35,626 bases of DNA from Thermoplasmata archaeon (GCA_030037265.1 JASHRQ010000054.1:1-35626); one strand, 5' to 3'; counted from the first letter of the stretch, positions 1 to 35,626 are shown. A program made the numbers and translations. Notes: generated from the sequence alone by a model not told the origin.

Positions 1-511
1 CTCCGGCGTGGAGGAACACGGGCAGCCGATGCTCCGCCGCCCACTCGAGGACGGGTTCCGCCCGCAGGTCGGCCGGCGAGAACGGCTGATAGCCGGGGTA
101 CAGCTTGACCGCACGGACCGCGAACCCGGCTCGAGACCAGGCGGCGATCGTGTCCGCGGTGTCCTTCCTCCGCCGGGTTGGGTCGACGGTGACGGACCCC
201 AAGAGCCGCCCCTTCCCCAGCCGCTCGGCTCTACGACTCAACTCGAGCGACCGAGCCGGTGAGGCGAACTGCTCCGCGAGGTAGAGGGCGTGCGAAATTC
301 CCGCGGCGTCCATCCGGGCGGTTAGCGCGGTCACCGCGGCGCGGAGGCCGCGTCGGGGGGCGAGGGTAGGCGCCGGCGGCGGCAGCGGAGTGAGATGAAC
401 ATGCACGTCGACCGCCCCGGACGCCTGGACTCGGCGTGCAAGGGCGCCTCGACGACGCGGTCCGCTTCCTGCCAGCGGTCCGCCGAGGTCCCGCCCACTC
501 CGCCCTCCCAT
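1..511 (-). CDS. Amidohydrolase (Amidohydro_2-like), N-terminal fragment cut by window edge
   Basis: The minus strand is open from an ATG at 511 to position 1, about 170 residues, and continues outside the window. The translation contains the metal-binding HxH of the amidohydrolase superfamily within GAVDVHVHLTP. A TIM-barrel-like segment follows (MDAAGISHALYLAE, then GSVTVDPTRR and VRAVKLYPGY), ending in LPVFLHAG, a typical later strand with a metal-ligand His. This is the pattern of amidohydrolase-2 hydrolases or decarboxylases; the substrate cannot be told. The ATG at 511 gives about 36 residues before the HxH. A GTG at 406 lies inside the HxH strand and would remove its lead-in, so I prefer 511. 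No clear TATA box is visible upstream. The C-terminal ligands (His, Asp) lie beyond the window. Confidence 0.72.
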   Translation of the reverse strand, partial: MGGRSGRDLGGPLAGSGPRRRGALARRVQASGAVDVHVHLTPLPPPAPTLAPRRGLRAAVTALTARMDAAGISHALYLAEQFASPARSLELSRRAERLGKGRLLGSVTVDPTRRRKDTADTIAAWSRAGFAVRAVKLYPGYQPFSPADLRAEPVLEWAAEHRLPVFLHAG

Positions 512-709
512 CGTGCCCCGTTCCTCGGGAGTTGAGGCCGGACCCGCCCAAAGGGGTTCCGTCGGTGCGGGCTCTGTCCGGGCCCAGCGCCGGAACTGCG
601 CTCCGCGCAGCGGCGCCGCCCCCGGTCTGAGACGGTAGCCACCCCCCCAATTGTCAGGGAAGTGATCGGTCGGTCCCGGGAGGAGATGGATAACTCGCAA
701 CCGTTGGGA

Positions 710-717
710 TTTTTATA
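710..717 (+). promoter_or_regulatory. TATA box for the secreted-protein gene
   Basis: TTTTTATA sits in an A/T-rich island within otherwise GC-rich DNA. Transcription starting about 25 nt downstream (around 740) favours the ATG at 758 or 773 over the upstream in-frame starts at 662, 686, 722 and 737. Confidence 0.6.
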
Positions 718-772
718 CCCGATGGAGTCTGTATTAATGCGCATCGACCGAGCGCCGATGTACGGGAGCAAG

Positions 773-1318
773 ATGGGGCTCAAGCTGAGTCGAAGGAGCG
801 TCTACGTTGGAACGGTCGTGGCACTGGTCGCGGTGCTCGCGGGCTTCGCGACAGCCGCCGCGGTCTCGGGCCTGCCGTTCTCGGGAGTGTCGGCCAACCA
901 GAACTACGGCACGATCAGCACGGGCAACACGATCTATGCCGCATCCGGAGTCACGGTCAGTTTTGCTTTGGTCGACGGACAGTCCGTCTCCTCGACCTGC
1001 CTCACGACGGCCGCCTACTCCAGTAACGCGGCCGACATCGTCGTAAACGCTTCTGTCGGCGGCACGACCTGCTCTGAGACCAACACCTGGTACGATGTGC
1101 TCACCTTTAGCGGAGTGGCGTACACGTATCCGGGATCGGGGAGTGGCGCGACCGACAAGTTCTGGATCGCTCTGAACGGGACCCCTGCCGGGTCGCCCTT
1201 CACCATCACCGCGGGTGCGTCCGTCTCGGCTGGCGTGCTTACCATCTATATCGCGGACGGGGATTCGAACTACGCACCGCAGATCACCTCGCTCACGGTG
1301 AGCGTGTCGGGGACGTAG
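773..1318 (+). CDS. Secreted or membrane-anchored small protein of unknown function
   Basis: The 181-residue product starts MGLKLSRRS and has a hydrophobic segment at about residues 11-30 (VGTVVALVAVLAGFATAAA), a signal peptide or N-terminal anchor. The rest is rich in Ser, Thr, Gly and Val with few charges, as in extracellular beta-sandwich proteins. Two cysteines (in STCLTT and GTTCSE) could form a disulfide. I recognise no catalytic motif and no known family. The start was chosen because the TATA box at 710-717 rules out earlier in-frame starts and because this Met directly precedes the basic region of the signal; ATG 758 is the alternative. Codon use is more A/T-rich than in the neighbours, as is common for surface proteins or acquired genes. 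The gene is monocistronic and convergent with aRF1, with a strong hairpin between them. Confidence 0.7.
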   Translation: MGLKLSRRSVYVGTVVALVAVLAGFATAAAVSGLPFSGVSANQNYGTISTGNTIYAASGVTVSFALVDGQSVSSTCLTTAAYSSNAADIVVNASVGGTTCSETNTWYDVLTFSGVAYTYPGSGSGATDKFWIALNGTPAGSPFTITAGASVSAGVLTIYIADGDSNYAPQITSLTVSVSGT

Positions 1319-1361
1319 GGCCCGTTCGCTTCTAGCGGTCCGAAACGCCAACCCATTCCGC

Positions 1362-1394
1362 GGTCGCGGTGCCCCCGGAAGGGGGACCGCGACC
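1362..1394. terminator. GNRA-capped hairpin between convergent genes, possible terminator
   Basis: GGTCGCGGT (1362-1370) pairs with ACCGCGACC (1386-1394), and CCCCC (1372-1376) pairs with GGGGG (1381-1385). There is one bulged G at 1371 and a GGAA loop (1377-1380), a GNRA tetraloop. That is a 14-bp stem followed on + by TTGCTT. It lies between the stop of the secreted-protein gene (1318) and the stop of aRF1 (1444). Termination is inferred from position; archaeal terminators usually depend on T-tracts more than hairpins. Confidence 0.5.
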
Positions 1395-1443
1395 TTGCTT
1401 GTCGGTGGCAGATCGAGCGCGAGACTCGCGCTGGGCCGGCCCT

Positions 1444-2745
1444 TCAAGCCGACGACGAGGCTTGGCTCGCCATGCCACTCGACCGCGGCATCGGATACCG
1501 GAGGATTGCCGCCACCCCGCCGAACGCCTTCACCAGCATGTCCCCCTCCTCGCTCTCCGTGGAGATGAGCCGGATCTCTCCCCCGGACGCCTGGACCTTG
1601 GCAAAGAGCCGTTCCACGTAGTCCGTGGAGGAGACGACGGCCGGCGCGGGCCCTCCGCACTTGGGACAGGGCGCGGCGGCGACCTTCGGAAGCTCCGACT
1701 CGGTCAGCGCCCGCCCGAACTCGTAGCCGCACGAGGCGCACCGGAACTCGACCCAGTTCTTCCGGAGGCCCTCGGAGACCAGCAGCAGGGCCACGGCGCC
1801 GGCGTCGATCGCCGCCGCGAGCTCGGTCGCCCCGTACGCGGCTAGCCCGGCGTCGGCCTTCCGGACCTCGTTGAGGAACCGCTGGACGACCTCCTTCTCC
1901 GCCACGATCTCGAGCCCGTGGATCGCCTGCGTCGCGTGGTCCACGAGCTCCTTGAGCCCGTAGTCGTCGGTGTAGCCCGTGTCGAACAGCGGCTGGACGA
2001 CCTTCTGCTGGAGCTCGTAGTGGAGGAACCCCTCCTTCACGAAGAACTCCTTCGTGCCGCCCGGCCCTCCCACGAGGATCCCCTTCAGGACGTCCTTCTT
2101 CGGAAGGAACAGCTCCGTCGCGATCTCCGCGCACCGGACGAAGAAGTCGTGGGCCGCGTGCTCGATGAGGCGCTCGAACCGGTGCGCGGACTGGCCTCCG
2201 CGCCCGTGCTTCGACGGGACCTGCGACTGCTTGTTCCGAAGCACCTCGACCCGCTTCCCCCGCAGGAACCCGAACGTGGCCTCGGCGCGGTCGATCACGA
2301 GGAGCCCCCAGAGCTCGGGCTCGTGGACCATGTCGAGGAGCGGGTCCAGGTAGAACGTCGAGTCGCAGCGGTACAGGTAGGTGTTGAGCGGCTCCGGCGG
2401 CTCGACGATGAACGTCACCGGCTCGGACTTGTCCGCGCCGACGGCCTTGCTGCCCACGAAGAACGCGACGCCGTTCGCGGGCGGGGTCCGGTACTGCCGC
2501 ACCCGGCCCATGATCGACTCGATCGCCCACATGACGTTCTTCCGGGTGGTCCGGCTCTTGATGTTCGAGCTCTGAGCGTACTCGTTCCGGAGGTACCCCA
2601 TCACGTCGGACAGCTGCTTCCCCGGCGGGACGTACAGCGAGATCAGCTCCGTCGCGCGACCTCGCGCCGCGGCGATCTCGTCCAGCTTCCGCTGGAACGA
2701 GTAACGCGCGAGCTGCGGGTCCACGGCGGGGGCCGGGGACGCCAT
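1444..2745 (-). CDS. prf1: Peptide chain release factor aRF1
   Basis: This 433-residue protein is the archaeal class-I release factor, which recognises all three stop codons in the ribosomal A site and triggers peptidyl-tRNA hydrolysis. The stop-codon reading motifs NIKS (residues 61-64) and YRCDSTF (YxCxxxF, 125-131) are both present. The catalytic GGQ is at 183-185 within the conserved context KHGRGGQSAHRFERL. The C-terminal domain keeps a zinc-binding-like mini-domain (CASCGYEF then CPKCGG) seen in many archaeal aRF1 proteins. Length is normal for the family. A TGA codon directly precedes the ATG in frame, so the start is fixed. It lies 72 nt downstream of thioredoxin on the same strand and may be co-transcribed with it. 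Confidence 0.97.
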   Translation of the reverse strand: MASPAPAVDPQLARYSFQRKLDEIAAARGRATELISLYVPPGKQLSDVMGYLRNEYAQSSNIKSRTTRKNVMWAIESIMGRVRQYRTPPANGVAFFVGSKAVGADKSEPVTFIVEPPEPLNTYLYRCDSTFYLDPLLDMVHEPELWGLLVIDRAEATFGFLRGKRVEVLRNKQSQVPSKHGRGGQSAHRFERLIEHAAHDFFVRCAEIATELFLPKKDVLKGILVGGPGGTKEFFVKEGFLHYELQQKVVQPLFDTGYTDDYGLKELVDHATQAIHGLEIVAEKEVVQRFLNEVRKADAGLAAYGATELAAAIDAGAVALLLVSEGLRKNWVEFRCASCGYEFGRALTESELPKVAAAPCPKCGGPAPAVVSSTDYVERLFAKVQASGGEIRLISTESEEGDMLVKAFGGVAAILRYPMPRSSGMASQASSSA

Positions 2746-2817
2746 TCAGGCCCCCTCGGGGACGGCGAACGGCGCCTCGGCGGCCCGGGCGGGGGCGCCC
2801 GTCCCGGCGCGGCGCAG

Positions 2818-3135
2818 TCAGAGGAGGTGCTTCACGTGCTCGGAGATCGTCTCTTCGGGGTACGCCCCGACGATCCGGTCCACGAGCTTCCCCTGCCGGT
2901 AGAACAGGAGCGTCGGGATGCTCATGATCCCGAGCGCGCCGGCCTTGTCGCTGTTGTCGTCGGAGTTGAGCTTGCCGAAGGCGACCTTCCCCTTGTACGT
3001 CTCGGAGAGCCGGTCGATGATCGGCGACACCATCCGGCACGGGCCGCACCACGGCGCCCAGATGTCGATGACCACGGCCGCGTTCTGCTGCGTAAACTTG
3101 TCGAAGCTGGAGCTGTCGAGCGTGTTCACAGTCAT
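2818..3135 (-). CDS. trxA: Thioredoxin
   Basis: This 105-residue cytoplasmic dithiol-disulfide oxidoreductase reduces protein disulfides using electrons from a thioredoxin reductase. The active site WCGPC lies in the strand-helix context IWAPWCGPCRMVSP (about residues 26-39). The cis-Pro region follows at IMSIPTLLFY and the GA.P..... C-terminal strand at VGAYPEETIS, so the fold is complete and of standard length. A TTTAAA box at 3178-3183 would place the transcript start near 3153, with a short leader before the ATG. aRF1 follows on the same strand. No reductase gene is in the window. Confidence 0.96.
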   Translation of the reverse strand: MTVNTLDSSSFDKFTQQNAAVVIDIWAPWCGPCRMVSPIIDRLSETYKGKVAFGKLNSDDNSDKAGALGIMSIPTLLFYRQGKLVDRIVGAYPEETISEHVKHLL

Positions 3136-3177
3136 TTCCCTCGCCTCGGAATCGGTACCGGAACGAGGGGTCCCGGC

Positions 3178-3183
3178 TTTAAA
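3178..3183 (-). promoter_or_regulatory. TATA box for trxA (and possibly prf1)
   Basis: TTTAAA lies about 45 nt upstream of the trxA ATG (3135) in GC-rich surroundings. The predicted start of transcription is near 3153. Confidence 0.5.
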
Positions 3184-3275
3184 CGGTTGCCGTCGCGCGG
3201 GCGTAACTGGGAGCTGGAATCCGCTTCCCAGCGTCGCGCGGAACGTTCCACGGCGGTTCCCGGCACGGGCCGGAG

Positions 3276-3282
3276 GATAAAG
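3276..3282 (+). promoter_or_regulatory. TATA-like box for the methyltransferase gene
   Basis: GATAAAG is centred about 29 nt upstream of the ATG at 3308, the spacing expected for a leaderless transcript. Confidence 0.45.
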
Positions 3283-3307
3283 TAGGCCCGAGCCTTACGG
3301 TCCCTCG

Positions 3308-4126
3308 ATGGGGGTCCCGTCCCCTCGGGCCGGCTCCGCCGGGCCGTCCGCGGGCGTCCCGGTATCGGTCAGCCTCCCTCCGTCGGTTCGCGCCCGCCCG
3401 CCGGTGATCCTCCGGCCGGCGACCCGGAAGGCGATTCGCCAGCGGATGCTCCGGTTCCGTCAGAACGCCCTCGACCGGATCGCGGCGCTCACCGGGGCGG
3501 CTCCGTCGAGCCTCCGGGACTACCGTCGGGAGCTCGTCGCGAGCCCGCTCCCGGACACCCTCATCCAGCGGGGCGCGGGGTTCCCGTTCACGCAGGAATT
3601 CCCCCAGGCCGCGTTGCTCTATCTCCTGGTCCGCGCGCAGCGTCCCGACCGCGTCATCGAGACCGGGGTCCGGCCCGGGTACTCGACCGCCTGGATCCTC
3701 GCGGCGCTCGAGGCGAACGGGAGCGGAGCGCTGTTCTCCCTCGGTCCGGGCCCGACGGCGCACCGCATCCAGAGCGTGCGGGACGTCGGGGTCGGCCAGT
3801 TCGTCCCTCCCGAGCTCCGGGCTCGATGGACGCTCGTCCTCGGCAATACCGAGGAGAACCTGCGGTCGCTCGTCGAGGCGCAGCGACCGATCGACCTGTT
3901 CTTCTACGACAACGGGCCCGAGGCCGCTCGCTCGCGGTTCGAGCTCCACACCGCGTGGTCCGCCCTCTCTCCGCGGGGGATCCTCCTCGCGCACCACGCC
4001 GACGCGAACCCGGTCTGGTCGGAGTTCTGCCGGGCGCAGGGGACGACGGGTTCGATCCTCGACTCCGGGCCCCCTCCGCTCGGGGCGATCGGCGTCGCCC
4101 CCGTCGCGCGCCCGGGCGCCGGCTAG
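3308..4126 (+). CDS. Class I SAM-dependent methyltransferase (Methyltransf_24-like)
   Basis: The 272-residue product has a basic N-terminal region followed by a Rossmann-type methyltransferase core. Motif I appears as VIETGVRPGYSTAWILAALE (about residues 117-136). A later acidic strand, IDLFFYDNGPE, and LSPRGILLAHHA resemble motifs IV and V of the Methyltransf_24 group that often acts on sugars or small molecules. Motif I is slightly degenerate (ETGVRPGYS in place of ExGxxxGxS), but such variants occur in this group. The substrate is unknown. Its stop codon abuts the moaB stop codon on the opposite strand with no gap (TAG then CTA at 4124-4129). It probably has its own promoter at 3276-3282. 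Confidence 0.75.
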   Translation: MGVPSPRAGSAGPSAGVPVSVSLPPSVRARPPVILRPATRKAIRQRMLRFRQNALDRIAALTGAAPSSLRDYRRELVASPLPDTLIQRGAGFPFTQEFPQAALLYLLVRAQRPDRVIETGVRPGYSTAWILAALEANGSGALFSLGPGPTAHRIQSVRDVGVGQFVPPELRARWTLVLGNTEENLRSLVEAQRPIDLFFYDNGPEAARSRFELHTAWSALSPRGILLAHHADANPVWSEFCRAQGTTGSILDSGPPPLGAIGVAPVARPGAG

Positions 4127-4648
4127 CTACCGCTCCAGCTCCTCGATGAGGTGCTGGACCGCGGGCAGCACGAGCCGCTCGATCGCCGTCCGGACCGCGC
4201 GCTCGGAGCCGGGGAGAGCGAAGACCGGCTTGTCGCGCAGCAGGTACAGCCCCGCCCGGCTCAGGATCGCGAGCGGCCCCACTTCCTGGAAGCTCAGGTT
4301 CCGGTAGATCTCGCCGAAACCGTCCAGCCGCCGGGCCCCCATCGCCTCGAGGGCGTTCACCGTGAGGTCCCGGGAGCTCACGCCGGTCCCGCCGACGGTG
4401 AGCACCGCCTCGACGCCCTCCTCGCGGAGCGTCGGGTCGAGCTTGTCGCGGATGTCGGCGACGCTGTTCGCCACGAGGTCGTAATGGACCACCTTGTGGC
4501 CGGCGGACTCGAGGAGGCTCCGGGCGAGCTCCCCCGACGGGTCGTCGCCCATCGTGTGCGTGTCGGAGACGCTCAGCACGACGAAGCCAATCGCGCGCTC
4601 GCCCCCCAGATGATGCCGACCGGTCGCGGAGGGGCTCGGGGCGCTCAC
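4127..4648 (-). CDS. moaB: Molybdopterin adenylyltransferase / MogA-MoaB family protein
   Basis: This 173-residue protein of the MoaB/Mog family activates molybdopterin by adenylylation during molybdenum cofactor synthesis. The family core is visible: VVLSVSDTHT at the start of the fold, the MPT-binding loop VLTVGGTGVSSRDLT (about residues 102-116), and FALPGSERAVRTAIERL near the C-terminus. The GTG start overlaps the moaC TGA by 4 nt (GTGA), so the two are translationally coupled in an rfcS-moaC-moaB operon. A molybdopterin enzyme operon later in the window is a plausible consumer of the cofactor. Confidence 0.92.
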   Translation of the reverse strand: MSAPSPSATGRHHLGGERAIGFVVLSVSDTHTMGDDPSGELARSLLESAGHKVVHYDLVANSVADIRDKLDPTLREEGVEAVLTVGGTGVSSRDLTVNALEAMGARRLDGFGEIYRNLSFQEVGPLAILSRAGLYLLRDKPVFALPGSERAVRTAIERLVLPAVQHLIEELER

Positions 4649-5100
4649 GTTCCATCCTCGGAGGCCGGCCGCTTCACCTTCGACACGACCCGGACGGGGC
4701 CGAGGCGAGTGTGCGGATACCCCCCGCGCGCACTTTTCTCCAGGTACTTGACCATGTCCCAGACCGTCAGGAGCGCGACGGAGGCGCCGACGAGCGCCTC
4801 CATCTCCACGCCCGTCCGCCAGACGGCCTCGGCGACCGCCTCCGCTTCCACGCCGGTCCGGCGCAGCCGGACCGTGACCGTGCTCCCCGTGAGCGGCACG
4901 GTGTGGCAGTGGGGGATCAACTCGGCCGTGCGGCGCATCGCCATGAGGCCCGCGAGCTCGGCCGCCGAGCGCGGGTCCCCCTTCTCGACCCGGCCCCGGC
5001 GGATCGCCGCGCGGCCCCGTTCCGACAGGTGGAGCTCGCCGCGGGCGACGGCGCGCCGGAACAGCATCTCCTTCCGATGGACCGGTCGCTGGGAGGTCAT
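4645..5100 (-). CDS. moaC: Cyclic pyranopterin monophosphate synthase MoaC
   Basis: This 151-residue enzyme converts the MoaA product 3',8-cyclo-GTP to cyclic pyranopterin monophosphate, the first committed intermediate of molybdenum cofactor synthesis. The family signatures are clear: LIPHCHTVPLTG (about residues 61-72, with the substrate-binding His/Cys) and GVEMEALVGASVALLTVWDMVK (about 97-118, containing the catalytic Lys). Length is typical. The gene starts 4 nt after the rfcS stop and overlaps moaB by 4 nt. moaA, moaD and moaE are not in the window. Confidence 0.95.
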   Translation of the reverse strand: MTSQRPVHRKEMLFRRAVARGELHLSERGRAAIRRGRVEKGDPRSAAELAGLMAMRRTAELIPHCHTVPLTGSTVTVRLRRTGVEAEAVAEAVWRTGVEMEALVGASVALLTVWDMVKYLEKSARGGYPHTRLGPVRVVSKVKRPASEDGT

Positions 5101-5104
5101 GCGG

Positions 5105-6088
5105 TCACGCCCGGCTCGCCCCGAGGAGCGCGACCTTCGCGAGGACCGACTCGAGCTGGATCCGGTCCGAGGCCCCCTGGGCCAGCCGGAAATCGACCTC
5201 CGCCAGGTAGGCGACCAGGTCGATCTTCTGCGTCGGGGGAATGGGCGGGCCCGGGTCGGCGACCACGTAGCTGTGGAGCGCTCGGAGCACGTCCTCTCCG
5301 CTGGCCCCCCGGTCGACGAACAGTCGGAACAGCTGCTCCCGGGCGCCCAGGAAGTCGCCGGAGAGCGCGGTGCGGAACAGCCGCTCGACCTCGTCGCGGA
5401 GCGGCGTGGTGATCACCTCCCGCACCGAGGTGCCGTCCACGGAGTCGCGGTACGCCGTCGCGAGCTGGAGGAGGTTGATCGCCCGGCGCAGGTCCCCCTC
5501 GCTCGCGTCGAGGATGGCGTCGAACGCCGCGGGGGCCACCTTCCGGTGCTCGGCGGAGGCGATCCGCTCCAGCTGCTGCCGGAGCACTTCGGTGGGGTAC
5601 GACCGGAACCGGAACAGGGCGCAGCGGGACTGGATCGGATCGATGATGCGCGAGGAGTAGTTGCACGACAGGATGAACCGGCACGCCGTGGCGTACCGTT
5701 CCATGAGCCGGCGGAGCGACGCCTGCGCCTCGGCCGTCAGGTTGTCGGCCTCGTCCAGGAAGAGGAGTTTGAACCCGGTCCCGCCGATCGGCGCGCTCCG
5801 GGCGTACGACTTGATCGTCGTGCGGACGGTGTCGATTCCCCGCTCGTCGGAGGCATTGAGCTCCAGGAAGTTCTCGCGCCACTCGTCGCCGTACAGGTCG
5901 TGCGCGAGCGCCAGCGCGGCCGTCGTCTTGCCGGTGCCGGGCGGTCCGGCGAACAACAGGTGGGGCATCGAGCGCCGCTTCGCGTACGCGGTCAGCGCCG
6001 CGACGATCTCCGGGTGGCCGACCATCTCGGACAGCGTCCGGGGTCGGTACTTCTCCACCCAGACGATGTCCCGGACGTCGGCCGGCAT
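5105..6088 (-). CDS. rfcS: Replication factor C small subunit (clamp loader ATPase)
   Basis: This 327-residue AAA+ ATPase is the small subunit of the archaeal clamp loader that opens PCNA rings onto primed DNA. Visible motifs in order are the N-terminal RFC box WVEKYRPRTLSEMVGHPEI, Walker A GPPGTGKTTAAL (about residues 49-60), Walker B LLFLDEADNL, and the SRC motif with arginine finger in IIDPIQSRCALFRF. A helical C-terminal collar follows. Length matches archaeal RfcS. The ATG is preceded by GGGAGGAG, a good Shine-Dalgarno match. It is the first gene of a run with moaC and moaB, a mixed replication/cofactor operon. The large subunit rfcL is not here. Confidence 0.97.
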   Translation of the reverse strand: MPADVRDIVWVEKYRPRTLSEMVGHPEIVAALTAYAKRRSMPHLLFAGPPGTGKTTAALALAHDLYGDEWRENFLELNASDERGIDTVRTTIKSYARSAPIGGTGFKLLFLDEADNLTAEAQASLRRLMERYATACRFILSCNYSSRIIDPIQSRCALFRFRSYPTEVLRQQLERIASAEHRKVAPAAFDAILDASEGDLRRAINLLQLATAYRDSVDGTSVREVITTPLRDEVERLFRTALSGDFLGAREQLFRLFVDRGASGEDVLRALHSYVVADPGPPIPPTQKIDLVAYLAEVDFRLAQGASDRIQLESVLAKVALLGASRA

Positions 6089-6159
6089 GCTCCTCCCGGC
6101 CCCGGGACCGGCCCTGCCTCATAGGGGTTTTGGCGCTGAGCGGCGGTCCACCGAGACGG

Positions 6160-6164
6160 TTTAA
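6160..6164. promoter_or_regulatory. TATA-like core in the rfcS/sppA divergent region
   Basis: TTTAA within GGTTTAACC lies in the 112-nt region between the divergent starts of rfcS (6088, -) and the S49 peptidase gene (6201, +). The word reads similarly on both strands, so it could serve either gene. It is about 39 nt from the + start codon and about 74 nt from the - start codon. Confidence 0.35.
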
Positions 6165-6200
6165 CCCCTCGCGGCCGTTCCGGCTCGTCGGGGACCGACC

Positions 6201-6992
6201 ATGCGACCGCTGCTGGCCCACCTGCAGTTCCGAGGGACGATCCGGGAGCGGTCGGTCGAGCCGTACCTCCGCATCCTGAAGGGGCTGCAGACGCGGCGGA
6301 GGTTCCGCGGCGTGCTGCTCGACATCTCGAGCGGCGGAGGCGCGGAGATCCCGTCGACGGACTTCTACCTCGCCGTGAAGCGGCTCGCGGCGGTGAAGCC
6401 GGTCATCGCCTCGATCGGGTCGATCGGGGCGTCGGGCGCGTACATGGCCGCCCTCGGCGCGCGGAAGATCTTCGCCTACCCGGACTCGGCGGTCGGCTCG
6501 ATCGGCGTCGTCTTCCCGCACGTCGCGGTCCGGGAGCTGCTCGGGAAGGTCGGGATCAACCTGGAGCTGCTCCACGCGGGACGCCACAAGGACGCTTACC
6601 AGGGGTACCGCGAGCTGACCGACGAGGAGCGGACGAAGCTCCAGGCGGTCGTTGCCGACAGCTACACGCACTTCGTCGAGATGGTGGCGCGCGAACGGCA
6701 CCGGCCGGTGGAGGAGATCCTTCCGCTCGCGACCGGGGAGTTCTGGAGCGGCTCGCAGGCCCTCAAGCTCGGCCTCGTCGACGCGCTCGGCGACCGGGAG
6801 ACCGCGCTGGACGAGCTCGCGAAGGCGACCGGCGTCCCCGCCGCCCGGACCGTTCGCGTCGTCCCGCCGCGGCCGTTCCTCGAGCGAGTGATGTCGGGCG
6901 GTGCCACGATGCTCGGGAGCCGCTTCCGGGACGGGCTCCGCGAGAGCGTCGAGGACCTCGTGCTCGACAGCCTGTACGGCGGATTCCGGTAG
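6201..6992 (+). CDS. sppA: S49 family serine peptidase (SppA-like), soluble form
   Basis: This 263-residue protein has the ClpP/crotonase-fold core of S49 signal peptide peptidases. The nucleophile Ser78 lies in SIGASGAYMAA and the general base Lys130 in GRHKDAYQGYREL, giving the Ser/Lys dyad. FAYPDSAVGSIGVV and GEFWSGSQALKLGLVDALG are also conserved family blocks. It begins directly with the first core strand and lacks the N-terminal membrane helix of most SppA proteins, and I see no other membrane segment. It is therefore probably cytoplasmic or peripheral, or an upstream anchor has been lost. No in-frame extension with a hydrophobic segment is evident upstream. The nearby TATA-like TTTAA (6160-6164) is consistent with the chosen ATG. 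Confidence 0.88.
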   Translation: MRPLLAHLQFRGTIRERSVEPYLRILKGLQTRRRFRGVLLDISSGGGAEIPSTDFYLAVKRLAAVKPVIASIGSIGASGAYMAALGARKIFAYPDSAVGSIGVVFPHVAVRELLGKVGINLELLHAGRHKDAYQGYRELTDEERTKLQAVVADSYTHFVEMVARERHRPVEEILPLATGEFWSGSQALKLGLVDALGDRETALDELAKATGVPAARTVRVVPPRPFLERVMSGGATMLGSRFRDGLRESVEDLVLDSLYGGFR

Positions 6993-7703
6993 CCCTCGCC
7001 GCCGAGGGGCCCGCGGTCCTCTGGGGTCATGGCAACAGCTCACGTGCGCGGCACAGAGAGGGTGCTGGCCGACTCGTGCCGGGTCGCGTGTTCGCGGTTC
7101 GACGAGGTCGCTCGCCTCCGCGGGTAGACCCTGCGGCCTGCCCGCTGAGGTGGAGGCGACCTCTCCCCGCGCGTCACTTCCCGCGGGTTCCGCGGTAGCT
7201 CCGAAGGAGAGTCCAAGGCCAGCGCCCGGGCGAGGAGATTCCTCGCCGCGTTCACGTCCCGGTCGAGACGCAGACCGCACGGGCAGTCGTGCGTGCGGTC
7301 CCGGAGCGTCGGTGGAGCTCGAATCGTCACGAACGTGAAGGAGTCCGTGCGGCGGTGGGCCCGCGGATACCCGGGACGCCGCGGCCCTCGTCGTCCGTCG
7401 GCACCCGGTCGGAAGAAGGCGCGGAAGGCGAGGTCGACCCGCTGGAGCTGGTCTCGGGCGATGTCGTAGGGGAGGGAGCCCAGCCCGGCGCGGTCGTAGG
7501 CGCGCCACGCCTTGAGTCGAGCTTGCTGGTCCAAGTAGGTCCGACGCTCGTGACGGAGGCGCCAGGCGTCAGTGCGCTCCTCCACGGAGTAATTCCACAG
7601 GAAGGTGAGCTCGGAGAGCCACCGACGGAGCTCGGACTCCTGGGCGGGGAACGGGTAGAGACGATACGGGTACGAGAGGAACATCGGTCGGCAGGCGGCC
7701 GAC
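6993..7703 (-). mobile_element. Remnant of an IS200/IS605-family (TnpB-type) element, approximate limits
   Basis: A decayed tnpB-like gene (7040-7684) is flanked by small perfect hairpins. On the 3' side of tnpB is CCCTCG (6993-6998)/CGAGGG (7003-7008). On the 5' side is GTCGGC (7687-7692)/GCCGAC (7698-7703). IS200/IS605 elements carry subterminal hairpins instead of inverted repeats, so these may be the old ends, but the boundaries are a guess. No tnpA (Y1 transposase) is present. Confidence 0.4.
7040..7684 (-). pseudogene. tnpB: Internally deleted TnpB (IS605 OrfB) remnant
   Basis: The 214-residue reading frame joins the two ends of a TnpB protein. Residues 1-118 match the N-terminal helical part (YRLYPFPAQESELRRWL, LTFLWNYSVEER, DLAFRAFFR and the DSFTF block). 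Residues 130-152 match the C-terminal zinc-knuckle/RuvC-III tail THDCPCGLRLDRDVNAARNL. The middle, with the RuvC-I Asp and RuvC-II Glu, is missing, roughly half the usual protein. The zinc knuckle has lost one residue (CPCG where CPxCG is normal). DNA-guided nuclease activity is therefore not expected. The frame has no internal stop, so the deletion is in frame and may be recent. A standalone function, for example as a DNA-binding derivative, cannot be excluded but has no support here. Confidence 0.8.
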
Positions 7704-7765
7704 GGTGGGACCGGCGGATGGACCCGGTACCCCTGCCGGGGGCCGGAAACGTGGGCAGATACGGG

Positions 7766-7772
7766 TTAAATA
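7766..7772 (+). promoter_or_regulatory. TATA box for the Sec61-beta gene
   Basis: TTAAATA is centred 28 nt upstream of the ATG at 7797, consistent with a leaderless transcript. Confidence 0.6.
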
Positions 7773-7796
7773 GCGGCCCCGCCCCTGCGTCGGACG

Positions 7797-7961
7797 ATGG
7801 CGTCGAGCGGCCGTCAGCGCGCGTTCAGCTCCGCCGCGGGGCTGATCCAATACTACGACATGGAGGAGACCCGCGCGCTCAAGATCAACCCGTACCTGGT
7901 CATCCTCCTCGGGATCGGCGCCGCCATCTTCGTCGAGGTCCTCAACTGGAAGTTCAGCTAG
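7797..7961 (+). CDS. secG: Preprotein translocase subunit Sec61-beta (SecG-like)
   Basis: The small gene encodes 54 residues. A basic/polar N-terminus leads into FSSAAGLIQYYDMEETRAL, the conserved amphipathic region of archaeal Sec61-beta. One membrane helix at the C-terminus follows (YLVILLGIGAAIFVEVLNW, about residues 33-51). Sec61-beta is the small, single-pass subunit of the SecYE-beta protein-conducting channel. The length and the order of a cytosolic helix then a tail anchor are typical. The start is fixed by the TATA box 28 nt upstream. It is monocistronic, next to the tnpB remnant, and convergent with taw1. Confidence 0.9.
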   Translation: MASSGRQRAFSSAAGLIQYYDMEETRALKINPYLVILLGIGAAIFVEVLNWKFS

Positions 7962-7982
7962 GCCCGCGGCTCCGTCCGCGCG

Positions 7983-8948
7983 TCACGCGGCGGCCGGAGC
8001 CTCCGCCGGGCCGAGCCCCGGGAGGTACCGTCCCTCGGCGCGGAGACCCAACAGCACGACCTTCGAGTCCGGCGCCTCGTCCAGGACCCGGTACCCGACG
8101 CGCGCGGCGAGCCGCCGCGCAAACTCCCGGATCGCCGGGTGCGACGGGACATGGTCCCGGGAGAGCCGCTGGCGCGACTTCCCCATGTAGACGTACCCCT
8201 TGGGCTCGATGAACTCCGGCCGCGCGCGGAGGTCGAGCTCGGCGTACTGGTCCTCCCAGCCCAGGTTCCACCCCTGGACCAGCGTGTGCCGGACGACCCG
8301 ACGGGTCGGGAGCGCCCGCACGATGTCGAGCGACTCCAGCAGCCGCGCCCAGGCGTCCGTACGGTCGTGGAGCGTCAGCTTCCGGAAGATCGCCGCGTTC
8401 GGCGCCGTCACCGAGACGTACAGCTGCGTGGGGAGCGGGTCGAGGTGCCGAAGCGCGTCCGGGTTCGTGCCGTTCGTGACGAGGAACGTCGTGATCCCCC
8501 GCGCGTGGCATAGCTCCAGGAACCGGTTCATCTTCGGGTAGAGCGTCGGCTCGCCCGTGAGCGAGATCGCGATGTGCCGGGGCTGGCGTGCCTCCTCCCA
8601 CCGCGCCTCCGGGACGGACGCCTCGCCCTTGAAGCCGGACAGCATCTCGCGCTGCGCCTCCACGGAGCGGTCGAGCAGCGTCTCGGGGTCGTCGTACTCG
8701 GCCATCATCTCGTCGTTCTCCCAGCCCTGGTTCCGCCAGCAGAACCGGCAGTGGAGGTTGCACGAGTCGATCGCCGGGGACATCTGGACGCACCGGTGGC
8801 TCTCGATGCCGTAGAACCGCCCCTTGTAGCAGTCCCGCCCGTACAGGAGCGACTGACGGGTCCAGTAGCAGGTCTTGACCGCGCTGTGCCGTCCGACGAG
8901 CCGGTATCCCTGGCCCGCGAGCTCCGTCGAGAGGTCCTGGTCGCCCAT
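7983..8948 (-). CDS. taw1: 4-demethylwyosine synthase (radical SAM, Taw1/TYW1)
   Basis: This 321-residue radical SAM enzyme condenses pyruvate carbons with N1-methylguanosine-37 of tRNA-Phe to form the tricyclic 4-demethylwyosine. The radical SAM cluster motif CxxxCxxC is CNLHCRFC within SCNLHCRFCWRNQG (about residues 63-76). Other family blocks are YGIESHRCVQMSPA, which supplies a further Cys for the second cluster, SLTGEPTLYPKMN, and VTAPNAAIFRKLT. Length is typical of the archaeal enzyme, which lacks the flavodoxin domain of eukaryotic TYW1. Its TATA-like element overlaps the stop codon of glmM. No other wyosine gene (taw2, taw3) is in the window, and the Trm-G10-type methyltransferase nearby acts on a different position. 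Confidence 0.94.
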   Translation of the reverse strand: MGDQDLSTELAGQGYRLVGRHSAVKTCYWTRQSLLYGRDCYKGRFYGIESHRCVQMSPAIDSCNLHCRFCWRNQGWENDEMMAEYDDPETLLDRSVEAQREMLSGFKGEASVPEARWEEARQPRHIAISLTGEPTLYPKMNRFLELCHARGITTFLVTNGTNPDALRHLDPLPTQLYVSVTAPNAAIFRKLTLHDRTDAWARLLESLDIVRALPTRRVVRHTLVQGWNLGWEDQYAELDLRARPEFIEPKGYVYMGKSRQRLSRDHVPSHPAIREFARRLAARVGYRVLDEAPDSKVVLLGLRAEGRYLPGLGPAEAPAAA

Positions 8949-8976
8949 CCGCGCGACCGGCGGACGGGGTCGGCCC

Positions 8977-8984
8977 GATTAACC
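8977..8984 (-). promoter_or_regulatory. TATA-like box of taw1 overlapping the glmM stop codon
   Basis: GGTTAATC on the minus strand contains the TAA stop of glmM (8979-8981) and lies about 32 nt upstream of the taw1 ATG (8948). Confidence 0.45.
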
Positions 8985-10391
8985 CTTTGCGCGCGGCGCT
9001 GCGGGGAGGTCCGGCGCCGCGCCGGACTCGAGCTCCCGTACCACCGCTCCGAGGCGCCCCACGACCTCGTCGGCCAGGCGCTGGGCCCCCTCGGGCTCCT
9101 TCGCCTCGGCGAAGACGCGGAACAGCGGCTCCGTGCCGGAGGGCCGGAGCAGTACCCAGCCTCCCCCGCGGTACGCCTTGATCCCGTCGAGCGTGACGAC
9201 CTCCGTCGCCCCGGCCGACAGCACGGCCCGCATCCGGTCCATCGCGGCCGGCCGGAGCGCGACCGGGCACGGGACCTTCCGCTTCACGAGCGTGTACGCC
9301 GGGAGCCCGGCGAGCGCCTCCCGCAGCGACACCCCCCGGCGCGCGAGCAGGTCAAGGGTCGTCGCGAGCGTCATCGCGCCGTCGCGCGCGAGATGCAGCC
9401 GGGGAAAGATGAGCCCCCCGTTCTCCTCGCCGCCGAACAGCGCGCCGCGCTCCTGCATCGCGCGCGTCACCGACGGGGAGCCCACCCGGGTGTAGACGAC
9501 CTCTCCGCCCTCGGCCCGCACGACGTCCTCCACCGCCTGGGACGCGGTGACCGGGGTCACCACGACCCCCCCGTGGGCGGCGCGCACGAACTCCTGCGCC
9601 AGCCAGGCGAGCATCCGCTCGCCGGGGACGAACCGCCCCTCCGAGTCGAGGAACACCGCCCGGTCGGCGTCCCCGTCGTGCACGACCCCCAGGTCGATCT
9701 CGAGCGAGGCCGCGGTCCGGATCGTCTCCCGGAGGTTCTCCTCCGTCGGCTCCGACCGGTGGCCCGGGAAGGTGCCGTCGACCTGGCCGTTCAGCGTCGT
9801 CGTGCGGCAGCCCAGGCGCCGAAGGAGGGTCGGGCTCGTCCTCGCCGAGGCCCCGTTGCCGCAGTCGAGCAGGACGCGGAACGCCCGCCGGCGGACCGCG
9901 GGCGCGTCGACGAGCGACAGGATCCCCTGGAGGTACCGCTCGACGCCGTGCTCGTCGGCCCGTACCTCCCCGACCCGGTCGAACGGCACGTCGGCGCTCG
10001 CCTGCCGCTCCACCGCCGCCTCGATCCGTTCCTCGTCCTCGCGCGGGAGCTCGAGCCCGTCCGCGGCGATGCACTTGATCCCGTTGAACTCGGGTGGATT
10101 GTGGGAGGCGGTCACGATGACGGCGAGCTGGGCGCCGAGCGGCCGGACGCTGTACTGGATGGCGGGCGTCGGCAGGAGCCCGACCTCCACCACCGAGTGG
10201 CCGGCCGCCGCGAGCGTGCCCGAGATGATGCGGGCGAAGCTGGGGCTCGTGGTCCGCCCGTCCCAGCCGACGACCACCGGAGGACCCGGGGCGAAGGTGG
10301 CGGCGATCGCGCCCGCCACGCGCTCGACGAACGCCGCCGTCATCCGCTCGCCGACGACCTCGCGGATGCCGTTCGTCCCAAACAGGCGCAC
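8979..10391 (-). CDS. glmM: Phosphoglucosamine mutase / phosphomannomutase family protein
   Basis: This 470-residue alpha-D-phosphohexomutase interconverts 6- and 1-phosphorylated sugars (glucosamine, mannose or glucose) for nucleotide-sugar and surface-glycan synthesis. All four family loops are present: the start RLFGTNGIREVVG, the phosphoserine loop VTASHNPPEFNGIK, the Mg-binding DGDADRAVF, and the C-terminal phosphate-binding LRPSGTEPLFRVFAEA. The sugar-binding GEENGG is also present. Sequence alone does not separate the GlmM from the ManB role. I take the GTG at 10391 as the start because the TTAA box at 10416-10420 sits 26-27 nt upstream (leaderless) and because family members begin at RLFGTNG. 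A GTG at 10415 would be upstream of the predicted transcript start. Confidence 0.93.
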   Translation of the reverse strand: MRLFGTNGIREVVGERMTAAFVERVAGAIAATFAPGPPVVVGWDGRTTSPSFARIISGTLAAAGHSVVEVGLLPTPAIQYSVRPLGAQLAVIVTASHNPPEFNGIKCIAADGLELPREDEERIEAAVERQASADVPFDRVGEVRADEHGVERYLQGILSLVDAPAVRRRAFRVLLDCGNGASARTSPTLLRRLGCRTTTLNGQVDGTFPGHRSEPTEENLRETIRTAASLEIDLGVVHDGDADRAVFLDSEGRFVPGERMLAWLAQEFVRAAHGGVVVTPVTASQAVEDVVRAEGGEVVYTRVGSPSVTRAMQERGALFGGEENGGLIFPRLHLARDGAMTLATTLDLLARRGVSLREALAGLPAYTLVKRKVPCPVALRPAAMDRMRAVLSAGATEVVTLDGIKAYRGGGWVLLRPSGTEPLFRVFAEAKEPEGAQRLADEVVGRLGAVVRELESGAAPDLPAAPRAKG

Positions 10392-10415
10392 GGGTCCCGG
10401 TGGGACGGGACGCAC

Positions 10416-10420
10416 TTAAT
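10416..10420. promoter_or_regulatory. TATA-like box between glmM and the Mut7-C gene
   Basis: ATTAA on the minus strand (TTAAT on +) is centred 26-27 nt from the glmM GTG at 10391. It may also serve the divergent + strand gene, whose ATG is at 10475. Confidence 0.45.
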
Positions 10421-10474
10421 CCCTCCGCGCGCCGGTGCGTGCGGCGGTGGACCGGCGGGGCCGGTCGGCCGACG

Positions 10475-10960
10475 ATGACGGACCCCCGGTGGCTCGTGGA
10501 CGAGATGCTCGGCCGGCTTGCCCGGTACCTGAGGTTCCTCGGCTACGACGCCGAGTACGCCCGAGGGGAGTCCGACGACGCCCTACGGCGTCGGGCCCGG
10601 GCGGAGGGCCGGATCCTGGTGACCCGCGACCGGGCGCTCGCGTCCCGGACCCCGGGGGCGGTCTGCCTCGCCTCGACGGCGATCGACGGTCAGTGGCGTG
10701 AGCTCCGCGCCCAGGTCCCGGACCTGGGTTCGGAGGTTCGGTTCGTCCGGTGCTCCCGATGCAACGGCGCCCTCCGGCCGGTGGCCGCCGACGCGCTGGA
10801 CCCGTCGACGTTGCCGCGGGAGCGGTCCGACCGAGTCTCCAGCCTCCACCGCTGCGACCGGTGCGGACACGTGTACTGGGAAGGGACGCACACCGCGGCG
10901 ATTCGGGAGTCCCTCCGGCGGTGGTCGGCGCCCTCGGGAGGTGGAACGGATGCGGGTTGA
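10475..10960 (+). CDS. Mut7-C RNase domain protein (PIN-like, DUF82)
   Basis: The 161-residue protein has a PIN-like Mut7-C domain followed by a zinc ribbon. The N-terminal signature WLVDEMLGRLARYLRFLGYD (about residues 6-25) and GRILVTRDRALA carry the conserved acidic/Arg residues of this family. Two CxxC pairs follow (CSRCNG at about 93-98 and CDRCGHVYWEGTH near the C-terminus) and form the ribbon, with the WxGTH end typical of the family. A nuclease role is inferred from fold similarity. The start ATG at 10475 immediately precedes the conserved block; earlier in-frame codons would overlap the glmM promoter. The 3' end overlaps the next gene by 11 nt. Confidence 0.88.
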   Translation: MTDPRWLVDEMLGRLARYLRFLGYDAEYARGESDDALRRRARAEGRILVTRDRALASRTPGAVCLASTAIDGQWRELRAQVPDLGSEVRFVRCSRCNGALRPVAADALDPSTLPRERSDRVSSLHRCDRCGHVYWEGTHTAAIRESLRRWSAPSGGGTDAG

Positions 10961-11969
10961 CGTCTGGCTGTCGGGCGAAAGCCCGGCGCTCGGCCGGGCG
11001 GAGGCGCTCGCCGTCGCCGCCCTGGCCGGCGGTAGCCCCTCCCTCGACGAGGAAGGGACGCCGGACACGGTGTCGCTGGAGCTCCCCTCGTCCGAGGCCG
11101 CTCGGTGGCTCACCGACCGCGTCGCCCTCGCGCACCGCGCGGTCCGGCCGTGGGAGGAGCGCACCGAGGCGGCCCTCCGGCACCGGCTGGAACGCGAGGG
11201 AGGCTCCGTCGCCCCGGTGGCGATCCGGTGGAGGCCGGGGACGCCCGACCCCGACGGGGCCGTGGTCCGCGCGCTCGGCGCGGCCTACCGGTCGGGCGGC
11301 GGGCGCATCGGACTCGACCGGCCCGCCCGGGTCGTCTGGCTCTGGCGCTCGCCTACCGGCGAGGTACGGGCCGGCGAGGAGGTCTCGCGGGTCGACCGGG
11401 CCGCGTTCTCCCGTCGCCGGACGCCTCGGCTCCCGTTCCAGCGCCCGGTCACGCTGGCGCCGAGGCTCGCGCGCGCGCTCGTCAACCTCGCGCGGGTCCG
11501 CGCCGGGGACCGCGTCGTCGACCCGTTCGCGGGGACGGGCTCGCTGCTCGCGGAGGCGATGCTCGTCCGCGCGCGGGGGACCGGGGTCGACCGGTCCGCG
11601 TCGATGGTGCGGGGCACGCTGCGGAACCTCGAGTTCCTCGGCCTCACGGCCGACGCCCTGCGGCAGGCGGACGCGGCCGAGGCGGCCGCCGGGTTCGACG
11701 ACGGGGCGTTCGACGCGCTCGTCACCGACCCCCCGTACGGCCGCGCCTCGAGCGCGCACGGGGAGCCGGTCGAGGCGCTCTGGACCCGGGCGCTGTCCGC
11801 CTGGGTCCCGAAGGTGCGCGACGGGGGTCGGGTCGCGCTCGTCTTCCCGGCCGGGTCCGGGCCCGAGCTGCCGGGGCTGGTCCGGGAACTGTCCGTCGGC
11901 GTGCGGGTGCACCGCAGCCTGACCCGGGAGTTCCGGGTGTATCGCCGGGCGGCGGCGCCGGCTCAGTAG
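10950..11969 (+). CDS. tRNA (guanine-N2)-methyltransferase, Trm-G10/Trm11 family
   Basis: The 339-residue protein has a THUMP-like N-terminal region (about residues 1-150) and a Rossmann methyltransferase domain with DPFAGTGSLLAEAML (motif I) and TDPPYGRASS (the N6/N2-amino methyltransferase motif IV, D/N-P-P-Y). This pairing is characteristic of the archaeal enzyme forming N2-methyl- or N2,N2-dimethylguanosine at tRNA position 10. The linker FSRRRTPRLPFQRPVTLAPRLAR is also typical. The ATG at 10950 overlaps the Mut7-C gene by 11 nt, so the two are probably translated together. Its stop codon overlaps the 3' end of the site-2 protease gene on the other strand by 7 nt. Confidence 0.88.
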   Translation: MRVDVWLSGESPALGRAEALAVAALAGGSPSLDEEGTPDTVSLELPSSEAARWLTDRVALAHRAVRPWEERTEAALRHRLEREGGSVAPVAIRWRPGTPDPDGAVVRALGAAYRSGGGRIGLDRPARVVWLWRSPTGEVRAGEEVSRVDRAAFSRRRTPRLPFQRPVTLAPRLARALVNLARVRAGDRVVDPFAGTGSLLAEAMLVRARGTGVDRSASMVRGTLRNLEFLGLTADALRQADAAEAAAGFDDGAFDALVTDPPYGRASSAHGEPVEALWTRALSAWVPKVRDGGRVALVFPAGSGPELPGLVRELSVGVRVHRSLTREFRVYRRAAAPAQ

Positions 11970-13558
11970 ACGGTCACCGACTGCGGCGTGGGGGGAGCCG
12001 CCCCGGACTCGTCGCACAGCTGGTGGACGGCGAGCTCGATCGTCACGCTGGCCGAGCCCGGGTTCTCGTAGGTGACGAGCACGGTGCCGCGCGCGCCGGC
12101 GGTTCCGCTCGCGTTGAGCGCGAGGTAGTCGCCCGCCGGGATCGACCAGCTGCCGACGCCGGTGAAGGAGTAGGTCGTGCCGTTCGGCAGCGCGACCGAC
12201 CAGGAGGAGTTCGCGAGATACGCGGCGAGTAACGACCCGTTGAGCGGCACGGTGCGGTTGGTGCCGTTCTCGTCGACCTGGGCGATCACCTGGGTCACGT
12301 TCGCCGACACCACGTACCCGTGCGTCACGGTGTCGTGGTTCTCGACGGTGAGGTCGATCTCCGCCGCGACCGCCTGGGGGGAGCCGGGGACCGCCGTCCA
12401 CGTCGGTTGCGCGAGGCCGAAGCTGTCGGACGGCGTCGAGATCGGCACGAGCACGAACCCGACGACGAGGACGACCGCGACGAGCGCGCCCAGGAGCTGC
12501 CGCCGGGTCCCGAGCCGGCTCACGTCGTCGAGCGGCGGCGGGTGACGGACGCCGAGGAGGATGATGAGCGCGGCGAACAGGAGCCAGCCCAGGTAGAGCG
12601 TGAGGATCCCGACGAGGGCGAGGAACACCACCGCCGCGTAGCTCACGAACCGGGCGCGGGTGCCGAACAGCGCGGCGAAGACGTGGCCGCCGTCCAGCTG
12701 CCCCGCCGGCAGGAGGTTGATCGAGGTGACGAGGAGCCCCACCCAGCCGGCGAGGGCGAGCGGGTGGAGGCTCACGATCTGGGCCGCGTGGGGCACGAAC
12801 AGCGCGAGGAAGTAGTAGACCGCCGGGAGCCCGATGAGCAGGTCCCCGTAGTTCACGCCGAGGATCGTCGGCCCGCAGTTCGTGAGCGGCAGGACCGGGG
12901 CGTGGAGCGAGAGGAACATCCCGGCGACGGTCACCGGGATCGCGACGGCGAACCCGGCGAGCGGTCCCGCGGCCCCGATGTCGAACAGGATCTTCCGGCT
13001 CGGGATCGGCTCGCGGAGGCTGATGAACGCCCCGAAGGTGCCGAAGATGAGGTACGGCGGCGGGACCGGCAGGAAGTACGGGAGCGACGCCTCGACGTGG
13101 TGGTGGCGGGCGACCAGGTAGTGCGCGAGCTCGTGCAGCCCCAGGATCGCGAGCAGCGGGGCGGCGAAGTAGAGCCCCCCGTTCACGAAGTCGCCCACGC
13201 TCAGCGTCGCCACCCCGACGTACGACATCCAGAGGAACGCCCCGGCGAACGAGGCCGAGACGACCGTCGCGCACAGGAGCCCCAGGTTCACCCAGAATCC
13301 CCAGGTGGTCCGCGCCGGCCGTCGGACGATCTCGACCAGGTACTCGCCCTGCTGCTGGCGGATCTGGGGCACGTAGAACTTGGGCCAGAGCGACCGGCGG
13401 AGGTCGTCGAACTTCCGCTCGAGCGTCGCCGGGTCGGCCGTCACGAGCAGCACGAGCGAGGTCGGGGTGACCCGCGTCTCGTAGACGGGAAAGTACCGGG
13501 AGACCTCGGTCCGGAGCCAGTCGATCTCCGGCCCCGGGGGCGGCGGAGGAGGGATCAG
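11963..13558 (-). CDS. Site-2 protease family zinc metalloprotease with extracytoplasmic C-terminal domain, probable CTG start
   Basis: This is an intramembrane metalloprotease of the S2P group (M50). Multiple membrane helices carry the zinc motif HELAH in LAILGLHELAHYLVA and the third ligand in LLPAGQLDGGHVFAALF. A final helix (LLGALVAVVLVVGFVLVP) is followed by about 150 residues of Thr/Ser/Asn/Val-rich sequence, probably an extracytoplasmic beta domain. The first usual start codon is a GTG at 13453 (496 residues), but the frame stays open to a TAG at 13571-13573. The upstream 35 codons read as good protein (EIDWLRTEVSRYFPVYETR). GGAGG (13571-13567) lies 8 nt before a CTG at 13558, so I place the start there, giving 531 residues. 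Neither the substrate nor the regulatory role is known. Confidence 0.85.
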   Translation of the reverse strand: MIPPPPPPGPEIDWLRTEVSRYFPVYETRVTPTSLVLLVTADPATLERKFDDLRRSLWPKFYVPQIRQQQGEYLVEIVRRPARTTWGFWVNLGLLCATVVSASFAGAFLWMSYVGVATLSVGDFVNGGLYFAAPLLAILGLHELAHYLVARHHHVEASLPYFLPVPPPYLIFGTFGAFISLREPIPSRKILFDIGAAGPLAGFAVAIPVTVAGMFLSLHAPVLPLTNCGPTILGVNYGDLLIGLPAVYYFLALFVPHAAQIVSLHPLALAGWVGLLVTSINLLPAGQLDGGHVFAALFGTRARFVSYAAVVFLALVGILTLYLGWLLFAALIILLGVRHPPPLDDVSRLGTRRQLLGALVAVVLVVGFVLVPISTPSDSFGLAQPTWTAVPGSPQAVAAEIDLTVENHDTVTHGYVVSANVTQVIAQVDENGTNRTVPLNGSLLAAYLANSSWSVALPNGTTYSFTGVGSWSIPAGDYLALNASGTAGARGTVLVTYENPGSASVTIELAVHQLCDESGAAPPTPQSVTVY

Positions 13559-13570
13559 ACGGACCCCCTC

Positions 13571-13891
13571 CTACGGGGCGCCCTTGCGGGCGGCCTGCTG
13601 CGCCTTCTTCGAGCGCTCCTTGGCGGTGTAGCCGGTGAGCGTCTCGAGGAAGCGGTTGTACCGCCGGATCGTCTCGGCGGCGACGTCGTTCGGGACCTTC
13701 GGGTTCATCCGGACGTCGACGACCAGCTGGCCCCCCCGGGAGCTCGCGACGAGGGACTCGAGCGCCCCGTACTCGATCGACACGGCGTCCCCCGCGCGGG
13801 CCGCCGCGCCGAACTCGGCCCGGCCGACGGCCGCGATCCGGTCGGCGGTCAGCTGCGCGCGGAGCGCCGGTCGGACGGCGTAGTTCCCCAC
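13571..13891 (-). CDS. Conserved archaeal protein, DUF5611-like
   Basis: This protein of about 106 residues has the pattern I associate with the DUF5611 family of euryarchaea and Thermoplasmata: an N-terminal GNYAVRPAL strand, EFGAAARAGD and SIEYGALESL, a strand LVVDVRMNP, then the helical block IRRYNRFLETLTGYTAKER. Function is unknown. A GTG at 13906 is an alternative start giving 111 residues. I prefer the GTG at 13891 because the family begins close to this point and a weak box (CGTTATG, about 13915-13921) lies about 27 nt upstream. The stop TAG overlaps the Shine-Dalgarno of the site-2 protease gene, so the two are translationally linked. Confidence 0.68.
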   Translation of the reverse strand: MGNYAVRPALRAQLTADRIAAVGRAEFGAAARAGDAVSIEYGALESLVASSRGGQLVVDVRMNPKVPNDVAAETIRRYNRFLETLTGYTAKERSKKAQQAARKGAP

Positions 13892-13934
13892 GGTCGGTGG
13901 ACCCACCCGCCGAGCATAACGTTTGAGCCGGCGC

Positions 13935-14156
13935 TCAGACGGTCTCGATCTCGAAGAGCGTCCGGTGGCCCCGAAGGAGCCGGGTCACCTCGTCGCTCAG
14001 GTCGTCCAGCTGGTCCGGGGTCGCCGAGCCCTGCCAGTCGTAGACGAAGTCGTAGTTGCCCTGCGTCGGAGCGAAGCCGAAGCCGCGGAGCCGGTCCGCG
14101 ACCTCGGTCGGCTTCGCGCCCTCGCTGTGGAAGCTGACGCGGAGGTACGTCTCCAT
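13935..14156 (-). CDS. Conserved 73-residue archaeal protein of unknown function
   Basis: The product begins METYLRVSFHSEGAKPTEV and continues with RLRGFGFAPTQGNYDFVYDW, then a helix and FEIETV at the end. The alternating strand-helix-strand order suggests a compact ferredoxin-like or similar alpha/beta fold. I recall short archaeal proteins of this type but cannot name a function. The ATG at 14156 sits 27-28 nt downstream of a TTAA box that includes the coaD stop codon, so a leaderless transcript is likely. It is followed 43 nt later by the DUF5611-like gene. Confidence 0.75.
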   Translation of the reverse strand: METYLRVSFHSEGAKPTEVADRLRGFGFAPTQGNYDFVYDWQGSATPDQLDDLSDEVTRLLRGHRTLFEIETV

Positions 14157-14178
14157 CGCGCGGGGACCGGCGCGGCCG

Positions 14179-14186
14179 CGATTAAG
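14179..14186 (-). promoter_or_regulatory. TATA-like box containing the coaD stop codon
   Basis: CTTAATCG on the minus strand includes the coaD TAA (14182-14184). Its centre is 27-28 nt upstream of the ATG at 14156. The same arrangement occurs between glmM and taw1. Confidence 0.5.
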
Positions 14187-14676
14187 CCTTCCGGCGGGCC
14201 CGTCGCCGGCCCGCGCGGTCGATCGTCCCCGCGCGGATGCGGCGCGAGGCGATCGGGCGGCCGTCCGCGGCGCGGACCGTGGGGACGACCGCGACCGCGA
14301 GCGGCGGCAGGCCCCGTCGCCGACGCTCGGTCCGGATCGCGCGGAGCGCGGTACGCGTCTCGTCCGACACCACGAGGAGGTCCGGGCCGGGCTCGACCGA
14401 CGCGCCCCACGGGTCGTGGAGCGCGACGATCGACCAGCGTCGGGCGGGCCAATGAGCGCTCAGGAAGCGCGCCAGCCGGCGCCGCCGCGTGGCGTACGGC
14501 TCGATCCGGTCGGGCCACGGCTTCGGATGGGCCCGGAGGAACGCCGCCGTCGTGAGGCCGATCCGGACCCGCTCGGCGCGGGCGAAGGCGGCCGCGAGCA
14601 GCGCCGCGTGCCCGCGGTGCAGGTGGTCGAAGGTGCCGCCGAGGATCGCGACCCCGTGCCTCCGCCGGCCCGCCAC
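14182..14676 (-). CDS. coaD: Phosphopantetheine adenylyltransferase, archaeal type
   Basis: The 164-residue nucleotidyltransferase transfers AMP to 4'-phosphopantetheine in coenzyme A synthesis. The ATP-binding loop GGTFDHLHRGHAALL (about residues 12-26) contains the HxGH-equivalent HRGH. LLVVSDET and ISRR-like SRRIRAGTIDR near the C-terminus match the second nucleotide-binding motif (normally ISSTxIR). It therefore belongs to the archaeal/eukaryotic PPAT group and not the bacterial CoaD group. The GTG start at 14676 lies 25 nt after the large coiled-coil gene and is preceded by GGAGGAGGG, so it is probably the last gene of that operon. Confidence 0.9.
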   Translation of the reverse strand: MAGRRRHGVAILGGTFDHLHRGHAALLAAAFARAERVRIGLTTAAFLRAHPKPWPDRIEPYATRRRRLARFLSAHWPARRWSIVALHDPWGASVEPGPDLLVVSDETRTALRAIRTERRRRGLPPLAVAVVPTVRAADGRPIASRRIRAGTIDRAGRRRARRKA

Positions 14677-14701
14677 GGGGGGACCCTCCTCCGCGCGCCC
14701 C

Positions 14702-17700
14702 TTACGGGGCGCTGGAGGACCGCCGCGCGGCGCGTCGGCGGCTCGCCGCGTCCTCCGGCGGGTCCTCGTCGGGGTCGTCCAGCGACGTCCCCCGCGCGGC
14801 GCGGCTCAGCGAGGCGAGCTGCTCCAGGTCCCGGTCGACGTCGGCCGACCGGCTCGCCGGCTCCCGGACCCGGACCGCCCCGGGGGCGGGCCCGCTCCGT
14901 CGGTCCTCGGTCATCTGCGACAGCTGGCGCACGAGCGTGAGCCAGACGCGGCCCTGGTTGGCGATCGACCCCTCGACCCGGTCGCGGATCTCCCGCGTCC
15001 GCTCGGTGAGCTCGGTCTCGAGCCGCCGGATGTCCTGCGAGAACTCCCGCCGGAGCTCGGCGTACTTGAGCTCGGTCTCGGCCGGGCCGGCGGCCCCCCG
15101 CTCGAGCTCGGAGATCCGGGTCCACGACTTCCGCACCACCGGGACGAGCCGGTCGGTGAGGACGACGATCCGCCGGTCGATCTCGTCGAGCTCGGCGCGG
15201 AGCGCGTCGTCGAGCCGCGTCGCCTCCCGGTTCCGGTCGGCGACCTCCTGGACGAGGGCCTCGAGCCGGCCCACGACGTCGCTGTGCTCCCGCGCGAACC
15301 GCTCCTCGGCGGCCATCGCGCGGAGGTCCATCAGGTGCTGCATCTCGTTGCGGAACGCCTCCGCGCTGCGCTGGAACTGCTCGCGCGTCGCCTTCTCGAC
15401 GAACGCCACGTCCGGTATCCGGGCGATCGCCGCCTCGGTCTCCCCCTTGAGGCGGGCCAGGAGCTCGAGGTACTTCTCGCGCTCCCGGTCCAGGCTCTCG
15501 GTCCGCTTCTGGTCGGCGTACGACTGGAGCCGCACCTGGAGGTCGGCGACGGCGTGCATCTCCGCCTCCCGGAGCTCCTCCATCTTCGAGTCCGCCTTGC
15601 GGTCGATGCGCCCCTCGAGCTGCGCGAGCTGCTCCTCCGCGCGCGCCGTCGCGCGCGCCTCGGCCTCCCGGAGCGTGGCCTGGACCCGCTCCTGCACCTC
15701 GCGGGCGCGCCCGTCGACGAGCAGCGAGAGCCGCCGCTCGGTCTCCTGGGCCTCCTTGCCGTGGCGCTGGTCGGCGGCGGCCAGCCGCTGGTCGACGAGC
15801 GCGGTGAGCCGCCGCTCGAGCTCCCCCCGGCCGGACTGCTCCCGGTCCTGCGACTCCCGGAAGTGGAGGTCGAGCTGCGCCATCATCGCGCCCCGGAGGT
15901 CGGTCTCCGACGCGGCGGCGCGCTTCTTCACGTCCGCCATCGCGTCGCCCAGCTGGGCCTGCAGCTGGCCCTTCGCCGCCTCCGAGGCGGTGCGCACCGC
16001 CTCGGCGGACCGGTCCCGCACCTCCTTGAGCTTCGTCTCGAGCAGCGTGCGGACGCTCCGGTCGAACTCCTGGGCGACCAGCGCCCGGAGGTCGGCGCGG
16101 ACGCGCTCCTCGCTCTGCGCCACGCGGCTCGTCGAGTCCTGGCCCAGCCGGGCCTCGAGCTCGGCCGCGCGGGCGAGGAGGCGGTCGGTGAGCGCCGTGA
16201 GCGCCTGCTGCTGCTGGCCGCTCCAGTCGGCCATCCGGCGCTCGAGCCCGGACTTCACCTCCTGGATCGTCGCGGCGTCGCGGGCGGCCTGGTCGGCGAG
16301 GGCCGGGGTGAGCCGCTCCTTGACGGCGGCGTCGACCTGCCGGCCGTCGAGCCCGGTCGGGGCCGGGGGAGGCGGAAGCGCCTGGAGCCGCGCCTCGACG
16401 AGCTGGGAGAACTGCGACAGGAGCCGCTCCTCGAACGCCGCGCTCCACGCGGCGGACGGGGGCGCCGTGGCCGCGGCGAGCCGCTCGTCGAGGTACCGGA
16501 GGATGTCCGCCTCGACGACGCGACGCAGCGCCATCGCATCGGCGATCGGCCCGCCGTCCGGGGCCCGGCCGGCGGGACCCGCCCGGTCGGCCGCCGGCAA
16601 CAGGGACGGGTCGTCCTTCACCGAGACCGGCACGGACTCGACCTTCGCGCCGCGCGCCGCGGGGACCGGGGCCGGTCCGCCGCGCTGGAGCCACGGCGGG
16701 AGCTGGCCGGCCGCCGGGCTCTCCACCGGGGGCGGCGCCGGGGCGGGCGGGAGGTCGCCGACGGCGATCTCCTCCGCCGGCTCCTCGCCGGCGTGGGCCT
16801 GGAGATACTCCTGCGCGCGACGGGACAGCTCCGGCGAGAGGTCGAGCCGGCGGCCCCGCGGCTTCTGGAGGAGCAGGGCCGCGCTCTCCATCGCCGTCGA
16901 GAGCCGCCACATCTCCTTGCGGCGGTCCTTCCCGCCCTGGCGCTCCGGGTCGGCGAGCCGCTGGCGGAGCGTCCGCAGCTCGACCCGGTCGACGCGCTCG
17001 GTGACCGGCGCGAGCTTCGCGAGCGCGTGGTCGCGGACGTACTGCACGATCAGCGGAGCCGACTCCTTCCCGCGCCCGCCGGAGCCCGGGACCCCGTCGG
17101 CGACGTCGTAGAGCGTCACCGGCGCCTCGAGCCAGCTCTGGACCCGCTTGCGGTACCGCTCGCCGGTCGCCTCCCCCTTCGGCACCCGGAGGACGCCGAG
17201 CGCGAGCGGGATCTGCTCGGAGAACTCGGCGAAGTTCACCTTCGGGGCCGGCAGGAAGTACGGGAAGGCGAGCACCGCCCCGAGGGCGAGCAGCGACGCC
17301 GGCAGGAGCCGGACGTACTCCAGCACCGCCTCCATCGCGGCCTCCCAGTCGTCCCCGCAGATCGCGACCACCGGCTCGGTCGAGCCCCGGTGGAACAGGA
17401 ACCCCTCGCCGAGCAGCGAGACGAGCCGGGGGTCGGGGGACGGGACCGGGCGGCGTTCCTGGCGGCCGCCCGCCATCGACTCGTACCAGCGGAGCACGGC
17501 CTCCCCGAAGCTCGGGGCGGCGAGGAGCCGGCCCGTGTCGAGGACGAGCGCCTTCATCCCGAGGCGCGGCCGGTCCTCGGTGGAGAGGAACATCCGGCCG
17601 AGGCACGTGTAGGTGCCGCCGTACGCCGGGAACAGGAACAGGTTCCGGTAGTAGGAGAGCGGCAGCGCCGGGTCCGGGTCCCAGTAGTCCTGGGTGTCGG

Positions 17701-17896
17701 CGACGTTGATCGCGAGGTTGCCGACGATCCGGATCGCCTCCATCGTCTCGCGGTAGCCGGGGAAGTCGTCCGGGAGGGCCGTGTAGCCGGGGCTCTCGGC
17801 CTCGTTGTCGACCTGCCGGCACCAGACCACGGCGACCGGCTCGGTCGAGCCGGCGACGACCCCCCCGGGGTCGGCCCCGCGCGCGTCGTCGGCCAT
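14702..17896 (-). CDS. Large coiled-coil protein with globular N-terminal domain (partner of vWA/GTPase genes)
   Basis: The 1064-residue product has three parts. Residues 1 to about 330 are globular, with VAVVWCRQVDNEAESPGYT, a block around YRNLFLFPAYGGTYTCLGRMFLS, and a hydrophobic LLPASLLALGAVLAFPYFLP near residues 195-215. That hydrophobic block may be a buried helix-strand rather than a membrane anchor. Residues 330-445 are a Pro/Ala-rich linker. Residues 445 to about 1000 are almost pure charged heptad sequence, a very long coiled coil rich in Glu, Arg, Ala and Leu, ending in a disordered basic tail. I do not recognise the N-domain. Its ATG overlaps the GTPase stop (TGATG), implying coupled synthesis and probably a complex. 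The layout suggests a scaffold or tether driven by the GTPase; that is inference. Confidence 0.85.
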   Translation of the reverse strand: MADDARGADPGGVVAGSTEPVAVVWCRQVDNEAESPGYTALPDDFPGYRETMEAIRIVGNLAINVADTQDYWDPDPALPLSYYRNLFLFPAYGGTYTCLGRMFLSTEDRPRLGMKALVLDTGRLLAAPSFGEAVLRWYESMAGGRQERRPVPSPDPRLVSLLGEGFLFHRGSTEPVVAICGDDWEAAMEAVLEYVRLLPASLLALGAVLAFPYFLPAPKVNFAEFSEQIPLALGVLRVPKGEATGERYRKRVQSWLEAPVTLYDVADGVPGSGGRGKESAPLIVQYVRDHALAKLAPVTERVDRVELRTLRQRLADPERQGGKDRRKEMWRLSTAMESAALLLQKPRGRRLDLSPELSRRAQEYLQAHAGEEPAEEIAVGDLPPAPAPPPVESPAAGQLPPWLQRGGPAPVPAARGAKVESVPVSVKDDPSLLPAADRAGPAGRAPDGGPIADAMALRRVVEADILRYLDERLAAATAPPSAAWSAAFEERLLSQFSQLVEARLQALPPPPAPTGLDGRQVDAAVKERLTPALADQAARDAATIQEVKSGLERRMADWSGQQQQALTALTDRLLARAAELEARLGQDSTSRVAQSEERVRADLRALVAQEFDRSVRTLLETKLKEVRDRSAEAVRTASEAAKGQLQAQLGDAMADVKKRAAASETDLRGAMMAQLDLHFRESQDREQSGRGELERRLTALVDQRLAAADQRHGKEAQETERRLSLLVDGRAREVQERVQATLREAEARATARAEEQLAQLEGRIDRKADSKMEELREAEMHAVADLQVRLQSYADQKRTESLDREREKYLELLARLKGETEAAIARIPDVAFVEKATREQFQRSAEAFRNEMQHLMDLRAMAAEERFAREHSDVVGRLEALVQEVADRNREATRLDDALRAELDEIDRRIVVLTDRLVPVVRKSWTRISELERGAAGPAETELKYAELRREFSQDIRRLETELTERTREIRDRVEGSIANQGRVWLTLVRQLSQMTEDRRSGPAPGAVRVREPASRSADVDRDLEQLASLSRAARGTSLDDPDEDPPEDAASRRRAARRSSSAP

Positions 17897-19089
17897 CAGT
17901 CGCCCCGGCGCGCGGGCTCCTTCGCCAGCAGGCGCTCGCAGATCCGGGCGAGCGGCAGCGGGGTGTTGACCATCACGGGGACGCCGCCGGCCGCCGGCGG
18001 CGAGGCGGGGGGACCGTCGGCCGCCGGCTCGACGGTGCCCGAGTCGGTCCACAGGAGCGGGCGCCCTTCGCCGGTCGACACGGCCGAGGAGACGAGGAAG
18101 ACGTCCTCCTTCGTGGAGATCGCCTGGCCCTGCTGCGCCATGAGGATCGTGCCCATCCCGGCGCCGTCGCGCCGGACGAGGAAGTCCTGGGAGTCGAACG
18201 CGCTCTGGTAGGTGCGGTCGCGGAGCACCCGGTCGACCTCCCCGTAGAACTCCTTCAGCAGGTCGGCCTTGGACACCGCGACGACGAGTGGCACGTTCCG
18301 CGCCCGCACGTACCGGAACACCCCGCGGGCCAGGTTGACCTGCTGGGCCTGGTCGCGGAGCGACGGGAGGGCGGGGGACAGGAGGAGGATGATGCCGTCC
18401 GCTTCGTGGACGAACCGGCCCAGCAGCGTCAGCCCCCGGCGCCAGAGCTCCTGGCGGTCCGGCCGCCACGTGTCGAAGTGCGGGATCACCCGGCAGTTCT
18501 TGTCGTCGACCTGCCCGTCGGCGGAGGAGAGCCACAGCCGGTCGTAGGTGAAGTAGTCGGAGATGATCCCGCCCGCCTCGTCGATCGTGTGGAGGATCAT
18601 CGGCCGCGAGCCGGGGGCGGCGGGGTCCGGGCTCCCGAAGCGGAAGCGCATCTTCATCTCGACGAACTGGTTGAACTTCGTCGGGAGCGGGTACTTCGTG
18701 AGCACCCCCTGCTCGTCGCGCGACGCGGCGAGCTCGACCCACAGCTTCTTCGGGTCCTCCATCGGGCGGTTCACGTAGTAGCGCGTCGTCGCCTCGAGGC
18801 TCCCCTCCGGGTCCGTGGGGTCGGTCGTCTCGTACGTCGTCTCCTCGAGGATCACGTCGGTCTCGAGGTCGCCGTAGATCGGGATCGTCCGGGCGTCCGG
18901 GCGGCTCGGCACGTAGGTGATCGGCAGGTTGAGCCCGAAATGGCCGGAGAGGAAGCGGAAGTACGTCGTCTTCCCGGAGGCCGGGATCCCGACCACCGCG
19001 ATCCGGGCCGTCGCCGCCTCGGGCCCCTTCGCGTCGGCCTTCCGCGGGGCGCCCTTCACCCGGGTCTTCGGGGTCGTCTTGACCGTCAT
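17896..19089 (-). CDS. P-loop GTPase-like protein of a vWA/coiled-coil cassette
   Basis: This 397-residue protein has a Walker A loop GIPASGKTT (residues 34-42) after a basic tail, a probable switch II/G3 at DEAGG (170-174), a G4 specificity motif SKAD (273-276, an NKxD variant), and a G5-like SSA (334-336). A long insertion between G1 and G3 (about residues 50-165) is unlike Ras or Era GTPases. It is closer to what I recall of the divergent 'double-GTPase' group found in bacterial vWA-linked conflict systems. Guanine specificity is inferred from SKAD. The C-terminal 50 residues are Pro/Ala-rich. It starts 23 nt after the vWA gene and overlaps the coiled-coil gene by 1 nt. Confidence 0.8.
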   Translation of the reverse strand: MTVKTTPKTRVKGAPRKADAKGPEAATARIAVVGIPASGKTTYFRFLSGHFGLNLPITYVPSRPDARTIPIYGDLETDVILEETTYETTDPTDPEGSLEATTRYYVNRPMEDPKKLWVELAASRDEQGVLTKYPLPTKFNQFVEMKMRFRFGSPDPAAPGSRPMILHTIDEAGGIISDYFTYDRLWLSSADGQVDDKNCRVIPHFDTWRPDRQELWRRGLTLLGRFVHEADGIILLLSPALPSLRDQAQQVNLARGVFRYVRARNVPLVVAVSKADLLKEFYGEVDRVLRDRTYQSAFDSQDFLVRRDGAGMGTILMAQQGQAISTKEDVFLVSSAVSTGEGRPLLWTDSGTVEPAADGPPASPPAAGGVPVMVNTPLPLARICERLLAKEPARRGD

Positions 19090-19112
19090 CGCTCTGCCCG
19101 ACCCCCCCCCGC

Positions 19113-20633
19113 TCAGCGCATCTCCGCGAGGCAGATCTCCATGAACTCGAGCGCCCCGTCGACGGTCGTGTCCCGGCCCACGTTCTTCAGCCGGGTGTCC
19201 TGGAGGAGGCCGAACAGCTCCTCGACGGACTTCTCGTGCTGGATCGCCCCCTCGGCGAGCCCGCCGTCCGGGCTCCCCACGCGGGCGAGTTCGTAGGTCG
19301 TCCTCAGCTCGAGGAGCTTCTCGAAGATCTGCTCGAGCTGTCCGGCCATCGACGGCTCGCGGCGCCGGAGGCGGCTCTCGGTGTCGTCCATGAAGCGGAC
19401 CAGCGTCTCGGTCTCCGGGTCGTTCTGGATGCGGGCCTGCAGGAGCGCGAGCCGCCGGCCGATCCGACCCCGCGCGTCCGGCGGGAGCCGATCCGCCTCG
19501 ACCCAGGCGTGGAGCAGCGAGCGCGCCGACTCGACCACCTCGCCCCGGGCGTAGTGGATCCGGGCCTCCCAGTAGTACCGGGTGAGCGCCGGCAGGAGCG
19601 ACTGGGCTCGGAACAGCCGCTGCATCGCGGTCGCGTAGTCGCGCTGGACGAACGCCTCGACGATCTCGCCGAGCGGGCCGTACCGGTCCTTGAGGTGCGG
19701 GGGGACCACGCCGCCCTGGACCTCGAGCACGTCCACCTCGGACGGCAGCGGGCCGGAGCCGACGCCGTCGTCCGGCGACGCCGGGAGGTCGCTCCGGTGG
19801 TGCAGCTGGGTGACCGTCGCGTGGGCCTGGGGAGCCTTGAGCGCTCGGGCCGCCTTCGCCGCGTGCTCCGCGAGCTCCTCGGGGTGGAGCTCCTCGAGCG
19901 GTCGGGACGTCTCGTACCCGACGTCGATGAAGGCGCTCACCATCTGCGCGAACAGGTCGGTGCTCGTGACGACCTCCTGGTAGGACACCTGGGCGGGGAT
20001 CCCCTGCCCCTGCGCCCGGCCCCGGAGCTCGCTCACGACGCTGTTCATCTGGTCCGCGTCGACCCCCTTATCGCGCTCGGTCCCGGCGCCGATCCCGATG
20101 ACCCGCAGCGTGAGCCGGGAGCCGGACGGGAGGACATACGGCACCAGGTCCTGGCGCGCGCTCGTCTCGGGCGTCAACGGCCGTCCCGTCGGGGCGCGGA
20201 ACCGCCCGGAGGCGTTGTCCCAGCCGTCGGTGACGAGGACGAGGGTGCCCGAGACCTCGCCGGACGGCGTCCGCAGGAGGTCCGCGCCGAGCGCGAGCCC
20301 GTCCCAGATCGCGGAGCGGCCGTTCGGCGTCAGCATCGAGATGAGGCTCTCGATGTACGGCAGGTTCTCGCGGTGGATCTCCGTGAGCGGCACCGCCACC
20401 CGGACGACGTCGGTGAACGTCACGAGACCGAACGACGCGCCGGACGACTCGGCGTTCTCGAGGATCCGGTACACCGCCGTGCGGGCGACCTCGATCTTCC
20501 GACGCTCCCCCTGGAGGCCCGTGGGGTCCGGGAGCGGCGCGAGCATGCTCTTCGACAGGTCGAGGACGAGGACGTGGCGCAGCGGCTCGGGGACCGCCTC
20601 GGCGGGTGGCGGACGGGCTTCCACCATGCTCAC
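19113..20633 (-). CDS. von Willebrand factor A domain protein with helical C-terminus
   Basis: The 506-residue protein has an N-terminal vWA domain with a complete MIDAS metal site: DLSKS (residues 25-29, DxSxS), Thr102 in MLTPNGRSAIWDG, and Asp136 in LVTDGWDN. Such domains bind divalent metal and mediate regulated protein-protein contacts. From about residue 280 on, the sequence is helical, with TPR-like units (VEAFVQRDYATAMQRLFRAQ, YYWEARIHYARGEVVESARS). It ends in a helical tail with CLAEMR. It has no signal peptide and so is cytoplasmic. The GTG at 20633 is the first start after an in-frame stop; an ATG two codons later is equally possible. It is the first gene of the cassette, with a TATA box at 20731-20737 and a leader of about 70 nt. 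Confidence 0.88.
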   Translation of the reverse strand: MSMVEARPPPAEAVPEPLRHVLVLDLSKSMLAPLPDPTGLQGERRKIEVARTAVYRILENAESSGASFGLVTFTDVVRVAVPLTEIHRENLPYIESLISMLTPNGRSAIWDGLALGADLLRTPSGEVSGTLVLVTDGWDNASGRFRAPTGRPLTPETSARQDLVPYVLPSGSRLTLRVIGIGAGTERDKGVDADQMNSVVSELRGRAQGQGIPAQVSYQEVVTSTDLFAQMVSAFIDVGYETSRPLEELHPEELAEHAAKAARALKAPQAHATVTQLHHRSDLPASPDDGVGSGPLPSEVDVLEVQGGVVPPHLKDRYGPLGEIVEAFVQRDYATAMQRLFRAQSLLPALTRYYWEARIHYARGEVVESARSLLHAWVEADRLPPDARGRIGRRLALLQARIQNDPETETLVRFMDDTESRLRRREPSMAGQLEQIFEKLLELRTTYELARVGSPDGGLAEGAIQHEKSVEELFGLLQDTRLKNVGRDTTVDGALEFMEICLAEMR

Positions 20634-20730
20634 CGCTGTTCACCCGTCCGGCCGTCCGGGCCGCCGCCGACGAGGCGCCGCGCGACCGCGTCCCGGCAAC
20701 CCGGACACTTCTCGTTTTAGGCCTCGAAAG

Positions 20731-20737
20731 CTATAAG
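20731..20737 (-). promoter_or_regulatory. TATA box for the vWA-GTPase-coiled-coil operon
   Basis: CTTATAG on the minus strand sits in the only A/T-rich patch (about 20711-20745) of the 225-nt divergent region. It predicts a transcript start near 20707 and a leader of about 70 nt before the GTG at 20633. The rest of the region up to the S17e promoter shows no gene. Confidence 0.5.
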
Positions 20738-20826
20738 GAACTTTTCCCACGGGCCGGCCCGTCGCGGACGCTCCGGCTCGCCGGTAATCCGTCGCGCCGC
20801 CGTGCGCGGCCCGTGCGCGGGTAAGG

Positions 20827-20833
20827 TTATAAG
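20827..20833 (+). promoter_or_regulatory. TATA box for rps17e
   Basis: TTATAAG is centred 29-30 nt upstream of the rps17e ATG (20859), predicting a leaderless transcript. Confidence 0.65.
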
Positions 20834-20858
20834 TGGTACCCGGGTCCGAGCGCCCCGC

Positions 20859-21083
20859 ATGGGGAGCATCCGCCAGACGTACATCAAGCGCGTCGCCATC
20901 GACCTCATCCGGCACTATCCGGCCGAATTCACGGGCGACTTCGCCCACAACAAGGAGAAGGTGCTCGAGCTGACCGACCTGCGCGTCGAGGCCGACGGCC
21001 AGCGCCGGGTCACCTACAAGCGGCTCGCGAACCGGATCGCCGGCTACTGCACCCGGTACATGAAGCGGCGCCGGGCCACCTAG
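20859..21083 (+). CDS. rps17e: Small ribosomal subunit protein eS17
   Basis: This 74-residue protein is archaeal/eukaryotic ribosomal protein S17e of the 30S subunit. The conserved N-terminal region is IRQTYIKRVAIDLIRHYP and the middle is FAHNKEKVLELT, followed by a basic end (RLANRIAGYCTRYMKRRR). The ATG at 20859 is placed by the TATA box and by family length; in-frame codons further upstream lie before the predicted transcript start. A GNAT gene follows 12 nt downstream on the same strand. Confidence 0.96.
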   Translation: MGSIRQTYIKRVAIDLIRHYPAEFTGDFAHNKEKVLELTDLRVEADGQRRVTYKRLANRIAGYCTRYMKRRRAT

Positions 21084-21095
21084 GACGGGCCGGCG

Positions 21096-21896
21096 GTGCC
21101 CCGGGCCGCTCCGCCCTCGGTCGTCGACTTCCTGGAGGCGGAACGGGAGTTCCGTGGGTGGACGGGCCGGGTACGCCGCGTGACGGGCGCCCGGGTCGTG
21201 ACGAGCCCTCAGTTCCGCGACCTCCTCGTCGCGAACCAGGTGCTGGTCGGGGCGACGGACGCCCCGGTCGGCTGGGAGGAGATCGAGCGCGAGGCCGAGC
21301 CCGCGTTCCGGGCGCTGGGCGTCCGCGGCCGTCGGGCGATGCTGTTCGGCGACGAGGTCGACCGACGCCTCGGCCCGTCGCTGCGGGCGCGGGGGTTCCG
21401 GGAGCGCGCGCTCCGGCTCCTGACGTACCGGGGCTACGCGTCCGTCGCCCCGCGACCGGACGTCCCGGTCCGGTGGGTCGACCCGTTCCTCTGGCCGGCG
21501 CTGTTCGCCCTCCGGTACCGCATCGAGGAGGAGGCGCACGGCCCGGGGCGGGAGGCGTCCGAGCGGACGAGCCTCTACTCGAGCCGGGCGGACTCGGCCT
21601 GGCGCCGGTCGTACGCGGCGACGTTCGGCCCCGAGATGGCCGGCTCGTGCGACGTGGTGCGGATCGGTTCGATCGCCCAGGTCGCCGGCGTGCAGACCGC
21701 GCCGGAGTGGCGCGGGCAGGGGATCGCCACCGCCGTCGTGAGCCGCGCCGTCGAGGAGACGCTGCGGGAACCGGTCCGCGGGATCTACCTCACGACCCCC
21801 ACGGCGGCGCTCGCGGACCAGCTGTACGCCCCCCTGGGGTTCGCGCCGGCCGCCACGGTCGCGATCTACGAGCGCGCGGCGACGGGGCCGGGCTGA
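21096..21896 (+). CDS. GNAT family N-acetyltransferase
   Basis: The 266-residue protein carries a C-terminal GNAT domain. Acetyl-CoA binding motif A is visible as VAGVQTAPEWRGQGIATAVVSRAVEE (about residues 206-231, with the R/QxxGxG/A core in RGQGIA). Motif B is YAPLGFAPAATVAIYER at the end. The N-terminal 130 residues are a separate alpha/beta region of unknown role, possibly a second, degenerate GNAT-like half. The substrate cannot be predicted. The GTG start lies 12 nt after rps17e, so it is likely co-transcribed with it. It converges with the aIF6 gene. Confidence 0.83.
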   Translation: MPRAAPPSVVDFLEAEREFRGWTGRVRRVTGARVVTSPQFRDLLVANQVLVGATDAPVGWEEIEREAEPAFRALGVRGRRAMLFGDEVDRRLGPSLRARGFRERALRLLTYRGYASVAPRPDVPVRWVDPFLWPALFALRYRIEEEAHGPGREASERTSLYSSRADSAWRRSYAATFGPEMAGSCDVVRIGSIAQVAGVQTAPEWRGQGIATAVVSRAVEETLREPVRGIYLTTPTAALADQLYAPLGFAPAATVAIYERAATGPG

Positions 21897-21906
21897 CCGG
21901 ACCCGG

Positions 21907-22572
21907 TCAGTCGAAGATCTGGAATCCTTCCTGGAGGTGCGCGATCTCGACCGGCGTCGTCGGCGAGCCGACGAGCAGCGCGCGGGAGTTCGCGACGACG
22001 CACGCGCCGACGATCGGCACGCCGAAGTTCGCCGTCGACCGGTGCGCCGGCACCTGGAGCGTCTCGGCGATCACCTGGAGCTCGGTCTCGGTCGTCCGGG
22101 GGTGGACGACCACGCCGCGGTTCGTCGCCGCTCCGGCCATGCCGACGGTGCCCAGCCCGGCGACCGTCCCCCGGCGGGCCGGCACCCGGAGCGCCTCGGC
22201 GACCGACGCGACCTCGACGTCGGTGAGCGACGGGTGGACGACCGCCCCCCGGTCGTTCGCGAGCACGTTGTTGCCGAGCGCGTTCTGCCGGGCCTTCACC
22301 ACCGACACCGGGACCGCGGCCTCCAGCCGCCGGCGCTCGGCGTCGTCGACCTCCTCCCCGACGACCGCGCCGAACGAGTTCCAGGCGAGCAGGGCGCCGA
22401 CGATCTCCGAGTCGAGGACCGTCGACCGGATCGCGGGGACGCCGAACATCCGCTCGACCTCCCGCGCGACCGTCGGCGGCGCCGACGGAGGGACGATCGC
22501 GCCGCGGTCGCTCACGCGCAGGCAGACCCCGAGGTAGGGGCTCCCCGCGATCGAGACGCGGCTAACCGGCAC
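21907..22572 (-). CDS. eif6: Translation initiation factor aIF6
   Basis: This 221-residue anti-association factor binds the 50S subunit at L14e/L24e and blocks premature joining with 30S. The five-fold repeated pentein structure shows as recurrent strand-turn units: GSPYLGVCLRVSDRGAIVPP, LGNNVLANDRGAVVHPSLT, GLGTVGMAGAATNRGVVVHP, and ANFGVPIVGACVVANSRALLV near the end. Length is standard. Its GTG start overlaps L31e by 11 nt, and it is the last gene of the S19e-PDCD5-L39e-L31e-aIF6 operon, an order conserved in many archaea. Confidence 0.96.
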   Translation of the reverse strand: MPVSRVSIAGSPYLGVCLRVSDRGAIVPPSAPPTVAREVERMFGVPAIRSTVLDSEIVGALLAWNSFGAVVGEEVDDAERRRLEAAVPVSVVKARQNALGNNVLANDRGAVVHPSLTDVEVASVAEALRVPARRGTVAGLGTVGMAGAATNRGVVVHPRTTETELQVIAETLQVPAHRSTANFGVPIVGACVVANSRALLVGSPTTPVEIAHLQEGFQIFD

Positions 22573-22894
22573 CCGGCCGCTCCGTGGGGGGGGCGCGGCT
22601 CTCGTCTTCCGCCAGGTCGACCTCGACGAGCCCGTCCTCGAACCGTATCGCCTTGACGCGGACCCTCGCCGGGGGATGCTGAGCCCCCCGGCTCCACAGG
22701 AAGGTGTTGAGCCTCGGGTCGATCCAGATGTCCTCCGGCGCGCCCTTCATGTGGCGCTGCATGAACCGACGGACGGTGAGCAGCGCGTGCCCCGCGCGAC
22801 GGTGCCGGGCGGGCCGGTGCCGGCTCGCCCGCAGCGGGATGACGAACTCGCGCTCGAGCTCCTCGGTCCGGGGCCGATCCGTCTCCCGCACCAT
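22562..22894 (-). CDS. rpl31e: Large ribosomal subunit protein eL31
   Basis: This 110-residue member of the L31e family surrounds the polypeptide exit tunnel. Recognisable parts are REFVIPLR near the N-terminus, RRAGHALLTVRRFMQRHMK, the strand DIWIDPRLNTFLWSRG, and RVRVKAIRFEDGLVEVDL. It has a somewhat longer acidic/Pro C-terminal tail than usual. The gene starts 9 nt after L39e and overlaps aIF6. Confidence 0.95.
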   Translation of the reverse strand: MVRETDRPRTEELEREFVIPLRASRHRPARHRRAGHALLTVRRFMQRHMKGAPEDIWIDPRLNTFLWSRGAQHPPARVRVKAIRFEDGLVEVDLAEDESRAPPTERPGAG

Positions 22895-22903
22895 CGACCG
22901 ACC

Positions 22904-23062
22904 TCAGAGGTGCAGGTGGCCCCGCCGCCAGCTCCGGCGCTTCGGGTGGCGGCTCACCGCCCGGTTCGTCCGCTGGATCACCCAGGCCGGAACCCGGCGG
23001 TTGCTCTTCACGGCGCGGATGAGCCGGATCTTCCGCGCGAGGCTCTTACGACGGTTCGGCAT
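22904..23062 (-). CDS. rpl39e: Large ribosomal subunit protein eL39
   Basis: The short gene encodes 52 residues and starts [20 protein letters not shown]. The diagnostic stretch of L39e is [20 protein letters not shown], followed by [12 protein letters not shown]39e is a small, very basic protein threaded through the wall of the exit tunnel. It lies between the PDCD5 gene (24 nt upstream) and L31e (9 nt downstream) in the standard archaeal order. Confidence 0.96.
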
Positions 23063-23086
23063 GCGGACTCCGTTCGGACGCGTCCC

Positions 23087-23443
23087 TCACCGACGGGTGA
23101 TCTTGATCTCGCGTCGTTCGGGCATCAGCCGCTCCAGCAGCGCGCGCAGCGTCGCGTCGTCGATCTGCCGGGCCACCCGCCCCGAGGCGGCGAGCGACAG
23201 AATCTGCTGTTCGATCGCCGCGGCCACGTCCGGCTTCGCCAGCCGGATGCGGGCGAGGCGCTCCCGGGCCTCGGGCGTGAGGAGCCGGCGCAGCACCTCG
23301 AACCGCTCGGCCTCCCGCCGCTCGGCCTCGGCGCGCTGCTGCGCCTGGACGAGCTCGGGCGGCGCCCGAGCCTGCATCTCCTGAACCTCGCGGAGCCGGC
23401 GCTGGCGAAGCGCCTCCAGCTCCGCGTCCTCTTCGGTCGGCAT
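23087..23443 (-). CDS. PDCD5 family DNA-binding protein
   Basis: The 118-residue helical protein belongs to the archaeal PDCD5/TFAR19 family, small basic proteins that bind double-stranded DNA. Typical parts are the charged N-terminal helix (EEDAELEALRQRRLREVQ), RFEVLRRLLTPEARERLARI, the helix RLAKPDVAAAIEQQILSLA, and the end RREIKITRR. The ATG at 23443 begins the family domain. It is the second gene of the S19e operon, as in many other archaea. The precise cellular role is not settled. Confidence 0.93.
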   Translation of the reverse strand: MPTEEDAELEALRQRRLREVQEMQARAPPELVQAQQRAEAERREAERFEVLRRLLTPEARERLARIRLAKPDVAAAIEQQILSLAASGRVARQIDDATLRALLERLMPERREIKITRR

Positions 23444-23477
23444 GGCCGGGTGATCCTCTCGCGGTGCTCCCGATCGG

Positions 23478-23933
23478 TCAGAGGTACTTGGCGAGCGCGG
23501 GGTTCTGCCCCGCGAGGCCCTTGAGCAGATCCCTCGACACCTGGTCGAGGAGGCGGTGGCCCTCCGGCGTGAGCGTCCGGCCCCCGCTCTTCCGCTTCTG
23601 CACGAGCCCCGCGCCCTCGAGCTGCTGGAGCACTTCCCGCACCACCGACCCGGAACCACTCCGGGCGTGATACGGGGCGGAGCCTCGGTCCCGTCGCCCT
23701 CCGTACTCCGACGCGAGGCGGTGGACCCCCGAGGACCCATGGAGCGCGAGCTTCCGGAGCACGGAAGCACCCCGGAGGTACCACCAGCCCGGCTGGACCG
23801 GCGCCCGCTGGGTGTGCACCCCGGTGCGGACGAACGGGGCCCATTCCGGTGGCCGCATCGCCTGACGGGACTCGAGCTCCTTCGCGAGCCGCGGGAGGAG
23901 CGTCGCCGCGGGCACATCGGTCGGATGGGACAT
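23478..23933 (-). CDS. rps19e: Small ribosomal subunit protein eS19
   Basis: This 151-residue S19e protein of the 30S head has the family blocks RPPEWAPFVRTGVHTQRAP, WWYLRGASVLRKLALHG, SGSVVREVLQQLEGAGLV and the winged-helix end GRTLTPEGHRLLDQVSRDL. It leads the S19e-PDCD5-L39e-L31e-aIF6 operon. The ATG at 23933 is about 29 nt from the centre of the TATA box at 23958-23965, so the transcript is leaderless or nearly so. Confidence 0.96.
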   Translation of the reverse strand: MSHPTDVPAATLLPRLAKELESRQAMRPPEWAPFVRTGVHTQRAPVQPGWWYLRGASVLRKLALHGSSGVHRLASEYGGRRDRGSAPYHARSGSGSVVREVLQQLEGAGLVQKRKSGGRTLTPEGHRLLDQVSRDLLKGLAGQNPALAKYL

Positions 23934-23957
23934 GCGGGGCGCGCCACTCGGCCGCTC

Positions 23958-23965
23958 TATTTAAA
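23958..23965. promoter_or_regulatory. Near-symmetric TATA box shared by rps19e (-) and the molybdoenzyme operon (+)
   Basis: The minus strand reads TTTAAATA, a consensus archaeal box; the plus strand reads TATTTAAA. The TTTAAA core centre (23962.5) is 29.5 nt from the rps19e ATG (23933) and 27.5 nt from the mocA-like ATG (23990). No other A/T-rich site exists in this 56-nt divergent gap. Confidence 0.6.
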
Positions 23966-23989
23966 CCCGGCACCTCGTACCGCCGGCGA

Positions 23990-24601
23990 ATGTCGCCGAC
24001 ACGCGGCGTGGCGCTGATCCTGGCGGCCGGGGCGTCGAGCCGGCTCGGCGGAGAGCCGAAGTCGCTCCTCCCCGTCGGGCCGGAGCGCGCGGTGGAACGA
24101 CTGGTCCGCGTGGCCCGCGAGTCCGGCTGGGAACCGACGGTGGTCGTGGGGGCCCACGCCGACCGGGTCGAACCGGTGGCGCGGACCGCCGGGGCCCGGG
24201 TGGCGCGGAACGACGGTTGGGCCCTCGGCCGGACGAGCTCGGTCCACGCCGGACTTCTCGCCGTCGGGACGGACCGGCCCGTGCTGCTCTGGCCGGTCGA
24301 CCATCCGTTCGTCCAAGCTAAGACCATCTTCCACCTAGCTAACGCTGCCGAAAGGGACGCCATGGGCGTATGGTTCATCCCGACGTTCGAGGACCGGGGC
24401 GGCCATCCCGTGCTCCTCGCGCCGCCCGGACTCGGGCGGGTGATGGCGCTGGGGCCGGAGGAGCCGCTCCGTCACCTGCTGCCGGAGCTGGGACCTCAGG
24501 TGGTCCGGCTCCCGGTCGACGATCCGGGGGTCCTCCGGAACGTCGATACGTGGGAGGAGTACCGGGCCGGCCTCGCGGAGTGGGCGGAGCGGGGGGACTG
24601 A
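23990..24601 (+). CDS. MocA/MobA-like molybdenum cofactor nucleotidyltransferase
   Basis: The 203-residue NTP-transferase has the signature loop LILAAGASSRLGGEPKSLLP (the GxxxRxGxxK motif) at residues 9-28 and the metal-binding strand LLWPVDHPFV around 101-110. Near the end is a GGHPVLL block typical of MocA/MobA enzymes. Such enzymes add CMP or GMP to molybdopterin to give the dinucleotide cofactor used by xanthine-oxidase-family proteins, which fits its place at the head of the molybdoenzyme operon. Cytidylyl specificity (MocA) is likely from context but not proven. The ATG is fixed by the TATA box about 28 nt upstream. The xdhC-like gene begins 2 nt after its stop. Confidence 0.87.
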   Translation: MSPTRGVALILAAGASSRLGGEPKSLLPVGPERAVERLVRVARESGWEPTVVVGAHADRVEPVARTAGARVARNDGWALGRTSSVHAGLLAVGTDRPVLLWPVDHPFVQAKTIFHLANAAERDAMGVWFIPTFEDRGGHPVLLAPPGLGRVMALGPEEPLRHLLPELGPQVVRLPVDDPGVLRNVDTWEEYRAGLAEWAERGD

Positions 24602-24603
24602 GC

Positions 24604-25443
24604 GTGGACCGGCGCCTCGTGCGGGAAGCGCTCCGGCTGATGGACCGGCACGAGCCGTTCGTTCGCGCTACGGTCGTGAAGGGCGTGGGCTCCGTCCCGG
24701 GAAAGGTGGGCGCGTCGATGCTCCTCCGGTCGGACGGCTCGTTCGTGGGCACCGTGGGCGGTGCGGGGCTCGAGGAGCGCGTGAAGGAGCTCGCCCGCAC
24801 CGCGTTCGCGGAGCGGACGAGCGACCTGTACCACTTCGACCTGGCCGCGTGGAAGCCCGGCGGACTGCCGAGCCTCTGCGGGGGTTCCGTCGAGGTCGCC
24901 GTGGAGTACGTTCCCGGGCGGCCCAACCTCCTCCTGTGGGGCGGCGGTCACGTCGCCCAGGCGCTCGCGGATCTCCTGGGACCGCTCGAGTACGACTACT
25001 CGGTCGCCGACGACCGGCCGGAGTGGGTCGGGGCCGACCGGTTCCCCCGGGCGGACCGACGCGAGGTCGTCCAGCCGAAGGAGGTCTGGTCGGTCTTCGC
25101 GCCCGGGGAGTTCTCCCATCTCTACCTGCTCGGCTACGACGCGGCGAAGGACACCGAGCTCCTCGCCGACTCGCTCCCCCGGTTCCGGGGCTACGTCGGC
25201 CTCATCTCGAGCGCTCCCAAACGGACGCACATCTTCGCGGAGCTCCGGCGGCGCGGCCTCGCTCCCGCCGAGGTCGAGCGCGTGCGGGCCCCGATCGGAC
25301 TCCCCATCGGGGCCGAGAGCCCGGCCGAGATCGCGGTGAGCATCGTCGCGGAGATCGTGCGCGACCTCCGGCAGGCCCCCGCCCCCGAGGCGGCGCACCG
25401 ACCGGTCGCCTCGGACGCTCCCCCGGAGGGCCCGACGCCGTGA
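24604..25443 (+). CDS. xdhC: XdhC/CoxI family molybdoenzyme maturation factor
   Basis: This 279-residue protein has the N-terminal XdhC_CoxI domain (FVRATVVKGVGSVPGKVGAS and VGTVGGAGLEERV, about residues 20-65) and the C-terminal Rossmann-like XdhC_C domain (LLLWGGGHVAQALADLL, near residue 110, and GYVGLISSAPKR). XdhC proteins bind the molybdenum cofactor, help insert its sulfido ligand and deliver it to the apoenzyme. The GTG start is 2 nt after the mocA-like gene, and its stop overlaps the small-subunit gene by 4 nt (GTGA). Its presence indicates that the operon encodes a sulfurated, xanthine-oxidase-type enzyme. Confidence 0.92.
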   Translation: MDRRLVREALRLMDRHEPFVRATVVKGVGSVPGKVGASMLLRSDGSFVGTVGGAGLEERVKELARTAFAERTSDLYHFDLAAWKPGGLPSLCGGSVEVAVEYVPGRPNLLLWGGGHVAQALADLLGPLEYDYSVADDRPEWVGADRFPRADRREVVQPKEVWSVFAPGEFSHLYLLGYDAAKDTELLADSLPRFRGYVGLISSAPKRTHIFAELRRRGLAPAEVERVRAPIGLPIGAESPAEIAVSIVAEIVRDLRQAPAPEAAHRPVASDAPPEGPTP

Positions 25444-25916
25444 CGAGCCAGCCGATCCTCCGGCTCCGGATCAACGGCCAGCCCGTCGAGACGCCCGCGC
25501 CCCCGGAGCGGATCCTGCTCGACCTGCTGCGGGAGGACCTCCGGCTCACCGGGACCAAGCGCGGGTGCGACCTCGGCACCTGCGGCTGCTGTACCGTGCT
25601 CCTCGACGGCCGGCCGACGCTGTCGTGCCTCACGCTCGCCCACCTCGCCGAGGGCCGGGAGATCACGACGATCGAGGGGGTGTCCACCGGCACCGCGCTC
25701 CATCCGGTCCAGCGCGCGTTCGTCGACCTCGGCGCCACGCAGTGCGGGTTCTGCACCCCGGGATTCGTGCTGACCGCCGTGGCGCTGCTCCGGGAGCGGC
25801 CGCGGCCGACCCGCGACCAGGTGGTCGAGGCGATCGCGGGGAATCTCTGCCGGTGCACCGGGTACACGAAGATCATTGAGGCGATCGAGGCCGCCGCCCG
25901 CGCGGCGCCGGGCTGA
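25440..25916 (+). CDS. Molybdenum hydroxylase small (2x[2Fe-2S]) subunit, HcrC/CoxS-like
   Basis: This 158-residue iron-sulfur subunit has an N-terminal plant-type ferredoxin cluster site (Cys43, 48, 51 and 63 in GCDLGTCGCCTVLLDG...LSC) and a C-terminal four-helix [2Fe-2S] domain (Cys102, 105, 137, 139 in QCGFCTPGF and LCRCTGY). It relays electrons between the molybdenum site of the large subunit and the other centres. All eight ligands are intact and the length is typical. The GTG start overlaps xdhC; the large-subunit ATG follows 1 nt after its stop. Confidence 0.95.
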   Translation: MTSQPILRLRINGQPVETPAPPERILLDLLREDLRLTGTKRGCDLGTCGCCTVLLDGRPTLSCLTLAHLAEGREITTIEGVSTGTALHPVQRAFVDLGATQCGFCTPGFVLTAVALLRERPRPTRDQVVEAIAGNLCRCTGYTKIIEAIEAAARAAPG

Positions 25917-25917
25917 G

Positions 25918-28248
25918 ATGGCGATCCGGACCGAGCCGTCGGAGCCGTTCCGGCTCCTGGGCCAGAAGATCCCGTACATCGAAGGGCCGATGAAGGTCAC
26001 CGGCCGCGCCGAGTACACGGACGACATCCACCGGCCGGGGATGCTGGTGGGAAAGCTCCTCCGGAGCCCGTGGCCGCACGCCCGGCTCCGCCGGGTGAAC
26101 GTGGAGCGCGCCCGCGCGGTGCCGGGGGTCTACGCAGTGCTGACGGGCGAGCGGTACCCGACGCCGTTCGGCGTCCTCCCGATCACGCGCGACGAGACCG
26201 CGATCGCCGTCGACCGGGCGCGGTACATCGGCGACATCGTCGCCGCCGTCGCGGCGCGCGACGAGCGGACGGCCGAGCGGGCGCTCGCGGCGGTCGAGTT
26301 CGAGGTCGACGCGCTGCCGGAATACTCGGACCCCCGGGTCGGACGCGTCCCCGTCGAGGCGCCGATCCACGCGGCGGGCCTGCGGGGGTCGAACCTGCAG
26401 AAGGAGGTGCTGCAGGAGTTCGGCGCCGTCGACGCGGCGTTCCAGTCGGCGGCGGCGGTCGTCGAGGTGCGCGCCTCCTTCGCCGGGGTGACGCACGCCT
26501 TCACCGAGCCGCACTGCACCGTCGCGGAGGCGACGCCGGACGGGCGCCTTACCGTCTGGAGCGCGACCCAGGTGCCGCACTACCTCCACCGCGCGCTGTC
26601 GGAGGTGCTGGGGATGCCGATGCACCGCATCCGGGTCGTGAAGCCGGAGATCGGCGGGGCGTTCGGCGGGAAGTCCGACCCCCTGCCGCACGAGATCGCC
26701 TGCGCGGCGCTCGCCCTCGAGTGCGGCCGGCCCGTGAAGATCCTGTTCGACCGCGAGGAGGTGTTCTACACGAACCACGGCCGGCACCCGACGTACAACG
26801 TGGTGCGCGTCGCCGCCTCCGCGGAGGGCCAGCTGCGGGGGTACGACATCGAGGCGGTCATCGAGGGGGGCGCCTGGAGCTCGTTCGGCACCGTCACCAC
26901 CTACTACAACGGCGTGATGGCGATGGGGCCGTACGCGGTCCCGAACTTCCGGTACAAGGGCCAGCGGGTGTTCACGAACCGCCCGCCGTCCGGGGCGATG
27001 CGGGCGCACGGCGGCACGAACATCCGCTACTCCGTCGAGGTGGCGCTGGACGAGCTCGCCGAGCAGCTCGACCTCGACCCGTTCGAGCTCCGGCGGCGCA
27101 ACGCGCTCCGGCCGAACTCGGTCACCGTGAACCAGTTCCGCATCACGTCGACCTCCTTCCGCAAGTGCCTCGCCGCCGCGCGGGACCGGAGCGGCTGGGA
27201 GGAGAAGTTCCGGAAGCTGCCGTTCGGCGAGGGGGTCGGGCTCGGCTGCGGGTTCTACATCTCCGGGTCGAACAGCCCGATCCACTTCACGCCGAAGATG
27301 CCGCAGTGCACCGTCCACCTCAAGGCGGACATGGACGGAGGGATCGCGGTCCACTGCATGCAGGCCGACATCGGCCAGGGGTCGAACACGCTGCTCGCCG
27401 CGATCGTCGCGGAGGTGGTCGGCGTGGAGCTCGACCGCGTGCACGTGACCCCGGTCGACTCCGACATCACGCCGGTCGACATCGGGAGCTACTCGAGCCG
27501 GGTGACGTTCATGATGGGCAACGCGGCGCGGAAGGCGGCCGAGGCGATGCGCGACCGGCTCCTGGACGCCGCGCACGACCTGACGGGGTACCCGCGCGAG
27601 CTCCTCCACGTCGGGCTCGAGCGCTACGAGGTCGCGCACCGGCCCGAGCTTGGCGTGTCGTACCTGGACGCGCTCCACCGGGCGATGGAGTCGGGGGGCG
27701 CGCTCCAGACGACCGGCGCCTACACCTCGCCCCCGATGGGCGGCACCTTCAAGGGCGCGCGGGCCGGCACCGCCCCGGCCTACTCGTTCGCGGCGTACGT
27801 GGCCCAGGTGCGCGTGGACGCCGAGACCGGCATCTACCGCGTACTGAAGGTGTGGGCCGCGTTCGACTGCGGACGCCCGCTGAACCGCCTCGCCGTGGAG
27901 GGGCAGATCGAGGGGTCGATCCACATGGGGCTGGGGCAGCTGATGGGGGAGGCGATGGAGTACCGCGGCACCCGGCTCATGAACCCGGCGCTGCTCGACT
28001 ACAAGATCCCGATGCCCCAGCAGATGCCCGAGGTGGAGTGCCTCCTGGTCGGGGACGACGACCCGGAGGGCCCGTTCGGCGCGAAGGAGGCCGGCGAGGG
28101 CCCGCTCGTCGCGACGCTCCCCGCCGTCGCGAACGCGATCTACGACGCGGTGGGCGTCCGGTGCTACGACCTCCCGGTCACGCCGGACCGGCTCCTGAAG
28201 GCGATCGACCGGCGCCGTGCCGCCGGGACGCCCTGGAAGGACCACTGA
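25918..28248 (+). CDS. Molybdopterin-binding large subunit, xanthine oxidase family, 4-hydroxybenzoyl-CoA reductase-like
   Basis: The 776-residue catalytic subunit has the N-terminal a/b hammerhead domain (IEGPMKVTGRAEYTDDI) and the molybdopterin-binding domains. GGAFGGK is at 246-252, the active-site loop TNRPPSGAMRAHGG at 353-366, QADIGQGSNT near 480, and the C-terminal GAKEAGEGP with the catalytic Glu. The loop is not the AYxCSFR of form I CO dehydrogenase nor AYRGAGR of form II. It resembles the PPxGAxRGHG loop I associate with 4-hydroxybenzoyl-CoA reductase, with Ala in place of the Gly after Arg. A hydroxylase or dehydroxylase of an aromatic or CoA-linked substrate is likely; the actual substrate is unknown. 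Automatic labels would probably say CoxL or xanthine dehydrogenase. Confidence 0.88.
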   Translation: MAIRTEPSEPFRLLGQKIPYIEGPMKVTGRAEYTDDIHRPGMLVGKLLRSPWPHARLRRVNVERARAVPGVYAVLTGERYPTPFGVLPITRDETAIAVDRARYIGDIVAAVAARDERTAERALAAVEFEVDALPEYSDPRVGRVPVEAPIHAAGLRGSNLQKEVLQEFGAVDAAFQSAAAVVEVRASFAGVTHAFTEPHCTVAEATPDGRLTVWSATQVPHYLHRALSEVLGMPMHRIRVVKPEIGGAFGGKSDPLPHEIACAALALECGRPVKILFDREEVFYTNHGRHPTYNVVRVAASAEGQLRGYDIEAVIEGGAWSSFGTVTTYYNGVMAMGPYAVPNFRYKGQRVFTNRPPSGAMRAHGGTNIRYSVEVALDELAEQLDLDPFELRRRNALRPNSVTVNQFRITSTSFRKCLAAARDRSGWEEKFRKLPFGEGVGLGCGFYISGSNSPIHFTPKMPQCTVHLKADMDGGIAVHCMQADIGQGSNTLLAAIVAEVVGVELDRVHVTPVDSDITPVDIGSYSSRVTFMMGNAARKAAEAMRDRLLDAAHDLTGYPRELLHVGLERYEVAHRPELGVSYLDALHRAMESGGALQTTGAYTSPPMGGTFKGARAGTAPAYSFAAYVAQVRVDAETGIYRVLKVWAAFDCGRPLNRLAVEGQIEGSIHMGLGQLMGEAMEYRGTRLMNPALLDYKIPMPQQMPEVECLLVGDDDPEGPFGAKEAGEGPLVATLPAVANAIYDAVGVRCYDLPVTPDRLLKAIDRRRAAGTPWKDH

Positions 28249-28261
28249 CGGGGCGGCGGCG

Positions 28262-29248
28262 ATGCATCTCGAGCCGTTCGAGCTCCACCGGCCGACCTCC
28301 GTCGAGGAGGCGGCCGGCCTCGCGCGGACCCACGCGGGCCGGTGCGACTTCCTCGCGGGCGGAACCGACCTGCTCCCGAACTACAAGATGCACATCAACC
28401 TCCGGCCCCACCTGATCTCGCTCGACCGCGTGGGCGAGATGACCCACCGGGAGGGCGGCCGCGTCGGCGCGATGACCCGGCTCGCGGAGCTCGAGCGGGA
28501 CGCCGCGTTCGCGCGGGACTACCCGGGGGTCGCGGAGGCCGCCCGCCAGGTCGCGACGCCGCTCGTGCGCGCGAGCGCGACCGTCGGGGGGAACCTGCTC
28601 GTCGAGACCCGCTGCTTCTTCTTCAACCAGAGCCAGTTCTGGCGGGCGAGCCTCGGCTTCTGCCTCAAGGCCGACGGCGACCGGTGCCACGTGGTGCCGC
28701 AGAAGGCGGTCTGCTACGCCACCTTCTCCGGCGACCTCGCGCCCGCGCTCATGGTCGTGGGCGCCGAGGTCGAGGTGGCCGGCCCGGACGGCCGCCGCCG
28801 GTTCCCGGTGGGGGCGCTGTACGACGCCGCGGGCGACGGGATCCGTCGGGTGACGCTCGCGCCCGGCGAGGTCGTGGTGGCGGTCCACCTGCCGGCCGAG
28901 GCCCGGGGGCGCCCGAGCGGCTACGCGAAGCTCCGCGCGCGGCCGTCCTTCGACTTCCCGGAGCTCGGCGTCGCGGTCGCCCTGTCCCGCGATGGGGACC
29001 GGCTCGCCGCGCTGCGCGTGGCGACCGGCGGCCTCGAGCCGCACCCGCGCGAGTTCGACGCCATCACCGCGAGGTACGTCGGGGAGCCGCTCTCCCCGGA
29101 GCGCCTCGACGCGCTCGCGGCCGAGGTCCAGGCCGCGGTCCGGCCGGTGCACAACACCGCGTACCCGCCGGACTACCGGAAGCGGATGACCGGGGTGTTC
29201 GTCCGGCGGACCGTCGAGCGGCTCTGGTCCGGGGGGACGGCCGCGTGA
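28262..29248 (+). CDS. FAD-binding medium subunit with [4Fe-4S] loop, HcrB-like
   Basis: This 328-residue FAD subunit of the xanthine oxidase family has LAGGTDLLPNYK and TVGGNLLVETRC flavin-binding motifs. After the second motif it has an insertion of about 40 residues absent from CoxM-type subunits. This contains Cys118, 134, 142 and 151 in RCFFFNQSQFWR, LGFCLKADGDRCHVV and AVCYATF. Four cysteines with 16-8-9 spacing in the FNQS.FWR context match the extra [4Fe-4S] cluster of 4-hydroxybenzoyl-CoA reductase beta subunits. That cluster is thought to let the enzyme work with low-potential electrons. The ATG is 13 nt after the large-subunit gene; the stop overlaps the next gene by 4 nt. Confidence 0.9.
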   Translation: MHLEPFELHRPTSVEEAAGLARTHAGRCDFLAGGTDLLPNYKMHINLRPHLISLDRVGEMTHREGGRVGAMTRLAELERDAAFARDYPGVAEAARQVATPLVRASATVGGNLLVETRCFFFNQSQFWRASLGFCLKADGDRCHVVPQKAVCYATFSGDLAPALMVVGAEVEVAGPDGRRRFPVGALYDAAGDGIRRVTLAPGEVVVAVHLPAEARGRPSGYAKLRARPSFDFPELGVAVALSRDGDRLAALRVATGGLEPHPREFDAITARYVGEPLSPERLDALAAEVQAAVRPVHNTAYPPDYRKRMTGVFVRRTVERLWSGGTAA

Positions 29249-29727
29249 GCGTCCCCCGGTTCGCGCTGGTGCCGATCGACCGGCTGCTCGACCACGAGGA
29301 GGTCGACCCGGCCGAGGTGGACCGGCTCGTGGAAGCGATCCGCTCGACCGGGGAGGTCACCGACCCGGTCTGGGTCGCGGCGCGCGACCACGTCGTGCTG
29401 AACGGCCACCACCGCGTCGCGGCGCTCCGGCGGCTCGGCGCCCGCCGCGTGCCGGCCTGGCTGTTCGATTACGCCGACGAGACGATGGCGCTCCGGCGCT
29501 GGGGCCCCGGTCCCCCGCTCTCCAAGGCGGAGGTCGTCCGCCGCGCCCGCGCGGGCGAGCGGTTCGCCCCCAAGACGAGCCGGCACGTCTGGGAGGGCGG
29601 CCCGCTGCCCGCGCACCCGACCCCGCTCGACCGGCTGCTCGCCCCCCGCCCGGGGGCGCGGCGCCGCCGGGCGGCCGCTCAGCTGCCCGCCGCCGCGGCC
29701 GGTCCGGGCAGGTCGCGCGGGGCGTAG
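29245..29727 (+). CDS. ParB-fold protein, SerK/SbnI-like (possible free-serine kinase)
   Basis: The 160-residue protein has a ParB N-terminal-like domain: FALVPIDRLLDHEEVDP (residues 6-22, with the acidic pair E18/E19), a helix, and VVLNGHHRVAALRRLGARRV (about 50-69, with GHHR). WLFDYADE comes after that. This order is that of archaeal SerK and bacterial SbnI, ADP- or ATP-dependent serine kinases, and not of plasmid-partition ParB, since no helix-turn-helix is seen. Kinase activity is inferred from resemblance only. The C-terminal 40 residues are basic and Ala/Pro-rich and overlap purN on the other strand by 49 nt. The GTG start overlaps the medium-subunit stop (GTGA), so it is the last gene of the molybdoenzyme operon. 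Confidence 0.77.
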   Translation: MSVPRFALVPIDRLLDHEEVDPAEVDRLVEAIRSTGEVTDPVWVAARDHVVLNGHHRVAALRRLGARRVPAWLFDYADETMALRRWGPGPPLSKAEVVRRARAGERFAPKTSRHVWEGGPLPAHPTPLDRLLAPRPGARRRRAAAQLPAAAAGPGRSRGA

Positions 29728-30326
29728 GGGAGCCGCCAGCGGCGCGTCGCGAACCGCTCGAGGACGTCGAACAGCGCGACGCGCTCGGCGTCCCGGACGC
29801 GGTCGCGGAGCCGCTCGGGCGTGTCCCCCGGGAGCACCGGCACCCGCTGCTGCCGGAGGATCGGGCCCCCGTCCACGGCGTCGGTCACGAGGTGCACCGT
29901 CGCGCCGGTCTCGGCATCGCCCGCCGCGAGGACGGCCGCGTGGACCTTGAGGCCGTAGAACCCGCGGCCGCCGTACCGGGGCAGGAGCGACGGGTGGAGG
30001 TTGATCGTCCGTCCCGCCCATCGTCGCGTGAACGCCGGCGGGAGGATCGACAGGAATCCGGCGAGCAGCACGAGCTCGGTCCCCGCCGGCTCGAGCACCT
30101 CCGTCGCGCGCCGGGCCCACTCGGCGCCGGAGGCCGACCGGGTCGGCAGCACCGCCGTGGGGAGCCCCCGGCGTCGGGCCCGCTCGAGCACCGGGGCGGA
30201 CGCGCGGTCGCTCACCACCACCGCCACGCGGATGGGGAGGTGTCCCCCGGCGGCGGCCTCGGCGACCGCCTCGAACGTCGTCCCCTCGCCCGACGCGAAC
30301 ACGGCGACGGCGAGCGGCGGCGCCAC
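29679..30326 (-). CDS. purN: Phosphoribosylglycinamide formyltransferase PurN
   Basis: This 215-residue folate-dependent GAR transformylase catalyses the third step of purine synthesis. The N-terminal Rossmann strand VAVFASGEGTTFEAV holds the GAR phosphate. The catalytic region NLHPSLLPRYGGRGFYG gives the Asn and His, and VTDAVDGGPI gives the Asp of the N-H-D triad. HAAVLAAGDAETGATVHLV is the formyl-folate side. Archaea more often use the folate-independent PurT, so PurN is a noteworthy but not unusual choice. The GTG start is 9 nt after pmbA. Confidence 0.93.
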   Translation of the reverse strand: MAPPLAVAVFASGEGTTFEAVAEAAAGGHLPIRVAVVVSDRASAPVLERARRRGLPTAVLPTRSASGAEWARRATEVLEPAGTELVLLAGFLSILPPAFTRRWAGRTINLHPSLLPRYGGRGFYGLKVHAAVLAAGDAETGATVHLVTDAVDGGPILRQQRVPVLPGDTPERLRDRVRDAERVALFDVLERFATRRWRLPYAPRDLPGPAAAAGS

Positions 30327-30335
30327 GGGGCCCCG

Positions 30336-31697
30336 CTAGAAGAGGGTCGCGGACGTGAAGTGGAACCGGTCCGCGACGAGCGCGGGGCAGGTGACCGCCC
30401 CGCTGCCGCGCTCGTCGGAGTACCGGCGACGTTCCCGGCCCAGGAGCCGGACGTGCGCGACGGTCTCGAGGATGCTCTGCGTGAACCGGAGGTTCCGCGC
30501 CGGCCCGACCACCTCGCCGCGCTCGATGAGGTACGTCCCGTCGCGGGTCATCCCGGTGATCGTCGAGTGGCCCGGGTGCACGACGCGCACGTACCAGAAC
30601 CGCGTCACGAGGATCCCCCGCCGGGTCTCCCGGATGAGCTCCTCCGCGCTCGCGTCCCCGGCGGCCATCACCTGGTGCTCCGGCTGCGGCCCCACGTCCC
30701 CCGGCAGCGCGTGGCCGGTCGTCGGCCCGCGTCCCAGCCGGCCGGCGGAGACGAGGTCGGTGACCGGGCCCCGCGCGATGCCGTGCTCGATGAGCGGCGT
30801 CGCGCGCTTCCGCGAGCCTTCCCAGTCGAGCGCCTGGGGCAGCGAGGCCGGGTCGCGCGCGTCGTCCACCACGTGGACGCGCGCGTCGCCGATGCGCCGG
30901 CCCACCTTCGACCGGAGGCAGCTCCACCCCTCCTCGAACGACTGCGCGGAGAAGCCGAGGTAGCCGAGGATCCCCATCATCTCGGCGACGGCCGACCCGC
31001 CGAGCAGCACGCGGTACTCCCCCGGCGGCACCGGGCGCGGCGCGGCCGGGGCGACCCGCTCGGCCGCCTCGCGTCCGAGCGCCTCCGGCGACATCCGCCG
31101 GACGTCCCAGTCCGCGGTCTCCGTCCAGCCGGAGACCGGCGGGTCCCGCTCGGGCCGCTCGACGAGGACGCTGGACTGCGCGAGCGACCGCCGGTCGGCC
31201 CGGTCGAGCCCCGCGGTGTTCCGGACCCGGAGCCGCCGGTCGCCGACGTTGAGCACGCCGGAGACGCGCGCGCCCGGGGAGGCCCGGTCGGCGCTCGCGA
31301 TCACGCGGCGGACGAACTCCGCCGCCGCCTCCGGGCGGAGCTCGGCGGTGGCGCGGGAGAAGACGACGGGCCGCACGGGGCCGTCCGACCGTCGGAAGCC
31401 GGGGAACTTCTTCTCCGGCGGCGCGACGCGCGCCATCGAGGTCGCCTCGCGGACGAGCGCGTCGAGCGCCGCCGGGTCGGTCGCGGTCGTCGTCGCCCAG
31501 CCGAACCGGCCGTCGAGCCCGACGCGGAGCGTGAGCGACCGCTCGCGCTCGACGTGCGGCTGGTGGATGTAGCTGTTCGCGAACCGGATCGTCGTCCACC
31601 GCTGGTCCAGGAGCCGGGCGTCCGCGGCGGTCCCCGCGGGGATCCGGTCGAACAGCCGGTCGAGCACCCGGCCGGCGTCCGGTGCGGTCGCGGCCAC
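30336..31697 (-). CDS. pmbA: PmbA/TldE subunit of the TldD-TldE metalloprotease
   Basis: The protein of about 453 residues belongs to the TldE/PmbA half of the heterodimeric TldD/TldE protease, which degrades unfolded peptides and processes some modified peptides. The fold is indicated by GEYRVLLGGSAVAEMMGILGYLGFSAQSFEEG, and by GPVTDLVSAGRLGRGPTTGHALPG and FWYVRVVHPGHSTITGMTRDG near the C-terminus. It lacks the HExxxH metal motif, as expected for this half. The GTG at 31697 starts 5 nt after the tldD stop, so the pair is co-translated. The subunit stabilises the active dimer with TldD. Confidence 0.9.
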   Translation of the reverse strand: MAATAPDAGRVLDRLFDRIPAGTAADARLLDQRWTTIRFANSYIHQPHVERERSLTLRVGLDGRFGWATTTATDPAALDALVREATSMARVAPPEKKFPGFRRSDGPVRPVVFSRATAELRPEAAAEFVRRVIASADRASPGARVSGVLNVGDRRLRVRNTAGLDRADRRSLAQSSVLVERPERDPPVSGWTETADWDVRRMSPEALGREAAERVAPAAPRPVPPGEYRVLLGGSAVAEMMGILGYLGFSAQSFEEGWSCLRSKVGRRIGDARVHVVDDARDPASLPQALDWEGSRKRATPLIEHGIARGPVTDLVSAGRLGRGPTTGHALPGDVGPQPEHQVMAAGDASAEELIRETRRGILVTRFWYVRVVHPGHSTITGMTRDGTYLIERGEVVGPARNLRFTQSILETVAHVRLLGRERRRYSDERGSGAVTCPALVADRFHFTSATLF

Positions 31698-31702
31698 CGG
31701 CG

Positions 31703-33151
31703 TCAGCCCCCCCGGACCTGGACGGCCCGGAACCGGCCCGCCGGCGCGCCGTGGCCGACGCGCGCGACCTGCCCGGGCTGTCCCTTCCCGCAGTTCGGCA
31801 CGCCCCACAGGTGCCAGGTGCTCCGGTTCCCGACGGCGTCGAGCGACCGCCAGAACTCCGGGGTCATGCCGGAGTAGATCGGGTTCCGGAGGAGCGCGCC
31901 GAGCTCGCCTCGGACGATCCGCCGGCCGACCTCGGTGCCGAACTGGAAGTTGAGGCGCCGGTCGTCGATCGACCAGGAGCGGTTCGTCGAGAGGAAGATC
32001 CCCTCGTCGACCCCCTCGAGCAGCTCGTCGAACGAGAGCTCCCCCGGCTGCAGGTCGACGTTCGTCATCCGGATGAGCGGGGTCCGGTCGTACGACGAGG
32101 CGCGCATCGCCCCGCCGGACCGCTCCCACCCCTCGCGGCGCGCGGTCTCCCGCGAGGAGAGCGCGCCGACGAGCCGGCCCTCGTGCACGATCGGCACCCG
32201 GCGGGCGGGCACCCCCTCGTCGTCCCACCCGAACGACCCGAGCCCGCCGGGCTCGGTCGCGTCGGCGACGACCTCCATCGCGGGGCTGCCGTAGGTGAGT
32301 TGCCCCAGGTCCTTCTCCCCGACCCACGAGGTGCCGGCGTAGCCGGCCTCCATCGCGAGGATCCGGTCGAGCTCGACGGCGTGGCCGACGGACTCGTGGA
32401 CCTGCAGCGCGAGCTGGTCCGAGTCGAGGACGACGGTCGTCGGCCCGGTCGGCGCCGTCGGCGCGTCCAGGAGCCCCACCGACTCCCGGCCGATCCGCTC
32501 GGCGGTCTCGGTCAGCCGGAGGCCCTCGATGAACTCCCAGCCGGCCTGGTGGAAGTCGCCGCCGAACGACGTGGGACCGCTCCGACGCTGCACCTCGGTG
32601 CCGCGGATCGCGGTCGCGCTCAGTCCGGCGCCGACGTGGCAGATCCGGGATCGGTACGACGCGCCCTCGGACGAGGCGAACCACTTCTCCTCGGACCAGG
32701 CGTTGAACGAGGCGATCCCGGACTTCACCGCGGGGTCGACGTGGAGGCGGCGTTCCGCCTCGATCAGGAGCGCCATCTTGCGCTCCCGCGGCACGTCGAA
32801 CGGGTCGGTCCGCACGTCCGACCGGTACTCCCCGTCCGAGGGCCCCGTCTCGCTCGTGACGGCGAGCGGTCCCCGGGCGGACCGGGCGGCCGCGCGCGCG
32901 ACGCGCCGGGCGAGCGCGGCGGCCTCGCGGACCGAGCGGGGGGCGAGGTCGGAGGTCGTCGCGAACCCCCACGACCGGTCGGTCCGGACCCGCACCCCGA
33001 CGCCCGAGCGCACGGCGTGCGCGAGCGCGCCGGCCTTGCCGTTCCGCACCGAGAGGTGCTCGGAGCGCTCCGGGGCGTAGACCCGCACGTCGGCGTAGAC
33101 GATCCCCGAGGCGAGCGCGGCGCGCAGTCCCAGGCGGAGCAGGTCCTCCAT
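31703..33151 (-). CDS. tldD: TldD metalloprotease subunit
   Basis: This 482-residue catalytic half of the TldD/TldE protease has the zinc motif HESVGH (residues 252-257, HExxxH), with the flanking ALQVHESVGHAVELDRIL typical of the family. The third-ligand region lies near the C-terminus, in WGVPNCGKGQPGQVARVGHG. The tunnel-forming beta structure is suggested by LIRMTNVDLQPGE and FLSTNRSWSIDD. It precedes pmbA on the same strand. In bacteria the pair works on RiPP leader peptides (microcin B17) or the CcdA antitoxin; the archaeal substrate is unknown. A gene for such a peptide is not evident nearby. Confidence 0.93.
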   Translation of the reverse strand: MEDLLRLGLRAALASGIVYADVRVYAPERSEHLSVRNGKAGALAHAVRSGVGVRVRTDRSWGFATTSDLAPRSVREAAALARRVARAAARSARGPLAVTSETGPSDGEYRSDVRTDPFDVPRERKMALLIEAERRLHVDPAVKSGIASFNAWSEEKWFASSEGASYRSRICHVGAGLSATAIRGTEVQRRSGPTSFGGDFHQAGWEFIEGLRLTETAERIGRESVGLLDAPTAPTGPTTVVLDSDQLALQVHESVGHAVELDRILAMEAGYAGTSWVGEKDLGQLTYGSPAMEVVADATEPGGLGSFGWDDEGVPARRVPIVHEGRLVGALSSRETARREGWERSGGAMRASSYDRTPLIRMTNVDLQPGELSFDELLEGVDEGIFLSTNRSWSIDDRRLNFQFGTEVGRRIVRGELGALLRNPIYSGMTPEFWRSLDAVGNRSTWHLWGVPNCGKGQPGQVARVGHGAPAGRFRAVQVRGG

Positions 33152-33174
33152 CGACGGTCCCTCCGTCCCCGGCC

Positions 33175-34143
33175 TCAGAGCATGACCCGAAGGCCCAGCT
33201 TGTCGGTGAGCTCCTTGTACCGGTTCCGGATCGTGACCTCGGTGACGCCGGCGACCTCGGCGACCTCGCGCTGGGTGCGCCGCTCTCCGCACTGGACCGA
33301 GGAGATGTAGATCGCGGCCGCCGCGACGCCGGTCGGCCCGCGGCCGCTCGTGAGCTCGCGCTCCGTCGCGAGCTTCAGGATCTCGTTCGCCCGGGTCTGG
33401 ACCTCGCCCTTCAACTTCAGCTCCGAGCAGAACCGCTGGATGTAGTCCTGCGGCCGGGTCGGGAGCAGCTTCAGCTTGAGCTCGCGGGTCATGAACCGGT
33501 AGGTCCGGCCGATCTCCTTCCGCCCGATGCGGGACTTGCTCGCGATCTCGTCCAGCGTCCGGGGGACGTTGCACTGGCGGCAGCTGCCGTACAGCGACGC
33601 GGCGACGACCCCCTCGATCGAGCGGCCCCGGATCAGGTTCTTCGTCACCGCCTTCCGGTAGATCATCGCGGCGGTCTCGCGGACGTTGCGCGGGAGCGCC
33701 ATGCTCGACGCGAGCCGGTCGAGCTCGGCGAGCGCGAACGCGAGGTTCCGCTCGGTCGCGTTCGACACGCGGATCCGCCGCTGCCACTTCCGCAGCCGGT
33801 ACAGCTGCGCCCGGTTCCGCGTCGGGATCGACTTCCCGTACGGGTCCCGGTTCTTCCAGCCGATCTCCGTCGACAGGCCCTTGTCGTGGATCGTGAGCGT
33901 CGTCGGGGCGCCGGTCCGGGTGCGCTTCTCGCCCTGCTCCGCGTCGAACGCGCGCCACTCCGGCCCCTGGTCGATCATCCCCTCCTCGAGGACGAGGCCG
34001 CACTCGTCGCACAGCAGCTCCCCGCGCTCGTAGTCGCGGGTCAGGTGGTTCGACCCGCAGTTCGAGCACCGGGTCGGGACCACCACGTCGGTCGGTCGTC
34101 CCTCGGCCTTCGCACCGTCCGGGCCCGGTCCCTCACCCTGCAC
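33175..34143 (-). CDS. tfb: Transcription initiation factor IIB (TFB)
   Basis: This 322-residue general transcription factor bridges TBP-TATA to RNA polymerase. The N-terminal zinc ribbon uses Cys26, 29, 45 and 48 (CSNCG and CDECG). The B-reader/linker follows ([11 protein letters not shown] and [13 protein letters not shown]). Two cyclin folds follow, with [22 protein letters not shown] and then [19 protein letters not shown], the recognition helix for the B-recognition element. Length is normal. The ATG overlaps gar1 by 11 nt, an arrangement common in archaea. Confidence 0.97.
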
Positions 34144-34375
34144 CGTTCGTCCCCTCCGCCACGCGCAACGACGTCCCCAGGAGGCGCGCGGCCTCCGCGC
34201 CCCGCAGGGGGCGACGGGGCCGGATCGAGAGGTACGGGCGCGCGACCGGGCCGAACACCCGAACGACCCGTCCCGCGAACCGCCCGGTGTCGTCGCGGAC
34301 GACCGACCCCTCCGCGGGAGCGTCCGGTCCGAGCGCGCGGGCGGTGACGTGCCCGGTCGCGGTGACGGCGGTCAC
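34133..34375 (-). CDS. gar1: H/ACA ribonucleoprotein protein Gar1
   Basis: The 80-residue protein has the Gar1/NAF1 beta-barrel pattern: [33 protein letters not shown], then [13 protein letters not shown]. Gar1 is part of the H/ACA guide-RNA pseudouridylation complex with Cbf5, Nop10 and L7Ae and helps product release. I use the GTG at 34375 because a TTG at 34426 is upstream of the transcript start predicted from the TATA box at 34431-34436. The GTG overlaps the stop of a tiny leader cistron (GTGA, 34372-34375). tfb follows with an 11-nt overlap. Confidence 0.87.
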
Positions 34376-34404
34376 GGCCCCGACCGTCGCTCCGCGGCGC
34401 TCAC
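34372..34404 (-). other. Possible leaderless 11-codon minicistron upstream of gar1
   Basis: A GTG at 34404 is 29-30 nt from the centre of the TATA box, which is the position of a leaderless start. It encodes [10 protein letters not shown] and stops at TGA (34374-34372), overlapping the gar1 GTG as GTGA. It could feed ribosomes to gar1; that is inferred from spacing alone. Confidence 0.35.
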
Positions 34405-34430
34405 CGAGGCCTTCGCGGGGCGACAAGGAC

Positions 34431-34436
34431 TATAAA
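34431..34436 (-). promoter_or_regulatory. TATA box for gar1-tfb
   Basis: TTTATA on the minus strand (TATAAA on +) is preceded by GTCG and sits in an A/T-rich gap between gar1 and the coiled-coil gene. The predicted transcript start is around 34406. Confidence 0.6.
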
Positions 34437-34452
34437 CGACTTGCGATGGGTA

Positions 34453-34457
34453 CAAAA
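34453..34457 (-). terminator. Short T-tract after the coiled-coil gene
   Basis: Directly after the TAA stop at 34461, the minus strand reads CGCTTTTGTA. A U-rich stretch like this can terminate archaeal RNA polymerase, but it is short, so the call is weak. Confidence 0.3.
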
Positions 34458-34460
34458 GCG

Positions 34461-35411
34461 TTACGGCGGCCGTCGAGCGGCCCGGCGGGACGGCGCTGGC
34501 CCGACCGGCGCGGCGCCGTCGTCCTCCGGTTCCTCGGCGGCCGGCGTCGCCGGTTCGGCGAGCGACTCCACGCGCTCCCGCGCGAGGCGGCCGACCTCGC
34601 CCCACAGCTCCTCGAGCTCCTCCTCGGGGCTCCCGTAGCGCCGGTCCTCGCTGAGCGCCGCCCGCACCTGGGCCATGAGGCGCGCCGCGCCCTGCGCGTC
34701 GCGCGCGCGGTACTTCATCCGGTTGAGCCGTCGAGCGAGGTTCCTCGCCTCGAGGAGGATCTCCTCCTCCTCGGCCTCGCCCATCTGCGTCGGGATCGCC
34801 GGCGCGCGGGGGATCCGCGTGACCGCGCGCTTCAGCTCCTGGAAGCGCTGCCCGATGTTCGAGAGCCCTCCCTCCCGGATCGCCTGCAACAGCTGGGAGA
34901 GCTTCGCGCCCGCCTCGCGGACGTCCTCCCCCCGCTCCCGCGCCTCCCGGATCGACCGGGCGAGCTGTTGCGCCTCCTGGGTGTAGTAGCGGGGCAGCGT
35001 GTCGTTGAGCACGACGAGCGCGAGCGACGCGCTCGCCGCCGCCTTCTCGAGCGCGCCGTCGGCGAGCGCGAGCGTCTTCAGCTGCTGCCGCGCGTTCCCG
35101 ATCCGCTGGTCGACCACCTCCAGGTCGACGCCGCTCCGGCCGGCGAGGTCCCGGAGCTCGTCGACCCGCGCGAGGAGCCCCTTGAGCCAGTTCCAGTCCC
35201 GCTGCGTCTTCTCGAGCAGCCCCTCCGCGCGCCGGAGCGCGGTCATCGCGCCCGGCAGGTCGCGCTTCGAGAGGTCGGACCGGACCTGGTCGACGAACGA
35301 GGAGACGTCGAACGGCACGCCCTCCTGCCGGAGCGCCTCGCCGGAGCGCACGACCTCCTGCACGCGGCGGAGGATCGCGTCCGTGCTGCCCGTCGATGCG
35401 GCGGAGGTCAT
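34461..35411 (-). CDS. Helical, coiled-coil-rich protein of unknown function
   Basis: The 316-residue protein is nearly all alpha-helical, with no signal peptide or membrane segment. Charged helical units of about 40-50 residues recur: VRSDLSKRDLPGAMTALRRA, then DQRIGNARQQLKTLALADGA, YYTQEAQQLARSIREARERG, and LLEARNLARRLNRMKYRARD. It ends in an acidic/Pro tail and a basic RRAARRPP. The family is not one I can name. Its ATG overlaps the stop of the upstream gene (ATGA), and that neighbour looks like the same type of helical repeat, so the two probably act together. Confidence 0.75.
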   Translation of the reverse strand: MTSAASTGSTDAILRRVQEVVRSGEALRQEGVPFDVSSFVDQVRSDLSKRDLPGAMTALRRAEGLLEKTQRDWNWLKGLLARVDELRDLAGRSGVDLEVVDQRIGNARQQLKTLALADGALEKAAASASLALVVLNDTLPRYYTQEAQQLARSIREARERGEDVREAGAKLSQLLQAIREGGLSNIGQRFQELKRAVTRIPRAPAIPTQMGEAEEEEILLEARNLARRLNRMKYRARDAQGAARLMAQVRAALSEDRRYGSPEEELEELWGEVGRLARERVESLAEPATPAAEEPEDDGAAPVGPAPSRRAARRPP

Positions 35412-35626
35412 CCCTCGGTCCCCTCGAGCGTCCGGTCGAGCCGTTCCTTCAGGTCGGCGAGGGTGCGTTCGGCCTCATCCATCTTCCGGTCCCGCAAGAG
35501 CTCGGTCGCGTTCCGTATCTCGACGGCGGCCGCGCGCGCGAGGTCGCTGTCGGTGGGCAGCAGCCGCACGCGGGCCGCGAGCTCCCGGGCCCGGGCAACG
35601 AGGCTCTTGACGGTATCGGGCGCGGG
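35408..35626 (-). CDS. C-terminal part of a second helical-repeat protein, cut by window edge
   Basis: The last 72 residues of a minus-strand gene are visible, entering from beyond 35626. They are helical and charged (VKSLVARARELAARVRLLP, AAAVEIRNATELLRDRKMDE, AERTLADLKERLDRTLEG). The unit of one helix, a short turn and DEAERTL resembles the repeats in the following gene. The TGA overlaps that gene's ATG by 3 nt. Nothing can be said of its N-terminus or function. Confidence 0.6.
   Translation of the reverse strand, partial: PAPDTVKSLVARARELAARVRLLPTDSDLARAAAVEIRNATELLRDRKMDEAERTLADLKERLDRTLEGTEG

Follow-up and report, generated by a model that had tools for sequence, protein, structure and literature searches.

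The window analyzed here is a 35,626-nt stretch of DNA from a Thermoplasmata archaeon, in which three intact, adjacent genes lie on the minus strand. They encode a vWA protein of 506 aa (19113–20633), a P-loop GTPase of 397 aa (17896–19089), and a 1064-aa protein (14702–17896) with a predicted longin/DENN-like head, a linker, a helical rod, and a disordered tail, hereafter referred to as the rod protein. A gap of 23 nt separates the vWA and GTPase genes (19112–19090), and the GTPase and rod-protein genes overlap by 1 nt in a TGATG at 17898–17894, exactly as an earlier sequence-only reading of this DNA had reported. The vWA gene starts with a GTG codon, and an in-frame ATG follows two codons on. 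The sequence is 73% G+C and contains long spurious open reading frames in other frames, such as a 1240-aa frame on the plus strand opposite the cassette. Because accidental frames of this kind are common in such DNA, the reality of the genes was tested by conservation, GC3, and dN/dS. The three minus-strand frames have GC3 values of 0.97–0.99 and are kept in 74 other contigs. All three genes are under purifying selection: against same-genus relatives, dN/dS was 0.17–0.19 for the vWA gene, 0.27–0.32 for the rod-protein gene, and 0.09–0.12 for the GTPase gene, the most constrained of the trio.

The vWA protein matched Pfam VWA_2 (E = 2.5e-9), and its vWA domain covers about residues 19–235 (19929–20579, minus strand). 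D25-x-S27-x-S29, S107, and D136 were invariant in an alignment of 29 vWA sequences; therefore, the MIDAS is complete, as had been proposed. The C-terminal part looks helical, but the TPR-like repeats assigned to it earlier found no Pfam match. A single-sequence PDB search with the vWA protein gave weak matches only. The pairing of vWA proteins with MoxR-type AAA+ ATPases, also brought up in the sequence-only reading, does not extend to this locus: the flanking genes are rps17e and coaD, and no MoxR gene adjoins the trio. The arrangement resembles MoxR–vWA modules in that a MIDAS-containing vWA protein stands next to a nucleotide-driven switch, whereas the partner here is a GTPase rather than a MoxR AAA+ ATPase.

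The GTPase motifs recognized in the single sequence were borne out by an alignment of 28 homologues. The G1/P-loop GIPASGKTT (residues 34–42; 18964–18990, minus strand) is nearly invariant, with the consensus GIP[AS]SGKTT, and the G3-like DEAGG (residues 170–174; 18568–18582, minus strand), which aligns with DIAGE of DO-GTPases, and the G4 motif SKAD (residues 273–276; 18262–18273, minus strand) are invariant. A G5-like [SA]SA is likewise invariant or nearly so, and the long insert after G1 is real. Pfam gave only sub-threshold P-loop matches for the homologues; DO-GTPase2 appeared in 5 of the 28 (best E = 0.044), and none reached the DO-GTPase cut-off. When compared by hhalign with an alignment of archaeal DO-GTPases, the GTPase matched over its full domain length, long insert included (P = 1.7e-9, score 71), and controls from the same organisms scored lower and locally (GPN 33; TrmE-Era-Obg 48–52; reversed DO-GTPase 17), so that DO-GTPases lead other TRAFAC groups by a moderate margin. 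As judged from these profiles, the protein appears to be a divergent TRAFAC-type GTPase, nearest, by that moderate margin, to DO-GTPases among the profiles tested. The invariant glutamate of DEAGG is placed differently from that of DxAGE, the form found in most of the archaeal DO-GTPases aligned. Because of this difference and the failure to reach the Pfam cut-off, we refer to the protein as DO-GTPase-related and not as a DO-GTPase; the suspected kinship thus stands at the level of the best profile match but does not extend to family membership. A single-sequence PDB search with the GTPase returned nothing, and profile searches of the PDB returned P-loop fragments or chance matches only. The AlphaFold model of the GTPase (pLDDT 64) is too weak for conclusions about its fold; Foldseek matched this weak model to MglA (prob 0.96).

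The rod protein consists of a globular head up to about residue 345, a P/G-rich linker at about residues 375–450, and the rod. An AlphaFold2 model of the head, built with 51 homologues, reached a pLDDT of 89 and a pTM of 0.89. Its predicted longin-type domain (residues 22–167; 17396–17833, minus strand) runs β1-β2-α1-β3-β4-β5-α2-α3, and the order of the longin fold is β-β-α-β-β-β-α-α. By DSSP, this part of the model is followed by β-α-α-β-α-β-α-β and then by helices up to about residues 345–365, which correspond to a predicted α/β domain resembling central DENN (residues 176–265; 17102–17371, minus strand) and a predicted all-alpha region that is d-DENN-like in position (residues 282–345; 16862–17053, minus strand). 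In the DENN module, a longin domain, an α/β sandwich, and an all-alpha domain follow one another in sequence (PMC3521125). The modeled order of elements fits this module and is suggestive of it, with four strands predicted in the α/β sheet of the head versus five in DENN. The longin-like domain has four arginines, R27, R101, R109, and R111, that are invariant in the alignment.

In Foldseek, the PDB entry ranked first for the head was the C9orf72-SMCR8-WDR41-ARF1 complex, through a chain of 365 residues (E = 0.005, prob 0.47, 337 columns), and a Lokiarchaeal longin was matched with prob 0.51 and an rmsd of 4.5. No PDB match reached E < 0.001, and TM-scores were low; the Foldseek values are suggestive, not decisive, and give a lead whose pattern is coherent. 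Foldseek also returned many AAA/CED-4/ORC matches, which may be explained by the resemblance of the DENN domain to a minimal P-loop α/β domain (PMC3521125). Neither Pfam, including DENN, nor PDB sequence searches matched the head, and a viral structure library yielded no useful match, the best one being nameless.

Fourier analysis with shuffles supported a helical rod at about residues 455–1005 (14882–16534, minus strand). In the protein of the window, the average power of the rod at a period of 11/3 was 27.7, above all 200 shuffles (maximum 23.7). The hydrophobic period is about 3.7–3.8, near 3.75, at about residues 540–800, which make up most of the rod, and a heptad-like period of about 3.5 is found only at about residues 860–1000. 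In most homologues, the period peak lies at 3.64–3.78. Periods near 3.67–3.75 are those of hendecad and pentadecad coiled coils, which are of the right-handed type. The earlier description of a globular N-domain followed by about 550 residues of coiled coil therefore holds for the head and the helical rod, but not for a heptad coiled coil throughout. Complete homologues of the rod protein range from 562 to 1319 aa, and a rod that varies so much in length fits a tether better than a fixed lattice.

The carriers of the trio are metagenome-assembled genomes of Thermoplasmata, among them Candidatus Lutacidiplasma silvani, and belong to the soil-dwelling order Lutacidiplasmatales (PMC9287336). Among 106 sampled Lutacidiplasmatales genomes, 81 have the GTPase and 75 the head of the rod protein; the head was never found without the GTPase. 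The vWA gene lies before the GTPase gene in all 74 Lutacidiplasmatales contigs, and the complete order vWA–GTPase–rod is present at 66 of the 74 loci. The contigs retrieved for the remaining 8 showed no rod gene, and most of them break off within the GTPase gene or shortly past it. A search of 300 genomes of the class with the GTPase profile gave nothing convincing elsewhere, except for two marginal P-loop fragments; a search of 293 genomes of the phylum with the head profile found no relative beyond the rod-protein family; and no plasmid relatives of the GTPase were found. The only bacterial match of the collection scan (L163, Zipacnadia) was rejected as an unrelated YchF-type P-loop GTPase upon inspection by eye.

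In most genera, the trio is flanked, where flanks are available, by rps17e (63 loci) and coaD (61 loci), counts in which some genomes are entered twice because two locus sets overlap. The trio is thus mostly inherited vertically at one locus, as had been inferred from its position between these housekeeping genes. Genus g4 carries an intact trio at another location. In one g4 genome (L045), the rod gene is followed at a distance of 25 nt by a gene for a predicted secreted, membrane-anchored Ig-like protein, a neighbor seen in this genus only that at most hints at a role connected with the envelope. The trio is absent from six genomes of genus g7; there, coaD directly adjoins rps17e and the other flanks are conserved. 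A genome related to them (L261) has the trio at the coaD–rps17e site. In a tree of flanking markers, for which midpoint rooting is an approximation, the trio-less genomes do not form one clade within their trio-bearing relatives; therefore, at least two clean losses, or a loss and a re-gain, must have occurred. No partial gene sets were seen in these losses or in the relocation. The three genes stay, relocate, or disappear together, and the clean en-bloc loss together with the strict linkage shows that the trio is dispensable but indivisible. We also looked for two findings that would speak against a module, namely genes that do not co-occur in related genomes and a match of each gene to a known, unrelated family, and encountered neither.

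Several observations connect the trio with conflict systems. DO-GTPases are normally partnered by GAP1, typically encoded downstream, and GAP1-N2 systems can contain vWA and coiled-coil proteins (PMC7159879). In related Thermoplasmata, a DO-GTPase gene is followed by a GAP1-N2-like gene, and two genomes of the family studied here (L214 and L215) have relatives of this pair. By eye, GAP1-N2 and the head share a β4-loop-β5 with an R-x-G motif followed by a β-α unit, which hhalign repeatedly aligned in the same way. Like the DO-GTPase/GAP1 systems (Kaur et al., 2020, PMC7159879), the trio combines a TRAFAC GTPase bearing a long insert after G1 with a dedicated partner encoded directly downstream, and vWA proteins occur in some versions of those systems. 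The trio could then be a stripped-down, domesticated DO-GTPase/GAP1 conflict system, in which the head would be a diverged GAP1 (N+M) and the rod would replace the variable effector, still sensing invaders and acting via the rod; its GTPase being nearest to DO-GTPases is in keeping with this. However, hhalign comparisons of the head with GAP1, both as whole proteins and as single domains, were not significant (P = 0.03–0.28), and Pfam GAP1 matched none of 28 homologues. Therefore, we do not claim membership in a GAP1 system, and the GAP1 relationship suspected for the rod protein was not upheld by these sequence and profile comparisons. Unlike those systems, the trio contains a single GTPase, with DEAGG in place of DxAGE and below the Pfam cut-off, and has no detectable GAP1 domain, FNIII, GASH, tubulin, or effector gene. 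It also occupies a fixed chromosomal locus (rps17e–coaD in most genera) with three constant genes and no variable effectors, and PADLOC gave no convincing match, all of which makes defense less likely and leaves little support for the defense-like logic entertained in the sequence-only reading. We regard a domesticated conflict system as an unlikely explanation of the trio.

A housekeeping role in the cytoskeleton or envelope is more improbable still. Here the rod would polymerize, and the GTPase and vWA protein would serve as assembly chaperones, as in MoxR–vWA, with no GAP or GEF relation between GTPase and head. A long, conserved rod with right-handed-type periodicity, vertical inheritance, and the Ig-like surface protein predicted beside one g4 locus are compatible with such a scaffold, but the more than twofold variation in rod length is awkward for a lattice, a MoxR gene is missing beside the trio, and the clean losses show that the device is dispensable. 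The plainest account is a common operon of genes whose products act independently; the putative physical interaction among the three proteins draws its support from genetic linkage. En-bloc loss and relocation in the absence of partial sets speak against independent functions, and we consider this account very improbable.

We conclude that the trio is a real three-gene module whose members had not been linked previously, and the evidence suggests an undescribed GTPase-controlled scaffold. Our preferred reading, to which we assign a probability of roughly one half, is a single dedicated GTPase device comprising a longin/DENN-like regulator on a length-variable tether and a vWA adaptor. The GTPase would be the switch, TRAFAC-type and related to DO-GTPases. 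The head would be its cognate regulator, binding the switch regions and acting as a GAP or GEF, with R27, R101, R109, and R111 as candidate catalytic fingers. SMCR8 provides a precedent as an Arg-finger GAP whose finger comes from the longin domain in the C9orf72-SMCR8 complex (PMC8213707). The rod would form a multimeric tether or spacer of variable length carrying the head; the range of 562–1319 aa is as expected of a spacer and was counted in favor of this reading. The vWA protein, by means of its metal site and its helical tail, may act as an adaptor that links the complex to a target protein, perhaps in the envelope, division, or polarity, or that nucleates assembly. Thus, the GTP state would decide between assembly and release of the rod scaffold.

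Among known regulators, eukaryotic longin-DENN proteins (C9orf72-SMCR8, FLCN-FNIP, and DENND) share with the head the predicted order of longin, α/β, and all-alpha parts, linkage to a GTPase (by gene order in the case of the head), and invariant arginines in the longin-like domain. In contrast, the head is archaeal and fused to a helical rod, its partner is not a Ras/Arf-type GTPase, the fold similarity is below firm significance, and sequence similarity is absent. MglA–MglB, encoded by two genes, follows the same logic of a prokaryotic GTPase and a regulator of the longin/Roadblock superfamily; MglA has as its GAP a Roadblock domain, a relative of the longins (PMC3521125). The trio is set apart by the longin-type (permuted) topology predicted for its head, by the large size of that head, by the rod and vWA partners, and by a different GTPase family.

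New here are the en-bloc loss and relocation, the periodicity near 3.75, the variable rod length, and, as modeled, the DENN-module-like fold of the head. The fusion of longin, DENN, and d-DENN has been placed in the eukaryotic stem lineage (PMC3521125). We tentatively raise the possibility that non-Asgard archaea possess a longin-DENN-type regulator with all three parts, which shares an operon with its own DO-GTPase-like switch and is joined in one protein to a tether-like rod, as a prokaryotic counterpart of eukaryotic GTPase–rod tethers; the DENN architecture would then not be a eukaryotic invention, and GAP1 might share the same fold. DO-GTPase systems have to date been interpreted as conflict machinery, and the trio places a vertically inherited, non-mobile system alongside them. 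If a similar module indeed stands beside a GTPase in soil Thermoplasmata, a family without assigned activity would gain a predicted one, namely that of a GAP or GEF using an arginine finger, and the origin of longin-type GTPase control could be studied in a small and tractable system of three genes.

The rod, the helical part of the third protein of the trio, contains a segment (window 15500–16280) in which the hydrophobic period is ~3.75 residues (15/4) and not 3.5, and this ~3.75-residue periodicity is kept in most homologues. Between rps17e and an eIF6-like gene lies a GNAT-like gene (window 21096–21896), which a tblastn comparison found in a locus of the same genus (L053) and did not detect in the remaining loci listed.

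Genus g4 carries the intact trio away from the rps17e–coaD site, and at L045 the gene immediately downstream (L045:11801–14806) encodes a ~1000-aa protein predicted to be Ig-like, secreted and anchored in the membrane at its C-terminus, with relatives at L043 and L049. In genus g2, the gene upstream of the vWA gene (L051:5042–6301) encodes a protein that has no Pfam match and combines a short coiled coil with a proline-rich linker.

Relatives of the DO-GTPase/GAP1-N2 pair were found within Lutacidiplasmatales in genomes G096 and G082 (loci L214:281–4676 and L215), and both genomes also encode the trio GTPase. At another Thermoplasmata locus, L174:6960–16088, genes for a 620-aa protein, a DO-GTPase with TM-like segments at its N-terminus, a GAP1-N2-like protein and a helical protein of 475 aa lie consecutively. 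The same row is present at L188 and L219 and its core pair at L216–L218; some rows of this type include an additional, second DO-GTPase-like protein of 799 aa.

In a Thermoplasmata family other than that of the trio carriers, an operon (L189:3737–12454) encodes a fusion of HSP70 with vWA, a zinc-ribbon protein of 1010 aa, a DO-GTPase2 scoring above the Pfam cut-off, GrpE and HSP70; the layout is similar at L175 and L180. This archaeal operon is similar to the HSP70 theme that has been described in GAP1-N2 systems.
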